From Candidatus Nitrosotenuis chungbukensis (lineage in GTDB: Archaea > Thermoproteota > Nitrososphaeria > Nitrososphaerales > Nitrosopumilaceae): a DNA stretch of 64,000 nucleotides. Location: contig NZ_AVSQ01000016.1 in assembly GCF_000685395.1 (NCBI RefSeq), forward strand, positions 1 to 64,000, in the 5' to 3' direction. Each line of letters starts with the position of its first letter. Within the stretch, counting starts at the first letter, position 1. The position numbers were made by a program, and so were the translations under genes. Under the pieces are notes generated by a model. The model saw only the letters and a program-made list of their open reading frames with translations, was not told where the DNA came from and did not search any database. This document shows, piece by piece, positions 1 to 64,000 of the stretch.

Positions 1-215
1 TCAGATCTGATGTAGGGGCAATTGCGACTCCGCAACAAATCTATTTTGTATCAAAGCTGCCAAAAACAAGAAGTGGTAAAATAATGAGAAGGCTGCTAAA
101 GGCAATGGCAAGCAATGAAAAAACAGGTGACATCAGTACGCTTGAAGATGGGGCAGCTGTTAGCGAAATTCAAACTGCGTTTGATGATCTAAAAAATCAG
201 ATCTCGCGAGCATGA
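1..215 (+). CDS. AMP-forming acetyl/acyl-CoA synthetase, C-terminal fragment
   Basis: The frame is open from before base 1 and ends at a TGA at 213-215, leaving the last 70 residues. It contains [12 protein letters not shown], the C-terminal lid motif of AMP-forming acyl-CoA synthetases, whose Gly-Lys takes part in adenylate formation. The tail resembles acetyl-CoA synthetase, which activates acetate with ATP and CoA, but the substrate cannot be fixed from the lid alone. Thaumarchaeal carbon-fixation CoA ligases are mostly ADP-forming, so this is probably acetate or propionate assimilation. The N-terminus lies outside the window. Confidence 0.85.
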
Positions 216-260
216 ACGCCAACTGACACAAAGAAAACCCGGTAAATCGACACTGCTTGT

Positions 261-623
261 CTATTTTGATAGTTTTTTATCTATTGCTGCCTTTATTTGG
301 TGTAGACTTGCCTTCGATTCGGCCTGAGCCTTTTTCATAGCAGCACTGTAGTCTAGTCTTGCCTTGTCTATTGCCGCTTTGGAATCCGCATTGATCTTAT
401 CTGTCGGTATTCCCTTTGATATTGCGTTTCTTGCATCCATCTGTGATTTCTCAACAGCTGCCTTGAAATCCGCCCTTGCCTTTTCAACTGCAATCTTGTA
501 TGTGGTCATAATTGACTTTACGTCGAGTTTTGCTGTTCCTTTTACTTCTGCAAACGCGTGGCTGTGTGGTGCAACAAAAAGCAGCACTGACAAGACCACT
601 GCTGATATTGCTATTGTCTTCAT
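261..623 (-). CDS. Secreted Ala/Lys-rich coiled-coil protein
   Basis: 120 residues. The first ~25 form a signal peptide (M-K-T-I, hydrophobic core, cleavage near A-F-A). The rest is a highly charged A/K/D-rich helix with a recurring pattern of roughly 11 residues (K-A-A-V-E-K, K-A-A-I-D-K, S-A-A-M-K-K), suggesting a long extracellular coiled coil. It resembles the two secreted coiled-coil proteins near 60-61 kb in composition and design. It is convergent with the synthetase fragment on the other strand. No catalytic motif is seen; a structural or cell-surface role is inference. Confidence 0.7.
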   Translation of the reverse strand: MKTIAISAVVLSVLLFVAPHSHAFAEVKGTAKLDVKSIMTTYKIAVEKARADFKAAVEKSQMDARNAISKGIPTDKINADSKAAIDKARLDYSAAMKKAQAESKASLHQIKAAIDKKLSK

Positions 624-770
624 TTCGTAAGATCTCTAAAAAGGCAATTAAAAAATTTTGCGTAACAATTGCACTATTCTGAAAACGCCGATTTCGTGTG
701 TAGTGTGGGCTCTTTTTTGTGCCTATCTTGGATTAAAATTACTTCTGGTTTCAATATTTTGATCCGGTCG

Positions 771-1145
771 CTATTTTGAATTTTTGATCCAGTCTACAGC
801 TTCTATGATCTTGTCTACCTCAAACGGTTTTTGCAATATCCTGTTCGGGTTCAAGTAATCCAGTTTTTCTGAAACGTCCTTTTGTAAATTGCCTGTTATT
901 ATGATGACGTTTGCCTTTGGATCTATTTCTCGAATGTTTTGCAATGCAAAAATGCCATCGTATTCTGGCATTGTCAGGTCCACAAATGTGATGTCCGGGG
1001 ATTTCTCTTGATACAGTTCGACTGCTTTTTTGCCGTCATGTCCTTTCCCAACTACCTCGACTTGGATTATTTTCTAATATTCTGAAAAAAGCTCAAACAC
1101 GTCTTTGTCATCATCTATCACAATTGCTGTAAGTGTCTTATCCAT
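771..1145 (-). pseudogene. CheY-like receiver protein interrupted by one in-frame amber codon
   Basis: From an ATG at 1145 the frame reads M-D-K-T-L-T-A-I-V-I-D-D-D, the acidic pocket of a receiver domain, up to a TAG at 1074-1076 (codon 24). After the stop the same frame continues without any shift into V-G-K-G-H-D-G, the phospho-acceptor region (F-V-D-L-T-M-P-E-Y-D-G) and the conserved Lys (L-Q-K-P-F), ending at 771. Removing the amber would give a normal receiver of about 124 residues. An internal restart could produce only the C-terminal 70 residues, which lack the first acidic pair. A sense-to-TAG point mutation or a sequencing error explains this; there is no sign of programmed readthrough. 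Confidence 0.8.
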
Positions 1146-1160
1146 ACGATGATTCCGTTT

Positions 1161-1367
1161 TTAATTGGTATGTTTTTTGGCTACGTTTTCCTCTCTCACA
1201 TTTTTTGTTTTCTGACTCAAAGCTCTTATGCCCTCGTTAATAATCATGCTTAAAACTGAAGAATAACTCCAACTCTTACTTGATTTGGAAATAAAGTCTG
1301 CTTGTAGGTGATGGATTTTTTTATCGAGATCCTCGTCGATAGTAAATGTCACGCGTTTTTTTACCAT
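1161..1367 (-). CDS. Ribbon-helix-helix (CopG-like) DNA-binding protein
   Basis: 68 residues when started at the ATG before V-K-K-R-V-T-F-T-I-D. This places the beta-strand of an RHH domain (R-V-T-F-T-I) at the N-terminus, followed by helix 1 (D-E-D-L-D-K-K-I) and helix 2 (S-S-V-L-S-M-I-I-N-E-G-I). A longer start at 1403 exists but would overlap the TATA-like element. RHH proteins bind DNA as dimers through the strand. A perfect 18-nt inverted repeat lies just upstream (1408-1425), so autoregulation is likely but inferred. Target genes are unknown. Confidence 0.65.
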   Translation of the reverse strand: MVKKRVTFTIDEDLDKKIHHLQADFISKSSKSWSYSSVLSMIINEGIRALSQKTKNVREENVAKKHTN

Positions 1368-1407
1368 ATGCCAAAATTTTGTTATAATTAACTTATTTAA
1401 CATATAA

Positions 1408-1425
1408 ACTTCGATGAATCGAAGT
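1408..1425. promoter_or_regulatory. Operator-like perfect inverted repeat upstream of the RHH gene
   Basis: ACTTCGAT, two bases, ATCGAAGT: two perfect 8-nt arms. It sits directly upstream of the A/T-rich box (TTTATATG on the minus strand, about 1401-1408) that should drive the RHH gene, so a bound dimer would block TFB/TBP access. Confidence 0.5.
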
Positions 1426-1518
1426 TAAATTGGAAACTACATATTGAATAAAGATAGAACTGTATGTGTCAAATGATCAACACATATCTCTTCTATGTCT
1501 GTCTGACATTAATCACAT

Positions 1519-1797
1519 ATGCAAAATAATAATTTTAAAGCATTAGTTACGATCTCGATCGAAGTTGTTTTAATGAGAGCAGGTGGCCCACAATATTTCA
1601 TGATCCTTTCGAGATTGGAGCGAGACTATGATTGTAAGATTGCTGACTGTTTTGAGCATCCAGAATATCTGAAAAACGTGCTAAAGGACGTTTATGAAAA
1701 TTCCTATGGTGGGATACTGGATGACTTAGAAACCGAACTTGGAGAGATTGCATCCGAAAAAGAAATCAAATCTTTTCTGAATGCTCTGAGGGAATAA
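1519..1797 (+). CDS. Small conserved protein, possibly a NitrOD5-type helical domain
   Basis: 92 residues, no signal peptide or membrane segment. The core has a helical pattern (Y-F-M-I-L-S-R-L-E-R-D-Y-D, F-E-H-P-E-Y-L-K-N-V-L) and an acidic C-terminal helix. The layout of L-x3-Y-x-C-K-I, H-P-E and L-K-x-V-Y resembles the small thaumarchaeal output-domain family called NitrOD5, but this is recognition from memory and only tentative. It lies 36 nt upstream of the HxlR-type regulator on the same strand, so the two may share regulation. No catalytic residues are evident. Confidence 0.55.
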   Translation: MQNNNFKALVTISIEVVLMRAGGPQYFMILSRLERDYDCKIADCFEHPEYLKNVLKDVYENSYGGILDDLETELGEIASEKEIKSFLNALRE

Positions 1798-1805
1798 GAC
1801 TACTC

Positions 1806-1812
1806 TTAAAAA
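1806..1812 (+). promoter_or_regulatory. TATA-like box for the HxlR-type gene
   Basis: TTAAAAA centred 25 nt upstream of the ATG at 1834, the spacing expected for a leaderless archaeal transcript. Confidence 0.45.
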
Positions 1813-1833
1813 CAAGATTCTCTATGCTTTGAC

Positions 1834-2178
1834 ATGGACCTATTTTCCGCCCGGCAGCAGGATTATGTTAGGCCTTATCTTGGCGAAGTAAGCCGATTTG
1901 TAGGCAAACGGTGGAGCTTTGGGGTAATCTGGGAACTGCGTAATAATAAAAAAATGAGATTTAATCAATTGCTGTCGTCTCTTTCTGGAATCTCGCCCTC
2001 TACGCTCTCTTCTACCCTGAAAAGTCTGGAAAAAAATGGGCTGATAACGCGTACCAGATATGGGAAGACTCCTCCATTCAAAGTAGAGTATAGTATAACA
2101 AAGAAGGGAATTGATCTAATCGTTGCAAGCTCCCCGCTGATTAAATGGGTAATGAAAAAAAGAATAAACCCCTTGTGA
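1834..2178 (+). CDS. HxlR/MarR-type winged-helix transcriptional regulator
   Basis: 114 residues with the HxlR layout: an N-terminal segment ending in G-K-R-W-S-F-G-V-I-W-E-L, then F-N-Q-L-L-S-S-L-S-G-I-S-P-S-T-L-S as the helix-turn-helix, L-K-S-L-E-K-N-G-L-I as the recognition-helix end, and a wing (Y-S-I-T-K-K-G). The classic cysteine of redox-sensing HxlR members before the R-W is absent. The family represses or activates neighbouring genes in response to small molecules or redox state; the target here is not evident. The length is normal for the family. Confidence 0.85.
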   Translation: MDLFSARQQDYVRPYLGEVSRFVGKRWSFGVIWELRNNKKMRFNQLLSSLSGISPSTLSSTLKSLEKNGLITRTRYGKTPPFKVEYSITKKGIDLIVASSPLIKWVMKKRINPL

Positions 2179-2232
2179 TTTTCTAATTGTTTGGCAAACA
2201 GACCTTGGGTTGGTTTGTTAAATGTGTGGTGA

Positions 2233-3129
2233 TTAGTACTTGAATAATACGTTGAATTTTGTTCTAGCAGATATGGCAACTATTGATGCTATTGCAATGG
2301 TGAGAATTATCATTACCAATGTGCCAAATTCTGGTATTGCGTATGTTCCGATGATCTCTATCTGCTCCGTGTATTCTGGAAATAGGATCACTAGCGTTCT
2401 ACTCTGATCATCACTGTATGGTTCATAATAATCGACTGCGGATTCGTCGTCAATTGTGACTATAAATGGTGTGTCGCCGGTGCTCGACTTTGCATCTAAG
2501 ATATACCTTGGAATGGATAATAGTAATGATCCATCGGTTTTAGTGTTTAGTTGCAAAAGAATAGAATATGCACTACTGCTAACTCTGGCATTTTTTACTA
2601 CTGCCCCGCTAATTTCATGCGTTATGCAATATTTGTCGCCCTCACCCATTACGGTGATCTGGTTCTCGTCGCACTCTATGGGCGTTCCTGGCGCACCAAC
2701 TAACTCAAATGTGACTTTGTCATTGGTTTCGTATGAGCCGTATTGGACTCTGATAGTGTATACTCCCTCACTGTTCCATAGGCTGCCAACTGCCTTCAGT
2801 GTTGTTTGAAATGTTTTATCCTCCGAAACTTCGATTTGCTGTATCCCTACAACGTTGTTCTGCGGTCCCGTTATTTTGAGTGTGACTGGCATATCTTTTA
2901 GATTTGCGACTGCTCCGCGTACTTGAATGTCCGAGCCATAACTGTATAGGTTTCTCTCTATCCAGACCCGCACTGGAACATCGATTTCTCGCAAATCTCT
3001 GATGTTCTCATAAAGATCAGTTGTCTCACAAAGTGGACATGCCTTATCTGACGCCGCATAAGCTTGTGTCATGCCAATTATCGCAACAAAAGCAGTTGCG
3101 ACAAATAACATGGATAAGCGGCGGTTCAT
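2233..3129 (-). CDS. PEFG-CTERM surface protein
   Basis: 298 residues. It has a signal peptide (residues 1-25, ending A-Y-A-A-S), a C-P-L-C pair just after it, then beta-rich Ig-like segments (R-V-W-I-E-R-N-L-Y-S-Y-G-S-D-I-Q-V-R-G-A-V is typical of an A2M/MG2-like strand set). The C-terminus has I-P-E-F-G followed by a hydrophobic helix and a basic tail (A-R-T-K-F). That tripartite tail is the PEFG-CTERM sorting signal of thaumarchaea, recognised by an archaeosortase that anchors proteins to the envelope. No archaeosortase gene is seen in this window. A role in the cell surface is inferred; no enzymatic motif is visible. Confidence 0.8.
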   Translation of the reverse strand: MNRRLSMLFVATAFVAIIGMTQAYAASDKACPLCETTDLYENIRDLREIDVPVRVWIERNLYSYGSDIQVRGAVANLKDMPVTLKITGPQNNVVGIQQIEVSEDKTFQTTLKAVGSLWNSEGVYTIRVQYGSYETNDKVTFELVGAPGTPIECDENQITVMGEGDKYCITHEISGAVVKNARVSSSAYSILLQLNTKTDGSLLLSIPRYILDAKSSTGDTPFIVTIDDESAVDYYEPYSDDQSRTLVILFPEYTEQIEIIGTYAIPEFGTLVMIILTIAIASIVAISARTKFNVLFKY

Positions 3130-3497
3130 TTTATTTTTTAAAGTTTAAGGTTATTTATGTATTTTAATGAAAAATAGTACTATCTGGACGTTTTTGTGAC
3201 TGTTTTCTAATCATGTGAGTTGGTTGAGACTTGGGAGAGAGTAATTTTACAAAAAAGTATCTGATCCATCCAATCTAAAGAAGAGGTTGTAAAATGTAAT
3301 CGGGCGCTGGTGAGTAAATGGGCATCACTCCATGTCGGGTTGCGAATAATTGCAAACCGAGTATCTTTTTTATGATTTTAGATGATGATCAGAATTTACT
3401 GTGGATGACCGTGGATTACTTGTTTTCTATATAGTTTCCATTGTTTTAGTAATCTATAGTAGTTCTATCCATATATCATATGTATTGGGTAATGTAG
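3130..3497. other. Intergenic region between PEFG-CTERM gene and pstS
   Basis: Divergent spacer of 368 nt carrying A/T-rich promoter elements for both flanking genes. A G/C-richer patch around 3300-3360 has no convincing ORF; the plus-strand ORF entering pstS from 3401 is out of frame with it and has no family features. A small RNA cannot be excluded, but no known structure is recognised. Confidence 0.4.
3470..3476 (+). promoter_or_regulatory. TATA-like box for pstS
   Basis: CATATAT centred 25 nt upstream of the ATG at 3498; it supports a leaderless transcript and this start. Confidence 0.45.
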
Positions 3498-4997
3498 ATG
3501 AGAATCATAGTTGCAAGTATTGTTGCAATTTTTGCAGTGTCCCTTGTTTGCCAATCTGCAGTGGCTCAAAACCAATACACTGTCACTGGCGCGGGGGCAA
3601 CATTTCCATTCCCTCTTTTAGATCTATGGCGAGTAAAGTACAATGCGGAACATCCAAACATCAACATGAATTACCAATCAATCGGCAGTGGTGGGGGAGT
3701 AAAACAGCATATTGAAAAAACTGTCAATTTTGCTGCTACTGATGCTCCGCTAACTGCTGGTGAATTGGAGCTTGTGCCTGACTCACTACACATACCAGAA
3801 GCGATAGGTGGGATCACCATATCTTACAACGTTCCGGAGATTCCAGAAAGCGGCCTAAAACTTACCGGCAAACAGATTGCAGACATATTTCTTGGCAAAA
3901 TAACAAAATGGAATGATCCATCCATCCTTGAAACCAATCCTGATCTGTCTCTTCCAGACAAGAATATTCTTGTGGTGCATCGCTCAGATGGTTCTGGTAC
4001 TACTCATGTTTTTACTGAATATCTTAACATGGTTAGCCAAGACTGGCATGACCAGATTGGTTTTGGGAAAAGCATTCCTTGGCCTGCAGGTGTTGGGGCG
4101 GCGGGAAACGAAGGCGTCGCTGCTACAGTCAGGACCACTCCGTATTCAATTGGATACGTGGAACTTGCCTACGCATTCCAAAACGACATGACATTTGCAT
4201 ACGTTGAAAACGGCGATGGCACCGCATTTATCGAGCCATCACTAGAAACGCTGTCTGCATCAGCTGCAGGAGCTGCATCTAGCTTGCCTCAAGCACATGA
4301 AAGCTGGCAAGGCATTACTATCAACAATGCGCCTGGGCCAAACTCGTATCCGATTACAAGCTTTACGTACATTCTCTTGCATCAGAACTTGGAAACCGCC
4401 ACACCAAGTAAAGAGCATGCCGTAGAAACGGTCAATCTCATAAAATGGATGATAACTGACGGTCAAAAATATTCTCCAGAATTATTGTACGTTCCAATTC
4501 CTGCCGAGGTTACACAAATAGGATTGGATGGCTTGGATAAGGTCACGTATGACGGAATGTCACTTTCTGCCAGGGCGGTGACGGAGCCGCAATCCCTGCC
4601 TTCACCGGATGCCAAAAGTGGCGGTTGTCTAATCGCAACTGCTGCATTTGGATCCGAGCTTGCGCCGCAAGTACAACTGCTTCGAGAAGTAAGAGACAAC
4701 GTGCTGTTGGATACGGGATCCGGCATGGCATTCATGGGAGCATTTAACAACATTTACTATTCGTTTAGCCCAGCTGTTGCAGACTTGGAGAGACAAAACC
4801 CCGTATTCAAAGAAGTGGTGAGGATGACCATAACTCCGATGCTTTCGACTCTCTCTATACTAAACTATGTCGGCATTGATTCAGAACATGAAATGCTAGG
4901 ATATGGAATTGGAATCATCCTGCTGAACATAGGTATGTATTTTGTCGCGCCGGCGATAATCATTGTAAAATTACGACAAAAAATATGTAAAATCTAA
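3498..4997 (+). CDS. pstS: Phosphate-binding protein PstS fused to a CFI-box C-terminal domain
   Basis: 499 residues. A signal peptide (1-23) is followed by a PstS fold: G-A-G-A-T-F-P-F-P-L near the start, I-G-S-G-G-G-V-K, A-A-T-D-A-P-L-T, I-T-I-S-Y-N and R-S-D-G-S-G-T-T-H, all phosphate-site loops. PstS captures phosphate outside the cell for the PstCAB transporter. After residue ~373 a second module begins with G-G-C-L-I-A-T-A-A-F-G-S-E-L, the CFI-box-CTERM domain, followed by a terminal transmembrane helix. The fusion is longer than an ordinary PstS by about 125 residues and would tether the binder to the membrane. No pstC, pstA or pstB is adjacent. Confidence 0.9.
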   Translation: MRIIVASIVAIFAVSLVCQSAVAQNQYTVTGAGATFPFPLLDLWRVKYNAEHPNINMNYQSIGSGGGVKQHIEKTVNFAATDAPLTAGELELVPDSLHIPEAIGGITISYNVPEIPESGLKLTGKQIADIFLGKITKWNDPSILETNPDLSLPDKNILVVHRSDGSGTTHVFTEYLNMVSQDWHDQIGFGKSIPWPAGVGAAGNEGVAATVRTTPYSIGYVELAYAFQNDMTFAYVENGDGTAFIEPSLETLSASAAGAASSLPQAHESWQGITINNAPGPNSYPITSFTYILLHQNLETATPSKEHAVETVNLIKWMITDGQKYSPELLYVPIPAEVTQIGLDGLDKVTYDGMSLSARAVTEPQSLPSPDAKSGGCLIATAAFGSELAPQVQLLREVRDNVLLDTGSGMAFMGAFNNIYYSFSPAVADLERQNPVFKEVVRMTITPMLSTLSILNYVGIDSEHEMLGYGIGIILLNIGMYFVAPAIIIVKLRQKICKI

Positions 4998-5199
4998 TTT
5001 ATCTGTGATGCGTAGCCTATTCTGTTTTGTTGTCACAAGCGAATCATTGGGCTGGTCTATGGACACGATCTCACATCTTATGTCTTGTCTGACGCTTCAG
5101 CACTATGAATTAAAAGAATCACGCACCCAAGTATGGTGACGGCGCCCAAATCATCAATATGAATATTTAGATTATTTTGTAAACTGTTTTCGTTTTCTA

Positions 5200-5793
5200 C
5201 TAATCGAACAATTCCTGAGATTCCAACTCTGCAAGTTGTTCTTCGATCTCTTCTGGAGTTTCAGAACCATAGGAAATCAAAATTCTATCATTATCAAATA
5301 TTTCATAATCTCGTATGTCTGGGACTTTTTCTCCATTGATGTAAAACTTTAACTCATAATCGTCATTGGTACAGAATTCTCTTTTGTCATGAGACACAAA
5401 ACAATCCTGCGAGAGTCCTAGGTACAGGGTGTCAAAGAGATAACCGAGTGTTATCCCCTTTGAATGTCTGTGAATGGTGTTGCCGTTTGCTCCCTCGAAA
5501 TGAATCCAAGGGCTCATTAGTTGAAACTGAATGCTTGAAAAATCAAACTTGTCGCCAAAAATTTTTACGAGTATGGATGCATGTTCATGTGCATCTCTCA
5601 GAACGGAACCTGACGGGACGTCAGGCATGTTAGATCCTGTGTTTTGTTTAAGGGTAGTAGGGGCATTTCCGGGAGATGTTTTCGCCGTTTTCTCCAATGT
5701 GCTGGGTTGTAAGGAATTTAGATAAATCATAATAGTGGTGCCTGATATTGCTATTCCTGCAAGCGCAATTATGACGAGGTGTGATTTTCTCAT
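5200..5793 (-). CDS. Membrane-anchored extracytoplasmic thaumarchaeal protein (H-E-H-A motif)
   Basis: 197 residues. An N-terminal signal anchor (residues ~7-25) is followed by a polar linker and a domain with H-E-H-A-S-I-L-V, H-F-E-G, I-H-R-H-S-K-G-I-T-L-G-Y, a Cys pair (D-C-F-V and E-F-C-T-N) and D-R-I-L-I-S-Y-G-S-E-T-P-E-E-I. This resembles a conserved thaumarchaeal family of secreted proteins, sometimes labelled disulfide-isomerase-like by association; no C-x-x-C thioredoxin site is visible. The repeated His residues suggest metal binding, which is inference. Confidence 0.65.
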   Translation of the reverse strand: MRKSHLVIIALAGIAISGTTIMIYLNSLQPSTLEKTAKTSPGNAPTTLKQNTGSNMPDVPSGSVLRDAHEHASILVKIFGDKFDFSSIQFQLMSPWIHFEGANGNTIHRHSKGITLGYLFDTLYLGLSQDCFVSHDKREFCTNDDYELKFYINGEKVPDIRDYEIFDNDRILISYGSETPEEIEEQLAELESQELFD

Positions 5794-5823
5794 AAATCAA
5801 TTCAAGTAATGGGCTTTTCGCTC

Positions 5824-6090
5824 TTAAGCTATGCGACTGATTATTTCAAATGAGCCATTGAATTGGTCTGGAAATGCCGTCAAAATTTCATCGTTGGTTA
5901 TTTGGATTTTGGTAAGGTTGTTCTCTTCAAAGCATGTTGAATAATTATAATTAAACTCAGTCACATTTGAGCCACATGATAATTCTATCATCTCGGACCT
6001 TGCATTGTTTCTTCTAGGAGCATGGTGGGAAATGAAGAATTTTTTGAAAAGTTCGATTAAATTATAGGTAATCCTGAATCCTTGATCCAT
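5824..6090 (-). CDS. Hypothetical small protein
   Basis: 88 residues, or 55 if started at the internal ATG at 5991 before I-E-L-S-C-G-S. It has N/E-rich composition with two Cys and no recognised domain, signal or membrane helix. The long form would overlap the upstream region of the divergent RHH gene, so the shorter form is more likely. It may not be a gene at all. Confidence 0.3.
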   Translation of the reverse strand: MDQGFRITYNLIELFKKFFISHHAPRRNNARSEMIELSCGSNVTEFNYNYSTCFEENNLTKIQITNDEILTAFPDQFNGSFEIISRIA

Positions 6091-6129
6091 CTTATATGTG
6101 ATGAATACGTAATGAAATATCTGGCAAGC

Positions 6130-6687
6130 ATGATTGGAATCAAACAGTTGTCTGATCGTGAAAATACGAAAAGTATCACTTTCAGATTACCAAAAAGAAT
6201 TCTAGAGCAAATTGAACTGGAGGCAGGACAAAACAACGTTTCTGAGAATGTCCTAGTAAAGCAAATCCTCACAAACTATGTTGATTGGTTTAGGCTTTCA
6301 AAGGGCACTGGCATGATTCCGATATCAAAAGAGTCATTTCAAATGCTAACCCAAAATCTTGATGGTACATCAATATATGATATTGTTGAAAACATACACT
6401 TGATGATAAAGAATTTTGGCCTCATCAGGTATGGAAGATACGATCTCAAGACCGCAATAGAATCATTATCAATGTATGTGCAAATGTCCAATTTTCAGCT
6501 AGTCCACCTAAAGGAAGAAAACAGTCACCGATTCTTGATAACTCACAGTCTGGGAATATCTTGGTCTTTGGTCTTAGAGCAGCTAATCAATGCGACATTT
6601 GGCGAATTTATTGATCCTTCCCAAATCAAATTCAAGACAACCGATGACTCCATTATTGCTTCTGTCACCTTGCCTTCTCTTGATTAA
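6130..6687 (+). CDS. RHH-domain regulator with a C-terminal sensor-like domain
   Basis: 185 residues from the ATG at 6130; a TATA-like CTTATATG at 6091-6098 predicts a transcript beginning near 6121, which rules against the upstream ATGs at 6082 and 6112. The N-terminal ~50 residues form an RHH fold (T-K-S-I-T-F-R-L-P-K-R-I-L-E-Q-I, then E-N-V-L-V-K-Q-I-L-T-N-Y-V-D-W). The remaining ~130 residues match in length and layout the protein at 48581-49138: M-I-P-I-S-K-E against W-I-P-I-P-K-D, and H-S-L-G-I-S-W-S against H-D-M-G-M-K-W-S. The two are paralogues of an apparently lineage-specific regulator family whose C-terminal half is of unknown function. Confidence 0.7.
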   Translation: MIGIKQLSDRENTKSITFRLPKRILEQIELEAGQNNVSENVLVKQILTNYVDWFRLSKGTGMIPISKESFQMLTQNLDGTSIYDIVENIHLMIKNFGLIRYGRYDLKTAIESLSMYVQMSNFQLVHLKEENSHRFLITHSLGISWSLVLEQLINATFGEFIDPSQIKFKTTDDSIIASVTLPSLD

Positions 6688-6837
6688 TTCTGAATTTTTT
6701 ATTCTAATTCTAAAGAAAAAACGTTAAACTTCAAATTCTGTTTTGTTGTCTTGACAGAATCATTGGTAGATCAAAAAACATGATCTTAACCGTTTCAGGG
6801 CACGGTTTTTTAGATGTGCTGACAATCAAAATCTGCC

Positions 6838-7245
6838 TCAGCTGGACATGTGAAAGATCTTTTCTGGTTTTATTTTCAAAATGACTCGTTTTTCGCTAGG
6901 CGCTCTGAATGGATACTTGTCTACTCCTAGGTATTTTTTTGCAAGCTTGTCTATGTGCTCGTCAGCACCGTTTGTAGTTTGCTCTACTACTCTTCCTCTA
7001 ATGCTAACTGTGTTGTAAGGATTGGTTTGATCAACTACTGACAGTGCCACTCGTGAATCTCGTTCAAAGTTTTTTTGTTTTGTTCTTCCCTCCGCGGTAT
7101 TGACTAGAAAGAATTGACCGTCATAATCAATCCAGACGGGCGTTATTTGCGGCGAACCGTCATTCATTAATGATGCTATGAATGCAAAATTCTTTCCTTT
7201 GAAGAGGTTAATTGCCGAATCTGTGAGTTCTCTGCTAATTTGCAC
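6838..7245 (-). CDS. PPOX-class (F420/FMN-dependent) split-barrel oxidoreductase
   Basis: 135 residues, typical for the pyridoxamine-phosphate-oxidase-like split-barrel family. Visible blocks are F-A-F-I-A-S-L-M-N-D-G-S-P-Q-I-T-P-V-W, the cofactor loop A-E-G-R-T-K-Q-K-N-F-E-R-D, and the strand V-S-I-R-G-R-V-V-E. Archaeal members bind F420 or FMN and reduce small molecules; thaumarchaea make F420. The physiological substrate cannot be read from the sequence. It is a single-gene unit. Confidence 0.8.
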   Translation of the reverse strand: MQISRELTDSAINLFKGKNFAFIASLMNDGSPQITPVWIDYDGQFFLVNTAEGRTKQKNFERDSRVALSVVDQTNPYNTVSIRGRVVEQTTNGADEHIDKLAKKYLGVDKYPFRAPSEKRVILKIKPEKIFHMSS

Positions 7246-7418
7246 AAATTTACTAGGATTTCATAATTCTTAAGCCCTACTACTGATTATTTTACGCAAA
7301 CCATTGAACAGGTAAAGAAACACGAGCTAAAAGTTTCAGAGTATGACTATTTTTAGATTAAAGCCGTACTATGGAATCCTCTAGATTACTTTTAAGCAAA
7401 TACTGTTGATAATTAATA

Positions 7419-8213
7419 GTGAAAAAGGTAAAACTTGCAATCATTGTAATCCCATTTGTAATAGCAGTTGGACTGTTCTGGTTTTTTGCAGGTTCTTATG
7501 ATTTTGTGCCAAGTGCAACAAAAAATCCGTTTGATGTGGATGGGATGAACAGAATTGACTTGACTAACCCACAAATCCCAAAGGATTCAGAAGGAAGGAT
7601 CGATTACGATGCGCTAATTCAGCTAGTGTCCAAACCCTACTTTTCCAAGCTGCTCTCTGAGAGAAACGTAAAACACCATCCTGGTGATATTGTTTTGATG
7701 ATTGGACCACGTGTTTCAATGTATACTGAATACAGCAGCTCATGCGGCTATGTCATAGCAGATAATGGGGAAGACTATTGGCTAAAGAGTAGTTTGGATC
7801 ATGATACTCTAACGGAGGCAAAAATAATGGACACGAATCCAGATCCATGCAGACCGAATACTAGTTCATGTTTTTGTCAAGCACAGACACATATGGCAGA
7901 AAGTACGCTAAAGGAGCTGTCATATTTTGATCCTGTTCAGGAATCTGATGTTGCTAACACTGTTCTAGAATACATGACTCAAGGAAATCAAAATCTCACT
8001 CCAAAGTTTCTCATAGGAAAGTATAATCTAGATTTAGGTGACGGTGTAACTGCGTTTTGTGGTGAATTTTGGGGTAAACACAGCTTTGATTATTTTCAAG
8101 GAACGATTCGTGACAGTAAAGTTGTAGGATTTGGAATCGAAAACAGTCTTCCAAAGTTATGTGCGATAAACAAGGATGCTCAGTATTTTGGTAAAGTCTT
8201 AGGCGAAAATTAA
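7419..8213 (+). CDS. Membrane-anchored secreted protein of unknown function
   Basis: 264 residues from a GTG at 7419. An N-terminal hydrophobic helix (residues ~5-25) acts as signal or anchor. The extracellular part has six Cys, including S-C-G-Y and C-F-C-Q-A-Q-T-H, and I-D-Y-D-A-L-I-Q-L-V. No family is recognised. Cys spacing suggests disulfides or metal binding outside the cell. It is flanked by convergent fen1 and has no operon partners. Confidence 0.6.
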   Translation: MKKVKLAIIVIPFVIAVGLFWFFAGSYDFVPSATKNPFDVDGMNRIDLTNPQIPKDSEGRIDYDALIQLVSKPYFSKLLSERNVKHHPGDIVLMIGPRVSMYTEYSSSCGYVIADNGEDYWLKSSLDHDTLTEAKIMDTNPDPCRPNTSSCFCQAQTHMAESTLKELSYFDPVQESDVANTVLEYMTQGNQNLTPKFLIGKYNLDLGDGVTAFCGEFWGKHSFDYFQGTIRDSKVVGFGIENSLPKLCAINKDAQYFGKVLGEN

Positions 8214-8287
8214 AAATGAGAATGTGATTGTATTTTATTGCTGATCTGAACTGTCGATATGAAACTCAAGTCATACTGTTGATCATT

Positions 8288-9313
8288 TCAAGCGAACCAT
8301 TGTTCTAGTGAATGACTGCGCCTCTCTGTGCTTTTATGCAGCCTACTTAATGACGATTCTAGTCTCTCCTTTGAAAAACTTCGCTCCTCAGAGAGATACC
8401 TGACTATCTCAGAATAATTCACCGCATCAAATTTGATTTCTGATACGTCTGCTACATTGGGGTTGAGGAAAATGTTTCTTATTTCATTATAGTTGATTTG
8501 CACCAATTCTTCTTGAATCTGCGGAACCTCTTCTAGTTTTCCATGCTCTTTTATCATTTTTAGTGCAGTCTTTGGCCCAATTCTGTCAAACCCATCTGGG
8601 TTAAAGTCTGTCCCAATTAGTATCCCGATATCAACAAGTTGTTCCTTTGTTATCCCAAGATCATCGAGCATTTTCTGAGTGTCTATTATTTCTGGTTCTA
8701 TCTCGATGTACGTGTTGCGATTTGGAATCTTGCGCCTTCCGCTGTTTGTAAAATTCCTGACAAGTCTTTTTGTTCCAAACAACAGCGAGTCATAGTCTTG
8801 ACTCGCAGCTGCATATGCGAGGCCTGTTTTTGTCAGATGTGCAGCTGTAGCCTCTCCCTCCGAAGGTGCTTGGATGTATGGTATCCCAAATAAACCCAAA
8901 AGATGCTTTGCGTCATCAACCATGCCATCCTGCATTGAAGTAGTTTGCTGGGCGAATTTTCTCATGTCTTCTAGATTTCTTTCAGCTACTGCTCTTTCGT
9001 ATTTTACAGTGGCGTCTTTTTTGATCTGTTTTCTGCGTGCAATTTCTGCTGATTTGAGCGATGGAGACTTGCCGTCAAAGACATAAACTGGTTTTATTCC
9101 AAGTGATAGAAAGTTAATGTTCCTATAGAACAGGCCGCTTAGGTGGCTTGTTATCCTGCCATGTGAGTCTGACAGCGACGTGCCGTCAGGGCCCCTAATT
9201 ATTGCCAAAAACTGGTATATTGTGTTGTATGCGTCAACTGCAATCACTTTGGATGAAAATGCCTCCAGCCTCGTCTTTTCTTTTGTTAATAATCCCTTTA
9301 GGTCTAGACCCAT
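8288..9313 (-). CDS. fen: Flap endonuclease 1
   Basis: 341 residues, normal for archaeal FEN-1. The nuclease cleaves 5' flaps in Okazaki-fragment maturation and base-excision repair. Metal ligands visible in order are V-D-A-Y-N (Asp27), V-F-D-G-K, S-E-G-E-A (two Glu), Q-D-Y-D-S and G-T-D-F-N. The H3TH region is [10 protein letters not shown]. The C-terminus ends S-L-E-Q-W-F-A, a short PIP-box-like tail for binding PCNA. It ends 76 nt before the tRNA-Ser gene on the opposite strand. Confidence 0.95.
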
Positions 9314-9389
9314 TGTCCTTTCTGTACGAATCTTGTTTTTGTATCTACCTGCTAATTTGCTATATTAGGGGCAATCTGAAATGTAAATT

Positions 9390-9486
9390 GCCAGGTTAGC
9401 CAAGTGGTACGGCGGCCGCCTCGAGATCAACTCACAGGATAGCGGCTGTGCATTCGCACTCAGGGGTTCGAATCCCTTACCTGGCG
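9390..9486 (+). tRNA. tRNA-Ser (CGA) with a 15-nt intron
   Basis: Acceptor GCCAGGT pairs with ACCTGGC and the discriminator base is G (9486). D-arm GCC/GGC, anticodon stem GCCGC/GCGGC, long variable arm GTGC-ATTC-GCAC and a T-arm with loop TTCGAAT are all present, so the long variable arm and G73 fit serine. The anticodon-stem loop is 22 nt; removing 9426-9440 after position 37 leaves the 7-nt loop C-T-C-G-A-G-A with anticodon CGA. The CCA end is not encoded (CCT follows). The last ~16 nt recur at 10867 and 13752 as attachment-site copies. Confidence 0.93.
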
Positions 9487-9666
9487 CCTAGGTTTTTCCT
9501 TTAAATGGTTTTAGCGTAATTTTTTAGAATTTTGGAAAAGATGTCGGGGCTTCGAACCATTCATTTTCATATGATTCTGATTGTTCTTCCCAAATGGACT
9601 ACGTCGTGAATTGTTCCAAAACTGTATCTGTAGATGGATTCGATACTAATCTGTAGCACAACTTAA
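9471..9666 (+). repeat. Att-like repeat, copy 1 (tRNA 3' end plus element left end)
   Basis: A 27-nt core (9471-9497) spans the tRNA 3' end. Downstream, 9498-9666 matches 10894-11066 almost base for base over the first ~80 nt and with scattered differences after that. Upstream of the core the sequence is tRNA and matches no other copy. This is the layout of attL. Confidence 0.8.
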
Positions 9667-9668
9667 GA
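9645..9668 (+). promoter_or_regulatory. Repeated promoter cassette, copy 1
   Basis: CTGTAGCACAACTTAAGAG, with CTTAAGA as the TATA-like box centred 26 nt upstream of the ATG at 9691. Near-identical cassettes occur at 11050 and 12842. Confidence 0.55.
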
Positions 9669-9690
9669 GCATTGGACTAAAATTCAACTT

Positions 9691-10185
9691 ATGTGGTTTC
9701 TTTTACTGTTAATTCTGCCGATTGGTTTGATATTCTTGTTTGGTACGACTGAAAAAGATGTAAGTGCATCGTGTACGGTAAACACAGATTGGCCTGATGC
9801 CCCATGCATGGATGTGATTGAAGGCGATCACTATCCGCAAGACCAAGTTGACCGATGGGCAGCATACTATGACTACAAAGGTGCACAATTCATGAAATCT
9901 AAAAAAATTCAGATGGATAATGCAATCAAAGAAGATCGACTTATTGGATGGGTTAATGAATCGATACAAAACTCAAATGTTTGGCAGTATTATTATTTTT
10001 CAGGTCAGGCTCCAAGTCAATATCCACAAAAAATTGGATTTGACATAATACATCATAATATTACCTCACCACAAAACTTCATGACCACTCACAACCTCGT
10101 CTGGAACACGTATCTTTACTGGATTCTGGCTTTGATTGTGGTTGGGATTATTACGGCTGTCCTTGTAATTAGGAAGAAAAAATGA
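9691..10185 (+). CDS. Secreted, membrane-anchored protein of element 1
   Basis: 164 residues. It has an N-terminal hydrophobic helix (residues 1-18), an extracellular domain with two Cys (S-C-T-V, A-P-C-M-D), aromatic-rich segments (Y-Y-D-Y-K-G, Q-Y-Y-Y-F-S-G) and a His pair (I-H-H-N-I-T), then a C-terminal transmembrane helix and a basic K-K-K tail. No family is recognised. It is the main cargo of element 1, and the repeated promoter cassette lies directly upstream. A surface role is inferred. Confidence 0.6.
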   Translation: MWFLLLLILPIGLIFLFGTTEKDVSASCTVNTDWPDAPCMDVIEGDHYPQDQVDRWAAYYDYKGAQFMKSKKIQMDNAIKEDRLIGWVNESIQNSNVWQYYYFSGQAPSQYPQKIGFDIIHHNITSPQNFMTTHNLVWNTYLYWILALIVVGIITAVLVIRKKK

Positions 10186-10230
10186 AAAATATGATATCGA
10201 ACAGTTGTAGTGTGAACCCGACACCAGAAC

Positions 10231-10499
10231 TCACATATTTTCATACACGCTTTCACGTGACTCAATTTTGTGTACTGTTATTTTCTTATCTGCCCAGAAT
10301 ACTTCGTATACAAGCCTATACTTCCAATCCTTATCCTGTATATCGAATCATATCCTTTGAGTTTTGCCACATCATAAATCCTAACTGGAACAGGGTTGTC
10401 CTTGAGTGTAAGAAATATGTCCTTCAGATTATCCTTTCTTTTGGAATCAAGCTTGTTGATAACTTTTAAAACGCTTTTCTTTGCATTGATTTCAAACAA
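10231..10499 (-). pseudogene. RelE/ParE-type toxin, frameshifted
   Basis: From a TTG at 10499 the frame reads F-E-I-N-A-K-K-S-V-L-K-V-I-N-K-L-D, then D-V-A-K-L-K-G-Y and Y-R-I-R-I-G, the RelE/ParE core, before a premature stop at 10278. In the other frame, from about base 10309, it continues as L-V-Y-E-V-F-W-A-D-K-K-I-T-V-H-K-I-E-S-R to a TGA at 10231-10233. That is exactly the expected RelE C-terminus, with the conserved R-x-L-V-Y-E strand. Adding one A in the run GGAAG near 10307-10311 would restore the whole protein (about 89 residues). RelE-type toxins cleave mRNA on the ribosome; this copy would lack its C-terminal catalytic strand and so be inactive. Confidence 0.75.
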
Positions 10500-10500
10500 A

Positions 10501-10677
10501 TTAATCTAGCGCATTCATCAAAGATGATTCTTTTACGATTGATTCCTTCTTTTTAATTGACGATTTGTCACTTGGGGTGGGCTCTTCGAGGGGAACGACT
10601 TTATCGATCAAGTTCTTGTATAACAGTCTTAACTCCTTAATTTCATCCCTAATTATCTTGAATTCTTTTGTACTCAT
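10501..10677 (-). CDS. Putative antitoxin partner of the RelE-like toxin
   Basis: 58 residues. It begins M-S-T-K-E-F-K-I-I-R-D-E-I-K-E-L, an amphipathic helix, followed by a charged Ser/Lys-rich tail. Its TAA stop (10501-10503) is one base before the TTG start of the toxin on the same strand, the tight coupling typical of antitoxin-toxin pairs. No DNA-binding domain is obvious at the N-terminus. The call rests mainly on position and size. Since the toxin is broken, this would be an orphan antitoxin. Confidence 0.55.
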   Translation of the reverse strand: MSTKEFKIIRDEIKELRLLYKNLIDKVVPLEEPTPSDKSSIKKKESIVKESSLMNALD

Positions 10678-10694
10678 CTATGTCATATATCGCA

Positions 10695-10882
10695 CTAAAA
10701 CAGTTTAAAGTCTTCGGCTTTCGGAACTCCTGATGTCATAAAATACCGGTGTTTAGGAAGCCCACCTGGTTTTCTAACCTGAATCGTGGCATCCAAACCA
10801 ATCATAAATGTAGTCAAACTATCTATCTTCACAAATCTGCCGTCATGGCGTCAAACCTTCCGTACCAATCTCTTACCTGGCG
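10695..10882 (-). pseudogene. Coding relic at the right end of element 1
   Basis: An open frame from a GTG at 10832 gives 45 residues (M-K-I-D-S-L-T-T-F-M-I-G-L-D to E-D-F-K-L-F) and ends 17 nt before the antitoxin start. Its frame extends upstream as H-D-G-R-F. The neighbouring frame supplies Q-V-R-D-W-Y-G-R-F-D-A, so one missing C in GACGCCATGAC appears to split a longer gene. Copy 3 (about 13691-13766) has the same break with R to K and D to N changes, so the deletion predates the duplication. The family is not recognised. Confidence 0.45.
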
Positions 10883-11066
10883 CCTAGGTTTTTCCTTTAA
10901 ATGGTTTTAGCGTAATTTTTTAGAATTTTGGAAAAGATGTCGGGGCTTCGAACCATTCATTTTCATATGATTCTAATTGTTCTTTCCAAATGGACTACGT
11001 CGCGAATTATCCAACAATTGTATCTGATCTAGGCGAACTCACCACAATTCTGTAGCACGACTTAAG
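10838..11066 (+). repeat. Att-like repeat, copy 2 (right end, core, left end)
   Basis: 29 nt of right-end sequence (10838-10866) match 13723-13751. The core (10867-10893) matches 9471-9497 with one difference. The left-end sequence (10894-11066) matches 9498-9666. It therefore joins the right end of one element to the left end of the next. Confidence 0.8.
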
Positions 11067-11067
11067 A
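11050..11067 (+). promoter_or_regulatory. Repeated promoter cassette, copy 2
   Basis: CTGTAGCACGACTTAAGA; the box CTTAAGA is centred 26 nt upstream of the GTG at 11090, which argues for that start rather than the TTG at 11069. Confidence 0.55.
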
Positions 11068-11089
11068 ATTGCCAAAACAGAAAAAATCA

Positions 11090-12847
11090 GTGAAGTATTT
11101 CATTGTCTTCCTTCTGATTATTCTCTTTGTTCCAATTTTTGCCGAAGAGGTGGGAGCAGTACATTTTCATGGCGGATTGGATCCTGTTCGTTCTCATCTG
11201 ACAGAGAACTATTACTATTCTCTTGGCGATACGATCAAGTTCAATGGATGGGCAAACGCTTACCACGACGGAGGAAACGGAACGATAACTGTCTCATATC
11301 CAACATTTGACATAAAAATAACAGATCCAGACAACCAACTTATCACACATCAGACCCTAACTGGAGACAAAGACGGACATGTTGAATTTTTATTTCCAGT
11401 TGGAAAAGATTTCAAGTTTGGTCAATATCTTGTAGACATTCATATCTCAAAAGATGGGTATGATACCTATACGCAAGACCCACAACCTTTCTTTGTAATC
11501 AGAGGTCTTGCAGATGAGCTCAAAACTCAAGGGTATGATGTGAAAATCTGGCCGGAAAAGGCGAAGATTCGTTTTGCCACCACTGAAAAGATATTTGTCT
11601 CAATTTGCCCATCCCCACTTCAAGGAATCCATACTGAGGAGTTCATAGACCCAGAGACAGGATTCAATGTTTATGATTCGTATTTTTTGGTAGACTATAC
11701 CATTACAAAGCCTGACGGCACAAAAAATACCCAGGCGTTTTCTTCAGTAAACTCGTATCGATGCAATGAATCACTTGAAAATCAAGTATATGCAGACACT
11801 CCAGGCAAGTGGACCATAAGTGCGTCTGCAAAATGGGTCAATGATGGAATTTTGTATTATGCAGAAAGTAATACGATTGACATTATGATCGAGGAACCTG
11901 TTTTTAGCAACACACGAGTTGAACGGATTTTGAATAACTTGTATGCTCCTCTGGATTGGAGCCCTGATGGGAAATATATGCTTGTCAAGAATGGGACGGA
12001 ATATTATGTGAAAGACAATGTCAATCTCGAACTAGTCGACGCACAGGATCATTCCATGACCGAACTAATCATACCAATAAACAACAATAATGATCTCTAT
12101 GTAGACAGCGCCAAATTCTCATCAGATGGCAAGGGGATATTTTTTGTAACTATAGATCATCTGTACAGGTATGATCTTGCAAACAAGACCGTACACGACA
12201 TTGAAATCAAAAATATTGCAAGTTTTAGTCTGGATTCTCTTGGACATGTTTTCTATTCTACTCGCAAACCCCAATCAACAGATGAACGATACTTTGAAGT
12301 CTGGAAAACAGATCTAGTAAATACAGTCAAAGTGACGAGCGGGCCTGACTTTTCTGGGTTCGATGTAAATGATAATGGTACAAAACTGCTCTACAAAAAA
12401 TTCCTCAAAGGAGGGTATGGTTGGCAAGAAGATGTTCTTGCAATATATGACATTGACCGCGAACAGGAGATCACAATACCAAAGATAACTGATGCAGACT
12501 GTGGTCTGACTCCACAATTTGCTCCGAATAATGATTTGATAATTTATCACATTTCGAGCTGTGGTAAAGGCTGGCCTGGGGGAATGATAAAGATAACAGA
12601 CATGGATGGAAATGAAAATGTGCTGATTCAGCCAAGCAACAACAACCCTGCAAGCTTTATTGTCAGTCCAGACGGAAAATATCTTGTCTACCCACAGTCA
12701 TATTATGATGAAAACACAAAGTCCGGCCTGTACCAGATGACTCTTGCAAGGCCGATACCTGAATTCAGTTCGATTTCTAGTTTGCTTCTGATAGTTTCCT
12801 TGATTTCAGTTGTTGTTTTTGGAACAAGATTTAGGAAGAATCTGTAG
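11090..12847 (+). CDS. Secreted beta-propeller-like protein with PEF-type C-terminal anchor
   Basis: 585 residues from GTG 11090, whose first residues (M-K-Y-F-I-V-F-L-L-I-I-L-F-V-P) make a clean signal peptide; the alternative TTG at 11069 adds seven polar residues. Residues ~30-150 are an Ig/MG-like domain (Y-Y-Y-S-L-G-D-T-I-K-F-N-G-W). From ~280 on are TolB/WD-like propeller blades (D-W-S-P-D-G-K-Y, F-S-S-D-G-K-G-I-F-F-V, V-S-P-D-G-K-Y-L-V-Y). The C-terminus is I-P-E-F-S, a hydrophobic helix and R-F-R-K-N-L, close to the PEFG-CTERM sorting signal. It is probably a surface protein of unknown ligand, carried by element 2. Confidence 0.75.
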   Translation: MKYFIVFLLIILFVPIFAEEVGAVHFHGGLDPVRSHLTENYYYSLGDTIKFNGWANAYHDGGNGTITVSYPTFDIKITDPDNQLITHQTLTGDKDGHVEFLFPVGKDFKFGQYLVDIHISKDGYDTYTQDPQPFFVIRGLADELKTQGYDVKIWPEKAKIRFATTEKIFVSICPSPLQGIHTEEFIDPETGFNVYDSYFLVDYTITKPDGTKNTQAFSSVNSYRCNESLENQVYADTPGKWTISASAKWVNDGILYYAESNTIDIMIEEPVFSNTRVERILNNLYAPLDWSPDGKYMLVKNGTEYYVKDNVNLELVDAQDHSMTELIIPINNNNDLYVDSAKFSSDGKGIFFVTIDHLYRYDLANKTVHDIEIKNIASFSLDSLGHVFYSTRKPQSTDERYFEVWKTDLVNTVKVTSGPDFSGFDVNDNGTKLLYKKFLKGGYGWQEDVLAIYDIDREQEITIPKITDADCGLTPQFAPNNDLIIYHISSCGKGWPGGMIKITDMDGNENVLIQPSNNNPASFIVSPDGKYLVYPQSYYDENTKSGLYQMTLARPIPEFSSISSLLLIVSLISVVVFGTRFRKNL

Positions 12848-12859
12848 CACAACTTAAGA
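12842..12859 (+). promoter_or_regulatory. Repeated promoter cassette, copy 3 (relic)
   Basis: CTGTAGCACAACTTAAGA. The first bases include the TAG stop of the preceding gene. The box lies about 24 nt before an ATG at 12880 that opens only 25 codons. Confidence 0.45.
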
Positions 12860-12879
12860 ATCTCAAAATAACGATGTTC

Positions 12880-12957
12880 ATGAAACATGTTTTCATATGT
12901 GCCATACTTGTTACCTATCCAATGTTTAGAATTTTCATAATCTCATCTATTCGTTGA
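12880..12957 (+). pseudogene. Truncated start of a secreted-protein gene
   Basis: 25 codons, M-K-H-V-F-I-C-A-I-L-V-T-Y-P and onward, signal-peptide-like, placed behind promoter cassette copy 3 exactly as the two intact cargo genes are. The frame ends at TGA 12955-12957 and overlaps the 3' end of the opposing winged-helix gene. This looks like the stump of a lost third cargo gene. Confidence 0.35.
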
Positions 12958-13166
12958 GGATTTAGTGCATACTGCATTCCATAAGATGTGGGATGCTGAA
13001 CAACCAAATTCTCCTTTACTAGTTTTTTGAGGGTTTTTTCTATGTTTCCTCGTTCGTGCGAGGGGCACCCAGTCCTTAGATCTTCAAGCGATACGTGTCT
13101 CCCACCGATGATCCTATTTCTATACATTTTTTCCAAAATGAATGCAGATATGCTCTGCTTGATCAT
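12915..13166 (-). CDS. Winged-helix DNA-binding protein
   Basis: 83 residues. The pattern is I-S-A-F-I-L-E-K-M, V-S-L-E-D-L-R-T, H-E-R-G-N-I-E-K-T-L-K-K-L-V-K-E-N-L-V (recognition helix into strand) and V-Q-H-P-T-S-Y-G-M-Q-Y-A-L-N-P (wing), which fits a small archaeal winged helix. It is transcribed divergently from the winged-helix gene at 13260, with an inverted repeat between them. Probably a local regulator of element 2. Confidence 0.6.
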   Translation of the reverse strand: MIKQSISAFILEKMYRNRIIGGRHVSLEDLRTGCPSHERGNIEKTLKKLVKENLVVQHPTSYGMQYALNPQRIDEIMKILNIG

Positions 13167-13203
13167 GATTGGGTTTACGTGAATATCGTATTTATTAATT
13201 ATG

Positions 13204-13226
13204 TACTAGATTACATAGATCTAGTA
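13204..13226. promoter_or_regulatory. Operator-like inverted repeat between divergent winged-helix genes
   Basis: TACTAGAT, seven bases, ATCTAGTA: perfect 8-nt arms. It lies directly upstream of the TATA-like TTTAATAT (13229-13236) of the rightward gene and within the promoter of the leftward one. Confidence 0.5.
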
Positions 13227-13228
13227 AG

Positions 13229-13236
13229 TTTAATAT
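13229..13236 (+). promoter_or_regulatory. TATA-like box for the 13260 gene
   Basis: TTTAATAT centred 27 nt upstream of the ATG at 13260. Confidence 0.45.
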
Positions 13237-13259
13237 AATATTTTGTCACATCGAGAGCC

Positions 13260-13631
13260 ATGATACGCACAAAGCCAAGTACCAAAGCCATGCCTGATGG
13301 TCCGCTTGAAAGCATGTTTCCAGTAGCAAGCTCAAAGTTACTTGACTTTCTTTCCACGCATAAGCGATGGGACTATTCTGTTTCTGATATTGCAAAGTAT
13401 TCCGGCGTCTCATTCAAGACTGCGCTGGCACAAGTCAAAAAGCTAGAGGTACAAGACGTCGTAGTACGGACAAGGACTGTTGGCAATGCTACGATGTATC
13501 AGTTCAACATGGACTCAAAACAAGCACACTATATTGACAAGCTCATAAACGAGATTGCTACAAGGAGAATCCGGGAAACCTTAGAATCTAAACCAACAAT
13601 GAAAATTAAGCAGAAAAAGAAAAAATCATAG
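13260..13631 (+). CDS. Winged-helix transcriptional regulator
   Basis: 123 residues. A helix-turn-helix is visible in Y-S-V-S-D-I-A-K-Y-S-G-V-S-F-K-T-A followed by V-K-K-L-E-V-Q-D-V-V-V, then a wing (T-R-T-V-G-N-A-T-M-Y-Q-F-N). The C-terminus is a basic tail (K-Q-K-K-K-K-K-S) that could add non-specific DNA contact. It lies divergent to the other winged-helix gene and inside element 2. The target is not known. Confidence 0.65.
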   Translation: MIRTKPSTKAMPDGPLESMFPVASSKLLDFLSTHKRWDYSVSDIAKYSGVSFKTALAQVKKLEVQDVVVRTRTVGNATMYQFNMDSKQAHYIDKLINEIATRRIRETLESKPTMKIKQKKKKS

Positions 13632-13955
13632 GTGTATTCTGAGTCCGCCGACTGCTTCTTACCCTCCTGACTCACATCTATTACGTATTGTCATAAACTT
13701 TTGGGCTCAAATTCTACTAATTTGCCGTCATGGCGTCAAACTTTCCGTACCAATCTCTTACCTGGCGCTAGGTTTTTTCACATCTACACTAATTTCTGTG
13801 GATTTTTATGATGCAAGTTTTACAAAAATAGCACGTTGACTATCATTAGGTAGTTTTACTGCAAGAGTTTATCAAAATCCCCCGTACTTTGGTCTTTAGT
13901 TTTTATTTTTATAATGATGATTTGATTTATCTATGATGAATGAAATACAAAATTA
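13632..13955. other. Intergenic region with att copy 3 and antiporter promoter
   Basis: 324 nt. It holds the third core copy and its right-end flank (13723-13777) with a minus-strand coding relic ending at 13691. After that comes A/T-rich sequence leading to the antiporter gene. No ORF with coding character is seen. Confidence 0.5.
13723..13777 (+). repeat. Att-like repeat, copy 3 (right end plus core)
   Basis: 13723-13751 match 10838-10866. The core (13752-13777) matches copies 1 and 2 apart from one missing C in GGCGC-TAGG. After the T-run the sequence departs from the other copies, as expected for attR joined to chromosome. Confidence 0.8.
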
Positions 13956-15200
13956 GTGGCATCTGACATTTTATCCTCCGTATCTGACTCGTTGCATTCA
14001 AAATTTTTTGCTGCCAGTACCTCGTCAGAGCTGATTATTCAGGATTTTGCAGTAATCATGATCATGGCGTCAATTATGGCACTAATATCATACAAGCTCA
14101 AGCAGCCAATGGTTATGGCATACATTGTTGCAGGAATGATTATTGGTCCGCATACTCCGCCGTTTAGTTTAATCACTCATGTGGACATACTGCACGTGTT
14201 TGCCGAGATTGGAATAATCCTGCTTTTGTTTGTAATTGGCATGGAGTTTCCTATTGAAAAGCTCAAAAACATTGGAAAAAAGGCAACTGTCATTGCCGTT
14301 GCAGAGGCTTCTGGAACTTTTCTTGCTGGCTTTGCAGTATCTCAAGCGCTCGGCTTTGCATTCTATGATAGCCTGTTTTTGGCGCTTGCGATTTCTGTGA
14401 CTAGTACTGTGATAATCATGAAAGTCCTTGAGGAACTAGGTATGATTAAGGACGAAGCGACATACCTGATAGTTGGCATAGCTGTAATTGAGGATATTAT
14501 CATAATATCACTTCTTGCTGTTTTGCAATCTGTTGCATCCACTGGAGACTTGTCAGTGGTGGAAATCAGTGTCTCAATAGGGCTGGTAATGGCGTTCATA
14601 GTGGGGGCAATTGTGATTGGCTCCAAGGTAATCCCTAGGTGTGTCGATCTTGTTGGGAGAACAGGTCATGATGAATTGTTGATTATCGCAGTGCTTGGAG
14701 TTGCATTTGGCTTGTCGTTTATTGCATTCAAACTAGATATCTCAGTTGCGACCGGCGCGTTTTTTGCAGGAGTTCTTGTGGCTGAATCCAAAATGAGAAT
14801 GGCGACCAAAATAATGGCGACTCCAATTCGAGACATGTTTGCAGCATTGTTTTTCATTTCAGTTGGTGCTTTGATGGACATACGCATGCTTCCGCTGTTT
14901 ATCGTACCTGCGATTATTCTGATACTGGTGTCTTTTGCTGCAAAATTCCTCACCGTGTGGATATCTGCCAGATCACAAGGACTTGGAAAAATGACCTCGC
15001 TCAAGGCCGGGATAGGACTGTCTTCATCTGGAGGCGAGCTTGCACTTGTTGCAGCAAAGGGAGGTGCAGATGTTGGCGCAACAAGCTCTTTCGTACTACC
15101 GATGGTTGGGGCAATGACAATTATCACCACTTTCATCTCTCCATACGTGATAAAATATGGCTGGAAATTCACAAAAAGACTAGAAAAAAAGCAAGACTGA
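13956..15200 (+). CDS. Kef/CPA2-type cation:proton antiporter
   Basis: 414 residues from a GTG. About 12 hydrophobic helices are visible, with the CPA2 landmarks Y-K-L-K-Q-P-M-V-M-A-Y-I-V-A-G-M-I-I-G-P and the helix-pair motif A-I-S-V-T-S-T-V-I-I near residue 150, and G-A-F-F-A-G-V-L-V-A-E. The protein exchanges Na+ or K+ for H+ across the membrane. Unlike KefB/KefC, it lacks a C-terminal TrkA-N nucleotide-binding domain and ends in a short basic tail, so it is a core-only antiporter. It is monocistronic, convergent with cdc48. Confidence 0.88.
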   Translation: MASDILSSVSDSLHSKFFAASTSSELIIQDFAVIMIMASIMALISYKLKQPMVMAYIVAGMIIGPHTPPFSLITHVDILHVFAEIGIILLLFVIGMEFPIEKLKNIGKKATVIAVAEASGTFLAGFAVSQALGFAFYDSLFLALAISVTSTVIIMKVLEELGMIKDEATYLIVGIAVIEDIIIISLLAVLQSVASTGDLSVVEISVSIGLVMAFIVGAIVIGSKVIPRCVDLVGRTGHDELLIIAVLGVAFGLSFIAFKLDISVATGAFFAGVLVAESKMRMATKIMATPIRDMFAALFFISVGALMDIRMLPLFIVPAIILILVSFAAKFLTVWISARSQGLGKMTSLKAGIGLSSSGGELALVAAKGGADVGATSSFVLPMVGAMTIITTFISPYVIKYGWKFTKRLEKKQD

Positions 15201-15286
15201 TGCCTTGTCCCATCGAGCGCATCTTGAGGAAAAACAATTCTGTTTATGTGACTCAAGAACTATGTTTGGTCTGATTCTTGCAAAAA

Positions 15287-17470
15287 TTACATGTAGTACT
15301 GAACTGCTATCTTTTCTGCAATCTTGATGTCTTTTTGTATTTTCACTTTTTTTAGCGCTTCCTCAAAGTGCCTCATTGTTACCTTTGCGTCATTGACCTG
15401 TTTTTCAGCTTCCTTTGGATCCGGATATTTTCCTAGAAACTCGTGTATTACAATTGACGCTGCCGTATTTGCAATGGATGCGATATCTGCCCCGCTTAGC
15501 CCGTCTGACGCATCTGCTATTTTTTCTAAATCTACATAGTCTGGGTTTTTACTGCCATTTGAGCTGACTTCCCTGTCTATTGGGATTTCCTTTGTACTTA
15601 TCTCCAGAATTTTCTTCCTGCCTTCTTTGTCTGGCATTGGGACTAGTATGGTCCTGTCAAATCTGCCTGGTCTTAAAAGTGCGGGATCAATCATGTCTGC
15701 TCTGTTTGTTGCAGCAATCACGACTACACCGTACAGGGTTTCTATTCCATCCATCTCAGTTAAGAGCTGACTGACAACTCTTTCCGTAACCGACGTGTCT
15801 CCGCTCATGCCTCTGATGGATGCTATTGAGTCAATTTCGTCAAAAAACACAACGCATGGTGATGACTGTCGCGCCCTTCTGAAAATCTCTCTTATGCCCC
15901 TCTCTGACTCTCCAAGCCATTTTGACAATAGCTCTGGACCCCTAATTGAAATGAAATTGGCCTCGCTCTCAGTTGCCACTGCTTTTGCCAGCAGCGTTTT
16001 TCCGGTGCCGCTTGCCCCGTGGAGCAAAATTCCGCGAGGCACTCTGTAGCCTAGATTTCTATAGAATGCTGGATACTTCATTGGCCACTCTACTGCTTCC
16101 TGTAATTCCTGCTTTACCGTTGTCAGGCCGCCTATGTCGTTCCAAGAAACGTCTGGATTTTCTATGTATACTTCACGCATACCAGCTGGTATGATTTCAC
16201 GAAACGCATTATTGTAATCGTCAGCATTTACTATTAGCTTATCCAGCACTTCGGATGAAATTTTCTCGTCTGCCAAATTGATTTCGGGCAATAGTCTTCT
16301 CAAGCACTTCATCGCCGCTTCTTTGCAGAGATATTCCAAGTCTGCCCCGACATATCCGTGGCTAATCGACGCAAGTTTATCCAAATTGACATCGTCTGCC
16401 AGCGGCATGTTTCGTGTGTGTATCAAAAGTATCTCATGTCTTCCTTTTTTCTGCGGCACTTTGATTTCTATCTCCCTGTCAAATCTCCCCGGTCTTCTAA
16501 GTGCTGGATCCAGTGAGTTTGGCCTGTTTGTCGCGGCAATGACAATTACCTTGCCTCTTGCTTCCAGCCCGTCCATGAGCGAAAGCATTTGCGAGACTAC
16601 TCTTCTTTCTACCTCACCTGTGACCTCGTCGCGTTTTGGTGCTATTGAGTCAATCTCGTCAATGAAAATGATGGTCGGTGATTTTTCTCTTGCCTCTTTG
16701 AAAATTTCCCGAAGCCTTGCCTCGCTCTCGCCATAAAACTTGCCAATTATCTCAGGCCCTGAAATGCTGATAAAATGAGCATTACTTTCATTTGCAACTG
16801 CCTTTGCCAAAAGTGTCTTGCCTGTCCCTGGCACCCCGTAAAGCAAAACACCTTTCGGTGCTTCAACTCCAAGTTTTTCAAAAATTTCCGGATGCCTCAT
16901 TGGGAGCTCAACCATCTCTCTGACTTTCCGTATCTCGTCAGTCAGGCCGCCTATGTCCTCGTATGATATGTGCGGGATTCCTTGTAAGGACTCGCTTTTC
17001 TCGCCAATTACAAACGTGGTCTTTTGCGTTACGATTACTGCGTCTGCTGCCGGTGAGATATCTATTACTTGGAATGTTAACCTGCCTCCAAAATACCTCA
17101 CCATGACATAGTCTCCTACTATGAGTGGCGTGTTTTCTAGCGATTCTGTAAGGTATCTCTCGTCAATTGACGGAATCGCTTCAAGTGGAGCTACGATGAT
17201 TTTCTCAGCAGGCACTGCCCTTATCTTTCTGACCTCGACTTTGTCACCGATTGCAATCCCCAAATTGTTTCTTGTAACGCCGTCAATCCGTATGATGCCT
17301 TTTCCCTCGTCTGATGGGTAAAGGGGCAGGCACTTTGCCACTGTTCTTTTCTTTCCTTTGATTTCAAGAACATCCCCTGTCGCTGCGGCAACCGAGTCTG
17401 CAGAGTCATAATCAAGACGTGCTATTCCCTTTCCAACGTCGCGTGAATATGCTTCTAAAACCTTAAGCAA
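15287..17470 (-). CDS. cdc48: Cdc48/VAT-type AAA+ ATPase
   Basis: 727 residues, the full length of archaeal Cdc48. The N-domain (1-~185, double-psi barrel start [16 protein letters not shown]) is followed by D1 with Walker A G-V-P-G-T-G-K-T and Walker [11 protein letters not shown]2 has Walker A G-A-S-G-T-G-K-T and Walker [10 protein letters not shown]. The enzyme unfolds proteins, probably feeding the 20S proteasome. The C-terminus ends Q-Y-Y-M, compatible with an HbYX-type docking tail. The start is a TTG. The D2 P-loop has Ala-Ser where Pro-Pro is usual; the catalytic G-x-G-K-T is intact. Confidence 0.95.
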
Positions 17471-17566
17471 AGTAAAATTTTGGGTTATGTATTACTGCGT
17501 CTGATCTAAGCCTTATACCTTGTCATCAAATCCATGAAAAATTTAGCGTCTTTTCAACACTCTGAA

Positions 17567-18496
17567 TTATAATTTTAATGACTCTCTTAGTCCCTTGTAC
17601 CTATTTCGGATCGTAACCTCAGTTACTCCTGCAGCAAGTGCGATTTCTTTTTGTGAGACATTTTCCTTGCATTTTATACATGAAATGTAAAGTGCGGCAG
17701 CCGCAAGTCCCATCGGATCCTTTCCCGCAGTAATCTGCATGGCACTTGCCTCCTCTAGGATTGTAAGTGCCCTTCGTTTTGTTTTTTCGTTCAACCCTAC
17801 CTTGCTTGCTATTTTGGACATGCAGCTAATTGGATCTACAACTGGCATTTTCAGTTCAAGTTCGTGCACTAGCAACCTATAGTTTCTTGAAACGTCCTTT
17901 CTCTTTACGTTGATTGCCTCTGAAACGTCGTTTAGGGTTCTTGGCGTCTCTACGTCCCTGCACGCCGCATACACTGCTGCTGCAAGAAGTCCTTCAATTG
18001 ACCTGCCCCTCACCAAGCCCTTTGCAAGGGCCTTTCGATAAATGTAAGCTGTTTTTTCAACCACTGCATCTGATAGGGCAAGTTTGTCCCTTAGTTTATC
18101 CAACTGCGTAAACGCGTGTCTGAAATTCTTGTCTGCCTGTACGTGGGCCTGACTCCTGCTGTCCCACGTTCTGAGCCGGTTCATGCTCATCTTCATGGAT
18201 GAGGAAAGTGGCTTTCCAGTGGCGTCCCTATTGGTGTGGCCTATTATTGTGGCAAGCCCCATGTCGTGCATCGCAAGCGATGTTGGTGCACCCGTTCTAG
18301 TCTTGTCATCGCGCTCGTCCTTTGAAAACAAGTGACGTTCAGGACCGGAGTCATCAATGCGTTCAACAATTACAAAACCACAACTATTGCAAAATCTTTC
18401 ACCGGTGATGTCGTCTGTCATCATCATCCCTTTATTACAACGTCTACATTGTCCTTCTTTGTTCAAAGTTTGTACAACCATACTTGCGCCAGACAT
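17567..18496 (-). CDS. tfb: Transcription initiation factor TFB
   Basis: 309 residues. The N-terminal zinc ribbon has C-R-R-C and C-N-S-C-G pairs 16 residues apart, then the B-finger region (D-D-K-T-R-T-G-A-P). Two cyclin-like repeats follow (L-A-A-A-V-Y-A-A-C-R-D in the first, L-A-A-A-A-L-Y-I-S-C-I in the second) with the C-terminal BRE-recognising helix-turn-helix (V-S-Q-K-E-I-A-L-A-A-G-V-T-E-V-T-I-R-N-R). TFB joins TBP at the TATA box and recruits RNA polymerase. Thaumarchaea carry several TFBs; which one this is cannot be told. Confidence 0.95.
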   Translation of the reverse strand: MSGASMVVQTLNKEGQCRRCNKGMMMTDDITGERFCNSCGFVIVERIDDSGPERHLFSKDERDDKTRTGAPTSLAMHDMGLATIIGHTNRDATGKPLSSSMKMSMNRLRTWDSRSQAHVQADKNFRHAFTQLDKLRDKLALSDAVVEKTAYIYRKALAKGLVRGRSIEGLLAAAVYAACRDVETPRTLNDVSEAINVKRKDVSRNYRLLVHELELKMPVVDPISCMSKIASKVGLNEKTKRRALTILEEASAMQITAGKDPMGLAAAALYISCIKCKENVSQKEIALAAGVTEVTIRNRYKGLRESLKL

Positions 18497-18603
18497 GTAT
18501 TGTAAGCCTGTCTGCTAATAATAACCAGTGTATTCTGCAACCTGTTTTTGCAACTTATCTGCGTCTGAAGCCTCACGTTTCAGCATTTGGTGTCTTTTTG
18601 TGA

Positions 18604-18750
18604 TCATCTCTTAGCTATTTTGTCTTTGGCGACAAATGCGTTTTCCGAGCCTTCCTCATCGTTTTTTATTAACTGTTTTGTGGTTGCAATGGAAAAATCT
18701 GCATCCTCTAAAGGAAACCGAACACCATCTTTTCGCAATATGCGTATCAA
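18604..18750 (-). CDS. Possible small protein, start uncertain
   Basis: 48 residues from a TTG at 18750, ending in K-I-A-K-R. The stretch I-L-R-K-D-G-V-R-F-P-L-E-D-A-D-F and N-D-E-E-G-S-E-N-A-F-V-A-K-D-K has the look of real coding sequence (charged, helical), but there is no ATG or GTG in frame and no convincing promoter. It may be a relic. No family is recognised. Confidence 0.3.
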   Translation of the reverse strand: MIRILRKDGVRFPLEDADFSIATTKQLIKNDEEGSENAFVAKDKIAKR

Positions 18751-18943
18751 CTGCCTGATTATGGCGCTTGTTCATAAGCCAGTCTATGGTATTCTAGTTC
18801 TAGTATGAGGATTTTTCCGCACTTTTTATCTGGGACATGATTCACACATTTTTTATGTACAACATGTCTTGAGATCACTTGACATTCTAACTGTGTGATC
18901 TGTCTTGTCAGTATGCATGATGTCACTGCAACGATATCGAATT

Positions 18944-19070
18944 TTATTCTGTGTTTTTGTAGCGTCCTACATGCTCGCACTCGTATGCCTCAAGTGATCC
19001 TCCTCCCCGCAGTACAAGCCCCGTCTCAAAACCTCTTGCCTCTTCTGCCGTTGCTTCTTTTCAACTTCAT
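18944..19070 (-). pseudogene. Small gene with apparent one-base frameshift
   Basis: An ATG at 19070 lies 23 nt downstream of a TATA-like CTTTAAAT (19089-19096) and opens M-K-L-K-R-S-N-G-R-R-G-K-R-F, ending at once in TGA. In the next frame the sequence continues F-E-T-G-L-V-L-R-G-G-G-S-L-E-A-Y-E-C-E-H to a TAA at 18944. Removing one T from the TTTT run near 19028-19031 would join them into a ~41-residue basic protein. The function is unknown. Confidence 0.35.
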
Positions 19071-19170
19071 TACTTGCCGCATAAACGCATTTAAAGTGTA
19101 GATCCGCTAGCTGCCCCAAACTTGATTATCTTTGGAACATTAATACGACAATCCCTCATGAGATTGACAA

Positions 19171-20559
19171 GTGACAATTAGGACAGTAAACCCGGCAACA
19201 GAGGAACTCATCGCAGAGTATGATGTAATCAGTAAAGAAAAAATATTTGAAACTGTAAAAAAATCAAAAACCGCGTTTGCAGACTGGAAAAAAGACATCA
19301 AAAAAAGAACCCACTTTACTCATATCCTCGCACAAGAGCTGAGAAAAAACAAAACCGAACTTGCATCCTTGGCAACAAAAGAGATGGGAAAGCCAATCAA
19401 AGAGTCCCTTTCCGAGGTTGAAAAGTGTGCATGGGCAATGGAGTTCTATGCTGATAACAGCGATATCTTCTTGCACGACGAGGCGATAAACACAGATGCT
19501 AGAAAAAGCGTGATTTCTTTTGAGCCCCTTGGAGTGATTGCCAGTGTGATGCCGTGGAACTTTCCATACTGGCAGGCATTGCGATTTGCAGCTCCCTCGC
19601 TTATGGCTGGTAACACCGTTGTTCTCAAACCTGCCAGTGCAACAATGCAGTGTGGAATTGAAATTGCAAACATGTTCCAAAAGGCCGGTTTTCAAGACGG
19701 CATATTTCAAACACTTGTTGGAGATTCAAGCATTGTCGAGTCGCTCATAGACTCTGATGTCAGTGCTGTTACGTTTACTGGAAGTACGTCTGTAGGAATC
19801 AAGGTGGCACAAAGATCTGCCTTTAATCTGAAAAAATGTGTGCTTGAGCTTGGGGGAAGCGATCCGTTTATCGTGTGCAGTGATGCTGATGTGGAAAAAG
19901 CATCAAGTGGGGCAGTAAAGGGCAGGTTCATAAACTGCGGGCAAAGCTGTGTCGCGTCAAAAAGATTCTTTGTCACAAAAAATGTGGCAAATGAGTTCAT
20001 CGAAAAATTTGTGCAAAAGACAGAAGGCCTCCGAGTTGGCAATCCAATGTCTGAGGAAACCGATATTGGTCCGCTAGTCAACAGTGCCGGCCTGAACAAA
20101 ATTGAAGAACTAGTAGACGATGCCATTGCAAAAGGTGCAGAGGTGTTGACTGGAGGAAAACGACTTGGCAGCAAGGGCTACTTTTACAGCCCAACTGTGA
20201 TCACCAAAATTTCATCAAAGATGCAAATTGCGTACGAGGAAACGTTTGGACCCGTGGCACCAATCACAATAGTTGATGACGAAGCAGACGCAATACGCCT
20301 TGCAAACGACTCTCAGTTTGGCCTTGGTGCCAGCATCTGGACGCGCGATCTTACCAAGGCGGATCGACTCTCAAGAATGGTCGAATCCGGAATAGTCACG
20401 ATAAACAACGTGGTGATATCTGATCCTAGGATTCCGTTTGGGGGGATCAAACACAGTGGATTTGGCAGGGAGCTGTCTAGGTATGGGATGATGGAGTTTG
20501 TCAACATAAAGTCAATTAGGTTCTATGACAATTTGGTCAAGCAGCACTATGTGGAATGA
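19171..20559 (+). CDS. NAD(P)-dependent aldehyde dehydrogenase (succinate-semialdehyde type)
   Basis: 462 residues from a GTG. ALDH-fold landmarks are P-W-N-F-P-Y-W and L-K-P-A-S-A (cofactor binding), F-T-G-S-T-S-V-G, general base Glu226 in L-E-L-G-G-S-D-P-F, and catalytic Cys260 in N-C-G-Q-S-C. The length and the M-P-W-N-F-P-Y-W-Q form match succinate-semialdehyde dehydrogenases. In thaumarchaea such an enzyme has been discussed for the semialdehyde steps of the 3-hydroxypropionate/4-hydroxybutyrate cycle. Whether this copy acts on a free semialdehyde or a CoA ester cannot be decided here. It is monocistronic. Confidence 0.88.
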   Translation: MTIRTVNPATEELIAEYDVISKEKIFETVKKSKTAFADWKKDIKKRTHFTHILAQELRKNKTELASLATKEMGKPIKESLSEVEKCAWAMEFYADNSDIFLHDEAINTDARKSVISFEPLGVIASVMPWNFPYWQALRFAAPSLMAGNTVVLKPASATMQCGIEIANMFQKAGFQDGIFQTLVGDSSIVESLIDSDVSAVTFTGSTSVGIKVAQRSAFNLKKCVLELGGSDPFIVCSDADVEKASSGAVKGRFINCGQSCVASKRFFVTKNVANEFIEKFVQKTEGLRVGNPMSEETDIGPLVNSAGLNKIEELVDDAIAKGAEVLTGGKRLGSKGYFYSPTVITKISSKMQIAYEETFGPVAPITIVDDEADAIRLANDSQFGLGASIWTRDLTKADRLSRMVESGIVTINNVVISDPRIPFGGIKHSGFGRELSRYGMMEFVNIKSIRFYDNLVKQHYVE

Positions 20560-20677
20560 CCGTCCTGCGAAATTACAACTGAAATTTGTGCCTGAAGTTA
20601 CACAAAATCTCAATCATAGCGTGGATCTTATTTGAAAATTTGAAGACATTTGTCAATTTTAAACATGCCAAATAATC

Positions 20678-20683
20678 TTAAAA
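20678..20683 (+). promoter_or_regulatory. TATA-like box for the LIM/GT2 gene
   Basis: TTAAAA in CTTAAAATT, about 23-25 nt upstream of the GTG at 20703; it supports a leaderless start. Confidence 0.4.
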
Positions 20684-20702
20684 TTCCAAAATAACGGGAT
20701 TT

Positions 20703-22619
20703 GTGGACAGTAACGCAACTCTGCTGGAAATTGTAAAAAAATTACAAGATGCGGAAATGGGCGACTCTGGGAGACTGTCTTACATATTACACTCTCTTGA
20801 AAAAGGAAAGAAAATCTACGAGTCTGATAAAAAATACCTAAACAAAAAATATGAACAGCTACAAAAAACTCAGTCTGTCAATGGCGCTGAGAAGCAAAAT
20901 CTAAAGCCGCTAAATTTTCCGGCCGTACCGCTCTCTCACCACGTCTTGATTAACCGTATGCACAAATGTGCATCTTGCGGCAATGATCTGGGCCTTGAAG
21001 AAAGAACAACGCGATACGAAAACAGGTGGTTTCACGCCGCTTGTTTTAGCTCCATACTGAAAGAATCCGAACTGCCCAAAGCGACGCAGGTAGTCAAAGT
21101 ACCGCCCCCAGTTGAACCATACCGTGCCGAGACTCTTCAAACAAAACCGATTGAGCACATCAAAACCAAGCCGCTGCGGACAAAGGCTGATCCTGTTTTG
21201 GTTTTGCTGGCGTCTATAATTTTTGCATTGCTTGTGATTACTGCATATAGCATGCTTTCGTATCTTAGCCTGATTGCAATTTCAGTTGCCGCAGTGATGG
21301 TCTTTTATCACATCGTATCGAGAAAGGAGCCAAAATCGCAGTATTCCTATGGGAGGAGGGCCGCATCGTCTTATTCGATAATGGTGATGATAATGCCGTT
21401 CGTGCTTGGGACGATGATTGCGTATGATGGGTATGCTAGCGGAATTGCAGGCGTTATCCAAACAATTTTTGTCTGGTGCCTGATGCTGTCTTTCTGGCAG
21501 ACGATGCTCTTTGTACCGCTTGCGATAAGGAGCGTTGCACTTGAGGCCTTGCTAAGGGAGCCTGACTCCTATCCGAAGATAAGCGTACTAGTCCCGGCAT
21601 ATAATGAGGAAAAAGTCATTCAAACTACAATAGAATCACTCCTTGCAACCGATTATCCTGACAAGGAAATCATAGTAATTGACGACGGCAGTAAGGACAA
21701 AACACTGGAGATTGCGTCGCGCTATAAGGACAAAGTCAAAGTCATACACAAAGAAAATGGCGGAAAGGCATCTGCGCTGAACGCCGGAATACTTTACGCG
21801 ACAGGCTCCATAATAACAATCTTGGATGCGGATACAATAATTGGCCACACTGCGCTAAAGCACATTGCAAAATCGTTCTCAACTGAGAACGTTGCAGCCG
21901 TTGCAGGCAACATCAAAATAAGAAACAGGGTTAACTGCCTTACTTGGTGCCAGGCACTGGAGTATCTGTCTGGCATACAAATCATGAGGCGAGGGCTGGA
22001 CTATTTCGGTGCAATCACTATCGTTCCAGGAGCGCTAGGCGCATTTAAGAAAAAGAAACTCGAAGAGGCTGGGACCTATCATAAAGACACATTGGTTGAG
22101 GACTTTGATGCTACCGTGAAAGTCCTAAGATCTGGAATGGTCGTAAACGGAAGTAACATGGCAACTGCATACACGCAGGCACCGCAGAAACTGCATGATT
22201 TTTACAAGCAACGAAAAAGATGGTACCGCGGAAATCTTCAAGTGTTGAGAAGGCACTCTGATATCTTGACTAATCCAAGATTTGGATATCTTCACAAGTT
22301 CTCATATCCTCTGTTGGTAATTCACATGCTTGTGATTCCTACTACAAGCTTGATGGTTCTGGGTTTTACAGCCTACCAATTACTCCTTGGCAACTATTCC
22401 TACGTGGCATTTGTCCTTGGGATGTTCATAGTGCTACAGTACCTGCTTTCGGCAATGGCAGTCAGAATGGACCGGGATGACAAAAAAATGATACTTTATT
22501 CCGTGTTCCTGGTGATTGGGTACAAACAGCTAATTGACATTTTACAGCTAAAGGCGCTTTTTGAAGAACTTGTCGGCCTAAAGGCCAAGTGGACTAGCGC
22601 CCAAAGAATCCAGCAATAA
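20703..22619 (+). CDS. LIM-like zinc module fused to a membrane GT2 glycosyltransferase
   Basis: 638 residues from a GTG. Residues 1-80 are charged and helical. Cys89-x2-Cys92-x18-His111-x2-Cys114 has the spacing of the first half of a LIM zinc finger. Two clusters of transmembrane helices (~165-205 and ~225-280) precede a family-2 glycosyltransferase: V-L-V-P-A-Y-N-E-E, I-D-D-G-S-K-D, L-D-A-D-T (DxD), V-E-D-F-D-A-T and K-Q-R-K-R-W (Q-x-x-R-W of processive synthases). Further helices follow. It resembles hyaluronan/poly-N-acetylglucosamine/cellulose synthases, polymerising a sugar while exporting it. The substrate is unknown. The zinc module on such an enzyme is unusual. Confidence 0.85.
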   Translation: MDSNATLLEIVKKLQDAEMGDSGRLSYILHSLEKGKKIYESDKKYLNKKYEQLQKTQSVNGAEKQNLKPLNFPAVPLSHHVLINRMHKCASCGNDLGLEERTTRYENRWFHAACFSSILKESELPKATQVVKVPPPVEPYRAETLQTKPIEHIKTKPLRTKADPVLVLLASIIFALLVITAYSMLSYLSLIAISVAAVMVFYHIVSRKEPKSQYSYGRRAASSYSIMVMIMPFVLGTMIAYDGYASGIAGVIQTIFVWCLMLSFWQTMLFVPLAIRSVALEALLREPDSYPKISVLVPAYNEEKVIQTTIESLLATDYPDKEIIVIDDGSKDKTLEIASRYKDKVKVIHKENGGKASALNAGILYATGSIITILDADTIIGHTALKHIAKSFSTENVAAVAGNIKIRNRVNCLTWCQALEYLSGIQIMRRGLDYFGAITIVPGALGAFKKKKLEEAGTYHKDTLVEDFDATVKVLRSGMVVNGSNMATAYTQAPQKLHDFYKQRKRWYRGNLQVLRRHSDILTNPRFGYLHKFSYPLLVIHMLVIPTTSLMVLGFTAYQLLLGNYSYVAFVLGMFIVLQYLLSAMAVRMDRDDKKMILYSVFLVIGYKQLIDILQLKALFEELVGLKAKWTSAQRIQQ

Positions 22620-22627
22620 CAAAATCG

Positions 22628-23425
22628 CTACGGCCTGATTTCATTAAACCCTACTGCGAGTACTCGGCTTTCTTCCAGTGGTGGCAGCTTGGTTATCTTG
22701 TATGCCGCGTCTCTTGCCTTGATCCCATAGCCTGTGAATATGTCGATGTGTTTGTCATCCCACTCTCCGATGTCTGTTGCCCAATACGTTCTGGTATTCC
22801 AAGGTGAGGGGATGTCTGGAATGCGAAGTAGTGTTCCATGGGAAATCACTCCTTCTCTCATGTCTGTCTTTCCTGCCGTTACTGCGACCATTATAGTGCG
22901 CTCGTTAAGTGAGCTTGTGGCTAACGGCAAGCAGGCCCCTGAAAACGTCATTGCGCATTTTCCGTAGTGGTAGAACCTTGTTTTTTCTCCCTTTGGAGAA
23001 ATGAAATCATGCGTCCAGCTTTGAAGTATCTTGTTTTCGTTTGTCTTTCCAGAGCCTTGGATTGCTATTTCCTTGAGAAACGTTGATCTGAATTGCTTTA
23101 GGTAGTACGTCGAGTTGTTTTCCGTATAGTCAAAAGAGCCGTTTTTCTTTACGCCTTGCACATATGCTGAAACTAGGGGATCCCTTGGATAGTCTTTTTC
23201 TAGCGGCAGAAAGTATCCTGTGATCTTCCAGCCTGAAGACCCTGGGTAGCATTTTTGATTTATTGGGTCCCGAATCTCGCCACTCGGGCATGACTTTCTT
23301 ATCTCAGAGCATAATTTGTCACCGCAAATTTTTTTGGATTGTGCAGCATCTGCATCTTGCATTAAAACTGGAATCACTGATGCAAAAACACTGAACAGTA
23401 TGATGCCAAACACAACCTGTCTCAT
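22628..23425 (-). CDS. Secreted protein with a 3D/double-psi-barrel-like domain
   Basis: 265 residues from the ATG at 23425, chosen because the box ATATAAAA (23446-23453) is 25 nt upstream; an ATG at 23464 would precede it. A signal peptide (M-R-Q-V-V-F-G-I-I-L-F) ends near D-A-D-A-A-Q. A Cys-rich stretch follows (I-C-G-D-K-L-C, S-C-P-S-G, K-C-Y-P-G). The C-terminal part has H-G-T-L-L-R-I-P, W-A-T-D-I-G-E-W and H-I-D-I-F-T-G, the pattern of 3D domains (three aspartates in a double-psi barrel) found in peptidoglycan-cutting MltA/RlpA-type proteins. Thaumarchaea lack murein, so another cell-surface polysaccharide would be the substrate. It converges on the LIM/GT2 gene, 8 nt away. Confidence 0.6.
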   Translation of the reverse strand: MRQVVFGIILFSVFASVIPVLMQDADAAQSKKICGDKLCSEIRKSCPSGEIRDPINQKCYPGSSGWKITGYFLPLEKDYPRDPLVSAYVQGVKKNGSFDYTENNSTYYLKQFRSTFLKEIAIQGSGKTNENKILQSWTHDFISPKGEKTRFYHYGKCAMTFSGACLPLATSSLNERTIMVAVTAGKTDMREGVISHGTLLRIPDIPSPWNTRTYWATDIGEWDDKHIDIFTGYGIKARDAAYKITKLPPLEESRVLAVGFNEIRP

Positions 23426-23445
23426 ACGTCTACTTTGACTTTTAC

Positions 23446-23453
23446 ATATAAAA
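23446..23453 (-). promoter_or_regulatory. TATA-like box for the 3D-domain gene
   Basis: Minus-strand TTTTATAT centred 25 nt before the ATG at 23425. Confidence 0.45.
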
Positions 23454-23538
23454 GCCTGATTCATCTAATCTATGTTCTTTATCTGGACGAATTTTGTTTT
23501 TTTCCGATTAATCTGCAATTTGGACTTTTAGCTAATGG

Positions 23539-23546
23539 TTATAAAA
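23539..23546 (+). promoter_or_regulatory. TATA-like box for the NodB-like gene
   Basis: TTATAAAA centred 29 nt upstream of the ATG at 23572. Confidence 0.45.
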
Positions 23547-23571
23547 TTAGGAAAATATAGCATTAACTGGT

Positions 23572-26256
23572 ATGGTGTTTAAAACTAGCATAATTTCTTT
23601 GGTAATATCATTTTTAATTTTTGTCCCTGTAATATCGTATCAACAAAATACCGGCTCAGTTGAGGTGACCATAAGAAACGAAAACGGCGATAGGGTGACA
23701 CCTGACCTCTTATCCGTTAAAGTGTATCAGGATTTTTCAAGCGTGCCATTCAAAGAGATCACCTCACTCATCGATAATCCGCTTGTTGTAGACTCGTTGC
23801 CATTAGGGCATCGGTACAAGTTTGAAGTATACATGAATAGCCTGTACGGAGACGTGGCGTTTGTTGATCTACAAAAAAGTCAGGACAAAGTCGAGATAGT
23901 AATAAAAAACCCTGGCGGCATACGCCTTTCTGTATTTTATGGCGACGGTGAGACTCCGCTCACAAATGCGGATGTTTGGATAAAATCGTTTGATGGTAAG
24001 TCATGGGGTTATTCTGGAACTGACGAAAGTGGCCAAACCCTTAGAATGTGGCTGTACCCAACAATGAAAGACACTGATTATTATTATGCTGAAATTGCCC
24101 TGGGGCCTGACCTGAAATATGTTCAGACACCAGTCAAATTACTGCCAAATGTTGCTCAAGAACTCAAAGTTGTAACACAATGGCCTACTGTTGTGGATAA
24201 ACTAATCACAATTGAGGTGTACAATACAACAAATACGAAGGTTGCCAAGTCCGACGGGGAATTTATTGCGCAATTATACGATGGCAAGAAAAACAAACTG
24301 GCCGATTCCTTGGTATCTGATAAGGGTCTTGCTGGATTTGCAAAACTAAAAGTTGGCACATATGCCATACATATAAAATCAAAATCCTCAGATGGTCAGC
24401 TAACTACTCTGGCCTCAAAAAAAATCACCATATCTGGCCCTGAGAACGTTTTCAAAATTTACTTGCATAATCCTGAGCTGAATTCCGAGTATCTGAACTG
24501 TAATTGCGTGGCATTTCGTCTGGATGATATTCAGGATTATTTTCTAAATGGTGCTCAAATTGACATAATCAACATGTTCGCACAAAAACAGTCTAGTCTT
24601 ACACTTGGAGTCGTCGCAAATGTGTTTGGCGATGATCCAAATCTGGTTCCTCTTGTTAAGAATATGCTAACCGATAAAAGCCTTGATCTGGAAATAGCAA
24701 ATCACAGCTGGACGCATCGAATAATGACTGCACTGACAAAGGATCAGCAGGCAGACGACTTTGCAAAATCAAACAAAAAAATCCACGATGTGTTGGGAGT
24801 TACTCCGACTACGTTTATTCCGCCAGAAAACCTGTACAATGATGATACGATTGCAATACTAAAACAAAATAATTTTACGCAGATCAGCTCTCATACATCA
24901 ACTTCAAAATCACCTCCGTTCCAAAAGTCAAGCCTTTACTATTTCCCCGCTTCCACACAAACATCGATACTTGATAGGCAAGAGGCAAATTGGAAAGTTC
25001 AATCAGTGGGCAAGGTGCTTGATGGGATAAATGAAAGCCTGTTCAATTATGGCTATGCCGTAGTGATGATGCATCCACACGAATTCTCTACATATTCCGA
25101 TGGGATCTACCAAAACAAAGTCAATCAAACTCAGGTGCAACAACTTGGATTGCTAATAGACAAGGTCAAAAGCCAAGGGCTTAAAATAGTGACAATCGAT
25201 AAAATAAGTTCCTTTGACAAACCTGCGCCACAAAAGCAACCTGCTACTGACACTCCAAAAGAGCCTCTGACCTGTAACTGTGTTGCATTTAGGATGGACA
25301 ACATACAGGATTTCTACCTAAATGATGTGCAAAATGCCGCAATTGGCAGATTTAGTGAAAAAAATGCCCAGCTTACAATTAGTGTAATTGGGCAATTCTT
25401 TGGCAATGATCCAAAAGCCGTTGATCTGATAAAAGAGAAAATCCAAAGCAAGACAACTCTCCGAATAGCAAACAGAGGATGGGAATATGTAGATCACACG
25501 GCATATGACAAGGAAAAACAAGCCGCCAGCATCAAAAAAACCAACGACAAGATATTCCAGATACTGCAAGTAAAATCTGTCATATTTGCCCCGCCATTGG
25601 ACTCGTTTAACAAGGAAACAATTGAGGCCGCAAATCAAAACAACGTGCGCTACTTTAGTGCAAGCATTGTACGTGATCCTCCCCCATATGCTGACTCACT
25701 AAAACATGTTCCAAGTACTGCATTGCTTGCAAGTCTGATGGATGATGATCCGTTTTACGCTGGAACCATACCTGAAAAGGCGCTTACCAAAATTAAATCG
25801 AACATAAGCCAAAATGGTTACGCTGTAATCAGTCTGCAATCCCAAGACTTTGCCGCCAAAGATGGCAAATTGTTTAAAAATGAAGTCGATTCAAGCAAAC
25901 TCCAATTGTTGGATACCATACTAGATGATCTAAAATCGAGCGGGATAAGCATAGTTGCACTAGATGAAATTCCATCGATTCTGGAAAACAAGTCTCTAGT
26001 CATCCCGGACACTGCTAAGGACAATGCCGGTTTGTGGTCAAAGGGGCAGATGTCTGATTCTGATTTTACGAAAGAACTCAAATACTTGGTGGAACAGAAA
26101 ATTCTGCAAATTCCAAATTCACAAATTAGCGGTGAGCAAAAAATTCCGCCCTGGGTCAAAAACATTGCCGGCTGGTGGGCAGAAGACAAAATAGGAAACG
26201 CTGATTTTGTAAAAGGAATCCAGTATCTGATGGAACATGGAATAATTCGAATCTAG
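23572..26256 (+). CDS. Secreted tandem NodB/polysaccharide-deacetylase-like protein
   Basis: 894 residues. A signal peptide (1-23) is followed by beta-rich Ig-like/carboxypeptidase-regulatory-like segments to ~300. A first NodB-like domain (~305-545) has C-N-C-V-A-F-R-L-D-D (metal Asp pair), N-H-S-W-T-H (the H-x3-H metal site) and M-M-H-P-H near its end. A second copy (~565-800) starts C-N-C-V-A-F-R-M-D-N and has N-R-G-W-E-Y in place of N-H-S-W-T-H, so its metal site is lost. The last ~80 residues contain two W-x2-G/D-Q/K-x-S/G-D-x-D/D-F repeats also found in the blue-copper protein at 34.5 kb. Deacetylation of a surface glycan is a likely role of copy 1. The gene ends in a CTAG shared with the convergent neighbour. 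Confidence 0.8.
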   Translation: MVFKTSIISLVISFLIFVPVISYQQNTGSVEVTIRNENGDRVTPDLLSVKVYQDFSSVPFKEITSLIDNPLVVDSLPLGHRYKFEVYMNSLYGDVAFVDLQKSQDKVEIVIKNPGGIRLSVFYGDGETPLTNADVWIKSFDGKSWGYSGTDESGQTLRMWLYPTMKDTDYYYAEIALGPDLKYVQTPVKLLPNVAQELKVVTQWPTVVDKLITIEVYNTTNTKVAKSDGEFIAQLYDGKKNKLADSLVSDKGLAGFAKLKVGTYAIHIKSKSSDGQLTTLASKKITISGPENVFKIYLHNPELNSEYLNCNCVAFRLDDIQDYFLNGAQIDIINMFAQKQSSLTLGVVANVFGDDPNLVPLVKNMLTDKSLDLEIANHSWTHRIMTALTKDQQADDFAKSNKKIHDVLGVTPTTFIPPENLYNDDTIAILKQNNFTQISSHTSTSKSPPFQKSSLYYFPASTQTSILDRQEANWKVQSVGKVLDGINESLFNYGYAVVMMHPHEFSTYSDGIYQNKVNQTQVQQLGLLIDKVKSQGLKIVTIDKISSFDKPAPQKQPATDTPKEPLTCNCVAFRMDNIQDFYLNDVQNAAIGRFSEKNAQLTISVIGQFFGNDPKAVDLIKEKIQSKTTLRIANRGWEYVDHTAYDKEKQAASIKKTNDKIFQILQVKSVIFAPPLDSFNKETIEAANQNNVRYFSASIVRDPPPYADSLKHVPSTALLASLMDDDPFYAGTIPEKALTKIKSNISQNGYAVISLQSQDFAAKDGKLFKNEVDSSKLQLLDTILDDLKSSGISIVALDEIPSILENKSLVIPDTAKDNAGLWSKGQMSDSDFTKELKYLVEQKILQIPNSQISGEQKIPPWVKNIAGWWAEDKIGNADFVKGIQYLMEHGIIRI

Positions 26257-26576
26257 CTTGGATATGATGTTCCTGGGCCGACACTGTCTTCTGGCTTTAC
26301 GTCCTGATCCCACTTGCCCCTGACCCCTTTGATCAAGAAAAATATTCCTAGTCCGATCAAGCCTACGACCAGTCCGAAAAATAAGATTCGGTTTTGCAGT
26401 ACTGTATCGCAGTCTATTTTGATTTGTTTTCCGTCGTCAGAAAATTCGTAACAGTCCTCAAATTCTTCTGCCTGAATTGCCGCATTGTAGTAAGAGTGGC
26501 CAAAGATCCCAAATATCAAAAACCCTGCAAAGACAAGTGCAATCCCAATCATTGTGAACCGCGTGTCGCTCAACAA
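26253..26576 (-). CDS. Two-helix membrane protein
   Basis: 107 residues with transmembrane helices at ~8-26 and ~66-84, an acidic extracellular loop between them containing two Cys (D-C-Y-E-F, D-C-D-T), and a polar C-terminal tail ending G-T-S-Y-P-S. No family is recognised beyond small thaumarchaeal membrane proteins. Its stop overlaps that of the NodB-like gene (CTAG at 26253-26256). It lies 17 nt downstream of the SRPBCC gene on the same strand, so the two may be co-transcribed. Confidence 0.6.
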   Translation of the reverse strand: MLSDTRFTMIGIALVFAGFLIFGIFGHSYYNAAIQAEEFEDCYEFSDDGKQIKIDCDTVLQNRILFFGLVVGLIGLGIFFLIKGVRGKWDQDVKPEDSVGPGTSYPS

Positions 26577-26593
26577 AAAATCAATGCACGAAC

Positions 26594-27073
26594 TCAGTTA
26601 TGTTGCTTTTCTATTCTTGCCTTGAGGGTTTTAAGCGAGTTTGCGTAAAACGACTCCATAAACGACAAAAACTCTTCAAACTGCCTTCTGTCTGATTTCT
26701 CACTTATTAGAAATGAATTCCATAGGACGTACGAGGAATTTTTCCTAGGTGTGATGGATATGGTTGCGTGATACCCTCGCAGTGGAAGACCGCTTGTAGC
26801 AATGTATGACAGGTATTGCTCGTCTCTCCAGCCTGTGACATATTCATCAACAACGCTGCCGTCAGAAAACCACAGTCTCCTTGCCCCGCCGATCCCGTAC
26901 TTTGCCTTTGAAAGAAATTCTGCCTTTTTGATGTCTGCAATCCAGTCTGGGAGGCCAACTATGTTGCTGATTTCTTTCCAGACGTTCTTTTTTGATGCGT
27001 TAATCGTCACTGCCTGCAATACAGTTCCGCAATACTGGCCGTTTCCGTCCTCGGCAAGTATTGTAGTTCCCAT
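26594..27073 (-). CDS. SRPBCC (START/polyketide-cyclase-like) ligand-binding protein
   Basis: 159 residues. The helix-grip fold is suggested by V-T-I-N-A-S-K-K-N-V-W-K-E-I-S-N, L-P-D-W-I-A-D-I-K-K-A-E-F and G-I-G-G-A-R-R-L-W-F-S-D-G-S-V-V-D-E. A long C-terminal helix follows (F-E-E-F-L-S-F-M-E-S-F-Y-A-N-S-L-K-T-L). Members bind hydrophobic ligands in a deep pocket. The ligand is not predictable. Confidence 0.75.
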   Translation of the reverse strand: MGTTILAEDGNGQYCGTVLQAVTINASKKNVWKEISNIVGLPDWIADIKKAEFLSKAKYGIGGARRLWFSDGSVVDEYVTGWRDEQYLSYIATSGLPLRGYHATISITPRKNSSYVLWNSFLISEKSDRRQFEEFLSFMESFYANSLKTLKARIEKQHN

Positions 27074-27161
27074 GCATTGGAATGATGCATGCTGTTTTAA
27101 ATTTGTAAACTTTTAAACTGTCATTCGACACGTATACATCTAATCAAAAGGTATTGAGATC

Positions 27162-28436
27162 ATGGTTTTTGGATGGAATAAAAAGAAAACAGAAAAAGAA
27201 GAGAGTGTCCTATCCTCAAGGGAAATCAAACTGGATCAGATATCTGCAATACTATCTGATCTGAAAAACTCTAGACAAAAACACCTCGTCGAGAACACGG
27301 CCCCTCTGTTTTCAAACATACAAGACGAGCTAAACTCCATTCTAAAAATAATAGATCACCTCTCACATGACAGCCTAAAGATAGACGACATTGATAACCA
27401 GCTAAAGATAATCGTGACAAGAAGCAAGACCGAAGTAATAAGCATCATATCCAAAGAGGCCAAGGCCAAGATGCCTCAACTAGGCACACTTGATGATGTA
27501 AAAAAAGCAACAGAACTTGCGTCCCAAGCCTTAAAAAAAATAGGCGACGTGCTTGGAAAGAACAGCAGGGTAATTCACGTATTTGCAAAAAAATATGCGC
27601 AGGACCTAAAGGATCATCTTGCAACAATCAACACAAACTACATGTCAGCACTGCAACTGCTTGACAATTATGTGAAATTTGAGTCTGACGAATCACTCAT
27701 CAAAGAAAAAACGAACAAAATTATCGATATGATTCAAATCATAACTGACAAAAGCGCACAAATACCGAAACTAAAAACGATGCACGATCATCTTGCCGCT
27801 TCCATATCTGAGCTCAAAAGTAAAACTGATTTGCTAAAGTCGAGCCCACAGCACGCCAAATATCTTGAGATAAAAAATCAAATCGAGCAAAACAAAAAAG
27901 AAGAAAATAAACTCTACAAGGAAATAGACGAAGAGTTCTCAAAAATATCGCGACCGCTTGGCAAGTATTTTTACGTGACCTCGCTTGAAAAGCCCCTCAA
28001 AATTCTCATGGAAGATCTAATTCATGATCCTGCAAAGACAATCACCACCCAAAACAAGGGCTCGATAATTGTTATTCTGGAATCCTGCATGAAAGGAACC
28101 CTGTCTGGTGCCGTCTCAGTAAAGGAAGCCGACAAATCCGTAGATCATATCAGTGCCATAATTCGAAAGATTGACGATTTTCTCGTACGCAAGAACGCTC
28201 TAATGCAAAAAGATCAGGACCTCCAAAGCCAACTTGGGATTTTTGATATTGATGCGTTTGAAGAACTTGAGCAAAAATTACAAAAGACAATAACTGACAA
28301 AAACGACATGGAATCAAAAATTAAGAAACTTGAATCCGATCTGGCTCAGGAAACAAGCAACCGCGCACACGCAATTTCGGAATTGGGACGTGACTTGCAA
28401 AGTATTTCAAATACGAAATATGTCATTTTGGTGTAG
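27162..28436 (+). CDS. Large cytoplasmic coiled-coil protein
   Basis: 424 residues, no signal peptide. It is almost entirely alpha-helical with heptad-like patterns (I-K-N-Q-I-E-Q-N-K-K-E-E-N-K-L-Y-K-E-I, L-E-Q-K-L-Q-K-T-I-T-D-K-N-D-M-E) and a central less-coiled part around 255-330. It begins M-V-F-G-W-N-K-K-K-T. The JAMM protease gene starts 11 nt after its stop and the pair is almost certainly one operon, so the coiled coil may be a substrate, scaffold or partner for the protease. No enzymatic motif is seen. Confidence 0.7.
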   Translation: MVFGWNKKKTEKEESVLSSREIKLDQISAILSDLKNSRQKHLVENTAPLFSNIQDELNSILKIIDHLSHDSLKIDDIDNQLKIIVTRSKTEVISIISKEAKAKMPQLGTLDDVKKATELASQALKKIGDVLGKNSRVIHVFAKKYAQDLKDHLATINTNYMSALQLLDNYVKFESDESLIKEKTNKIIDMIQIITDKSAQIPKLKTMHDHLAASISELKSKTDLLKSSPQHAKYLEIKNQIEQNKKEENKLYKEIDEEFSKISRPLGKYFYVTSLEKPLKILMEDLIHDPAKTITTQNKGSIIVILESCMKGTLSGAVSVKEADKSVDHISAIIRKIDDFLVRKNALMQKDQDLQSQLGIFDIDAFEELEQKLQKTITDKNDMESKIKKLESDLAQETSNRAHAISELGRDLQSISNTKYVILV

Positions 28437-28447
28437 GTTGATGAAAC

Positions 28448-28843
28448 ATGGCTGACGAATCTCGTAGAAAAGTAGTGCTGAAAAAAGATCCACTTGATGG
28501 TATTTTGTCATATTGCAAAATGAAACACCCAAACGAAGGAATACTGATACTCAAGGGCAAGTCAAAAAAGGGAATCATAACAATAGATAGTCTTGTAATC
28601 CCGCCGTTTTCATATGGCGGCCAGACCTTTGCCGGATTTCCTCACTCGTTTTTGCCGTTTGACCTGTCATACGTGGGTATAGTTCACTCGCATCCTACCG
28701 GCCCTGCAGATCCTTCCGTAACTGACATGCAGAACTTTTTTGGCCTAGTTTCGCTAATAGTTAAATCCCCATACGAAAACAGCGAGGACGTTTTTGCCTG
28801 GGATAGCGACGGAAACTCGCTTGAAATAATTTTTGAAGACTAG
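28448..28843 (+). CDS. JAMM/MPN+ metalloprotease (Mov34 family)
   Basis: 131 residues. The JAMM signature is complete: Glu30 in N-E-G-I-L, His80-x-His82, Ser90 and Asp93 (H-x-H-x10-D) in H-S-H-P-T-G-P-A-D-P-S-V-T-D. JAMM enzymes are zinc isopeptidases; archaeal members remove small ubiquitin-like modifiers (SAMP) or process related proteins. The length is normal for a stand-alone archaeal JAMM. It lies directly behind the coiled-coil gene and ahead of a zinc-ribbon membrane protein, and Cdc48 is encoded elsewhere in the window. Confidence 0.88.
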   Translation: MADESRRKVVLKKDPLDGILSYCKMKHPNEGILILKGKSKKGIITIDSLVIPPFSYGGQTFAGFPHSFLPFDLSYVGIVHSHPTGPADPSVTDMQNFFGLVSLIVKSPYENSEDVFAWDSDGNSLEIIFED

Positions 28844-28985
28844 GGGTCGTTCCAGACTGATTTTGTCGCAAGCGCGGCATTCTCGCAGTTATTAACTGAT
28901 ATTACCGTGCGCGATTTGCTCTAGGCTAGATAAAGCCGCAGTAACTATGTTGTGCCTAGTATCGCGTAGTTCGCATGGGCTAAAC

Positions 28986-28993
28986 TTTATAAG
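28986..28993 (+). promoter_or_regulatory. TATA-like box for the zinc-ribbon membrane protein
   Basis: TTTATAAG centred 26-27 nt upstream of a TTG at 29016; it argues that translation starts there and not at the ATG at 28947, which lies upstream of the box. Confidence 0.5.
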
Positions 28994-29015
28994 GTTTTTT
29001 CGAAGATTGATTGTA

Positions 29016-29333
29016 TTGTACAGCTATAGAAACTACCTGATCTTTCTGTTTGCATCGCTTGCAGTAAGCATTGGACTGCAGATGATATTGCCGTTCCCAT
29101 ATGGGCTGGCAGCAGCACTTGCAATTTTCATAATTTTGCCGCTTTTCATAAGGCGCCGATACATGAGCCGAGTCAAGGGATATGGAGGAGATTCGGGAGG
29201 TGGCGGCGGATTCTTTGGACTAAATCAGGAAGGAGGCGGAGGAGTAAAGTACGTCTGTCTGACATGCAATCACCGATTCAAGGGCGCGATGTGTCCTAGA
29301 TGCGGCTCAAAAATGAAGCGCGCCGACTTTTAG
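29016..29333 (+). CDS. Membrane protein with a C-terminal zinc ribbon
   Basis: 105 residues from TTG 29016 (see the promoter). There are two short hydrophobic helices (I-F-L-F-A-S-L-A-V-S-I-G-L and A-A-L-A-I-F-I-I-L-P-L), a basic R-R-R stop-transfer, a glycine-rich linker (Y-G-G-D-S-G-G-G-G-G), and a zinc ribbon C-L-T-C-x8-C-P-R-C-G. A basic tail completes it. The ribbon would face the cytoplasm. The role is unknown; position suggests a link to the JAMM/coiled-coil operon. Confidence 0.7.
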   Translation: MYSYRNYLIFLFASLAVSIGLQMILPFPYGLAAALAIFIILPLFIRRRYMSRVKGYGGDSGGGGGFFGLNQEGGGGVKYVCLTCNHRFKGAMCPRCGSKMKRADF

Positions 29334-29340
29334 CCTAATC

Positions 29341-29664
29341 ATGACACTTGAGGATCTTAGGAAAAAGGCAATCTATCAAAATTCAATTGATACGTGGATT
29401 GTGGCGTGCGAAGAAAAAAACATAGATTGGTACGAGACTGAGAACTACAAAAAATTTGTCGCGTATCTTCTGAAAAGCGGACTCAACATGAAAAAATTCC
29501 CACTGTGCATAAAGGAAACGGGGGGAATTTATGAGCGCGGAAAGGACAAGACAAAGTTTGCCGAAATACTGGCGCAGTACAACGAGCCAAACTCTGCAGC
29601 ATACACGTTAAAGCTAAACGACCAAACCGTAAGCATAATTCGAAATTTTACTCTGGATTCCTAG
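29341..29664 (+). CDS. Small conserved cytoplasmic protein
   Basis: 107 residues, no signal or membrane helix. The sequence alternates helices (T-L-E-D-L-R-K-K-A, F-V-A-Y-L-L-K-S-G-L-N) and a short E-R-G-K-D-K-T-K-F-A-E loop. No family is recognised. It starts 7 nt after the zinc-ribbon gene, so it is likely the last gene of that transcript. It ends in a CTAG shared with the convergent DppC gene. Confidence 0.55.
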   Translation: MTLEDLRKKAIYQNSIDTWIVACEEKNIDWYETENYKKFVAYLLKSGLNMKKFPLCIKETGGIYERGKDKTKFAEILAQYNEPNSAAYTLKLNDQTVSIIRNFTLDS

Positions 29665-31013
29665 CGTTTTATTCTAAAAGTATCAAGGGAGTTCCCGACA
29701 AAAACAAAGGCAAGCCCTGTAATCGTTATCATTATTCCTGGAGGGATTACCCACCACCACAATCCCCGAGTTACGGCACCGTGCTTGCTTGCGTCATGAA
29801 GTATTTGACCCCATGTGGGGAAGCTTGGATCCCCAAGACCCAAAAAGCTCAGCCCTGCCTCAGTTGTAATTGCCGCTGGCACCGATATCGCAATGCTTGC
29901 GAGCGCATATGGCATGATCTGGGGTATGATGTGCTTGAAGATTATCTTTGAGCTTTTCTGACCCATTGCTTTTGACGCTTCGACAAATTGTCTGTTTTTA
30001 ATCTGAAGTGCCATGCTTCTTGAAACCTTGGCAATTCCAACCCACCCGAAAATCATCAGAAAGCCAATCATCAAAAATATGCTGTTGCTAATCGTTACTG
30101 CCAAGATGATGAGAAACGGAAGAGCTGGCAGGGCGTAAATTATGTCGTTAAATCGCATCATGGATTCGTCAGTCTTTCCGCCCTTGTATCCTGCAAAAAC
30201 CCCATAAACCAAGCCTGATACTACCGATACGACGGAAACTGTTATTCCGATAAACAGTGCAAGCGGCGTGCCCCACAGCAGTCCTATTGCCAGGTCCCGC
30301 CTTTGCTCGTCTGTCCCAATCAAGCCGAAAACCTTGCCGCCTATGATCAGTTTTGAATCATCCATGATACTTTGGGCGTCAGTCGTAGATATTTTTGCCA
30401 CAAAAGTGTATTTCCCCTTTAAGACTTCGTGCGCGTCTGTTTTTGAGAAAACTACCTCCTCAACTGGCATGCTGACTATTGAAAACGCAAATCTGTCTGA
30501 TGCAAGCAGGATGTTTTTTCGTATGGACTCGTTTGTCGAAAAAACCTTGTCTGAAAACACGGTCCTAGACTTCAAATTCGGTAACGAATATGACAGCAAG
30601 TGCAGAGTCATTCCGTCAGGCCTTGTGACGTCAAACTCCAAAACTGGAGTTCCTTGGTATTTGGCAGTGTACTGGTATATGAAATCGCTTGGGAAATAGT
30701 CAAACGCATAGTCCGTCTCAAAACTCTGCATTATTTTTCTTGCATTGTCTCCGGTTTGCACTGTGGTGCTAGTGTTGTCTAGTATCTGGTGCTCCGGGAT
30801 TTTTTTTGCAAGAAAAATATTGACCCATGACGGGAGCGCTGATTTTGGAAATAACGTCCAACTGCTTGGGTTGTTCCATTGCTTGTACGTGTCTAGTGGA
30901 ATGAAAATTATTGTAAACGCTGATACCAAAACCAGGCACAGCAAAATGCCGGCGCCCGTAATTCCTACCCTGCTTTTCAGAACATTTGCACTGAGATCAT
31001 TGAATAATCCCAT
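29661..31013 (-). CDS. DppC/OppC-type ABC transporter permease
   Basis: 450 residues. There is a first helix at ~18-38, a long extracellular insertion (~40-235) unusual for the family, then the BPD_transp_1 core with G-L-L-W-G-T-P-L-A-L-F-I-G and the EAA-loop region (E-A-S-K-A-M-G-Q-K-S-S-K-I-I-F-K-H-I-I-P) that contacts the ATPase. G-L-S-F-L-G-L-G-D-P-S-F-P-T-W-G is a DppC hallmark. With DppB it forms the channel of a peptide or oligo-ligand importer. The dppB gene ends 1 nt upstream. No binding protein or ATPase gene is nearby. Confidence 0.88.
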   Translation of the reverse strand: MGLFNDLSANVLKSRVGITGAGILLCLVLVSAFTIIFIPLDTYKQWNNPSSWTLFPKSALPSWVNIFLAKKIPEHQILDNTSTTVQTGDNARKIMQSFETDYAFDYFPSDFIYQYTAKYQGTPVLEFDVTRPDGMTLHLLSYSLPNLKSRTVFSDKVFSTNESIRKNILLASDRFAFSIVSMPVEEVVFSKTDAHEVLKGKYTFVAKISTTDAQSIMDDSKLIIGGKVFGLIGTDEQRRDLAIGLLWGTPLALFIGITVSVVSVVSGLVYGVFAGYKGGKTDESMMRFNDIIYALPALPFLIILAVTISNSIFLMIGFLMIFGWVGIAKVSRSMALQIKNRQFVEASKAMGQKSSKIIFKHIIPQIMPYALASIAISVPAAITTEAGLSFLGLGDPSFPTWGQILHDASKHGAVTRGLWWWVIPPGIMITITGLAFVFVGNSLDTFRIKR

Positions 31014-31014
31014 G

Positions 31015-32067
31015 CTACACCGTCTTTATCCTTGGATCCAAGTACCCGTACAACAAGTCTGATACAAATATGCTAATTAGGAAAAACGCCGTCAGCACAT
31101 ATGTTGCTCCTATTATCACCGGCAAGTCCATCACGCTTATTGCCTCAAAGTACAGCCTTCCCATGCCTGGCCAGTCAAACACTGCCTCTGTAATGATTGC
31201 CCCTCCAAGTGAGCCTGAAAGGCTCAGTGCAAGTACTGTGATTATGGGGGGTGCTACGTTTTTTAGCGCACTCTGAAAGACGATTTTTCTTTGGGCGACG
31301 CCTATTGTCTTTTTGACTGTGACAAAGTCTTCTTGCATCACGTTTACCATGAAATTACGAACCAAGTATGCCCATGTTCCAAACCCAATTAGGATTATGG
31401 TGATCAATGGGAGTGCCATGTGGTATAGCAGTGCAGGTATGTATCCGGGGTCGCTTGGGGAAATGAGCGGCGTCGCTCTTGCAGGAAACAGATGAAGTGT
31501 AAACGAAAAAACAAAAATCATCATCATTCCTATCCACCACACCGGAAAACTTCCGCTAATCACTGCAAACGCCGATGTTGCCTTGTCTATTTTTGATCCC
31601 GTCCTGCTTCCTGCCAGCGCCCCAAGAAATATTCCGATCATCGATATGATTATGGTGGCAGTGGTGAACAACAAAACGGTCCTTGGCATCTTTTCTAAAA
31701 TTATGTCTGACACCTTCGAGGATCCAGAGTCGCTTGACAAAAACGTCGCATGTCCAAAATCAAGCGTGATTATCTTGTACATGGAAAGCCCGATTCTGTT
31801 TGGCGAATACCACGGGGAGTCAAGGCCGAGCGCTTTGATCCTGTTGTCAATGCTGTTCTGTATGAATTGGTCCAGCTCCTTTGTATCCTTGAAGCTTCCC
31901 ATGAGTGCCCTGTTTTCCGTAATTTCTGACCTGACCTGAATCGACACACCTTTTTTTAGTATAACATCCATGTTGGAGCCGACAAGCATTATTGTCAGCA
32001 AGAGGGTTGTCATTAAAACGCAGAACAGTATGATCCCGCGAGTGGCCAAATACCGCCTAAGTCCCAT
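31015..32067 (-). CDS. DppB/OppB-type ABC transporter permease
   Basis: 350 residues. A signature N-terminus (R-Y-L-A-T-R-G-I-I-L-F-C-V) is followed by an extracellular loop with D-S-P-W-Y-S-P-N-R-I-G, then six helices. The EAA loop is F-V-T-V-K-K-T-I-G-V-A-Q-R-K-I-V-F. G-G-A-I-I-T-E-A-V-F-D-W-P-G-M-G-R-L is typical of DppB. It partners the following DppC. Upstream on the same strand, 31 nt away, are the pseudo-receiver and PIN genes, giving a probable four-gene operon. Confidence 0.88.
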   Translation of the reverse strand: MGLRRYLATRGIILFCVLMTTLLLTIMLVGSNMDVILKKGVSIQVRSEITENRALMGSFKDTKELDQFIQNSIDNRIKALGLDSPWYSPNRIGLSMYKIITLDFGHATFLSSDSGSSKVSDIILEKMPRTVLLFTTATIIISMIGIFLGALAGSRTGSKIDKATSAFAVISGSFPVWWIGMMMIFVFSFTLHLFPARATPLISPSDPGYIPALLYHMALPLITIILIGFGTWAYLVRNFMVNVMQEDFVTVKKTIGVAQRKIVFQSALKNVAPPIITVLALSLSGSLGGAIITEAVFDWPGMGRLYFEAISVMDLPVIIGATYVLTAFFLISIFVSDLLYGYLDPRIKTV

Positions 32068-32098
32068 TGACCAATTTTACAAAATTAGCTTAAAATGT

Positions 32099-32479
32099 CT
32101 ATTGTGAAACGGCTGGCGCGTTTATCTCTAGATATGAAAGCAGGCTGACCATCGCAAACGGTTTGTCTATTATGCTCATCGTGTCGCTAATGCTGTCAAA
32201 TTCAGAATTCCTTGGCGGGAGGTACGGGGACAGGAAGAATATTTTTTGCTGCGGATTGATTGCCAGAATTTTATCCTCCAAGTTGACGCGCTCATCAAAC
32301 TTGGTTGATTTTTCCAGAATCACAAAGTCGTATTTTTTGCCCTCATTCAAAAGTTTATCAACACATGAGATTTTGTCAGGTGCAAAGTCTGCCCCGAATC
32401 CAACTGATGAGAAAATTTTCTCATATAGTTTTGTGATTCGTGGATTGTCTTCTAGTACCAGGGCACTCATCGCAGACAA
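32099..32479 (-). CDS. Pseudo-receiver protein with Glu at the phospho-acceptor position
   Basis: 126 residues with a CheY-like layout: acidic patch A-L-V-L-E-D-N-P, beta-3 strand Y-D-F-V-I-L-E-K-S, and the conserved Lys in I-D-K-P-F. The phospho-acceptor Asp expected after V-I-L is Glu, so the domain probably cannot be phosphorylated and may be fixed in an active-like state. It sits between the PIN gene (3 nt upstream) and dppB on the same strand. No histidine kinase gene is in the window. Confidence 0.7.
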   Translation of the reverse strand: MSAMSALVLEDNPRITKLYEKIFSSVGFGADFAPDKISCVDKLLNEGKKYDFVILEKSTKFDERVNLEDKILAINPQQKIFFLSPYLPPRNSEFDSISDTMSIIDKPFAMVSLLSYLEINAPAVSQ

Positions 32480-32482
32480 TGT

Positions 32483-32908
32483 TTAGCCCCACCTGATGTA
32501 GTTTCTTGGTAGGAATGCCTGGACGCCTTCCATCTTTGCAGTCTGCAGGAGATCCCTGTCAAAGCTAACTAGGGTGGAGCCTGTCAGTTTTGCCGTTGCC
32601 AAAATAAAATTGTCTGGAACATGGCACTCGTAATATTTCTGCGATATCTTGCTTGACTCTGTAATTATTTCGTCTGTCCTGTCGATCATTATTGGCTGCT
32701 TGCAGTACTGGTAGACGTGCGTCATAGTTGTGATTGGATCGGAGCCTGTTATTTTTGCAATCTCCCCTAGGACCGTTTCTGGCATGACTAGTTTTGAGGA
32801 CTGTTTTTTCATTTTTTTTGCGATGGGTCTTAGAACTCGACCTTCTTGAATTTCCTTGATAAACACGTTAGAGTCTAAAACCACTGTTTGTGCTTTTCCA
32901 ATTTCCAT
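32483..32908 (-). CDS. PIN-domain ribonuclease
   Basis: 141 residues. PIN acidic residues are visible in order: V-V-L-D-S-N-V-F (first Asp), M-P-E-T-V-L-G-E-I (Glu), H-V-P-D-N-F-I-L-A-T-A (Asp), V-S-F-D-R-D-L-L (Asp). PIN proteins are Mg-dependent RNases, VapC toxins among them. No VapB-like antitoxin precedes it, and it heads an operon with a pseudo-receiver and Dpp permeases, so a housekeeping RNA-processing role is also possible. The start ATG is at 32908. Confidence 0.85.
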   Translation of the reverse strand: MEIGKAQTVVLDSNVFIKEIQEGRVLRPIAKKMKKQSSKLVMPETVLGEIAKITGSDPITTMTHVYQYCKQPIMIDRTDEIITESSKISQKYYECHVPDNFILATAKLTGSTLVSFDRDLLQTAKMEGVQAFLPRNYIRWG

Positions 32909-33007
32909 AGTATGATTTAGCCGTGGATATAAAAGCGATTTTGCAATAACTGTATCATGTTACAATTTGTAACAATTGATTAAATATTTACAAAAAACGC
33001 TTACTGT

Positions 33008-33850
33008 GTGTCTGAAAACGACAAGCTGTCTCTTGCAGAAAGGCTAGATGTTGCAATTGAGAACCTCAGTGTTTGGCACCGGGTCACACTTGTGATGGTG
33101 ATAATTGGATTGCTATCCCTGTCTGTAATTATTTCCATGTCTCAGTATTACTTTCAACAGGAAATAAGCAAGCACGGCCGTATCACCGAAATCCATGACG
33201 AGAAAACAGGAGAGGTGGCACTTTCTTTTATTCCAAACGGCGCGCAAGTTTTCTCAAGTGAGAGCATAGTTGCGCTTTATTCGACGCAAATTTGGCTGAT
33301 GGCAAGTAACGGACTTGTAATAGGGCTGCTGTCTTTTTTGTTTTTGTGGATTACGTATAGGGGACAAGCGTACAAAAAGGAACTAAAAACAATAGAGAAC
33401 CAGCTTATTAGGCAATCATACCTTGTGAACTTTGAGACGTCCATACCAGAAGGCGTAACAAGAACAGAAAAAATTCTAAACCACTCGAGCCTTGTATTTC
33501 CCGAATTGCGCTCTTTGCTTGGACGCGATAAGCCCGAGGGCAAAAAGCTCCCATACAAGACAAACCAGACAATAGGAAATGAAACTGTGGACATTCTTGT
33601 GTCTACAAAGAAAGGAGACTTCATTGTCAAATTCTTCGATGATGCCTCAGCTAAGGCAATAGAGCAGTTCGCGCAAACTCTTTCAAAATCCAACAAGAGA
33701 ATATTCCGCGTCCTATGCGTTGCACAAAACTATGATGATGAATTGCAGTCAAACCAGCTGTCGTCATTGATGCAAAAACTAGGACTCAAATTTGACATGG
33801 ACTTGATTTTTGAAGAGGAGCAGGGCTATTCCATGTTGTGGATAAACTAG
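33008..33850 (+). CDS. Two-helix membrane protein with a cytoplasmic nuclease-fold-like domain
   Basis: 280 residues from a GTG. Transmembrane helices at ~27-46 and ~95-117 flank an extracellular loop. The remaining ~160 residues have F-E-T-S-I-P-E-G-V-T-R-T-E-K-I-L and V-D-I-L-V-S-T-K-K-G-D-F-I-V-K-F-F-D-D, then alternating helices and strands. The V-D-I-L-V...F-I-V-K-F arrangement is reminiscent of PD-(D/E)XK-like folds, but the catalytic set is not complete, so no function is assigned. It ends in a CTAG shared with the convergent gene. Confidence 0.55.
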   Translation: MSENDKLSLAERLDVAIENLSVWHRVTLVMVIIGLLSLSVIISMSQYYFQQEISKHGRITEIHDEKTGEVALSFIPNGAQVFSSESIVALYSTQIWLMASNGLVIGLLSFLFLWITYRGQAYKKELKTIENQLIRQSYLVNFETSIPEGVTRTEKILNHSSLVFPELRSLLGRDKPEGKKLPYKTNQTIGNETVDILVSTKKGDFIVKFFDDASAKAIEQFAQTLSKSNKRIFRVLCVAQNYDDELQSNQLSSLMQKLGLKFDMDLIFEEEQGYSMLWIN

Positions 33851-34170
33851 AGTGAGTTATCCTTAAAATCTCTTAATCCCAAAATGTATCTTACGTCTGG
33901 CTCAAAGTTGACGCATTTTAGAAATGACGCCTTTCCTTTTTCAGTTACTCTGTACTCGAATTTTGCCTTCGGATTCTGGCTTTCCCTGATCTCGACAAAT
34001 CCCTTTTTGTTAAAGCTCTCCAAAATCGATCTCAGCCTGTCCCTGTTAAGATCGGAGCCGGGGGTGCCTGTAGTTATCTGTCTCAAATTCATCCAAGTTC
34101 CGACCTTTGTCAGATAACCAAGTATTGCAATATTTGTGTCTCCCGGAGTCTGATTGAATTTTCGCTCCAA
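33847..34170 (-). CDS. Winged-helix regulator
   Basis: 107 residues. The helix-turn-helix is in M-N-L-R-Q-I-T-T-G-T-P-G-S-D-L-N-R-D-R-L, followed by L-E-S-F-N-K-K-G-F-V-E-I-R-E and a wing F-E-Y-R-V-T-E-K-G. This is the archaeal ArsR/MarR-like type. The target is not known. Confidence 0.7.
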   Translation of the reverse strand: MERKFNQTPGDTNIAILGYLTKVGTWMNLRQITTGTPGSDLNRDRLRSILESFNKKGFVEIRESQNPKAKFEYRVTEKGKASFLKCVNFEPDVRYILGLRDFKDNSL

Positions 34171-34284
34171 TTTCTATTCCACTCAAAAGTCCATTGATAT
34201 GCCTTATGTCTTGTGTGAATAAATTTTTTCAACCAATGTAAAAACCAGAATCTATTCTAATGGGCAATACCATATCCTATGTAA

Positions 34285-34527
34285 TTGAGTGCAGGTACGA
34301 TAAAAAAAGCAAAGAAGCTAGTTGAGGAGGGCAACGTGGTGCAGATCGACAACGATCTGTATCAAGTAAGATCCTCATCTGATCCTGGCAAATCCTACAT
34401 GGTTACCGCTGATTCATGTGATTGCCTTGGGTTCAAAAACTTCTACAAATTCCACCACGGTAAGGGGCTCAAGGCCAACTGTTCGCATTTGGAGGCAGTC
34501 AAGATATACTTGGAATCTCATAAGTGA
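34285..34527 (+). CDS. SWIM zinc-finger protein
   Basis: 80 residues from a TTG. A short N-terminal helix is followed by a strand pair (V-V-Q-I-D-N-D-L-Y-Q-V-R-S). The SWIM signature is C-D-C-x18-C-S-H (Cys-x-Cys ... Cys-x-His). SWIM fingers bind DNA or proteins and occur in SWI2/SNF2, MuDR and RadA-paralogue partners. This is a minimal stand-alone SWIM protein, common in archaea but of unknown role. It ends 5 nt before the convergent blue-copper gene. Confidence 0.85.
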   Translation: MSAGTIKKAKKLVEEGNVVQIDNDLYQVRSSSDPGKSYMVTADSCDCLGFKNFYKFHHGKGLKANCSHLEAVKIYLESHK

Positions 34528-34532
34528 TTCTG

Positions 34533-35486
34533 CTAAATTTGTATGATTCCCGCATTTACCAGGTACTCTAAGGCACTGGCAAACTCTGTATCTGAAATCA
34601 AGTCATCTGTCCACCATGATGCATTTGTCTTTATCCAGCCTGGGATTACCTTTTGACCATTCTGCATTTGAGAATCGATTATGTTTTCTTTTGAGAGGTA
34701 TTGTATTGTCTTGATGAATTCTCCATCTGAGATGACATTGCTTGACCACATCTTTGCCTCTGTCTTTATCCAGCCTGGGATTTTGCGTTCCGATGCATCT
34801 TTCAAATCAAAGCTCGTGCTGGCTATTTGCGTTGGAAGACCATACACCAGTTTGAGTGTGTATTTTGCACCGTCTAATTTGTCAGTGCGCACTGTTTCGT
34901 CAAGTGTCGCGTCGTCATTAAAGTGCCCATCTATGGAATCGACCAGTTTTGACTGATCGTAAACTAGTATCTGATATCTTATTTTTGCATAATCGTCTGC
35001 AACCTTGCCTGTGACTGCAACGTCTTGTCCTTTGTGGTATGTCGTGTGGCCTATGACAATCGGGAGCGCCGTGTCTGGCTGTGATTCTGGCGCGGTGGAT
35101 ATGACTATCTTTCCAGTCATCCATGGATGGATTTCACAGAAATAATAGAATGCAAAATGTCCCTCTAGGTCTGTTATTTCTGCAGTCCCTGACTTTTTGG
35201 CATCAATTTCTCCTGTTTTAAAAAACAATCCCGAGTATTCAGGTGCTTTTGGGATTCCACTTGTGACGCTGTGCATGACAGAGTCCTCGTTTACCCACGT
35301 TATGGTGTCCCCAGGTTCAATTGGAAGAATGTCAGGATAAAATGCACTTGCCGTCTCATTGTTTGCTGAGCCGTCTGGAATCGTTACTTCCAAGTTTTTG
35401 CCCATTTGTCCAAAGGCTACTTGTTGATAGGAAAAAATCAACAACCCCACTACAAAAAAACCAACTAACGTGCTGTCTTTGAACAA
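34533..35486 (-). CDS. Blue-copper (plastocyanin-like) protein with C-terminal W-rich repeats
   Basis: 317 residues. A signal peptide (1-26) precedes a cupredoxin domain (~30-140) with the type-1 copper ligands: His in S-V-M-H-S-V, then Cys, His and Met in F-C-E-I-H-P-W-M. A beta-sandwich linker (~150-240) follows, then two copies of a ~40-residue repeat built on I-P-G-W-I-K-T, W-W/M-W, I-S-D-x-E-F and Y-L-x5-I-I. Thaumarchaea use many such copper proteins as electron carriers in ammonia oxidation. The repeats also occur in the NodB-like protein. There is no C-terminal membrane helix, so it is probably held through the repeats. Confidence 0.88.
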   Translation of the reverse strand: MFKDSTLVGFFVVGLLIFSYQQVAFGQMGKNLEVTIPDGSANNETASAFYPDILPIEPGDTITWVNEDSVMHSVTSGIPKAPEYSGLFFKTGEIDAKKSGTAEITDLEGHFAFYYFCEIHPWMTGKIVISTAPESQPDTALPIVIGHTTYHKGQDVAVTGKVADDYAKIRYQILVYDQSKLVDSIDGHFNDDATLDETVRTDKLDGAKYTLKLVYGLPTQIASTSFDLKDASERKIPGWIKTEAKMWSSNVISDGEFIKTIQYLSKENIIDSQMQNGQKVIPGWIKTNASWWTDDLISDTEFASALEYLVNAGIIQI

Positions 35487-35526
35487 GTGGACTCAAAGTC
35501 AAAATCCCGCCATATGGTATTTTGAA

Positions 35527-35549
35527 TTTGTCTGTTCAAAACAGACAAA
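35527..35549. promoter_or_regulatory. Perfect inverted repeat upstream of the blue-copper gene
   Basis: TTTGTCTGTT, three bases, AACAGACAAA: 10-nt perfect arms, 41 nt upstream of the start at 35486 and 20 nt downstream of the preceding gene. There is no T-run on the minus strand after it, so an operator is favoured over an intrinsic terminator. Confidence 0.45.
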
Positions 35550-35568
35550 CTAGGATAAATTAGGAAAA

Positions 35569-36162
35569 TCACGCCACGCTGACAGGCCTGAACATTTTTC
35601 TGTAGAGCCAAAAAAGGCCAACCATCTCAACTTGTTCCATAAACAAAATCAAATGTATGCTTGCCAGCCAGTCCCCCGTCATGTCGTTTAGTATCGCAAA
35701 CGATAACGAAAAAACGTACGCAATGTACCTGATTTGGGAAACCCCTGGAAACTCGCTATCCTCCATGCCTGGCCCGTTAAGCTTGATCTGAGAAGCGTGT
35801 TCCTCACTAAACATGTCCTGGAATAATGCCTCTTTGTCCTCCTGGTACACCGTGTTTCCTTGGTTTACAAGTACGATGACGGTGCCAAAATAAACCATAA
35901 ACCCTAGTAGCAAGATAATGATCAGGCGTGATGATTTGCCCCATACTACCTTTCTTATCTGGTTTTTCAAAATCTCACCAAATCTTCCAAGCTTGTTTTT
36001 CTTGGCCAGATATATCATCAGTAATGACACAGCTGTGGCAAAGCCGAGGTTGCCAAGCCAGTGCTCTGCAAAGTACTGGCTTACAAGCAGCCGAAATGGG
36101 AGAAATATTCCTGCGGAAACTCCAACTAGGATGCATTTCTCCTTAAGATCCTCGAAATTCAT
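35569..36162 (-). CDS. Multi-spanning membrane protein
   Basis: 197 residues with about four transmembrane helices (~10-28, 38-52, 77-97, 150-185). An acidic extracellular loop lies between helices three and four (Y-Q-E-D-K-E-A-L-F-Q-D-M-F-S-E-E-H). The archaeosortase Cys-Arg signature is not present. The family is unknown. It is followed by the blue-copper gene on the same strand and preceded 28 nt upstream by a small ORF. Confidence 0.55.
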   Translation of the reverse strand: MNFEDLKEKCILVGVSAGIFLPFRLLVSQYFAEHWLGNLGFATAVSLLMIYLAKKNKLGRFGEILKNQIRKVVWGKSSRLIIILLLGFMVYFGTVIVLVNQGNTVYQEDKEALFQDMFSEEHASQIKLNGPGMEDSEFPGVSQIRYIAYVFSLSFAILNDMTGDWLASIHLILFMEQVEMVGLFWLYRKMFRPVSVA

Positions 36163-36190
36163 TCACTACCCTCTTGAATCGAACCTGTGA

Positions 36191-36436
36191 TCAGAACTTG
36201 TTCTTGAGTTCCTTTAGATATTTGACACTCACTCGATACGCCCTGATTGCCGAGTATATCTCGTAGAGGTCCTTGTATGTCGGACTTAGTTTCTTCAAGT
36301 CTTCCCTGTTTATCCCAAAGTCCTCAATTGTCTGCCATATGTTCTCAAGAGAAACCCCTTCATCATCAACTAGTATTGAAGAAAGGTTCTTGATGATTCC
36401 CCTGCCCAAATAGATGCTTGCTGTCTTCATGCGCAC
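36191..36436 (-). CDS. Small helical protein
   Basis: 81 residues (79 from the second ATG), all helical: I-Y-L-G-R-G-I-I-K-N-L-S-S-I-L, I-W-Q-T-I-E-D-F-G-I-N-R-E-D, L-Y-E-I-Y-S-A-I-R-A-Y-R. No signal peptide or motif is seen. Likely co-transcribed with the membrane protein gene 28 nt downstream. No function is assigned. Confidence 0.55.
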   Translation of the reverse strand: MRMKTASIYLGRGIIKNLSSILVDDEGVSLENIWQTIEDFGINREDLKKLSPTYKDLYEIYSAIRAYRVSVKYLKELKNKF

Positions 36437-36531
36437 GTTTCTTTACCTTTGATTATATCTTTCACGGAACTTGATCGGATTTGGCAGTTCCAATTTGGAA
36501 CTTGAAGTCTTTGGGAGACTTTGCAAAATTT

Positions 36532-37455
36532 CTACTTGTATACATTCTTGACTGTGAGCCCTTTTACCTTGCCGCTACTGGATTTTTCATCGTGTTTTTT
36601 TGGCTTGGAGTGGTTCTCGGTGCCGTTTAGATCTGCGATTTTTTCCATGCTGTCTCTTTTAGTCGAAAGCTTCTCCAAGTACGCCTTTCTGGCCTCGTCT
36701 TGGGTGCCGCCATCATCCAAAACATGCTTCATGGCAAGCCTTGCGTCTGCGATTATTTTTTTAGTGTAGTTCATTTGGTTTGCGATGTCATCTCTTATGC
36801 TGGGGTTTAGTTCTGAGAAATACCTGTCATATCTGTAACCTGAAAAACTTCCCGGACCTGGCTTTAGCTCAGTTACCGTCTGGTTTAGTCTTTGGCTTGC
36901 AACGTCTTTTTTTTCTTGCAATGCTATCTTTTTTGCCTCTATGTCTAGCTGCTTTTGGAATATCTTGTTTTTCTCCTTTAGGAACCTCTCATAATTTTTA
37001 ATCTTCAGCGATTCGTACGGGTCGGATTTTTTCTGATCAGTGCTGTTGGCCATCTTTGAGTTATAATACAAGTCGCTAAACGTTGTCAGCTGCTTTGATA
37101 TTCTTAACGACGCTTCTCCAAACCCCTTCTTTCCGTCCTGGTGCGCAAAAACATTCACCTTGAAAATTCCTGGCATTGTCTGCTCGGGAAACTCTTGCCT
37201 GAACCGTCCATCTGAATCTGTCGTGACGGTGGCAGAGTTTGCGCCAAACGTGATCTTTACCTTCGTGTCTGGCACAGGCCTCATCACATTGTCTGTGACC
37301 GTGCCGAAAACTACTGGCTTTTGACCTAGTTCAATTTGGTATTGTTCGAGTTTGACATTTATGAGAAAATCAAGCGGGGCAGCAGATGCCTGCGACACCA
37401 GTACGCAAAACATGGCAAAAAACATGATCCCTACGATTGTTACTTGTCTCAACAT
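36532..37455 (-). CDS. Secreted protein with an Ig-like domain and a charged helical tail
   Basis: 307 residues from the ATG at 37455; a box (minus-strand TTGTTAAG region, 37475-37482) lies 24 nt upstream, arguing against the TTG at 37470. The signal peptide ends at A-S-A-A-P. A carboxypeptidase-regulatory-like beta-sandwich follows (V-F-G-T-V-T-D-N-V, V-T-T-D-S-D-G-R-F). Then comes a long K/E-rich coiled region (~125-200) and a second helical region ending in a basic tail. A surface structural role is inferred; no enzyme motif is seen. Confidence 0.65.
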   Translation of the reverse strand: MLRQVTIVGIMFFAMFCVLVSQASAAPLDFLINVKLEQYQIELGQKPVVFGTVTDNVMRPVPDTKVKITFGANSATVTTDSDGRFRQEFPEQTMPGIFKVNVFAHQDGKKGFGEASLRISKQLTTFSDLYYNSKMANSTDQKKSDPYESLKIKNYERFLKEKNKIFQKQLDIEAKKIALQEKKDVASQRLNQTVTELKPGPGSFSGYRYDRYFSELNPSIRDDIANQMNYTKKIIADARLAMKHVLDDGGTQDEARKAYLEKLSTKRDSMEKIADLNGTENHSKPKKHDEKSSSGKVKGLTVKNVYK

Positions 37456-37474
37456 TGTGAATTGAACCAATGTT

Positions 37475-37482
37475 TGTTAAGC
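37475..37482 (-). promoter_or_regulatory. TATA-like box for the Ig-like secreted protein
   Basis: CTTAACAA on the minus strand, centred 24 nt upstream of the ATG at 37455. Confidence 0.4.
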
Positions 37483-37590
37483 TCAAGCATCAAAATCAAA
37501 ACAGTCGCAAATCAGTTATTTTTTAGCAATTCGAGTTATATGACAATTGTTTTGGTTTCCTTGACCCGTCTGTATTTTCAAAAAGCGCCG

Positions 37591-37606
37591 TCGTTTTGCA
37601 AAACGA
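37591..37606. promoter_or_regulatory. 16-nt perfect palindrome upstream of the PKD-repeat gene
   Basis: TCGTTTTGCAAAACGA, a perfect palindrome 118-133 nt before the ATG at 37724 and upstream of its TATA-like box. It is a candidate regulator-binding site. Confidence 0.45.
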
Positions 37607-37693
37607 TCCAAAGTTTGTAGTTTGATCTCAAAATGCAAAAAAGATCGATAAAACAAAATGTTGATCCCAAAATTGCATACAATTGAACGAAAG

Positions 37694-37701
37694 CTTTTAA
37701 T
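37694..37701 (+). promoter_or_regulatory. TATA-like box for the PKD-repeat gene
   Basis: CTTTTAAT centred 26-27 nt upstream of the ATG at 37724; it argues against the ATG at 37658. Confidence 0.5.
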
Positions 37702-37723
37702 CAGTGTAATTTTTACGATTAAA

Positions 37724-39865
37724 ATGTTGCAATTAAAATTTTACACAGTTCTGATGACACTGCTGGTTGTCAGCATGGTCTATTCACCGTCTTTTAGTAA
37801 CACAGCTAGCGCCGCAACCCAGCCTCAAAACATTGTAAAGGCCGGAGACTTTGTAACCTTGTCTGGAACCGGAACTGACCCTGACGATGATTTCCTTACA
37901 GTCCAATGGAAACAAGTTGGTGGCGAGCCAGTTACCCTGTCCTCAACAACCGTTGCAGAACCAACCTTTACTGCCCCTGAAGTTGAAAACGGCATGGTGA
38001 AAATTTTAACTTTTGAATTAACCGTTACTGATCCTTATGGTGCAACTGACAAAGACACACTGAAAATCACTGTCTTGCCAAGAAATCAGCCCCCAACTGC
38101 TGACGCTGGCAGTGATCAAACTGTAAACAAAAATGACCAAGTCACCCTCAATGGTGACGGCTCAGACCCAGACGGTGATGCCTTGTACTACCACTGGTCA
38201 CAAATTGACGGACCAATCGTAGAATTATCTGATGCAAATGACCAAAACGCTTCATTTGATACTTCATCGATGCCTCGAAGTTCTGGCATATTACGATTCC
38301 AACTGACTGTAACTGACGGCTATGGTGGATTGGCACGTGATAGCGTTGTAATCAAAGTAAACGCTGCAAAGGCTACGCTAATTACTGCCGATGCAGGTGA
38401 TGATCAAACTGTTGACGAAGGAACAAACGTACAACTAGATGGCTCTTGTAATGATAAACTCAATAGAGAATTCTCCTACAGATGGGTACAAACACTTGGA
38501 CCATTCGCACCACTGTCATCAACAACTAGTGCAGACCCAACATTTACTGCACCTGAAATCGCTAATGGACAAATGGTTCCAACCGCATTTAGATTGACTT
38601 GTGCCGTAGGAGATGGCGGTGGATCATCTACCGATGTTGTAATTATTAGAATTAACCCAGTCAACGATATTCCTGTAGCTGATGCAGGTCCTGACAAGAA
38701 CACTCTCTCAAACAGACTCGTAATACTTGCCGGTTCTGGCTCAGACCCAGACGGAGATGCACTCAAGTATACCTGGAAACAAGTTGGCGGCGAAGATGTA
38801 GACCTTCTATTTCCAAACCGATCTGAACTAAAGTTCACAGCACCCGAAGTATTTGGCGGCGACTCTACAACTTTGGAATTTGAATTAACTGCAACTGACC
38901 CATATGGGGCAAAGGGAACAGACACTGTTACTGTAACTGTAACCTCTGATAACGCAAGACCCTCTGCAGACGCTGGGCTTGACCAAACTGTAGATGAACA
39001 AACAAGCGTTACACTTTCTGGCTCTGCAGAAGACCCAGACAGTGAAGATATCACTTATACATGGAAACAAGTTGGCGGCGAAGCAGTTGAATTATCATCA
39101 ACTGATGAACAAAACCCGACATTCATAGCACCAATAGTTGCCAACGGCAAAATCAAGGTGTTGGTATTTGAGCTAAGAGCAGCTGACGAGCATGGCCGTC
39201 CATCAAAGGACACTACCAAAGTATACGTGCTTCCAGTCAACTCTGCACCAGTAGTTGATGCAGGCATTGATCAAACTGTAGACGTAGATGCAACTGTAAT
39301 GCTTGCTGGCTCTGCATCCGATGAGGATGGAGAACAGCTAACATATCTGTGGAGCCAAATTGGCGGACAGACAGTGAGCTTGTCTTCGACAACAGACTTG
39401 GACGTAACCTTTGTGGCACCAAAGACAGAACTTGACACCAAACTAACATTCCAATTAGTAGCTAACGATGGAACTATTGACAGCGCACCTGACACAGTCG
39501 ATGTCGTTGTAAAGGGAATTACCACAAAGGCGATAACTGCATATGCTGGCAAAGACCAAAATGTCAATGAGCACGTTGTTGTGACCTTGTTTGGCTCTGG
39601 AAAGGATCCACTAAAGCACAACCTCTCATACAGCTGGAGCCAACTATCTGGCGAGCCTGTAGTCTTGTCATCATCTACTCTGGCAAAGCCTTCATTTGAG
39701 TCACCTGACGTGGACAATGAGGAGACAAAGACATTGGTATTTGAGCTAACTGTCAGTGACGGAACTGGCCGCAGCGCAAAGGACTCTGTCAAGATAACAG
39801 TTGGTCCAATTAACGGCGACCCAACAGCGTTTGCCAAAGTAAAAAGCACAAGAGAGCCAGTATAA
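37724..39865 (+). CDS. PKD/cadherin-like repeat surface protein
   Basis: 713 residues from ATG 37724. The signal peptide (M-L-Q-L-K-F-Y-T-V-L-M) ends near T-A-S-A-A. It is followed by seven tandem beta-sandwich repeats of about 90 residues, each opening with A-D-A-G-x-D-Q-T-V or a variant and containing L-x-G-S-x-D-P-D-G-D, W-x-Q-V-G-G, P-T-F-x-A-P and F-x-L-T-V-T-D. This is the K319L/REJ type of PKD domain, used in adhesins and S-layer proteins. The acidic D-P-D-G-D loops suggest calcium binding. An eighth repeat begins (G-D-P-T-A-F-A) but stops at once, and there is no C-terminal anchor or PEFG signal. Confidence 0.85.
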   Translation: MLQLKFYTVLMTLLVVSMVYSPSFSNTASAATQPQNIVKAGDFVTLSGTGTDPDDDFLTVQWKQVGGEPVTLSSTTVAEPTFTAPEVENGMVKILTFELTVTDPYGATDKDTLKITVLPRNQPPTADAGSDQTVNKNDQVTLNGDGSDPDGDALYYHWSQIDGPIVELSDANDQNASFDTSSMPRSSGILRFQLTVTDGYGGLARDSVVIKVNAAKATLITADAGDDQTVDEGTNVQLDGSCNDKLNREFSYRWVQTLGPFAPLSSTTSADPTFTAPEIANGQMVPTAFRLTCAVGDGGGSSTDVVIIRINPVNDIPVADAGPDKNTLSNRLVILAGSGSDPDGDALKYTWKQVGGEDVDLLFPNRSELKFTAPEVFGGDSTTLEFELTATDPYGAKGTDTVTVTVTSDNARPSADAGLDQTVDEQTSVTLSGSAEDPDSEDITYTWKQVGGEAVELSSTDEQNPTFIAPIVANGKIKVLVFELRAADEHGRPSKDTTKVYVLPVNSAPVVDAGIDQTVDVDATVMLAGSASDEDGEQLTYLWSQIGGQTVSLSSTTDLDVTFVAPKTELDTKLTFQLVANDGTIDSAPDTVDVVVKGITTKAITAYAGKDQNVNEHVVVTLFGSGKDPLKHNLSYSWSQLSGEPVVLSSSTLAKPSFESPDVDNEETKTLVFELTVSDGTGRSAKDSVKITVGPINGDPTAFAKVKSTREPV

Positions 39866-39951
39866 GTCTGGTTTAATCTGTTCTAATTTTATCAATCCGC
39901 AACCACAAGTATGTTCATAAACCATCTGCTCTGATGTAATGATGAACCTTT

Positions 39952-40611
39952 TTGGATGTTGAGAAATTCAAAGACGACGTTTATGTGATAACTGACCGCC
40001 TTGCAGCGAGCCTGCAAAAAGACGACGTGCCAAAGCTAAACTATGTCCGCCAAAGACTAATCGACCTGTACCAGCAAAACTTGGTAAAAATCAACCACTC
40101 CGTCCTTGAGCTGATTTGCGCGGCAAACCTGATATCAAACGGATATGTGGTGGACGTGGAAAAACAACTGACTGATTCGCTTGTGTGTGATGTCTATGCA
40201 AAAAAAGACGACAAGGTATCAATAATTGAGATAGAGACTGGCTTTACCCCGCCTGAGCATGCACTAGACACGATTGATTACTATACGTCTAGAATTGTAA
40301 GCAAGGTTGCCCGTTACAGCAAGTATTGTGCCAAGTTTTCGCTTGCCACGCCAGTGATTGGAATGCTGCCGATACACAAGATCTTCCTAAATCCTTCCAC
40401 ACTGAGGCCCGAAAATGAGATCAAAAAAGTAAAATCCCTATGTGACAGATTCTACAAAAACCCGCCAATAGCATATGATGACATAGTAAATGCAAAGCTA
40501 AACTCTGTTTATCTTATCAATATAGACAAAAACTTTGCAAAAGAAATCGATCCGATCGTATACCATGAATTGACAATGTCAATTTTGGCCAAGAGCGAAA
40601 TCGACCTTTGA
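39952..40611 (+). CDS. Conserved protein with a possible PD-(D/E)XK-type core
   Basis: 219 residues from a TTG. N-terminal helices are followed by L-I-S-N-G-Y-V-V-D-V-E-K, V-C-D-V-Y-A-K-K-D-D-K-V-S-I-I-E-I-E-T-G-F. The strand-turn-strand with Asp and E-x-E is the layout of a restriction-like nuclease core, with Glu in place of the usual Lys. The C-terminal part is helical. Not recognised further; the nuclease reading is tentative. A SNF2 ATPase lies 355 nt downstream. Confidence 0.5.
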   Translation: MDVEKFKDDVYVITDRLAASLQKDDVPKLNYVRQRLIDLYQQNLVKINHSVLELICAANLISNGYVVDVEKQLTDSLVCDVYAKKDDKVSIIEIETGFTPPEHALDTIDYYTSRIVSKVARYSKYCAKFSLATPVIGMLPIHKIFLNPSTLRPENEIKKVKSLCDRFYKNPPIAYDDIVNAKLNSVYLINIDKNFAKEIDPIVYHELTMSILAKSEIDL

Positions 40612-40655
40612 AAGTAGTCCTAAAATATGACAAACATGTATGATCCATTGGAATC

Positions 40656-40781
40656 ATGATCTGCGGCAACTGTGAAAAGCATAGGCACTATGAGTGCATT
40701 GACTGTCAAAATGACCACAAAACTGAGCTGTGCAGCTGCGACTGCCACGTGGATTCTGAGATGCACGGACACGGCAAATAA
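40656..40781 (+). CDS. Very small Cys/His-rich protein
   Basis: 41 residues from an ATG at 40656. Seven Cys and six His in 41 residues: C-G-N-C, C-I-D-C, C-S-C-D-C-H, with H-G-H-G near the end. At least one and perhaps two zinc sites are plausible. It has no known family. It lies between the nuclease-like gene and the SNF2 gene, all on the plus strand. Confidence 0.6.
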   Translation: MICGNCEKHRHYECIDCQNDHKTELCSCDCHVDSEMHGHGK

Positions 40782-40966
40782 GCCAAGTTTATTTTTAGTC
40801 CAAGTTGGTAAATAGTGAGAAAAAACATCACACTGGTGTTGTTTGACTCAAAAATCTGCTCAAAATATGGGTTTTTCTATAATTCTTAACCTAAATTTTA
40901 GACATTTGGTTTGATCTCTGATAAACTCAAGATTCATAAACAGAAAAAACAATTCAACGAAGATCA

Positions 40967-42694
40967 TTGACGACCATGACTAACTTTGGTACATTAGAAT
41001 ACGTTCTGGACAAGTTTTCAGGCACGTGGAGCTGGAAGGTAACTGGGGAGCGAGCAGTGGCAATGGTGTCTAGAATCATCCCACAAGCGTGGTATGGCGA
41101 TGGCGAGTTTGAGGCAATAGTCCCAGACGATCCGAAAAACGTACTGCAGATAAAATGGATAATGGACAGATACCCACTTGAAATACTCTCAAAGACAACT
41201 TGGCAAAAAAAGCTCCCAATCACCACAAAGCCTGAACCAAAAAAGCCAAAGAGAATTGAAAAGCTGCAGCTGGCAAACCCTGGAAAACAGTTCAAGGGGA
41301 ACCTGCTGAACTTTCAGAGGGAGGGCCTTGACTTTCTGATAAAATCGTCTGGGAACGCACTGCTTGCCGACGAAATGGGTTTGGGGAAAACGGTCGAGAC
41401 ATTATCCTATATCGGAACAGAGCAAGGAACGTTTCCAGCACTGATTGTTGCCCCGCTTGTGACCCTGAACAACTGGCAGAGAGAAATTGAAAAGTTTTTG
41501 AAACTAAAAAGCAGAAACGGCAGACTGATTGATGACAAACCGCCAACCTCGACAATTATCCGCGTTGGAAAATCCGAGGATTTGGGGAAATATGATTTTT
41601 ACATAATCAACTATGAATTGTTGTTCAAGCGATACAAGGACCTGGCCAAGCTAAACCTGAAAACAATCGTGTGCGACGAGGTGCAGAATCTTCGCTCAAA
41701 AACTACGCAAAAATATCATGCGATAAAGAAACTCTCCGCGCTGGAATCTGTAAAGTACAGAATTGGTCTTTCCGGCACTCCGATATACAACCGCGGCTCT
41801 GAAATTTGGCCAATAGTTGACATCCTTCGCCCAGGACTGCTTGGGAGCTTTAAGGAATTTTGCGAATATTTCTGCTACATAAATGAAAAAGGAAAGGCGA
41901 TCGTACTTGAAAACAAGCGAGAGTCTCTCAGAAACATGCTGCAAAAGCACGTCATGCTCAGAAGAAAGAAAACCGACGTGCTGCAAGAGCTCAAAGAAAA
42001 AATCCGGCACAAGGAGATAATCGACGCAGACATCAATTATTACAATAAGGAGCTTGAAAAAATCTGGAAAAAACTTGAGGATGATAGAAAGGCAGCGCAG
42101 AATGCGTTTGACGCATCAACTGCATATCAGAGAGCAATCCAAAGCGAGCGACAGGTGGCAGGTGTTGCCAAGCTGCCGCACGTGATTAATTTTGTTAAAA
42201 ACATAATGGAAATCGAGGAAAGCGTAGTCGTCTTTTGCCATCACAAGGCAATCCACTCGCTGCTCCACCAAGCACTTGCAGAGTTCAAGCCTGCATCTAT
42301 CATTGGGGGACAGTCTGACAAGGAACGACAGAACAGCATTGACACATTCCAGAACGGCGAGACCAAACTGATGATTGCCGGGCTGCGCGCAGGAAACGTC
42401 GGAATTAATCTGACTCGCGCAAAATATGTGATATTTGCCGAGCTTGACTGGAGTCCTGCAATACATCTGCAAGCAGAAGACCGATTGCACAGAATTGGGC
42501 AAAAGAGCACGGTATTTGCTTACTACCTGATGGGCAACGGAACACTTGATGAACACGTTGCGCGAGTCCTTGTGGACAAGAGCTACGAAATAGACGCAAT
42601 AATGGACAACAAGGTGGAATCGTTTGAAAACAAAGAAAAGGCAGAACTGATTTTGGCGCAAATCCACGACAAGATCCGCTCCATTACAGGCTAG
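40967..42694 (+). CDS. SNF2/SWI2-family DNA-dependent ATPase
   Basis: 575 residues (start TTG 40967, or ATG 40976). N-terminal ~95 residues are unique. Helicase motifs: I L-A-D-E-M-G-L-G-K-T, II C-D-E-V-Q (usual D-E-A-H), III G-L-S-G-T-P, then R-R-K-K-T-D-V-L, V-V-V-F-C-H-H, G-L-R-A-G-N-V-G-I-N-L-T, and VI D-R-L-H-R-I-G-Q. Compact SNF2 proteins of this size, SMARCAL1-like, remodel DNA structures such as stalled forks. A small Cys/His-rich gene lies on each side. Confidence 0.9.
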   Translation: MTTMTNFGTLEYVLDKFSGTWSWKVTGERAVAMVSRIIPQAWYGDGEFEAIVPDDPKNVLQIKWIMDRYPLEILSKTTWQKKLPITTKPEPKKPKRIEKLQLANPGKQFKGNLLNFQREGLDFLIKSSGNALLADEMGLGKTVETLSYIGTEQGTFPALIVAPLVTLNNWQREIEKFLKLKSRNGRLIDDKPPTSTIIRVGKSEDLGKYDFYIINYELLFKRYKDLAKLNLKTIVCDEVQNLRSKTTQKYHAIKKLSALESVKYRIGLSGTPIYNRGSEIWPIVDILRPGLLGSFKEFCEYFCYINEKGKAIVLENKRESLRNMLQKHVMLRRKKTDVLQELKEKIRHKEIIDADINYYNKELEKIWKKLEDDRKAAQNAFDASTAYQRAIQSERQVAGVAKLPHVINFVKNIMEIEESVVVFCHHKAIHSLLHQALAEFKPASIIGGQSDKERQNSIDTFQNGETKLMIAGLRAGNVGINLTRAKYVIFAELDWSPAIHLQAEDRLHRIGQKSTVFAYYLMGNGTLDEHVARVLVDKSYEIDAIMDNKVESFENKEKAELILAQIHDKIRSITG

Positions 42695-42769
42695 CTCTAC
42701 GTATCACCCCTTTCACTATATCACCTATATGCAAAAGATCAAATACTTAGATCCTACAAAGAGTAATTC

Positions 42770-42943
42770 TTGAGAATAGATAGCTGCAGAAACTGTGGAA
42801 ACGCCCTGGAGGTAAAAAAGTACTGCCAAGTATGCACCCAGCCAATCCAGTTCCTTTGTTCACAATGTGCCCACTATGCAGACGACCCGATCCACTCCGT
42901 CTGTGATCTAAAACTGCATATCGGAAAACAGTCTGTGGCCTAG
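42770..42943 (+). CDS. Small zinc-finger-like protein
   Basis: 57 residues from a TTG at 42770. C-R-N-C-G, C-Q-V-C, C-S-Q-C-A-H and a final C-x5-H form three metal-ligand pairs, suggesting two zinc sites. It lies 75 nt after the SNF2 gene on the same strand. No family name is known. Confidence 0.6.
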   Translation: MRIDSCRNCGNALEVKKYCQVCTQPIQFLCSQCAHYADDPIHSVCDLKLHIGKQSVA

Positions 42944-43080
42944 TTGTCAAATTATTCAAATTTGCTGTAAATGTTGAGAATACTTGAATTTTGGATTTTA
43001 GCATAGAAGGATAATTTTTGAAACCATGTTGCTATGAAAACAAATTTCCGATTATCGGCATTGAATATTTGTTTAGGCGA

Positions 43081-44556
43081 CTAGACATTAGCATACATTG
43101 CAACTTCCCACGCTGTAGGAATTTGTGCAAACGCTGAAAATTCTTTCTGTTTTATTGAACAATACACATCAAGAAAGTCTTTTGTAAATGTAGCCTGTAA
43201 AAAATCATGGTCACATTGCAGTGCATTTATTGCGTCTTTTAATGTAAGTGGCAGTGACGTAACTCCGTAGTTTCTCTTTTGCTCATCTGATAATTTGTAT
43301 ACGTTTTCTTCAACGGGATCCCCCGGATCTATTTTTTTCTTAATTCCGTCCAAACCTGCAAGGAGTAAGCCTGCTTCTAGAATGTATATGTTTGAAGTTG
43401 CATCTGGTATTCTGTATTCTATTCTTTTACTTTTTTCAGAGTTATGCGATGTTGGCACTCTGATTGCGACTGATCTATTGTTTATTCCCCAGCAAACGTT
43501 TACTGGTGCTTCAAAATTTGGAATTAGTCTTTTATACGAATTGGTAGTTGGGTTTGAAATCGCGCAAAGTGATGCTGCATGAGAAAGAATCCCTCCTATG
43601 TAGTATCGACCAATCTGACTTAGCCCGTTTTCATCGTCCTGATCATACATCCTGTTTCTATCTTTCTGCCATAAGCTCTGATGAATGTGCATGGCAGAAG
43701 CGTTATCCCCGTAAATTGGTTTTGGCATAAATGTTGCAATCTTGTCCTTACTAGCTGCCTTTACTTTGACTAGATTTTTTATGGTGATTACGTTGTCTGC
43801 CATGGCTGTCATTTCATCATGTCGAATATTCAACTCGCACTGTCCACCAGTGGCTACTTCATGATGCTCTGCTTCGATTCTCATTCCAAAATATTTGTGT
43901 AGATCATCACAAATGTCTTTTCGCAACGAATTTGTTGTGTCTATTGGCTGCGCAGTATAGTATCCGTCTTTTAGGCTCACCGTCGTTCCAACGTGTTTGT
44001 CTGCCCATGGTGCCTCCTTTGATTCGATATGGTATCCAGCTCCACCATATGGCTGAATTGCGCCAATTGACGATGGAAACAACTTGATACTGTCAAAAAT
44101 AAAAAATTCTATTTCAGGACCGAACCTGGCTTCAGTAAAACCAAACGCCATCATCTCATTTTTCGTCTTTTTTAATATGCCTCTAGAGTCTCGACCGTAT
44201 CTATCTGTGCTCTGGACACTTCCATCGTATACGTCAACAAACATTCTCGCATTTCTTCTATTTTCATTATCATAGTATGGGGGAAGAACCTTGTATGTTG
44301 AAATGTCTGGCAACAACAGTAAATCTGATTTATTGATGGGGCTGAACCCTCTAACTGAACTTGCATCAAGTTTATCAAATCCGTCTTTAAAGTGTTCTAC
44401 ATTTAGGGAATATGATGGAATCCCAATACAATGAAGCTCTCCAAATATGTCTGTAAACCACATGCTTACAAAATCAATCTTGTCGTTTTCAATTTTTTTA
44501 ATTATGTCGTGAGACGCATTGTCCAATGACGTGTTATTTTCGGTAACGTCACTCAT
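43081..44556 (-). CDS. Divergent glutamine-synthetase-family enzyme
   Basis: 491 residues. GS core residues are present: E-I-E-F (148-151), E-x-E-H-H-E-V-A (228-235) with G-Q, and K-R-I-E-Y-R. Two motifs around the glutamate site differ from classical GlnA: D64-A-S-S-V-R-G-F where D-G-S-S is usual, and G-D-N285-A-S-A-M-H where N-G-S-G-M-H is usual. The usual C-terminal R-P-H-P-x-E segment is also replaced (Q-I-P-T-A-W-E). The start ATG overlaps the mscS stop by 4 nt (44553-44556). GS joins ammonia to a glutamate-like acid; the changed pocket and operon context suggest an alternative substrate, possibly beta-glutamate. Confidence 0.8.
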   Translation of the reverse strand: MSDVTENNTSLDNASHDIIKKIENDKIDFVSMWFTDIFGELHCIGIPSYSLNVEHFKDGFDKLDASSVRGFSPINKSDLLLLPDISTYKVLPPYYDNENRRNARMFVDVYDGSVQSTDRYGRDSRGILKKTKNEMMAFGFTEARFGPEIEFFIFDSIKLFPSSIGAIQPYGGAGYHIESKEAPWADKHVGTTVSLKDGYYTAQPIDTTNSLRKDICDDLHKYFGMRIEAEHHEVATGGQCELNIRHDEMTAMADNVITIKNLVKVKAASKDKIATFMPKPIYGDNASAMHIHQSLWQKDRNRMYDQDDENGLSQIGRYYIGGILSHAASLCAISNPTTNSYKRLIPNFEAPVNVCWGINNRSVAIRVPTSHNSEKSKRIEYRIPDATSNIYILEAGLLLAGLDGIKKKIDPGDPVEENVYKLSDEQKRNYGVTSLPLTLKDAINALQCDHDFLQATFTKDFLDVYCSIKQKEFSAFAQIPTAWEVAMYANV

Positions 44557-45425
44557 GTCTTTTCATGCGTTTCCGTGGATTTGTCTGTCTCGTACTGCTT
44601 TGCATTTTCAGCATAATGTATGATTCTCTGCGGAAATGGGATTTCTATTCCCTCATCATCTAGTGATTTTTTAATTGTCTTGAGCAAAACTGGCCCAACC
44701 TGGTCCCACTCGTCCCGTGGAATCCAGGCTAACACCTTTAGATTTACGCTTGAATCCCCAAGACTTTCAGTCCAAACAGCTGGCTCGGGCTCGCGTAACA
44801 CAAATGGTAGTCTTTCTAGGGATTTTTTGATTACCTCGATTACGTGATCAATATCCTCCTTGTATGCGATTCCCAATGTGACATCTACCCTTCGTATCTC
44901 GCTTCCTGAAACATTCCGTATCTCTGACGTGAATACTTTTTCGTTAGGAACCCGAACAATGGATCCATCGAACATCTTTATTCTTGTTGAGAATATTGTA
45001 ATGTCCATCAGTTTTCCGTAAACCTTGCTGTCGGTGATTTCAATTAAATCGCCTACCTTGGCGGGTCTGTCAAACATTAGGAAGATGCCTGAAATTAGGT
45101 TTGATACAACTGACTGGGTCGCAAATCCAATTATTATTCCAAATATTCCTCCCGCCACCATTAATCCGCTCAGGTCTATCCCCTGGCTCGTGATTACAGC
45201 TAAAAGGGTAACAACTATGATTCCGTAATAGATTATTTTGTGAAAGCTTTTCGCGGTATTTTCTGGAAGGTTTGCTGAAACATATCTTTTGAATATGATG
45301 CTGACTGCTCGTGCAAATATGACGCCTGCCACCATGATTAGAATTCCAATTATCAGCGAGTCAATGAACACTTCTTTTCCCATCACGTTGATGGACGTTG
45401 CATTTGTAAACAATTCAAAAACCAT
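44553..45425 (-). CDS. mscS: MscS-type mechanosensitive channel
   Basis: 290 residues. Three N-terminal helices are followed by the pore helix and beta domain: I-I-G-F-A-T-Q-S-V-V-S-N-L-I-S-G-I-F-L-M-F-D-R-P and V-G-D-L-I-E-I, the MscS signature, then I-F-S-T-R-I-K and V-R-V-P-N-E-K-V-F. MscS opens under membrane tension and releases small solutes. The stop overlaps the start of the GS-like gene, and the start shares its base with the end of the DUF432 gene, so the three are translationally coupled. Confidence 0.92.
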   Translation of the reverse strand: MVFELFTNATSINVMGKEVFIDSLIIGILIMVAGVIFARAVSIIFKRYVSANLPENTAKSFHKIIYYGIIVVTLLAVITSQGIDLSGLMVAGGIFGIIIGFATQSVVSNLISGIFLMFDRPAKVGDLIEITDSKVYGKLMDITIFSTRIKMFDGSIVRVPNEKVFTSEIRNVSGSEIRRVDVTLGIAYKEDIDHVIEVIKKSLERLPFVLREPEPAVWTESLGDSSVNLKVLAWIPRDEWDQVGPVLLKTIKKSLDDEGIEIPFPQRIIHYAENAKQYETDKSTETHEKT

Positions 45426-46192
45426 TAACTAAACCCCCATTCCATGGAAAATTTGTAATCTGTTTTTTTAATATTTCTGGGAGCTAATGACCAATTGTCT
45501 GGCGTTGCTATTGGCTTTTGCACAACTTCTATTATTTTCAGCCCTCCCCTGTTCTTTATCTCGATCCTTAGTTCATCCATCATCACATTTTCACCGTTGT
45601 AGTAAAGATCATGGTCTGATGCAGGAATGATGATTTTTCCGACATGTACTGACTCTTCTAATTCGTTCTCGACTGCGATTCTTAGATCCGTGTGCACTAA
45701 GGGAGACTGTGTGTTTTTGTCAACAAATGAAGGTGTTTTTGCATACTTGCACAATCTTCCCTCTTCGGGCGTACCATACAGGCCAAACCTAGAATTGCTT
45801 GGCTCACACGAAAAACAATCGAGCATGTCCGTCTGTTCATCATTAATCAAAAATATTCCAATTTCTATGGGAAATGGTACTGTTAATTCTGTGGTGGATT
45901 TACCGCTAATGAAAATGGGGTCTGTGAATCTGATGAAAACAAAATCTGTCTTGTATGTAGGTAGGTGAATTGGCAGAACCGGTGCTATCTCGATTTCAAG
46001 ATCTCCTGCTCTGCAATGGATTATGTTCTTTGTAGTTTTGTTCTCTGAGTCGTTTCTAACATAAGAAAATTTGTCCTTGTCCACTCTGGAAAATAGTATC
46101 TTGTTTTTTGATATGGTTAGGGTTGTATCGTTTTTTATAATTTGTTTTCCAAACTTGAAATTATTTGACTCTGAGCTGCTCACTGATTTCAT
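45425..46192 (-). CDS. DUF432-family protein
   Basis: 255 residues, cytoplasmic, beta-rich. P-I-F-I-S-G-K-S-T-T-E-L-T-V-P-F-P-I-E-I-G-I-F is the DUF432 core as I recall it. An acidic Cys-containing loop (M-L-D-C-F-S-C-E) follows. DUF432 genes are often next to MscS in archaea, and here the two are adjacent and overlap by one base. The biochemical role is unknown; a channel partner or regulator is a reasonable inference. Confidence 0.7.
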   Translation of the reverse strand: MKSVSSSESNNFKFGKQIIKNDTTLTISKNKILFSRVDKDKFSYVRNDSENKTTKNIIHCRAGDLEIEIAPVLPIHLPTYKTDFVFIRFTDPIFISGKSTTELTVPFPIEIGIFLINDEQTDMLDCFSCEPSNSRFGLYGTPEEGRLCKYAKTPSFVDKNTQSPLVHTDLRIAVENELEESVHVGKIIIPASDHDLYYNGENVMMDELRIEIKNRGGLKIIEVVQKPIATPDNWSLAPRNIKKTDYKFSMEWGFS

Positions 46193-46227
46193 ATCTCTAT
46201 TAGCCCTTATTGTTGCTTTTGTCTGTT

Positions 46228-47760
46228 TTATGGAAAGTTTTTTTTGCCTATTTGCTGAGTGTTTAATCCCTGTCTGTCCTCAAACTCTTTTTTTCGCTTT
46301 AACGCAATGATGCTTGTGGTCTCATCTCTTAGCAATTTGTTTGTTTTTGATATTTTGCCTGATTTTTTACCAAATTTATGGATGATGTTGTTGATGAGAT
46401 GCCCTTTATTTTCTGATTTTTTCTGCGATGATATCTTGCCAAATCCTTCCTCGAAAAAGAACTTGTTGCCCGTAAACGGTTTTAGCTCATCAATCCATAT
46501 TGCATTTTCATCATATTTTGCCAAAAATGGCTTTTGTACCCAAGTGGGATCTCTTCCCTGTAAAAACCTCATTGCAATAGCCTTCTTTTTTCCAATATCG
46601 ATGACTCCGAGAACCTGGATCTTTCCTGGCGTTGCAGACATGCTTGGGCCTCTGACTGTCCTACATAATCCGCTTACTTGTTGATATGCATCACGAAATA
46701 TCTCCTGGGCCTTTACAAGTGGCACCCCGAAGAAATGCTGTGCACCCGTGTCTCTTGCAACAAACATGTAATATGGGACGCAGCCCAGATTGACCTGTTT
46801 TTTCCACATATCTGCCCACGTTTTTGCGTTGTCATTTATGTGTGCTAGAATTGGAGATTGGGTACGTATCTGTGCCCCTGTCTTCCTGATCAGTCTGATG
46901 GCCATCTCTACTGACTTTGTGGATAATTCTCTTGGATGATTAAAATGTGCCATGAATGCAAGATGGATTCCTCTTTTGGTGATTTTCTCAAACAATCGTA
47001 GCATTTCATCAGAGTCATCGTCACTGAGAAATCGATACGGCCAGTATCCTAATGCCTTTGTTCCAATTCGAATTGTTTTTAGATTTGGGAGATCTGCGTC
47101 TAGCAAGGAATTGACATATTCTGAGAACAATTTGGTCTTCATTATCATCGGATCTCCACCAGTAAACAACACGTCTGTTACACTGGGATTTTCTTTTATG
47201 TATTGGACTAGTAATTCGGATTCTCGCATTGCAAATTTTAACTCGTTCATTCCAACAAATTGCGGCCATCTGAAACAAAATGTGCAATATGCGTGGCATG
47301 TTTGACCCTGACTTGGGAAGAACAGTACCGTTTCCTTGTACTTGTGTTGCATTCCATACAATTTTGTCCCGTCTTTGAGCTGTGGCACATTGTGCTCCAT
47401 CTGGCCTGCCGGGTGAGGGTTTAGTTGTAATCTGATCTTATTTGCAGTTGTCTGTATTGTTTTTTTATCTCCGTTTTCCATGGCCTTGACCATTTCCTTA
47501 AAATGCTGTGGTCGCAGCATTTCTTTTTGAGGAAATGTCAGAACGAATATTGGATCATTTACTGCATCGTCCCAGTCGATGAGGTTTTCTACAACATAAT
47601 TGTTAACTTTGAAGGGTAAAACATTGGCAACTACCTCCATCTCACGCTGCTTTTCAAAAGAAATGTTTCGCATCTGGGGAATTTCTCTAAAATTGTTAAT
47701 CCCATACGATTTGTACTTTGGAGGGTCTGACTCGTTCCACAAATCATCAAATTTTTGCAT
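46228..47760 (-). CDS. KamA-family radical SAM aminomutase, lysine-site residues replaced
   Basis: 510 residues. The radical SAM cluster motif is C155-x3-C159-x2-C162 (C-H-A-Y-C-T-F-C-F). The region V-P-Y-Y-M-F-V-A-R336-D-T aligns with the lysine 2,3-aminomutase segment whose Asp293 binds the lysine side chain; here that position is Arg. The PLP lysine region reads S373-M-S-A-T-P-G-K380, where Asp330 is replaced by Ser and Lys380 is the likely Schiff-base lysine. As I recall, glutamate 2,3-aminomutase likewise has a basic residue at the first of these sites. It probably converts an acidic alpha-amino acid to its beta isomer. It is the first gene of the operon and lies 35 nt before DUF432. Confidence 0.78.
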   Translation of the reverse strand: MQKFDDLWNESDPPKYKSYGINNFREIPQMRNISFEKQREMEVVANVLPFKVNNYVVENLIDWDDAVNDPIFVLTFPQKEMLRPQHFKEMVKAMENGDKKTIQTTANKIRLQLNPHPAGQMEHNVPQLKDGTKLYGMQHKYKETVLFFPSQGQTCHAYCTFCFRWPQFVGMNELKFAMRESELLVQYIKENPSVTDVLFTGGDPMIMKTKLFSEYVNSLLDADLPNLKTIRIGTKALGYWPYRFLSDDDSDEMLRLFEKITKRGIHLAFMAHFNHPRELSTKSVEMAIRLIRKTGAQIRTQSPILAHINDNAKTWADMWKKQVNLGCVPYYMFVARDTGAQHFFGVPLVKAQEIFRDAYQQVSGLCRTVRGPSMSATPGKIQVLGVIDIGKKKAIAMRFLQGRDPTWVQKPFLAKYDENAIWIDELKPFTGNKFFFEEGFGKISSQKKSENKGHLINNIIHKFGKKSGKISKTNKLLRDETTSIIALKRKKEFEDRQGLNTQQIGKKNFP

Positions 47761-47891
47761 GCTGGATCTATGTCGTCATAATTGTTAAGTGTTGAGAAAT
47801 CTGTAGCTGATTCTGAGTTAATTATAATCAGATGTGTTCATTTGTAATTATGAAATCTGGTTGCAAATACGAATGACAAACCGGATGCGGC

Positions 47892-48146
47892 CTAGTATGT
47901 CGTGCTATCTATGGCCTCTAATGTCATTGTGTACTTTATGGAGTCCAATGATCTTATTTTATGATTAAACATGTGCTTAAACTCTTCATCTGTTTTTGAC
48001 TCAACCTTGATGATGATGTCATACAAACCGTCAGTAGATCTAATTTCCTTAACTGAGCTAATTTTTTGCAAATGTTCGATTGTTTTGCCAGTTTCTCCAT
48101 CTGTACAGCTTATCAGGACAAACATGGTTGGGCCTGATTCTGACAT
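47892..48146 (-). CDS. Stand-alone Lrp/AsnC effector-binding (RAM) domain
   Basis: 84 residues. The alpha-beta sandwich of Lrp effector domains is seen in M-F-V-L-I-S-C-T-D-G-E, V-K-E-I-R-S-T-D-G-L-Y-D-I-I-I-K-V and M-T-L-E-A-I. There is no N-terminal helix-turn-helix, so it may sense amino acids and pair with a full-length Lrp such as the one at 57 kb. It lies 131 nt upstream of the aminomutase gene on the same strand. Confidence 0.8.
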   Translation of the reverse strand: MSESGPTMFVLISCTDGETGKTIEHLQKISSVKEIRSTDGLYDIIIKVESKTDEEFKHMFNHKIRSLDSIKYTMTLEAIDSTTY

Positions 48147-48195
48147 TTAGATCCGCCTTTTTCCAAAATCTGTTTCTATATTTTTCATCATGATA

Positions 48196-48387
48196 TCATG
48201 TGACAAAGTTAAACGTATTGCGAATGTCAAAACACGTACACGCCAATTTTTTTACAGTCAGGCATTTTATGCACATTCGTTCAACTGTCTGCATGCATCT
48301 TGAGCAAGTTGCATAGATCCCAGTCTGCCCTTGACACGACTCGCATAAAATGGCCCTAGGATTCAATGCCTTCTCCATCGTTATCAT
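48196..48387 (-). CDS. Small Cys-rich zinc-finger-like protein
   Basis: 63 residues (60 from the second ATG). C-E-S-C, C-S-R-C, C-I-K-C and a final C-T-C give four Cys pairs with spacing suited to two zinc sites. No DNA-binding family is recognised. It is 49 nt upstream of the RAM-domain gene on the same strand. Confidence 0.55.
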   Translation of the reverse strand: MITMEKALNPRAILCESCQGQTGIYATCSRCMQTVERMCIKCLTVKKLACTCFDIRNTFNFVT

Positions 48388-48546
48388 AATGTGACAAAAA
48401 TCGTTCTTCTTTACGCAATATATTGAACATAGTCTGGTGATAGTTGTTAAATGTGATCAAATTAGTGATTAATTCTTCACGTTTTGTACTCAATTGTAAT
48501 TATTTGTATGCTAATTTTGATTTTATTTAAATGATTTAAAAAACTA

Positions 48547-48569
48547 TTAACTATCAAATTCTTAGTTAA
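48547..48569. promoter_or_regulatory. Operator-like inverted repeat before the RHH gene
   Basis: TTAACTA, nine bases, TAGTTAA: perfect 7-nt arms, 11 nt before the ATG at 48581 and overlapping the region where the transcript should start. Confidence 0.45.
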
Positions 48570-48580
48570 TTGATCTTTAT

Positions 48581-49138
48581 ATGACAAATGACTACAAGTC
48601 TGAAAAAACCGAAACTGTTACTGCCAGGATTAACAAGCAGACTCTTGACAAATTAAGGTCTTATGCTAAATCTGAAAACACCACTCTTAATTCTGCAATA
48701 AACCAATTACTTTCACACGCAGTTGATTGGGATGTTGTTGCTGCCAAGACAAGCTGGATCCCAATTCCGAAGGATATCCTGATATCGTATTTTGACAAGC
48801 TGGATGACGCTACAATAATTGCAGTAGCTGAAGAAAGCGGCAAACATGTGCCAAGAGACATGCTTCTTGCTATGCGGGGCAAGCTTAATGTAAAAGAATG
48901 GATATCAATCCTAAGAAGCAGGGCAAAAGCCTCTGGGTTTCACTATGCAGAGATTTTGGAAGATGATCATGTCAAATTCATCATGAAGCATGACATGGGA
49001 ATGAAATGGTCGATCTATTTTCAAACATACTATATCTCCTCATTTAGCATGCTGGGATGTGACGCTGAATTTAGTATTACAAATAATACCGTCTCTTACC
49101 GAATAAACAAAAAAGACTATGATCCGGATGATGCATGA
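48581..49138 (+). CDS. RHH-domain regulator with C-terminal sensor-like domain
   Basis: 185 residues. RHH strand E-T-V-T-A-R-I-N and helices Q-T-L-D-K-L-R-S-Y-A, L-N-S-A-I-N-Q-L-L-S-H-A-V-D-W are followed by W-I-P-I-P-K-D and a ~130-residue domain. Its layout matches the protein at 6130-6687. The C-terminal domain is unassigned; both genes probably bind DNA as dimers and respond to a signal through it. An inverted repeat overlaps its promoter. Confidence 0.7.
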   Translation: MTNDYKSEKTETVTARINKQTLDKLRSYAKSENTTLNSAINQLLSHAVDWDVVAAKTSWIPIPKDILISYFDKLDDATIIAVAEESGKHVPRDMLLAMRGKLNVKEWISILRSRAKASGFHYAEILEDDHVKFIMKHDMGMKWSIYFQTYYISSFSMLGCDAEFSITNNTVSYRINKKDYDPDDA

Positions 49139-49172
49139 TAGTCTGGCGCCTCTAAAGTTTGCAAATGCGTTA

Positions 49173-49463
49173 TCAATTGATCCAAATCTCGTATTTTTTG
49201 ACATCTTTGCAATGTGTTTTCTTTCTTCTGAACAACTGATACTCGATTAGCATCATGCAATTTCCAAATGCCACGCAAAAAACCGGCAAAAGTGGCACAC
49301 CGTCTCCAAGTATGAATTTTGGGATGACTGTCAGTGGCAGTTTGAGCAGAATTGCAATTAATATCGTTTCTCCAAGTGCTGATAGTGCTATTCCTGTGGA
49401 AAACACCACGACTCCTATTTTTTGATATTTTTCATTAGGATTTTCATAGGTATTCTCGTGCAT
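49173..49463 (-). CDS. Small two-to-three-helix membrane protein
   Basis: 96 residues from the ATG at 49463 (M-H-E-N-T-Y-E). A longer frame to 49577 has no hydrophobic or family features upstream. Helices are G-V-V-V-F-S-T-G-I-A-L-S-A-L, I-L-I-A-I-L-L-K-L-P-L-T-V-I and V-P-L-L-P-V-F-C-V-A-F-G-N. A basic tail (R-R-K-K-T-H-C-K) follows. No function is assigned. Confidence 0.5.
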   Translation of the reverse strand: MHENTYENPNEKYQKIGVVVFSTGIALSALGETILIAILLKLPLTVIPKFILGDGVPLLPVFCVAFGNCMMLIEYQLFRRKKTHCKDVKKYEIWIN

Positions 49464-49620
49464 GACTGATTTTCCATGTTGGTTTCTTGCTGTTAAGTAT
49501 GACCAAACTGCTGACTGAATTCTAATCAAATGTAAACAAATGCAATTTTTTGTACGTATTTTTATCACCGATTTCAAAATTGTTTTATACGATAGTCTTT
49601 ATCCTCGATGAGTTGCAAAT

Positions 49621-49932
49621 ATGTCGAGCGCTGCGCCGTCATCGGATGGAAAGAATTCCGAATTGATCGACATACCTATTCCTGATGGCCTGATCGACCA
49701 ATTTTTCGATGTAACCTCGTTGAGAATTCTTTGCGTGATTACGGATTTGCCAAAATCGGTGTCCCAAATTTCAAAGGAGACAAAAATACCCATTAATACT
49801 GTGTATTATAGGATAAGAAAGCTTGCTGAGCAAAAAATCATAAAAACTTCGGGCCATATTAACAATCTTGGAAGGCGGCAAATGCAATACCTGAGTAAGT
49901 TTAGTCCCGCGGGTGCTTTTTTGAGCAATTAA
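49621..49932 (+). CDS. Winged-helix (ArsR-like) regulator
   Basis: 103 residues. The helix-turn-helix is S-V-S-Q-I-S-K-E-T-K-I-P-I-N-T-V-Y-Y-R-I-R-K-L with L-A-E-Q-K-I-I-K-T as the start of the wing. The N-terminal 20 residues are disordered-looking. Its target is not known. Confidence 0.7.
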   Translation: MSSAAPSSDGKNSELIDIPIPDGLIDQFFDVTSLRILCVITDLPKSVSQISKETKIPINTVYYRIRKLAEQKIIKTSGHINNLGRRQMQYLSKFSPAGAFLSN

Positions 49933-50088
49933 TGCACTGTTTTTTGTGTGCTAATTTACATTGATGAAGAGATGATTTTATTTTGTAAGTGTCAATATGC
50001 TATATTGCTACCTTTTAACCACGTGATAACTTGATCGACTAAGACGTTACCAGCGTCCTTTAAATATATTGTAAAATCTATTTTATGC

Positions 50089-50340
50089 ATGGACTTTATG
50101 CTTGAAGAAGAAATGATTGATTTGCTAACCCTGTGCCTTCAAAATCCTAATTCTCCTGAGGTACCTAGAACCAAAGAGCGAATCACAGAAATTGGAAAGG
50201 AGCTTTATGCAGACGGCGGAGTAGACGCACTTGAAAACATGTTTTTTGCACTAGAGAACCGCATCAAAGAAGAAATCGCAAAAGATCCGCTGCCGCTCCG
50301 CTCCCTGTGGAACGGAATTACTGATCAGTGGTATTACTAA
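50089..50340 (+). CDS. Small conserved acidic protein
   Basis: 83 residues, all helical: E-E-M-I-D-L-L-T-L-C-L-Q-N-P, I-T-E-I-G-K-E-L-Y-A-D-G-G, L-E-N-M-F-F-A-L-E-N-R-I. It ends W-N-G-I-T-D-Q-W-Y-Y. It resembles a short family conserved in archaea, but I cannot name it. No metal or catalytic motif is seen. Confidence 0.6.
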   Translation: MDFMLEEEMIDLLTLCLQNPNSPEVPRTKERITEIGKELYADGGVDALENMFFALENRIKEEIAKDPLPLRSLWNGITDQWYY

Positions 50341-50358
50341 AAAAGTAGCAGGAAAAGG

Positions 50359-50502
50359 CTACGCTACCTTTCCTATTCTAAATATGGCTGTGGAACATGA
50401 AGGACACGTTCCCTTTGTCGCCGGTTTTCCGTTCTTGAGCGTGACTGGTTTCATACCTGCCATCTCGCGTTTTGCTCTGCATTTTACGCAATAGCCTATC
50501 AT
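50359..50502 (-). CDS. DUF5679-type zinc ribbon protein
   Basis: 47 residues. C-V-K-C-R-A-K-R-E-M, K-N-G-K-P-A-T-K-G-T-C-P-S-C is a compact zinc ribbon that matches the DUF5679 family as I recall it. Its two Cys pairs are 27 residues apart. No function is known. It lies 18 nt from the convergent gene at 50089. Confidence 0.75.
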   Translation of the reverse strand: MIGYCVKCRAKREMAGMKPVTLKNGKPATKGTCPSCSTAIFRIGKVA

Positions 50503-50610
50503 GATGTCCTTAATGGCCAGATCTTCTATTACTAGAATGCTGTGAACATTATTTCACACCTAGGTGGACTGCGATCCAATTTTTGCGCCGTTTTCCTTAT
50601 AAGATGACTG

Positions 50611-51915
50611 TCATTCCATCTCGTCGTCTTTGGTTTCCCTACTAAGCATGGTTGGCACGATGACGATTACTGCGCCGATGATTATGTTTGCGCCAAGCGC
50701 AAAAGGAATCATGCTTTTCTCAACACTTGACATGAGACTCAGCGCAATCAATGGAGACCATGACCCGAAAATCAATCCTGCATTGTATGAGAAACCAGCA
50801 GCACTGTTTCTTACCTGTGTTGGGAATCTTTCAGAAAAAAACGCAGGGACTGGACCTGATGCAGTTGACACAACAAAAGCAAACACTACGATGTATATGA
50901 TGACAAGATTCGTTTTGTTTAAGATTGCATCTGCAAGCGGCACTGACAATGCAACTGACATCATGACAAAAACCAGCATTGCTTTTTTTCTTCCTGTTTT
51001 TTGAGAAAGCCAGCCCGTAACTATCATTCCAATCCAAGATGACGCAGTTGCATAGATCATGATTCTTGCAACGTCTCCTTTGTCAAATGTTCCAAACTGC
51101 TGCAGGTATGTGGGCAAAATGCTAATGGATCCGTGATACATGTAAACCAGGCCCGTCATTATGGCTGCGCACAAAAAGAACTCTTTTCTGTATTTCTTGC
51201 CCAGGACTATGGTTCTCAGTGGCGATCTCTCAAGTGCGCCTGCTTTGTTTTTTTCAGCCCACAACGGGGATTCATTCATGCTTAACCTGACAAACAGTGC
51301 CACAAAGCCTGGGATTATCCCTGTGAAAAACAAGACCCTCCAGCCTATCTCCTCAAACATCTGCCCGGGAAACATCCAAGTTGTGATCTCAAAGGCAATC
51401 GCTGCCAGCAAAAATCCGAACGAAAAGCCGCTCTGCAAGAACCCTGATATCAGCCCCCTTTTTTGCTTTGGAACGCTTTCCATTGTTATGACTGCGCCAC
51501 TGCCCCATTCCCCACCTGCAAAGATTCCCTGAATAAGGCGAATCATCACAAGAAGAATTGGGGCCATGATTCCTATGGCTGCATATGTTGGCAACAGGCC
51601 GATTGCAAACGTGGCAACTGAAAAGCCGAGAATTGTAATCATCATTGATCTTTTTCTACCAAACTTGTCGCCGTAAATTCCAAAAATCACCGATCCCAGA
51701 GGCCTCATTATCAAAGTAATTGTGTATGACGCAAATGTTGCCATTATGCTAAAAACTGGGTTGTCAGATGGGAAAAACAGCTGACTGATGGATGGGATGA
51801 CAAGAAGCATCAAAACTATGTCGTACCCATCAAGTGACCACCCAAGAAAAGATCCAACCGCGATTTTCTTTTGAGCGCCTGTTAGACTCAACAGACCATT
51901 GGCGGTATGTCCCAT
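50611..51915 (-). CDS. MFS transporter, metabolite:H+ symporter type
   Basis: 434 residues, 12 helices. The MFS signature is G-D-K-F-G-R-K-R-S in the first cytoplasmic loop. The N-terminus (S-F-L-G-W-S-L-D-G-Y-D-I) and G-G-E-W-G-S-G-A-V place it with the metabolite:H+ symporter family (ShiA, KgtP, ProP relatives). The substrate is a carboxylate, aromatic acid or compatible solute; which one cannot be read. Divergent from the Ig-like gene that follows. Confidence 0.88.
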   Translation of the reverse strand: MGHTANGLLSLTGAQKKIAVGSFLGWSLDGYDIVLMLLVIPSISQLFFPSDNPVFSIMATFASYTITLIMRPLGSVIFGIYGDKFGRKRSMMITILGFSVATFAIGLLPTYAAIGIMAPILLVMIRLIQGIFAGGEWGSGAVITMESVPKQKRGLISGFLQSGFSFGFLLAAIAFEITTWMFPGQMFEEIGWRVLFFTGIIPGFVALFVRLSMNESPLWAEKNKAGALERSPLRTIVLGKKYRKEFFLCAAIMTGLVYMYHGSISILPTYLQQFGTFDKGDVARIMIYATASSWIGMIVTGWLSQKTGRKKAMLVFVMMSVALSVPLADAILNKTNLVIIYIVVFAFVVSTASGPVPAFFSERFPTQVRNSAAGFSYNAGLIFGSWSPLIALSLMSSVEKSMIPFALGANIIIGAVIVIVPTMLSRETKDDEME

Positions 51916-51960
51916 TATTTAGTCCTAGAATTTTTAACTGGCACAAAAAAATCACAATGA

Positions 51961-52536
51961 GTGAAAATTGCATTAATTCTCACACTGGCAGGCCTTGCGT
52001 CTTATTTTGGAATCGTCCTATTTGTGGTTCCTCAAGAATATTCAGATGTTCCGACCCTTGAGCCTCAGCCAAGCTTTGATGCAAAAATAAGTTCAAACCA
52101 CATCCGTCTTGGAGATTCCTTTGACATTGTGGTATATTCAGGCAACTCTAATGATGCATCTGACATACAGATAGTGTCAATTGCGTTTCCAAACATGACG
52201 AAGATAGGAAGCAATGTGGAAATTGTCAGCTATGACTTTACCCAGTCTCCAAGGTATGTAAAAACTGGAGACAAAATCGGCTATGCTTATTCAGGTGGAA
52301 CAAAATTGGTCCTGGCGCAATATCCGTCAATTGAGGCGTACAGCAGGCCAGTAACTCCGGGCGCTCATTATTCCGTGGAATTGAAGGTAACTCCAGATAC
52401 GGTAGGAAATTTTACGGTATTTGTAAAGACTGTCGCAATTCCTCACACTACTGAGTATTCACATTATCCACATTCTGGAATAAAGGATCATCAAAACGAG
52501 TATGTGGAATCTTTTTCTGTAATGGTTTCCCAATAA
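51961..52536 (+). CDS. Membrane-anchored extracytoplasmic beta-sandwich protein
   Basis: 191 residues from a GTG. An N-terminal helix (2-24) anchors or exports it. The rest is beta-rich (I-R-L-G-D-S-F-D-I-V-V-Y-S, Y-S-V-E-L-K-V-T-P-D-T-V-G-N-F-T-V-F-V-K-T). A His/Tyr-rich stretch near the end (H-T-T-E-Y-S-H-Y-P-H) could bind metal. It stands 31 nt before the membrane protein with His motifs and is likely co-transcribed with it. Confidence 0.6.
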   Translation: MKIALILTLAGLASYFGIVLFVVPQEYSDVPTLEPQPSFDAKISSNHIRLGDSFDIVVYSGNSNDASDIQIVSIAFPNMTKIGSNVEIVSYDFTQSPRYVKTGDKIGYAYSGGTKLVLAQYPSIEAYSRPVTPGAHYSVELKVTPDTVGNFTVFVKTVAIPHTTEYSHYPHSGIKDHQNEYVESFSVMVSQ

Positions 52537-52567
52537 TTTACATAAACCAACAGGGGAATTACAATAA

Positions 52568-53653
52568 TTGAATTACTCCCAAACCGATTCTGCAAAAAAC
52601 TACCGGGTGTTTTTTCTTGGAAACATTTTGATCAGCATTGGCATATTGATTGTGACTACTGGCGGAAGCTGGGACATATCAAACCACTTGCTAAACAGAC
52701 CTGAAACGTTTTTTGCTCCTCCGCACGCCGTCCTTTATTCCGGGGTGATGGTTGCACTGTTTGGGGCAGCACTTGTGATGCTGAAAATGTCTGTAAAAGA
52801 AATAAAGTCAGAAAACCGGTTCTCGATAAAATTAATACTGGTTGGAATCGTATTGCTGCTTGGCGCAGGGCCGTTTGATTTTCTCTGGCATTCTAGTTTT
52901 GGATTGGACGGGTTGCTCAGTCCGCCCCACCTTGCACTGATTTGCGGCATGGTGTTCTCCAGCATAGGCTCGTTTATCTCGATTGCAAAAAACTCTGCGG
53001 TTTTTGTCAGTAGATCATATGTGTCAAAAAACATTCTGACTGTACTTAGCATCATTCCGGTATGGCTGTCTGTGACTGGTTTGTTTTTCTCGTTTTCGTT
53101 GCCCTTTTCGCAAACTGATTATTTTGATTTTAATCCAGACCCTGTCTTTGGAGCGATTTTTGCAACAATCGCGTTTCCTTTTTTGATTTCACTCATGCTG
53201 CACATGGCATATCTTGTAAATGACAGGAAATTCGGTTTTATCTCCACTACTGGTGCTACGCTAGTTGTCATTAACATGATGACTTCGATCATCCCAAATC
53301 CTTGGCTGCATCCGACAGTTCCGTTTTACTTGTTTACCATAATCCCAATAGTTCTCTGTGATTTGGTGCTGATGATGACTAAAAACAAAATGCGCACCTA
53401 TCTTGCAGCTGGAGTTTTTGGAATGCTTGGCTATTTTGTGTATTACCCGCTAATCACTCACGTGTACAACAAAATAGACACAAACCAGATTGTCTCTGCC
53501 AGCATGACTTCAAAAATTTACTTTGATATGGTTTTGTCAGTTTACCCACTCATCGCAGTTCCGTGTATCGTAATGGGTCTAGTCGGCGCTTTGGTCTGTC
53601 ATAGGATGATAAATTCCATAAGGCGTCAGGAGATCAGCTCACCGTTATCTTGA
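52568..53653 (+). CDS. Polytopic membrane protein with duplicated His/PPH motifs
   Basis: 361 residues from a TTG, about nine helices. A motif occurs twice: W-D-I-S-N-H-x9-F-A-P-P-H-A-V-L-Y-S-G and F-D-F-L-W-H-x8-L-S-P-P-H-L-A-L-I-C-G. In each half an Asp and a His precede P-P-H. A further W-L-H-P lies near residue ~235. The repeated His in membrane helices suggests metal or haem ligation. Similar D-x3-H/PPH proteins exist in other phyla but I know no assigned function. The end overlaps the convergent gene by 20 nt. Confidence 0.65.
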   Translation: MNYSQTDSAKNYRVFFLGNILISIGILIVTTGGSWDISNHLLNRPETFFAPPHAVLYSGVMVALFGAALVMLKMSVKEIKSENRFSIKLILVGIVLLLGAGPFDFLWHSSFGLDGLLSPPHLALICGMVFSSIGSFISIAKNSAVFVSRSYVSKNILTVLSIIPVWLSVTGLFFSFSLPFSQTDYFDFNPDPVFGAIFATIAFPFLISLMLHMAYLVNDRKFGFISTTGATLVVINMMTSIIPNPWLHPTVPFYLFTIIPIVLCDLVLMMTKNKMRTYLAAGVFGMLGYFVYYPLITHVYNKIDTNQIVSASMTSKIYFDMVLSVYPLIAVPCIVMGLVGALVCHRMINSIRRQEISSPLS

Positions 53654-54059
53654 TCTCTGATCTTGCTGCCAACGCACTTGCGTTTTGTATGCTGTCCCAG
53701 AGAAATATCTGGGCAGTATAGGTTCCAGGCCTGTCTGTGACCCAGGAAAGCGCCGGCGAAAAAGTCTGCTGCGCCTTAAACGACGCTTTAATCCACGTTA
53801 GTTGAACTGGAACCTTGTTCTGATCTAATACCTGGACTATGTATACAAAGTCCTGGTTTTGGCCCTGCATGTTTGTAATGTCTGCTGAAATCTGTACCTG
53901 CTGATTGGTGTTGATGTTCTGTGCTGATGCCTCCCCAAATGCGTTTACCAGCCGCACGTTCTTTAGCTCTGCACGACTCGTCCCGTCTAGTGCAAAGGCG
54001 TGCGGCGTTGTGATTAAAACTAAAACACATATGCCAAAAATCAAAATTTTCTCTAGCAC
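53634..54059 (-). CDS. Secreted Ig-like beta-sandwich protein
   Basis: 141 residues. The signal peptide ends A-H-A-F-A; then a single beta-sandwich with Q-V-Q-I-S-A-D-I-T-N, F-V-Y-I-V-Q-V-L-D-Q-N and W-V-T-D-R-P-G-T-Y-T-A-Q-I-F-L-W-D. This is a common extracellular domain in thaumarchaea. No catalytic residues are seen. The C-terminal 20 nt overlap the opposing membrane-protein gene. Confidence 0.65.
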   Translation of the reverse strand: MLEKILIFGICVLVLITTPHAFALDGTSRAELKNVRLVNAFGEASAQNINTNQQVQISADITNMQGQNQDFVYIVQVLDQNKVPVQLTWIKASFKAQQTFSPALSWVTDRPGTYTAQIFLWDSIQNASALAARSEIKITVS

Positions 54060-54121
54060 GCATGAATACTAATCTGTAGGATACTAAAGAGTTTGCATGG
54101 AGACATCTGTGAAAACTGCCT

Positions 54122-55450
54122 TTACGTCAGATCTATTCTGTAATAGTCCCATCTTTCTGGGTCGAATTTGGTTACAAATTCCGCCTTTTCATGGCCGTCG
54201 ACTCGTTTTTGAATTACATCCCTTAGGGCAAAGCTTGTCAGGTACTTGTAGTTCATCGAATGCGCCTGCATTGTGAACAGGTGCCTCATTTCACTTCCAC
54301 CTCGCAGTCCCCAGTAGCCCATCTTTAACGCGATTGGCTCCAAAAACACCGTGTTGTTCTTGCCGTAATTCTCGTCTATTATTTCGGGACGCAAGATGTA
54401 GTTTTCTATTGGCCCGCCTTTTGCAAAACCAATTATCGGTCCATCGGAACTCCCAAGTCGCAATGTGTTGAGAATGGTCTTTGTGTCTCTCATCGTTCTC
54501 TCAAAATGCTCTCTGTCAAACTGCAGGGGCATTGGCAGTTCATTGTATATTTCTACTAGAGTTTTTACAAAATCCGAATCGTCCCTTATCTTCATTGATT
54601 CTATTTTTGGAACCAGTCTTAGATTCTCGTATAGGTAATCTGATTGGATCTTTATTTCTTGTTGCCTCAAATTCAAAAATCCCGTCACCGTGTCCATGAA
54701 GTTTTTTCTCATGTGCTTTGGGAGTGCCCTGAGGACTGTCTCGCACATCTCTGCCTCGTCATTTAGCAGGTCCTCAAAATACGCAACTGAGCGTTTTACT
54801 ATAAATGAAGGATGCCATGCCAGCGCGTGAGCATTCTTTTTTGCCATGTCCATCGCCTTGCCAAAGTCTCCCAGCGCATACCCGCTCACCCTGTCAATTA
54901 TTGAGAGCAGCCATCCCAGTTTCATAAAGTATTCTTGCATTTGCGGATTGTCTTTTGTGATTGGCGATTCGTTAAAGCATTCCTGAATTTGTTTTTCCGC
55001 ACGTTCTTTGAGCTTGCCGCCCCACGGGTACGTGGTGCGCAAAATCAGGGCCTTTACGATATTAAGATCAAGTTCCGCATCATGGCAAAGCTGCTTTACA
55101 CTGCCATCGTGCGTTAGAAACCTGATCACGTTGTCCTCGTGTGGCTTGTCTACGCTTTTTTGCGGGTCAAAATCGTGAAACAGTGCAGCCGCGTAAAGGT
55201 ACTTAAAATCATCAGGACGCACGTTGTTTAGTATGCTCTTCCAATTTAGGACAATCATGGAAACGTACGTTACCTCGAGCTCGTGCGTTATGTTGTGGTA
55301 TCCGTAGTAGTCTTTCCCAAGTCCTTGGGACTCGAAGAGCTTTATGGTGTAATCTAGCATGCGCGTATAACAGGGCTTTTCCAATCCGCATGAAACCGAT
55401 AGGTTGATGATTTCATTTCTAAGAGTCTGTGGATTAGCAAACAATTGCAA
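54122..55450 (-). CDS. HD-domain phosphohydrolase-like protein
   Basis: 442 residues. The HD metal motif is Y-H-N-I-T-H-E-L followed by A-A-L-F-H-D-F-D-P. D-R-V-S-G-Y-A-L-G-D-F provides a further Asp. HD proteins hydrolyse nucleotides or cyclic dinucleotides. The C-terminal ~200 residues have E-H-F-E-R-T-M-R-D-T, I-I-G-F-A-K-G-G-P and R-G-G-S-E-M-R-H-L and are not recognised. An operator-like palindrome lies upstream. Confidence 0.8.
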   Translation of the reverse strand: MQLFANPQTLRNEIINLSVSCGLEKPCYTRMLDYTIKLFESQGLGKDYYGYHNITHELEVTYVSMIVLNWKSILNNVRPDDFKYLYAAALFHDFDPQKSVDKPHEDNVIRFLTHDGSVKQLCHDAELDLNIVKALILRTTYPWGGKLKERAEKQIQECFNESPITKDNPQMQEYFMKLGWLLSIIDRVSGYALGDFGKAMDMAKKNAHALAWHPSFIVKRSVAYFEDLLNDEAEMCETVLRALPKHMRKNFMDTVTGFLNLRQQEIKIQSDYLYENLRLVPKIESMKIRDDSDFVKTLVEIYNELPMPLQFDREHFERTMRDTKTILNTLRLGSSDGPIIGFAKGGPIENYILRPEIIDENYGKNNTVFLEPIALKMGYWGLRGGSEMRHLFTMQAHSMNYKYLTSFALRDVIQKRVDGHEKAEFVTKFDPERWDYYRIDLT

Positions 55451-55505
55451 TAATCTATCGATAATCCACTCAGTTTTAAATCTGTGGCTAATAATTCAAA
55501 CAGAT

Positions 55506-55522
55506 TTTGTAAATTTTACAAA
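55506..55522. promoter_or_regulatory. 17-nt palindrome upstream of the HD gene
   Basis: TTTGTAAA-T-TTTACAAA, perfect 8-nt arms around one base. It lies 56-72 nt before the HD gene start at 55450 and 153 nt before the gene at 55675. Confidence 0.4.
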
Positions 55523-55674
55523 GTACTGTGCGGTTTTTATGCAAGAATTTCAAATTAAAAGACATCGTCACATCCGTCCGGCATACCAAGTATTGTGTTT
55601 TTGATCAAGTCAAACAGCTTGATATGCCGTATGAACACACACACGGTATTCTACTAAGTGATTCGTAGTGTATC

Positions 55675-55905
55675 ATGAGCACAAAACAAACTCAAATCAA
55701 AATTAAATCCCCAAATAAATCCCAAATCCAATCCAAAATACTGCACCTTCTTGAAGAAGGGTGCTCTGACAAAAACAAAATCTATGCCGCAATCCAAAAT
55801 GACTTTGACGTATCCAAGTCCGAGGCGAGAATTGCCTGCAAGGAGGTAAAAATCGATCTCATGCTAAAATTAAAGGTCTTGCAGTCTGGCGTACTTGAGA
55901 TGTGA
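55675..55905 (+). CDS. Small basic helical protein, HTH-like
   Basis: 76 residues. The N-terminus is Lys/Gln-rich. I-L-H-L-L-E-E-G-C-S-D-K-N-K-I-Y-A-A-I-Q-N-D-F and S-K-S-E-A-R-I-A-C-K-E-V-K have helix-turn-helix spacing. Probably a small DNA-binding protein; the target is unknown. Confidence 0.55.
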   Translation: MSTKQTQIKIKSPNKSQIQSKILHLLEEGCSDKNKIYAAIQNDFDVSKSEARIACKEVKIDLMLKLKVLQSGVLEM

Positions 55906-55948
55906 GTGCACGAATTAGCAAAACTCAAAACCCCAAATTTTTCACCAC

Positions 55949-56353
55949 ATGGATATGGATGACTCGCAGGTAATCTCGTCTCTGGTTGATCAGCAAAACA
56001 AACTGCGATTTACAATGTCAGTTGGCGGGGCGAACTATCCCGTGGAATCACTTGACATTGCGCACATGCAAACCCCTGTGACAAAACCGACAATGCGTGG
56101 CGGAGTGTATTTTTCAAATTTGAAAGAGTACAAAATCAGGGCAAAATTCTCAGATGCTGCGCTGTCGTCCGTTCTCTCTAAAACAATGCTTGGGCCGAAC
56201 ACTGATTTTGAGCGGATCGAGTTTTTGACCGACGTGGAATCTGGCGGTACAAAAAAACAAGCTACGTTATTTGCAAACCTGACAAACTATGTGCAGCGTG
56301 GAGGCGGCCTTGAGCTAAATCTTGTCGTCGTCGGCGCAGAACTATCCGACTGA
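55949..56353 (+). CDS. Conserved thaumarchaeal protein, beta-rich
   Basis: 134 residues, no signal peptide. Strand-rich pattern with L-R-F-T-M-S-V-G-G-A-N-Y-P-V, R-G-G-V-Y-F-S-N-L-K, F-E-R-I-E-F-L-T-D-V-E and L-E-L-N-L-V-V-V-G-A-E. No catalytic residues are visible. Its last 12 nt overlap the end of the convergent J-domain gene. I cannot name the family. Confidence 0.55.
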   Translation: MDMDDSQVISSLVDQQNKLRFTMSVGGANYPVESLDIAHMQTPVTKPTMRGGVYFSNLKEYKIRAKFSDAALSSVLSKTMLGPNTDFERIEFLTDVESGGTKKQATLFANLTNYVQRGGGLELNLVVVGAELSD

Positions 56354-56944
56354 TGCCTTGTAGTACGCATCGTATGTTTTCCTTTTTTCCGCATCCGATA
56401 AAATCTTGTATGCTTTGCTGATCTCCGCTAGCCTTTCGGCTGTTTTTTCGTCCTTTGACTTGTCTGGGTGTAGTTCTTTTACAAGCTGCCTGAACCTTGC
56501 TTTGATCATTTTTTGATCTGCATCGTTTGGCACCCCGAGCATGGCATAGTAGTCTGGTAGGCTTGACTCTTGTACCTGCCTTCTGAACTCTTCTGCGTCC
56601 TTGCTCTTTTTTGTAGATGAGATAAAGTCATCCTCGTCTTCGTTCCACGGGGAGTGATACTTTTCATAGTCCCTGTTCCGCTTGGACTCCAAATCCTTTT
56701 CCTCATATCCTGTTTTTCTTCTAAGAATTATGTCGCGTGCAAGATACAGAAACAAACCGACTACTGCAACTGCCATTATTACAAGTGCCATCTGTACATC
56801 TTTCACATTGTAGTATTCTGAAATTTCTTCTGAGCCGCGCGGGGCTTGGCTTGGGTCTGGCTGTTGAGCGTTTACAAACTGTGGTGTTTCTAAGCACTGC
56901 GCCATCAAGAATGCCGCAAATGCAAATAGGATGAAAAGTTTCAT
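56342..56944 (-). CDS. Membrane-anchored J-domain (DnaJ-like) protein
   Basis: 200 residues. A signal peptide or first helix (1-20), a second helix (~53-68), an acidic linker, then a J-domain at the C-terminus (~130-198) with Y-Y-A-M-L-G-V-P, L-V-K-E-L-H-P-D-K (HPD motif) and A-Y-K-I-L-S-D. J-domains stimulate Hsp70 ATPase. Placed after a transmembrane helix, it would recruit DnaK to the inner face of the membrane. This architecture, without a Gly/Phe or zinc region, is the membrane type. Confidence 0.85.
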   Translation of the reverse strand: MKLFILFAFAAFLMAQCLETPQFVNAQQPDPSQAPRGSEEISEYYNVKDVQMALVIMAVAVVGLFLYLARDIILRRKTGYEEKDLESKRNRDYEKYHSPWNEDEDDFISSTKKSKDAEEFRRQVQESSLPDYYAMLGVPNDADQKMIKARFRQLVKELHPDKSKDEKTAERLAEISKAYKILSDAEKRKTYDAYYKASVG

Positions 56945-56987
56945 TTAAGCTGAATTGTTTTTAAAATTTTATTAATATTCCGTATTC

Positions 56988-57428
56988 CTAAACCAGCCTG
57001 AAATCCTCTTTAACCGTGTTTAAAACTATGTTTGTCACCGTCTTGTCTACGTTTGGCTTTGAGGACAATGACTTGACAAATTTGCTCAGATCCTCCCTGT
57101 TTTTGAACTTGGCAACAACTACAGTGTCTGACTCTCCTGTCACGTCATATACTGCGCAAACGTTCTCGAGGCTAGACAGTTCGTTTTCAATTTCTACCAT
57201 TTTGCCCTTCTTTGTAAAAATCTCAATTATTGCTGTAAGATCGTAGCCAAGCTTTTCATGGTCTATTATGGCGGTGTATCCTCTGACTATCTTTTCTCTT
57301 TCCATCTTTTTGATTCTAGTCAGGATGGTGACTGTGGACATGCCTAGCTTGAGCGCCATCTGCCTTGATGACAACCTCGCATCGACTAGCAGGTTTTTTA
57401 GAATTTTTATGTCAGTTTTATCCAGCAA
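56988..57428 (-). CDS. Lrp/AsnC-family transcriptional regulator
   Basis: 146 residues: helix-turn-helix L-S-S-R-Q-M-A-L-K-L-G-M-S-T-V-T-I-L-T-R-I-K-K-M, then G-Y-T-A-I-I-D and the RAM effector domain (V-C-A-V-Y-D-V-T-G-E-S-D-T-V-V-V-A-K-F). Full-length Lrp proteins bind amino acids and regulate metabolism. It could co-assemble with the stand-alone RAM protein at 47.9 kb. A 12-nt palindrome TAATCTAGATTA lies at 57500-57511 upstream. Confidence 0.88.
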   Translation of the reverse strand: MLDKTDIKILKNLLVDARLSSRQMALKLGMSTVTILTRIKKMEREKIVRGYTAIIDHEKLGYDLTAIIEIFTKKGKMVEIENELSSLENVCAVYDVTGESDTVVVAKFKNREDLSKFVKSLSSKPNVDKTVTNIVLNTVKEDFRLV

Positions 57429-57499
57429 TGTGATCCATGATGGAATTTACAAATATTAAACCTTGCCGTGTTTTTTTGAATACTTTTTTACTCTACCCC

Positions 57500-57511
57500 T
57501 AATCTAGATTA
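57500..57511. promoter_or_regulatory. 12-nt palindrome upstream of the Lrp-type gene
   Basis: TAATCTAGATTA, perfect, between the divergent Lrp gene and the gene at 57546. It could serve either promoter. Confidence 0.3.
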
Positions 57512-57545
57512 AATTCATCATCCACGTATCATAAACTGTGAAAGC

Positions 57546-57782
57546 ATGATTGAAAAATATTTTGACATTAACCGCCTTTACGGCAAAATCCTCAGGTACT
57601 ACATTGACAAAAAACGCTACTCAAAGGAAGAGGCTAACGCCATTGCACAAAAAATCATCCAAAAAGAGCGACGTATGCGAATGTGCAAAAACGCAAACTG
57701 CAAGCATTTGCTCAATGACCACATTAGAAACTACGACTCGTGTCTCGTAGAGTCGTGCACATGTGAAAAATTTACTCGCTGA
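57546..57782 (+). CDS. Small zinc-binding protein
   Basis: 78 residues. A charged helical N-terminus (Y-S-K-E-E-A-N-A-I-A-Q-K-I-I) is followed by C-K-N-A-N-C-K-H, N-D-H, C-L-V-E-S-C-T-C. Four to five Cys with His in the last 30 residues imply one zinc site. It ends 10 nt into the convergent receiver gene. No family is recognised. Confidence 0.6.
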   Translation: MIEKYFDINRLYGKILRYYIDKKRYSKEEANAIAQKIIQKERRMRMCKNANCKHLLNDHIRNYDSCLVESCTCEKFTR

Positions 57783-58173
57783 GGTTTTCGCCTTCTATTT
57801 TTTGCACAAAATCCCTAAGTGAGAATGGTTTTTGCAAAAAATCTACCTTTTTTTTGAGCTGCTTTGTGTTGTCGCTCCCAGTAAGAGCATAGGCTGACGC
57901 AAATATTATTTTCTGCCTTGGGTTTGCCTCAAGTATCTCCTCTGCCACCTCTGAGCCTGACTTTTTTGGCATGGACTGGTCCAATACTACGACATCAAAC
58001 GGGTTATTGTCAAGCGAGTCAAACTCTGTTTTTTTGAGCTCATTTCGGTATTTTTCTAGGCACTCTGAGCCGTCCCTTGTTATGACGACATTGTGGCCGT
58101 ACTTTCTCAAAATTCTGTCATACTGGGTTGCCGTAAACTGATTGTCCTCAGCAATGAGTATGTTCAAACTCAT
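57772..58173 (-). CDS. CheY-like receiver protein
   Basis: 133 residues, a complete receiver: acidic pocket I-A-E-D-N, phospho-acceptor Asp in V-V-V-L-D-Q-S-M-P, Thr/Ser switch region (F-A-S-A-Y-A) and Lys in L-Q-K-P-F. No output domain. A single-domain response regulator that would be phosphorylated by a kinase encoded elsewhere. Its stop lies inside the end of the opposing zinc-protein gene. Confidence 0.88.
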   Translation of the reverse strand: MSLNILIAEDNQFTATQYDRILRKYGHNVVITRDGSECLEKYRNELKKTEFDSLDNNPFDVVVLDQSMPKKSGSEVAEEILEANPRQKIIFASAYALTGSDNTKQLKKKVDFLQKPFSLRDFVQKIEGENLSE

Positions 58174-58276
58174 GCCTATGGTTTTACCGTTTGGCGTTTT
58201 AACCCTAGTCTGTTCTATTCAAACACACAATGATAACACAGAAACCTAGTATAGGAAGAATCACAAACGATATTGC

Positions 58277-58504
58277 ATGCCTGATGTGAGCGAACTGGTG
58301 AAAAAAGGAAAGGCTCTGCTAGTCGAGGGAAACTTTGAGGATGCGCTGGCGTATTTTGAGCAGGCCCTTTTGTTAAGCCGAAACGATCCTGATATTTGGA
58401 ATCAAAAAGGTGCCGCACTGAGAAGCCTTGGCAGGTACGACGAGGCACTGGAATGTTTTAACAAGTCCCTTGAGATGGACCCTGCAGACAGGCACTCCTC
58501 ATAG
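58277..58504 (+). CDS. Short TPR protein
   Basis: 75 residues, two TPR units: F-E-D-A-L-A-Y-F-E-Q-A-L-L-L-S-R-N-D-P and Y-D-E-A-L-E-C-F-N-K-S-L-E-M-D-P. TPR helices mediate protein-protein binding. It lies 81 nt upstream of another TPR gene on the same strand. Confidence 0.75.
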   Translation: MPDVSELVKKGKALLVEGNFEDALAYFEQALLLSRNDPDIWNQKGAALRSLGRYDEALECFNKSLEMDPADRHSS

Positions 58505-58585
58505 ATTCCATATCAAGAGCATGTGTCTTTGTTGTTGACAAAAGAATAATTATTATCTAAATCAAACACATTTGTAAATACGGAA

Positions 58586-59062
58586 TTGAATAACATTGAA
58601 AAGATTTTGAGTCATGCCCTTGATTTGTGTGAGGATGGTGATTTTGAAAAGGCAGTAAATCTATATGATCGCATACTGAGAATGGACCCAAACAATGTCA
58701 ATGCATTAATTGACAAGGGCGTGGCACTGCAAAACCTTGACAAGCTAAAACCCGCACTGCTATGCTTTGAAAACGCGCTTAAGATTGATAAAAAAAACAT
58801 CACGGCCCTTGTCAACAAGGGCTCTGTATTGCACGGGCTAGGCGAGTTCCAAAAAGCAATTCTGGCATACGACGAGGCAATCGCAATTGATAAAAAATGC
58901 ACGATGGCACTTGCCTACAAGGGGCTGTCCCTTGGAGAGATGGGCTCAGTAGAAGACGCACTCAAATATTTCAAAAAGGCGCTGAGAATAGACAAGGATT
59001 ATGACGTTGCCCTCATAAACAAGCAAATAGCGCAGAATCTGCTAAGACAGTCCAAGTCCTAG
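58586..59062 (+). CDS. TPR-repeat protein
   Basis: 158 residues from a TTG. Four TPR units: F-E-K-A-V-N-L-Y-D-R-I-L-R-M-D-P-N, L-K-P-A-L-L-C-F-E-N-A-L-K-I-D, F-Q-K-A-I-L-A-Y-D-E-A-I-A-I-D and V-E-D-A-L-K-Y-F-K-K-A-L-R-I-D. The scaffold has no catalytic part. Its CTAG stop (59059-59062) is shared with the convergent third TPR gene. Confidence 0.82.
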   Translation: MNNIEKILSHALDLCEDGDFEKAVNLYDRILRMDPNNVNALIDKGVALQNLDKLKPALLCFENALKIDKKNITALVNKGSVLHGLGEFQKAILAYDEAIAIDKKCTMALAYKGLSLGEMGSVEDALKYFKKALRIDKDYDVALINKQIAQNLLRQSKS

Positions 59063-59652
59063 TCTGATACTAGTTGCAAGAATCTGGGGTTGTCGTATAA
59101 TTTTGCAAAGGCCTTGTGGTTCTTTGCCTTTATCTTGAACTGGCGGGAAACCCTTACTGCCTCCCTTAGCGTATCTAGGGCATGCTCTGTGCTGTCTAGC
59201 ATTGCAAGGCTGGCTGATTTGTCAAACAATACGTCGCCATTTTCTGAATGTCCCTCTAAAATGACATCGCAGCAATAAACCGAATCCCTGTAGTTTCCTA
59301 GGGAAAACAGAATTCGCTCTTTATGGTACAACGCGATGGCGTCTTTTGGGTTTTCCTCTAGTATTTGATTGCAGTAATTGATGGCCTCCCCGTATTTTTT
59401 CATCTTTCTTAGAGACGATGCCTTGTTTATCAGGATAGTCTTGTCATTTGGGGTGATTTGCAGCGCCTCGTCATAGCACCGTATTGCACGTTCGTGATCC
59501 TTTAGCTTGCCAAGCGAATATCCCTTGTTGTTTAGCGCAACCACTTGCCTTGGATTGATTGCAAGTACCTTGTCATACATTGACAGCGCATCGTGAAATT
59601 TCTTTTTCAGAAACAAGCGATTTGCGTCTTCTAGCATTTCTTCAACTGACAT
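59059..59652 (-). CDS. TPR-repeat protein
   Basis: 197 residues, five TPR-like units such as F-H-D-A-L-S-M-Y-D-K-V-L-A-I-N-P and H-E-R-A-I-R-C-Y-D-E-A-L-Q-I-T-P. It is convergent with the TPR gene at 58586 and shares the CTAG stop. Three TPR genes in under 1.5 kb suggest local duplication. Confidence 0.82.
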   Translation of the reverse strand: MSVEEMLEDANRLFLKKKFHDALSMYDKVLAINPRQVVALNNKGYSLGKLKDHERAIRCYDEALQITPNDKTILINKASSLRKMKKYGEAINYCNQILEENPKDAIALYHKERILFSLGNYRDSVYCCDVILEGHSENGDVLFDKSASLAMLDSTEHALDTLREAVRVSRQFKIKAKNHKAFAKLYDNPRFLQLVSD

Positions 59653-59662
59653 TTCAAACCAA

Positions 59663-59833
59663 CTAGAACACTGTTACGTCGCCAGGTGCCGGCTCTCGCC
59701 TGTGCGACTCGTGATGATCTACAAATTCCTTATGTGACGTTTCCTGATGCTCTCGCAACTTTTCTATTGTCTCAAATGCATTGTTGCAAATGTAGCATTT
59801 TGGCTTGTATTCGTCGACAATTGGGAGCACCAT
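59663..59833 (-). CDS. C2H2 zinc-finger protein
   Basis: 56 residues. C-Y-I-C-x12-H-Q-E-T-S-H is a classical single C2H2 finger, with N-A-F-E-T-I-E-K-L-R-E-H in the helix. The tail is His/Glu-rich (D-H-H-E-S-H). Single-finger proteins of this kind exist in archaea but are seldom studied. It ends 10 nt upstream of the TPR gene start on the same strand. Confidence 0.75.
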   Translation of the reverse strand: MVLPIVDEYKPKCYICNNAFETIEKLREHQETSHKEFVDHHESHRREPAPGDVTVF

Positions 59834-59949
59834 GAAATTGGTTTGTCTTAAAACCTACTTAATCCTTCACGTGTGTTTGGGGTGGCATGGTCGTTTTTTC
59901 ATACGTGGCGTTCCATAGTGTTAAATATCGTCTAAAGTCGCATACAGGT

Positions 59950-60522
59950 ATGCAAAAACTGGGATTCATGGCATCAGTATTGCTGTTAACTGCAGCACTG
60001 GTTGGACCAATTGGATTTTCGTTTGCGCAAACTGATGCCGGCTCAAATGCCACATCAACAGACACCGATGTCAAAATAGAACAAATGACACAAAAAATGG
60101 AAGTAAAGAAACAAAAGATTCAATCAAAAGTTGACGCCAAAGTCTTAGCGCTCAAAGAAAGATCACTAAAACAGCAACGAACACTAGACGACATTCTTGA
60201 GAAAAGAGCACAGAAACTGCAAGAGCACAGAGAAGCAAAAGAAGGAAAGATGGTAGAAAGGCGTGCACAAGCAGAAAAACAGATGGCAGAAAAGAAAACA
60301 AAGTCCGAGCAAAAAATGACTAATGTAAAAGCCGTATTTGAAGAAAAGATGGCAAAGCTGAGGGCCCAGTTCGAAGACAAGATGGCAAAAAAAATGGAGG
60401 CGCATGACAAAAAAGTGGCAGAAAAAAGAGAAGCACTTGCAAAAAAGATGGCATCTGTGAAAGCATTTGCACCTGAATCTATCAAAGTTTCAGTATCAAA
60501 CAGCACATCTGCAAATCCATAA
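59950..60522 (+). CDS. Secreted coiled-coil protein
   Basis: 190 residues from ATG 59950, chosen because M-Q-K-L-G-F-M-A-S-V-L-L begins a clean signal peptide (cleavage near S-F-A-Q); the frame is open further upstream without such features. The mature part is a K/E/A-rich helix with M-A-E-K-K and K-M-A-K repeats. It is closely related in plan to the next gene and to the one at 261-623. A filament or envelope spacer is a reasonable inference. Confidence 0.68.
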   Translation: MQKLGFMASVLLLTAALVGPIGFSFAQTDAGSNATSTDTDVKIEQMTQKMEVKKQKIQSKVDAKVLALKERSLKQQRTLDDILEKRAQKLQEHREAKEGKMVERRAQAEKQMAEKKTKSEQKMTNVKAVFEEKMAKLRAQFEDKMAKKMEAHDKKVAEKREALAKKMASVKAFAPESIKVSVSNSTSANP

Positions 60523-60610
60523 CCAAAAGTGGCGCAGTTTTTTAATTTATAATCTGAATTTAGAATTGTTTCGCAGTTACTAATTTATAGTAAAAGCGTG
60601 ATATTATGAT

Positions 60611-61324
60611 GTGCAAAAAATAGGAATTACTGTGTCGATTCTACTTTTGGCATCTCTGATTGCGATTCCACATAATTTGTCGGCTGCAGAATCTGCCGAT
60701 TCTAAAACCGATGTAAAGTCTGCAAAACAGACGGCCTCTGAAAGAATACGTGAATTTGAGTCAATCCAGGAAGAAAAAATAAAGGCAATTGAGGCAAAAC
60801 AAAAGGCGCTCTTAGACGATCAAGTGAAGAAAAGTAAGGAGGTCCTTGACAAGAAAAAGCTGCAGCAAAAGGAACTGGACCTGAAGAGAAAGGCACTGCA
60901 GGAACAAAAGGACGCCGCAAGAAAAGAAGCACTTGCAAAAAAGCAGGAAAAGCTAGATGAAATCAAGGCAATAAAAGAAAGAGCCAAACAACAAGTCGAT
61001 GAAATGATGCAAAAAAGACAACAAATGCTTGACGAGCAAAAGCAAGTAAACACAAAGGTAAAGATTGAAAAACAAAAAGCAGAACTTGATCTCAAACTAA
61101 AGGAGACAAAACAAAAAACACTGCTTGACCAGCAAGCGCTGCAAAAAGAACTGACAAAGAAGCGTCAAGAGGCTGCAGACGAAATCAAAGAGAAAAGACA
61201 AGCACTCGAAGACAAGGCAAAAGAGCGCATAAAGGAACTGTATGAAAAGAAGGCACAAAAAGCGCAGCAGGCTGCACTGGCAAAGGCAAAGCCAAAATCT
61301 GCAGACAGCACCTCTGATAACTGA
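60611..61324 (+). CDS. Secreted coiled-coil protein
   Basis: 237 residues from a GTG: signal peptide (M-Q-K-I-G-I-T-V-S-I-L-L-L) ending near L-S-A-A-E, then an uninterrupted Lys/Gln/Glu-rich coiled coil of ~190 residues. It is a tandem paralogue of the preceding gene (same signal-peptide start M-Q-K). No membrane anchor is seen. Confidence 0.68.
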   Translation: MQKIGITVSILLLASLIAIPHNLSAAESADSKTDVKSAKQTASERIREFESIQEEKIKAIEAKQKALLDDQVKKSKEVLDKKKLQQKELDLKRKALQEQKDAARKEALAKKQEKLDEIKAIKERAKQQVDEMMQKRQQMLDEQKQVNTKVKIEKQKAELDLKLKETKQKTLLDQQALQKELTKKRQEAADEIKEKRQALEDKAKERIKELYEKKAQKAQQAALAKAKPKSADSTSDN

Positions 61325-61375
61325 TCTGCCTGCACTCAGTTTATTTTATATTTACAGATTGCGCCAAACAAGCCG

Positions 61376-62473
61376 TTGCTACGCGATTTAATCAGTGAGT
61401 CAAAAGCCCTGGAACGAGTTTTCTCTGGAGAGGAGCTGTCATACAACGACGGACTGGAACTGATGGATAATGACAACCTTTTCACCGTTGGCGCAACTGC
61501 GGATCTAGTGAGAAAGAGTCTGGTTGGGGACAGGGTAACGTTTGCCGCCTCCTACTACATGAACTATACAAATCTCTGTGCTGCCAGCTGCCAAATGTGC
61601 GCGTTTTACCGCAAGGGCGACGAGTCTGACGCATATACGCTGAGCCCTGAGCAAATTGAGCAGAGGGTGGGACTTGCAAAACAAATGGGCGCAACTGAGG
61701 TACACATTGTCGGAGGATTTCATCCGACACTTACGCTTGACTATTATGAAAACATGATGAAGATAATCAAAAAGCATCACCCTGAACTTACAATCAAGGC
61801 GTTTACTGCCGCAGAAATATTCTTTTTATCAAAGCTTACAAAAAATTCTGTCAAGGAAATATTGTCTAGATTAAAGGCAGCAGGACTTGACTCCATGCCT
61901 GGGGGAGGCGCAGAGCTGTTCCACCCGGAAATCCGAAGTCAGATAGTGCGCGGCAAGTGCTCAGGCCAGGAATGGCTTGACACGATAGAACAGGCACATA
62001 ACTTGGGAATTCGAAGCAATGCTACAATGCTTTATGGGCACATTGAAAAGCCTCACCATATCATAGATCATCTCATAAAGATTCGCGAACTGCAAAAAAA
62101 GACGGGCGGATTCATCACATTCATTCCACTAAAGTTTAGCCTTGACAACACGGAGCTTGAGCAAAACGATCTTGTAAAGCACGAGTGCTCATCCATCTAT
62201 GATCTAAAAATTATAGCCGTATCGCGGCTCATGCTTGCAGGTGTGCTAAACAACATTTCTGTTTACTGGGTTGCGTTTGGGAAAAAGCTTGCACAGGTTG
62301 CACTCTCAAATGGCGGAAGCGACCTTGTGGGAACTGCGTTTTCTGAGGAAATATACCGTGCAGCAGGAAAGCCTACCACCTCTTCGGTAATGGAGCTAGC
62401 TACGATGGTAAAGGAAATAGGAAGAGAGCCAATCCAGCGAAACACGTTCTTTAAGACGCTACGGACCTTCTGA
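61376..62473 (+). CDS. mqnE: Aminofutalosine synthase (radical SAM, MqnE)
   Basis: 365 residues from a TTG. The radical SAM motif is C-A-A-S-C-Q-M-C-A-F-Y. H-I-V-G-G-F-H-P-T-L, I-K-A-F-T-A-A-E-I, G-L-D-S-M-P-G-G-G-A-E and S-N-A-T-M-L-Y-G-H-I-E are typical of MqnE, which condenses SAM with 3-[(1-carboxyvinyl)oxy]benzoate in the futalosine route to menaquinone. CofH and MqnC are relatives, but the P-G-G-G-A-E and Y-G-H-I-E blocks favour MqnE. mqnD lies 0.7 kb downstream on the other strand. Confidence 0.85.
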   Translation: MLRDLISESKALERVFSGEELSYNDGLELMDNDNLFTVGATADLVRKSLVGDRVTFAASYYMNYTNLCAASCQMCAFYRKGDESDAYTLSPEQIEQRVGLAKQMGATEVHIVGGFHPTLTLDYYENMMKIIKKHHPELTIKAFTAAEIFFLSKLTKNSVKEILSRLKAAGLDSMPGGGAELFHPEIRSQIVRGKCSGQEWLDTIEQAHNLGIRSNATMLYGHIEKPHHIIDHLIKIRELQKKTGGFITFIPLKFSLDNTELEQNDLVKHECSSIYDLKIIAVSRLMLAGVLNNISVYWVAFGKKLAQVALSNGGSDLVGTAFSEEIYRAAGKPTTSSVMELATMVKEIGREPIQRNTFFKTLRTF

Positions 62474-62776
62474 TTTTAGATACTTGTTAACCGAGTCTAC
62501 CTTTGAATCAATTGTCTGATTTTTGTCTGACCTTGAATCTATTTTGAGTATTACTTCTACTCGTTTTACTCCCATCCTGTGAACCGCATCTGTCATTATT
62601 TTTGTTGCCTCAAATATCCTCTCAATTCTGTCTGATTCAAGTACAGTCCCCATCGGGGTGATCTTGTACTTTACATCTTTAAAATCAGCAATTGCCTCAA
62701 TTGCCCTTGCGACATAGATGCTAACACTAGTAGAATCCGTACCGATTGGGTAGATGCTGATTTCTGCGTGAATCAT
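62459..62776 (-). CDS. MTH1187-family thiamine-binding protein
   Basis: 105 residues. I-H-A-E-I-S-I-Y-P-I-G-T-D-S-T-S-V-S, K-Y-K-I-T-P-M-G-T-V-L-E and V-K-R-V-E-V-I-L-K-I-D-S-R-S are the hallmarks of the MTH1187/YkoF-like small ferredoxin-fold family, reported to bind thiamine. Its last 15 nt overlap the end of mqnE on the opposite strand. Confidence 0.85.
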   Translation of the reverse strand: MIHAEISIYPIGTDSTSVSIYVARAIEAIADFKDVKYKITPMGTVLESDRIERIFEATKIMTDAVHRMGVKRVEVILKIDSRSDKNQTIDSKVDSVNKYLKSEGP

Positions 62777-62792
62777 ATCAAGATTTTAAAAA

Positions 62793-63095
62793 TCAGTTTT
62801 GATTAAAATCTTTAGGCCTTTCGTCCTTTTCTATTGTCTTTGCGCCGCCTTTTTTCCTTCTCGCACCAAAACTAATCAGGACGAGCAAAAACCCAACGCC
62901 TGCCGCCATGCCTGCCAAGTTTGTATAGTTTCTATTTTCCTGCTGTTTTACCAAAAGGTCATCTGCCTGGGCCTGCGTCATGCCTTCGTGCCAAACCGGA
63001 GTTGAGGAATTGAGATAAAATATTATGACTAGTCCAACTGAGACCAACGATATTCCGCCGGCTAGTATTTTCTTGTCTACCAGAACCATGATCAT
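62793..63095 (-). CDS. Small two-helix membrane protein
   Basis: 100 residues (98 from the ATG at 63089). Helices at ~8-28 and ~62-80, a polar loop (M-T-Q-A-Q-A-D-D-L-L) facing out, and a basic C-terminal tail (R-R-K-K-G-G-A-K). No family is recognised. It is 16 nt upstream of the thiamine-binding gene on the same strand. Confidence 0.55.
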   Translation of the reverse strand: MIMVLVDKKILAGGISLVSVGLVIIFYLNSSTPVWHEGMTQAQADDLLVKQQENRNYTNLAGMAAGVGFLLVLISFGARRKKGGAKTIEKDERPKDFNQN

Positions 63096-63129
63096 CTATA
63101 CTATGTGATAATTATATACAAATCTAACC

Positions 63130-63963
63130 CTAAAACTTGGCTTGGCTGATCTTAATCTCAAATTTTGGCACTAGGTTCTTCTCAGACGCCATCGAGAAAA
63201 ATCGCCTGATTGATTCCTCGCCTGACTTTCCCATGTCTACTGTTACGTCGTTTACGTACATTGATACAAATTTCTTGATTAGGTCAGCCGGCTTGCCTCT
63301 GCTGTACTGCATGGAATAGTCAAGTGCATCATCGAGGTGCTCTAGTCCGTATTTTATTGAATCGTGCAGGTATTTGTCGAATCTCTGTATCGTCTCCTGG
63401 CCAAACTTGTCGCTCATTACGTTTGTCCCAAGGGGCACAGGGAGTCCGTTTGTTGTCTTGTCCCACCACTCCCCAACGTCGAGAATCTTTTGCAAGCCTT
63501 CGTGCTTGTACGATAACTGGGTTTCGTGGATCACCAGGCCTGCGTCTACCTTTCCGCTGTTTACTGCATCTGGGATGTCGCTAAACTTCATTTCAACATG
63601 GTCGAATTTGCCAATCATTAGCTGGAGCAGCAAAAACGCCGATGTCATTTTTCCCGGAATTGCGATTTTCAAATTCTTCAGCTCTTCTGGCTTGATGTTT
63701 TGTTTTGCAATCACAATTGGCCCGTATCCGATTCCAAAGCTTCCACCGCTGCGCAAAATAGTATAGTCTGGGATGTATGCACATGCATGAATTGACACTG
63801 CCGTGACGTCAAGCTCGTGCCTCTGCGCCCTCTTGTTTAGCTCCTCGATATCTGCAATAACATGTCTTATGGTAAACCCTTGTGATGGAATCTTTCCAGT
63901 TAGCATTCCGTAGAACATGAACGCGTCGTCTGAGTCTGGAGTATGTCCGACAGAAATTTCCAT
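63130..63963 (-). CDS. mqnD: 1,4-dihydroxy-6-naphthoate synthase (MqnD)
   Basis: 277 residues. G-H-T-P-D-S-D-D-A-F-M-F-Y near the N-terminus, T-A-V-S-I-H-A-C-A-Y and I-G-Y-G-P-I-V-I-A match MqnD, a periplasmic-binding-protein-like enzyme that makes dihydroxynaphthoate from cyclic dehypoxanthine futalosine. It acts in the same futalosine route as MqnE. H-E-T-Q-L-S-Y adds a family block. The ATG at 63963 begins M-E-I-S-V-G-H-T. Confidence 0.9.
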   Translation of the reverse strand: MEISVGHTPDSDDAFMFYGMLTGKIPSQGFTIRHVIADIEELNKRAQRHELDVTAVSIHACAYIPDYTILRSGGSFGIGYGPIVIAKQNIKPEELKNLKIAIPGKMTSAFLLLQLMIGKFDHVEMKFSDIPDAVNSGKVDAGLVIHETQLSYKHEGLQKILDVGEWWDKTTNGLPVPLGTNVMSDKFGQETIQRFDKYLHDSIKYGLEHLDDALDYSMQYSRGKPADLIKKFVSMYVNDVTVDMGKSGEESIRRFFSMASEKNLVPKFEIKISQAKF

Positions 63964-64000
63964 GCATGCTGTCTGAAATTTGGCTCTAAATATCTATTCT

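Follow-up and report, generated by a model that had tools for sequence, protein, structure and literature searches.

Glutamate aminomutase (EAM; TIGR04368), known from Clostridioides difficile and Moorella, has been tied to β-glutamate as an osmoprotectant (PMC9337991; PMC7835215). In methanogens the KamA enzyme AblA makes a β-amino-acid osmolyte, and in Methanohalophilus portucalensis a glutamine synthetase (GS) amidates β-glutamate to the osmolyte β-glutamine (PMC1224877). β-Glutamate is also prominent in the Nitrosopumilaceae. In Nitrosopumilus maritimus SCM1 β-glutamic acid reaches 730 mM, which makes it the most abundant identified metabolite, and oceanic β-glutamate increases with depth (Heal et al. 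2021, PMC8269262). The searched text of that paper names no gene or pathway for β-glutamate, and no gene for the archaeal β-glutamate pool is named in the literature searched. Here we describe a locus of the same archaeal family that probably holds the missing enzyme for making β-glutamate in marine and soil ammonia-oxidizing archaea.

Gene order at the locus and in related genomes

The window, i.e. the whole stretch of 64,000 nucleotides that was analyzed, contains four consecutive genes on the minus strand, the products of which match by profile Radical_SAM/KamA, DUF432, MscS and Gln-synt N+C. The ORF for a KamA-family radical SAM/PLP aminomutase (46228..47760, 510 aa) is followed after a gap of 35 nt by that for a DUF432 protein (45425..46192, 255 aa). 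Next are the ORFs for a canonical small MscS channel (44553..45425, 290 aa) and a type I GS paralogue (43081..44556, 491 aa); the remaining two junctions overlap by 1 and 4 nt. These ORF coordinates reproduce exactly the arrangement given in the first-pass annotation. All four genes are full length and show 60-93% conservation across dozens of genomes; together with the near-invariant substitutions described below, this indicates that the observation is not due to chance.

Directly upstream of the aminomutase gene, on the same strand, is a gene for a stand-alone Lrp/AsnC ligand-binding (RAM) domain protein of 84 aa (47892..48146), which is possibly an amino-acid-sensing regulator. A relative of this protein sits between MscS and GS in genomes G016, G013 and G004. 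A gene on the plus strand (48581..49138), divergent from the aminomutase, encodes a protein of 185 aa that keeps its place in five genomes of the same genus. A family search with this protein gave no match; its N-terminus seems to resemble a ribbon-helix-helix, and it may be a regulator.

The four-gene order is not general; it is confined to four genomes of one genus (the window genome, G016, G013 and G004), in the last three of which a small Lrp-like gene precedes GS. Two more genomes have a three-gene form of the operon. In G012, also a member of this genus, none of MscS, DUF432 and GS adjoins the aminomutase. In other genera the aminomutase is head-to-head with a different MscS-family protein of about 578 aa, and the GS gene comes next after the aminomutase in about half of the loci. 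When the window genome is set aside, all 71 Nitrosopumilaceae loci that could be tested (71/71) have an MscS-family gene no more than about 3-4 kb away from the aminomutase; they fall into two arrangements with different MscS families. Several aminomutase loci also have Na+/H+ antiporters nearby.

We propose that these genes serve to synthesize and handle a compatible solute of the β-amino-acid type, and we assign this whole explanation, comprising β-glutamate, β-glutamine and release by MscS, a probability of roughly 0.7. The KamA-family enzyme would use radical SAM/PLP chemistry to turn L-glutamate into β-glutamate, with the amino group migrating from C2 to C3. The carboxylate of the side chain would be held by Arg336, at the site where lysine 2,3-aminomutase binds the ε-ammonium with Asp293 and Asp330. 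With ammonia and ATP, the GS paralogue would then convert β-glutamate to β-glutamine, a zwitterion that needs no K+ counter-ion; lineages without the paralogue would hold β-glutamate itself. Finally MscS, with the help of DUF432, would open under turgor and release the solutes on downshock. The gene structure, the residue signatures with their conservation, the co-occurrence and the proximity to MscS are observed, as is, in published work, the β-glutamate pool of N. maritimus; we infer the two reactions, which substrate each enzyme uses, what DUF432 does and that MscS releases this solute. The genus of the window probably includes low-salinity organisms, in which a large pool of an anionic solute is less obviously needed.

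The glutamine-synthetase paralogue

The GS paralogue belongs to the type I GlnA family (501 bits vs a cut-off of 429) and retains all the catalytic residues: E129, E131, E212, E220, H269, R321, E327, R339, R344 and R359. The unusual motifs pointed out in the first-pass annotation are present: the protein has LDASS (D64-S67 for DASS) and NASAMH (285-290) instead of DGSS and NGSGMH. In S. Typhimurium numbering these correspond to Gly->Ala changes at 51, 265 and 267, which occur in 55-56 of the 56 paralogue members; DASS is found in 55/56, with one S at position 51, and NASAMH in 56/56. Other archaeal GS keep G51 in 19/19 and G267 in 18/19 cases. Since G265A is also present in 9/19 ordinary archaeal GS, the distinctive changes are A51 and A267 only.

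The window genome carries a second, ordinary GS elsewhere. The paralogue is found together with the aminomutase in 76/78 genomes, including genomes in which both genes are far apart (2x2 Fisher p=1.9e-12, with shared ancestry ignored). Two genomes, G125 and G136 (91-94% complete), have the paralogue without the aminomutase; the reverse, an aminomutase but no paralogue, is seen in 27 genomes. In G089, which we take to be the genome of N. maritimus SCM1, both genes are present and adjacent. An argument that the two genes had decayed together in G018 and G027 was dropped because the aminomutase stops in these genomes apparently reflect read-through past the gene end; only the GS of G027 looks broken.

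It is plausible, and moderately supported, that the paralogue is a β-glutamine synthetase. The earlier proposal of a β-glutamine step thus gains from the clade-specific pocket changes and from the co-occurrence with the aminomutase, while the literature searched contains no report of β-glutamine in these archaea. The best surviving alternative, to which we give distinctly less than an even chance, accepts that the aminomutase makes β-glutamate but regards the paralogue as a second GS for ammonia assimilation, as a regulator or as a γ-glutamyl ligase that uses some other amine. It fits the occurrence of the aminomutase alone in many genomes and the presence of Gly265Ala in ordinary archaeal GS. 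It also fits the fact that N. maritimus has the paralogue and yet β-glutamate and not the amide is reported (PMC8269262); the published metabolite list, however, may have had no β-glutamine standard. Against this alternative, the paralogue is nearly restricted to aminomutase-bearing genomes, where it is usually adjacent, and it has fixed pocket changes of its own while an ordinary GS is present as well.

Residues and family placement of the aminomutase

A phmmer alignment to lysine 2,3-aminomutase (KAM; PDB 2a5h), repeated with MAFFT, places R336 at KAM Asp293 and S373 at Asp330, as the first-pass annotation had it; neither lysine-binding position holds an acidic residue. Among close homologues 79/79 have the Arg and 79/79 the Ser; among further Bacteroidota homologues the counts are 20/20 and 18/20, which gives 99/99 for Arg and 97/99 for Ser overall. 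The KamA proteins of the order's other archaea (controls L134 and L135) retain the lysine-binding D/D. The CxxxCxxC motif (C155/C159/C162) and the PLP lysine K380 (= KAM K337) are invariant among the aligned homologues. The best fold match in the PDB is again 2a5h (E=1.6e-16, 392 columns, prob 1.00, TM 0.52/0.64); the C-terminal extension (about 448-510) is poorly predicted in the structure model.

Arg/Ser is consistent with the basic residue at the Asp293 position and the uncharged polar residue at the Asp330 position that are expected of a glutamate 2,3-aminomutase. The characterized C. difficile glutamate enzyme reportedly has Lys/Asn at these positions. The top NCBIfam scores are to KamA/AblA models and are all under the cut-offs (120 bits vs 525 for lysine 2,3-aminomutase, AblA). 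Membership in the glutamate aminomutase subfamily TIGR04368 was rejected, since the score of 85 bits is below the cut-off of 650. The enzyme is therefore outside the known EAM subfamily, and the assignment of its substrate is based on two residues plus the metabolite data.

There is good support for three points: lysine is not the substrate of the aminomutase, glutamate is the best candidate for it, and the context of the locus is osmotic. Independent published metabolomics found the β-glutamate pool in N. maritimus (PMC8269262), and the genome taken to be that of this organism carries the same aminomutase and GS paralogue. Hence the first-pass view of lysine as an unlikely substrate, glutamate as the favored one and an osmotic role holds up, and the enzyme likely turns glutamate into β-glutamate, i.e. 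is a proposed glutamate 2,3-aminomutase.

We consider it improbable that the enzyme uses another acidic or polar amino acid (2-aminoadipate, glutamine or other) and that β-glutamate comes from another route. Such a view would suit the low score with the characterized EAM subfamily, and early NMR work in methanogens did exclude that their β-glutamate comes from an aminomutase, with a CoA route proposed (PMC1224877). The aminomutase is, however, the only KamA of its genome, and aspartate would give no new product. Furthermore, the characterized C. difficile glutamate enzyme reportedly also has a basic residue at the Asp293 position.

In a phylogenetic tree the aminomutase clade is shared with Bacteroidota; the archaeal clade is placed within Bacteroidota, with weak support for the key forks. 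This is suggestive of a transfer, possibly from Bacteroidota. The Bacteroidota homologues are mostly stand-alone and lack GS or MscS neighbors, with one exception in which MscS precedes. An aminotransferase (PF00155) is located after or near the aminomutase in six of the eight best Bacteroidota loci; these neighbors did not point to a pathway.

The DUF432-MscS pair and comparison with known systems

The MscS protein has the beta and C-terminal domains, with scores above the cut-offs of PF00924 and PF21082; the TM2/3 domain PF21088 is just under its cut-off (21.4 vs 23.1). The DUF432 protein is modeled with confidence as all-beta (pLDDT 88.9). A fold search against the PDB gave no match below E=0.04, and the literature searched makes no mention of DUF432. 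Across most of the phylum DUF432 and MscS form a cassette that is not linked to KamA, and in the genus of the window the enzyme pair is fused with this old cassette. We propose DUF432 as a partner of MscS, which in turn would be the turgor valve that releases this particular solute. Eight genomes checked have only 1-5 MscS genes each.

The distribution of the cassette, together with the restriction of the four-gene order to one genus, could mean that the four genes have no common function and that the operon has merely picked up MscS and DUF432 as a pair with housekeeping duties. This is doubtful, a shade more so than a different substrate, because the reading frames overlap, because in every other genus this aminomutase has a second, different MscS family beside it and because the aminomutase-neighboring MscS is the sole MscS gene found in G013 and G034. 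Least credible by far is the name that automated annotation would give, a lysine 2,3-aminomutase that serves Nε-acetyl-β-lysine synthesis. The highest, albeit sub-threshold, NCBIfam scores are to KamA/AblA models, but both lysine-binding aspartates are replaced clade-wide while true archaeal homologues keep D/D, and the route was rejected since the window genome has a single KamA gene (a second match of 17.8 bits is negligible) and a search of five genomes gave no match to the acetyltransferase AblB (ablB).

Tentatively, with not quite an even chance of being right in full, the Nitrosopumilaceae would run a dedicated pathway from glutamate via β-glutamate to β-glutamine. This would include a new aminomutase clade, possibly from Bacteroidota, a GS with changed substrate, a tie to a turgor valve, DUF432 as MscS partner in the genus of the window, and a source of deep-ocean β-glutamate. 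The Nitrosopumilaceae are among the most numerous cells of the ocean. The analysis narrows the first step to a single candidate enzyme, whose residue signature lends itself to metagenome searches, and it also offers a candidate for the second step and a possible role for DUF432. If true, β-glutamate and β-glutamine would be genetically traceable, nitrogen-rich solutes of very abundant organisms, with a bearing on dissolved organic nitrogen and on the archaeal response to salinity change.

With EAM of C. difficile and Moorella the aminomutase shares the KamA radical SAM/PLP chemistry and a basic plus a polar residue for both aspartates. It differs in having Arg/Ser where EAM reportedly has Lys/Asn, in forming a separate clade (85 bits vs 650) and in sitting with a GS paralogue and MscS. 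Like methanogen AblA/AblB, a KamA enzyme would make a β-amino-acid osmolyte and a second enzyme of the same operon would neutralize its charge, but the substrate residues are other, the five genomes searched gave no AblB match, and amidation by GS is proposed in place of acetylation. The amidation itself has its precedent in M. portucalensis; that is the cell's GS with unusual properties, whereas here a candidate dedicated second GS has clade-specific pocket changes. The channel has the Pfam MscS domains of the E. coli YggB type, but its gene shares an operon with DUF432 and with the genes of the proposed solute pathway. The N. maritimus pool (PMC8269262) gives the product from the same archaeal family as a metabolite only, with no gene or pathway found in the text searched; the locus described here provides a candidate gene for it.

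Gene order around the aminomutase

Pfam and NCBIfam models identify four minus-strand genes at the locus: a KamA-type radical SAM protein of 510 aa (46228-47760; hereafter the aminomutase), a DUF432 protein of 255 aa (45425-46192), an MscS channel protein of 290 aa (44553-45425) and a type I glutamine synthetase (GS) of 491 aa (43081-44556). The junctions are a 35-nt gap followed by overlaps of 1 nt and 4 nt; coordinates, strand and junctions of the ORFs agree exactly with the first-pass annotation. An 84-aa protein with an Lrp/AsnC ligand-binding domain, encoded just upstream of the four genes (47892-48146), is probably part of the locus, since a related protein lies between MscS and GS in three genomes of the same genus. 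A plus-strand SNF2-type helicase gene (40967-42694) adjoins the locus and a gene for an MFS metabolite/H+ symporter (50611-51915) is found about 3 kb upstream; both are kept in genome G009. The best NCBIfam model for the symporter is TIGR00883, with ProP among the weaker matches, and the protein could be a solute transporter.

The order aminomutase-DUF432-MscS-GS occurs in the window genome and, with the Lrp-like gene preceding GS, in G016, G013 and G004. Of the same genus, G005 and G009 carry the first three genes together, with GS located elsewhere (G005) or missing (G009); the aminomutase of G012, also of that genus, has none of these neighbours. The four-gene order is confined to the genus of the window. 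At 70 of 72 loci from other genera, the gene for a protein of about 578 aa with MscS beta and C-terminal domains (for example L005:4095-5828) is transcribed divergently from the aminomutase; of the remaining two loci, L002 carries DUF432-MscS upstream and L014 is a contig end.

A separate finding concerns DUF432: of its 22 copies in the archaeal phylum, which include window 45425-46192 and those at loci L194-L212, 20 directly adjoin a small MscS gene. Hence the window operon joins two modules: one is the pair of enzymes, the other an old cassette of DUF432 and MscS. The structure model of DUF432 is all-beta, with no solved relative in the PDB, and the protein is a candidate MscS partner. Eight genomes checked have between one and five MscS genes; in G013 and G034 no MscS gene was found other than the copy beside the aminomutase. 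Na+/H+ antiporter genes are located near several aminomutase loci. We consider it fairly probable that MscS serves the release of a β-amino-acid solute pool. In a Bacteroidota genome, G370, an MscS gene (L245:4228-5130) is immediately upstream of an aminomutase homologue, apparently an independent pairing.

The aminomutase clade

A phmmer alignment to lysine 2,3-aminomutase (PDB 2a5h) confirmed the earlier reading that Arg336 replaces Asp293 and Ser373 replaces Asp330. Both residues are invariant across 79 close homologues; among 20 further Bacteroidota proteins, Arg occurs in all and Ser in 18, with Val in the other two. Asp/Asp is retained by two KamA proteins belonging to other families in the same order, so the Arg/Ser change is a mark of the aminomutase clade rather than of archaea at large. 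Neither the cluster cysteines nor the PLP lysine has changed, and 2a5h is the best match of the AlphaFold model in the whole PDB. The protein scores far under the cut-offs of the NCBIfam lysine, arginine and glutamate models, which, as judged from sequence, places it in an unnamed clade of KamA enzymes.

The gene is present in 103 of the 136 Nitrosopumilaceae genomes that are at least 90% complete. Phylum-wide it occurs in 38 of 300 genomes, all Nitrosopumilaceae, the only family with the gene among the archaea searched; a homologue is found in 25 of 198 Bacteroidota genomes. The archaeal proteins nest inside those of Bacteroidota in the tree; the forks that decide this placement are weakly supported. 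At four loci from Phaeodactylibacter-like and other Bacteroidota (L074, L076, L078, L080) a class I/II aminotransferase gene (PF00155) comes after the homologue, either immediately or with one small ORF between them. AblB, the acetyltransferase of the Nε-acetyl-β-lysine route, had no match in five genomes checked.

The GS paralogue

Besides the paralogue at the locus, the window genome has one further GS gene, an ordinary one located at C9; the two share 43% identity. In the paralogue clade (n=56; S. Typhimurium numbering) Ala265 and Ala267 are present in all members and Ala51 in 55, and every catalytic residue checked is kept. The other archaeal GS proteins (n=19) have Gly51 in 19 and Gly267 in 18, with position 265 being Gly in 10 and Ala in 9. 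In bacterial GS these positions flank Asp50 and sit in the glutamate-holding loop 264-269, which makes a changed substrate plausible from the residues concerned.

The aminomutase is present in 76 of 78 genomes with the paralogue versus 27 of 58 without it (p=1.9e-12, a statistic that ignores shared ancestry). This co-occurrence is not only linkage, because the two genes are far apart in the complete chromosomes G085, G140 and G141. The aminomutase without the paralogue is common and the reverse is rare; such one-sided dependence is the pattern that a downstream step would show. That the paralogue makes β-glutamine has, in our estimate, an even chance. The sole two paralogue genomes without a detected aminomutase, G125 (L189) and G136 (L188), are fragmented and 91-94% complete. 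At many Nitrosopumilaceae loci (L006:9588-10883 and the cluster 16 loci) an amino-acid permease gene (AA_permease_2) is downstream of the aminomutase-GS pair.

β-Glutamate and known systems

Conversion of glutamate to β-glutamate by the aminomutase is the likely first step (probability about 0.8), and the central idea of a β-amino-acid osmolyte locus holds. G089, which we take to be the genome of N. maritimus SCM1, encodes the aminomutase next to the GS paralogue, and an MscS-family gene adjoins the pair. According to Heal et al. 2021 (PMC8269262), β-glutamic acid increases with ocean depth and is absent from phytoplankton, which is why SCM1 was examined there; in SCM1 it was reported at 730 mM, and the text, as searched, names no gene for β-glutamate. 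Among the open-access papers searched that name both aminomutase and Nitrosopumilus, none is on this gene, as judged by titles and abstracts. In methanogens, β-glutamate was shown by NMR not to come from an aminomutase, and a different route was put forward (PMC1224877). An aminomutase route would thus, if true, be new for archaea. Compared with the known glutamate enzyme, which has Lys/Asn at the two pocket positions, the Arg/Ser pocket is alike in charge but unlike in identity.
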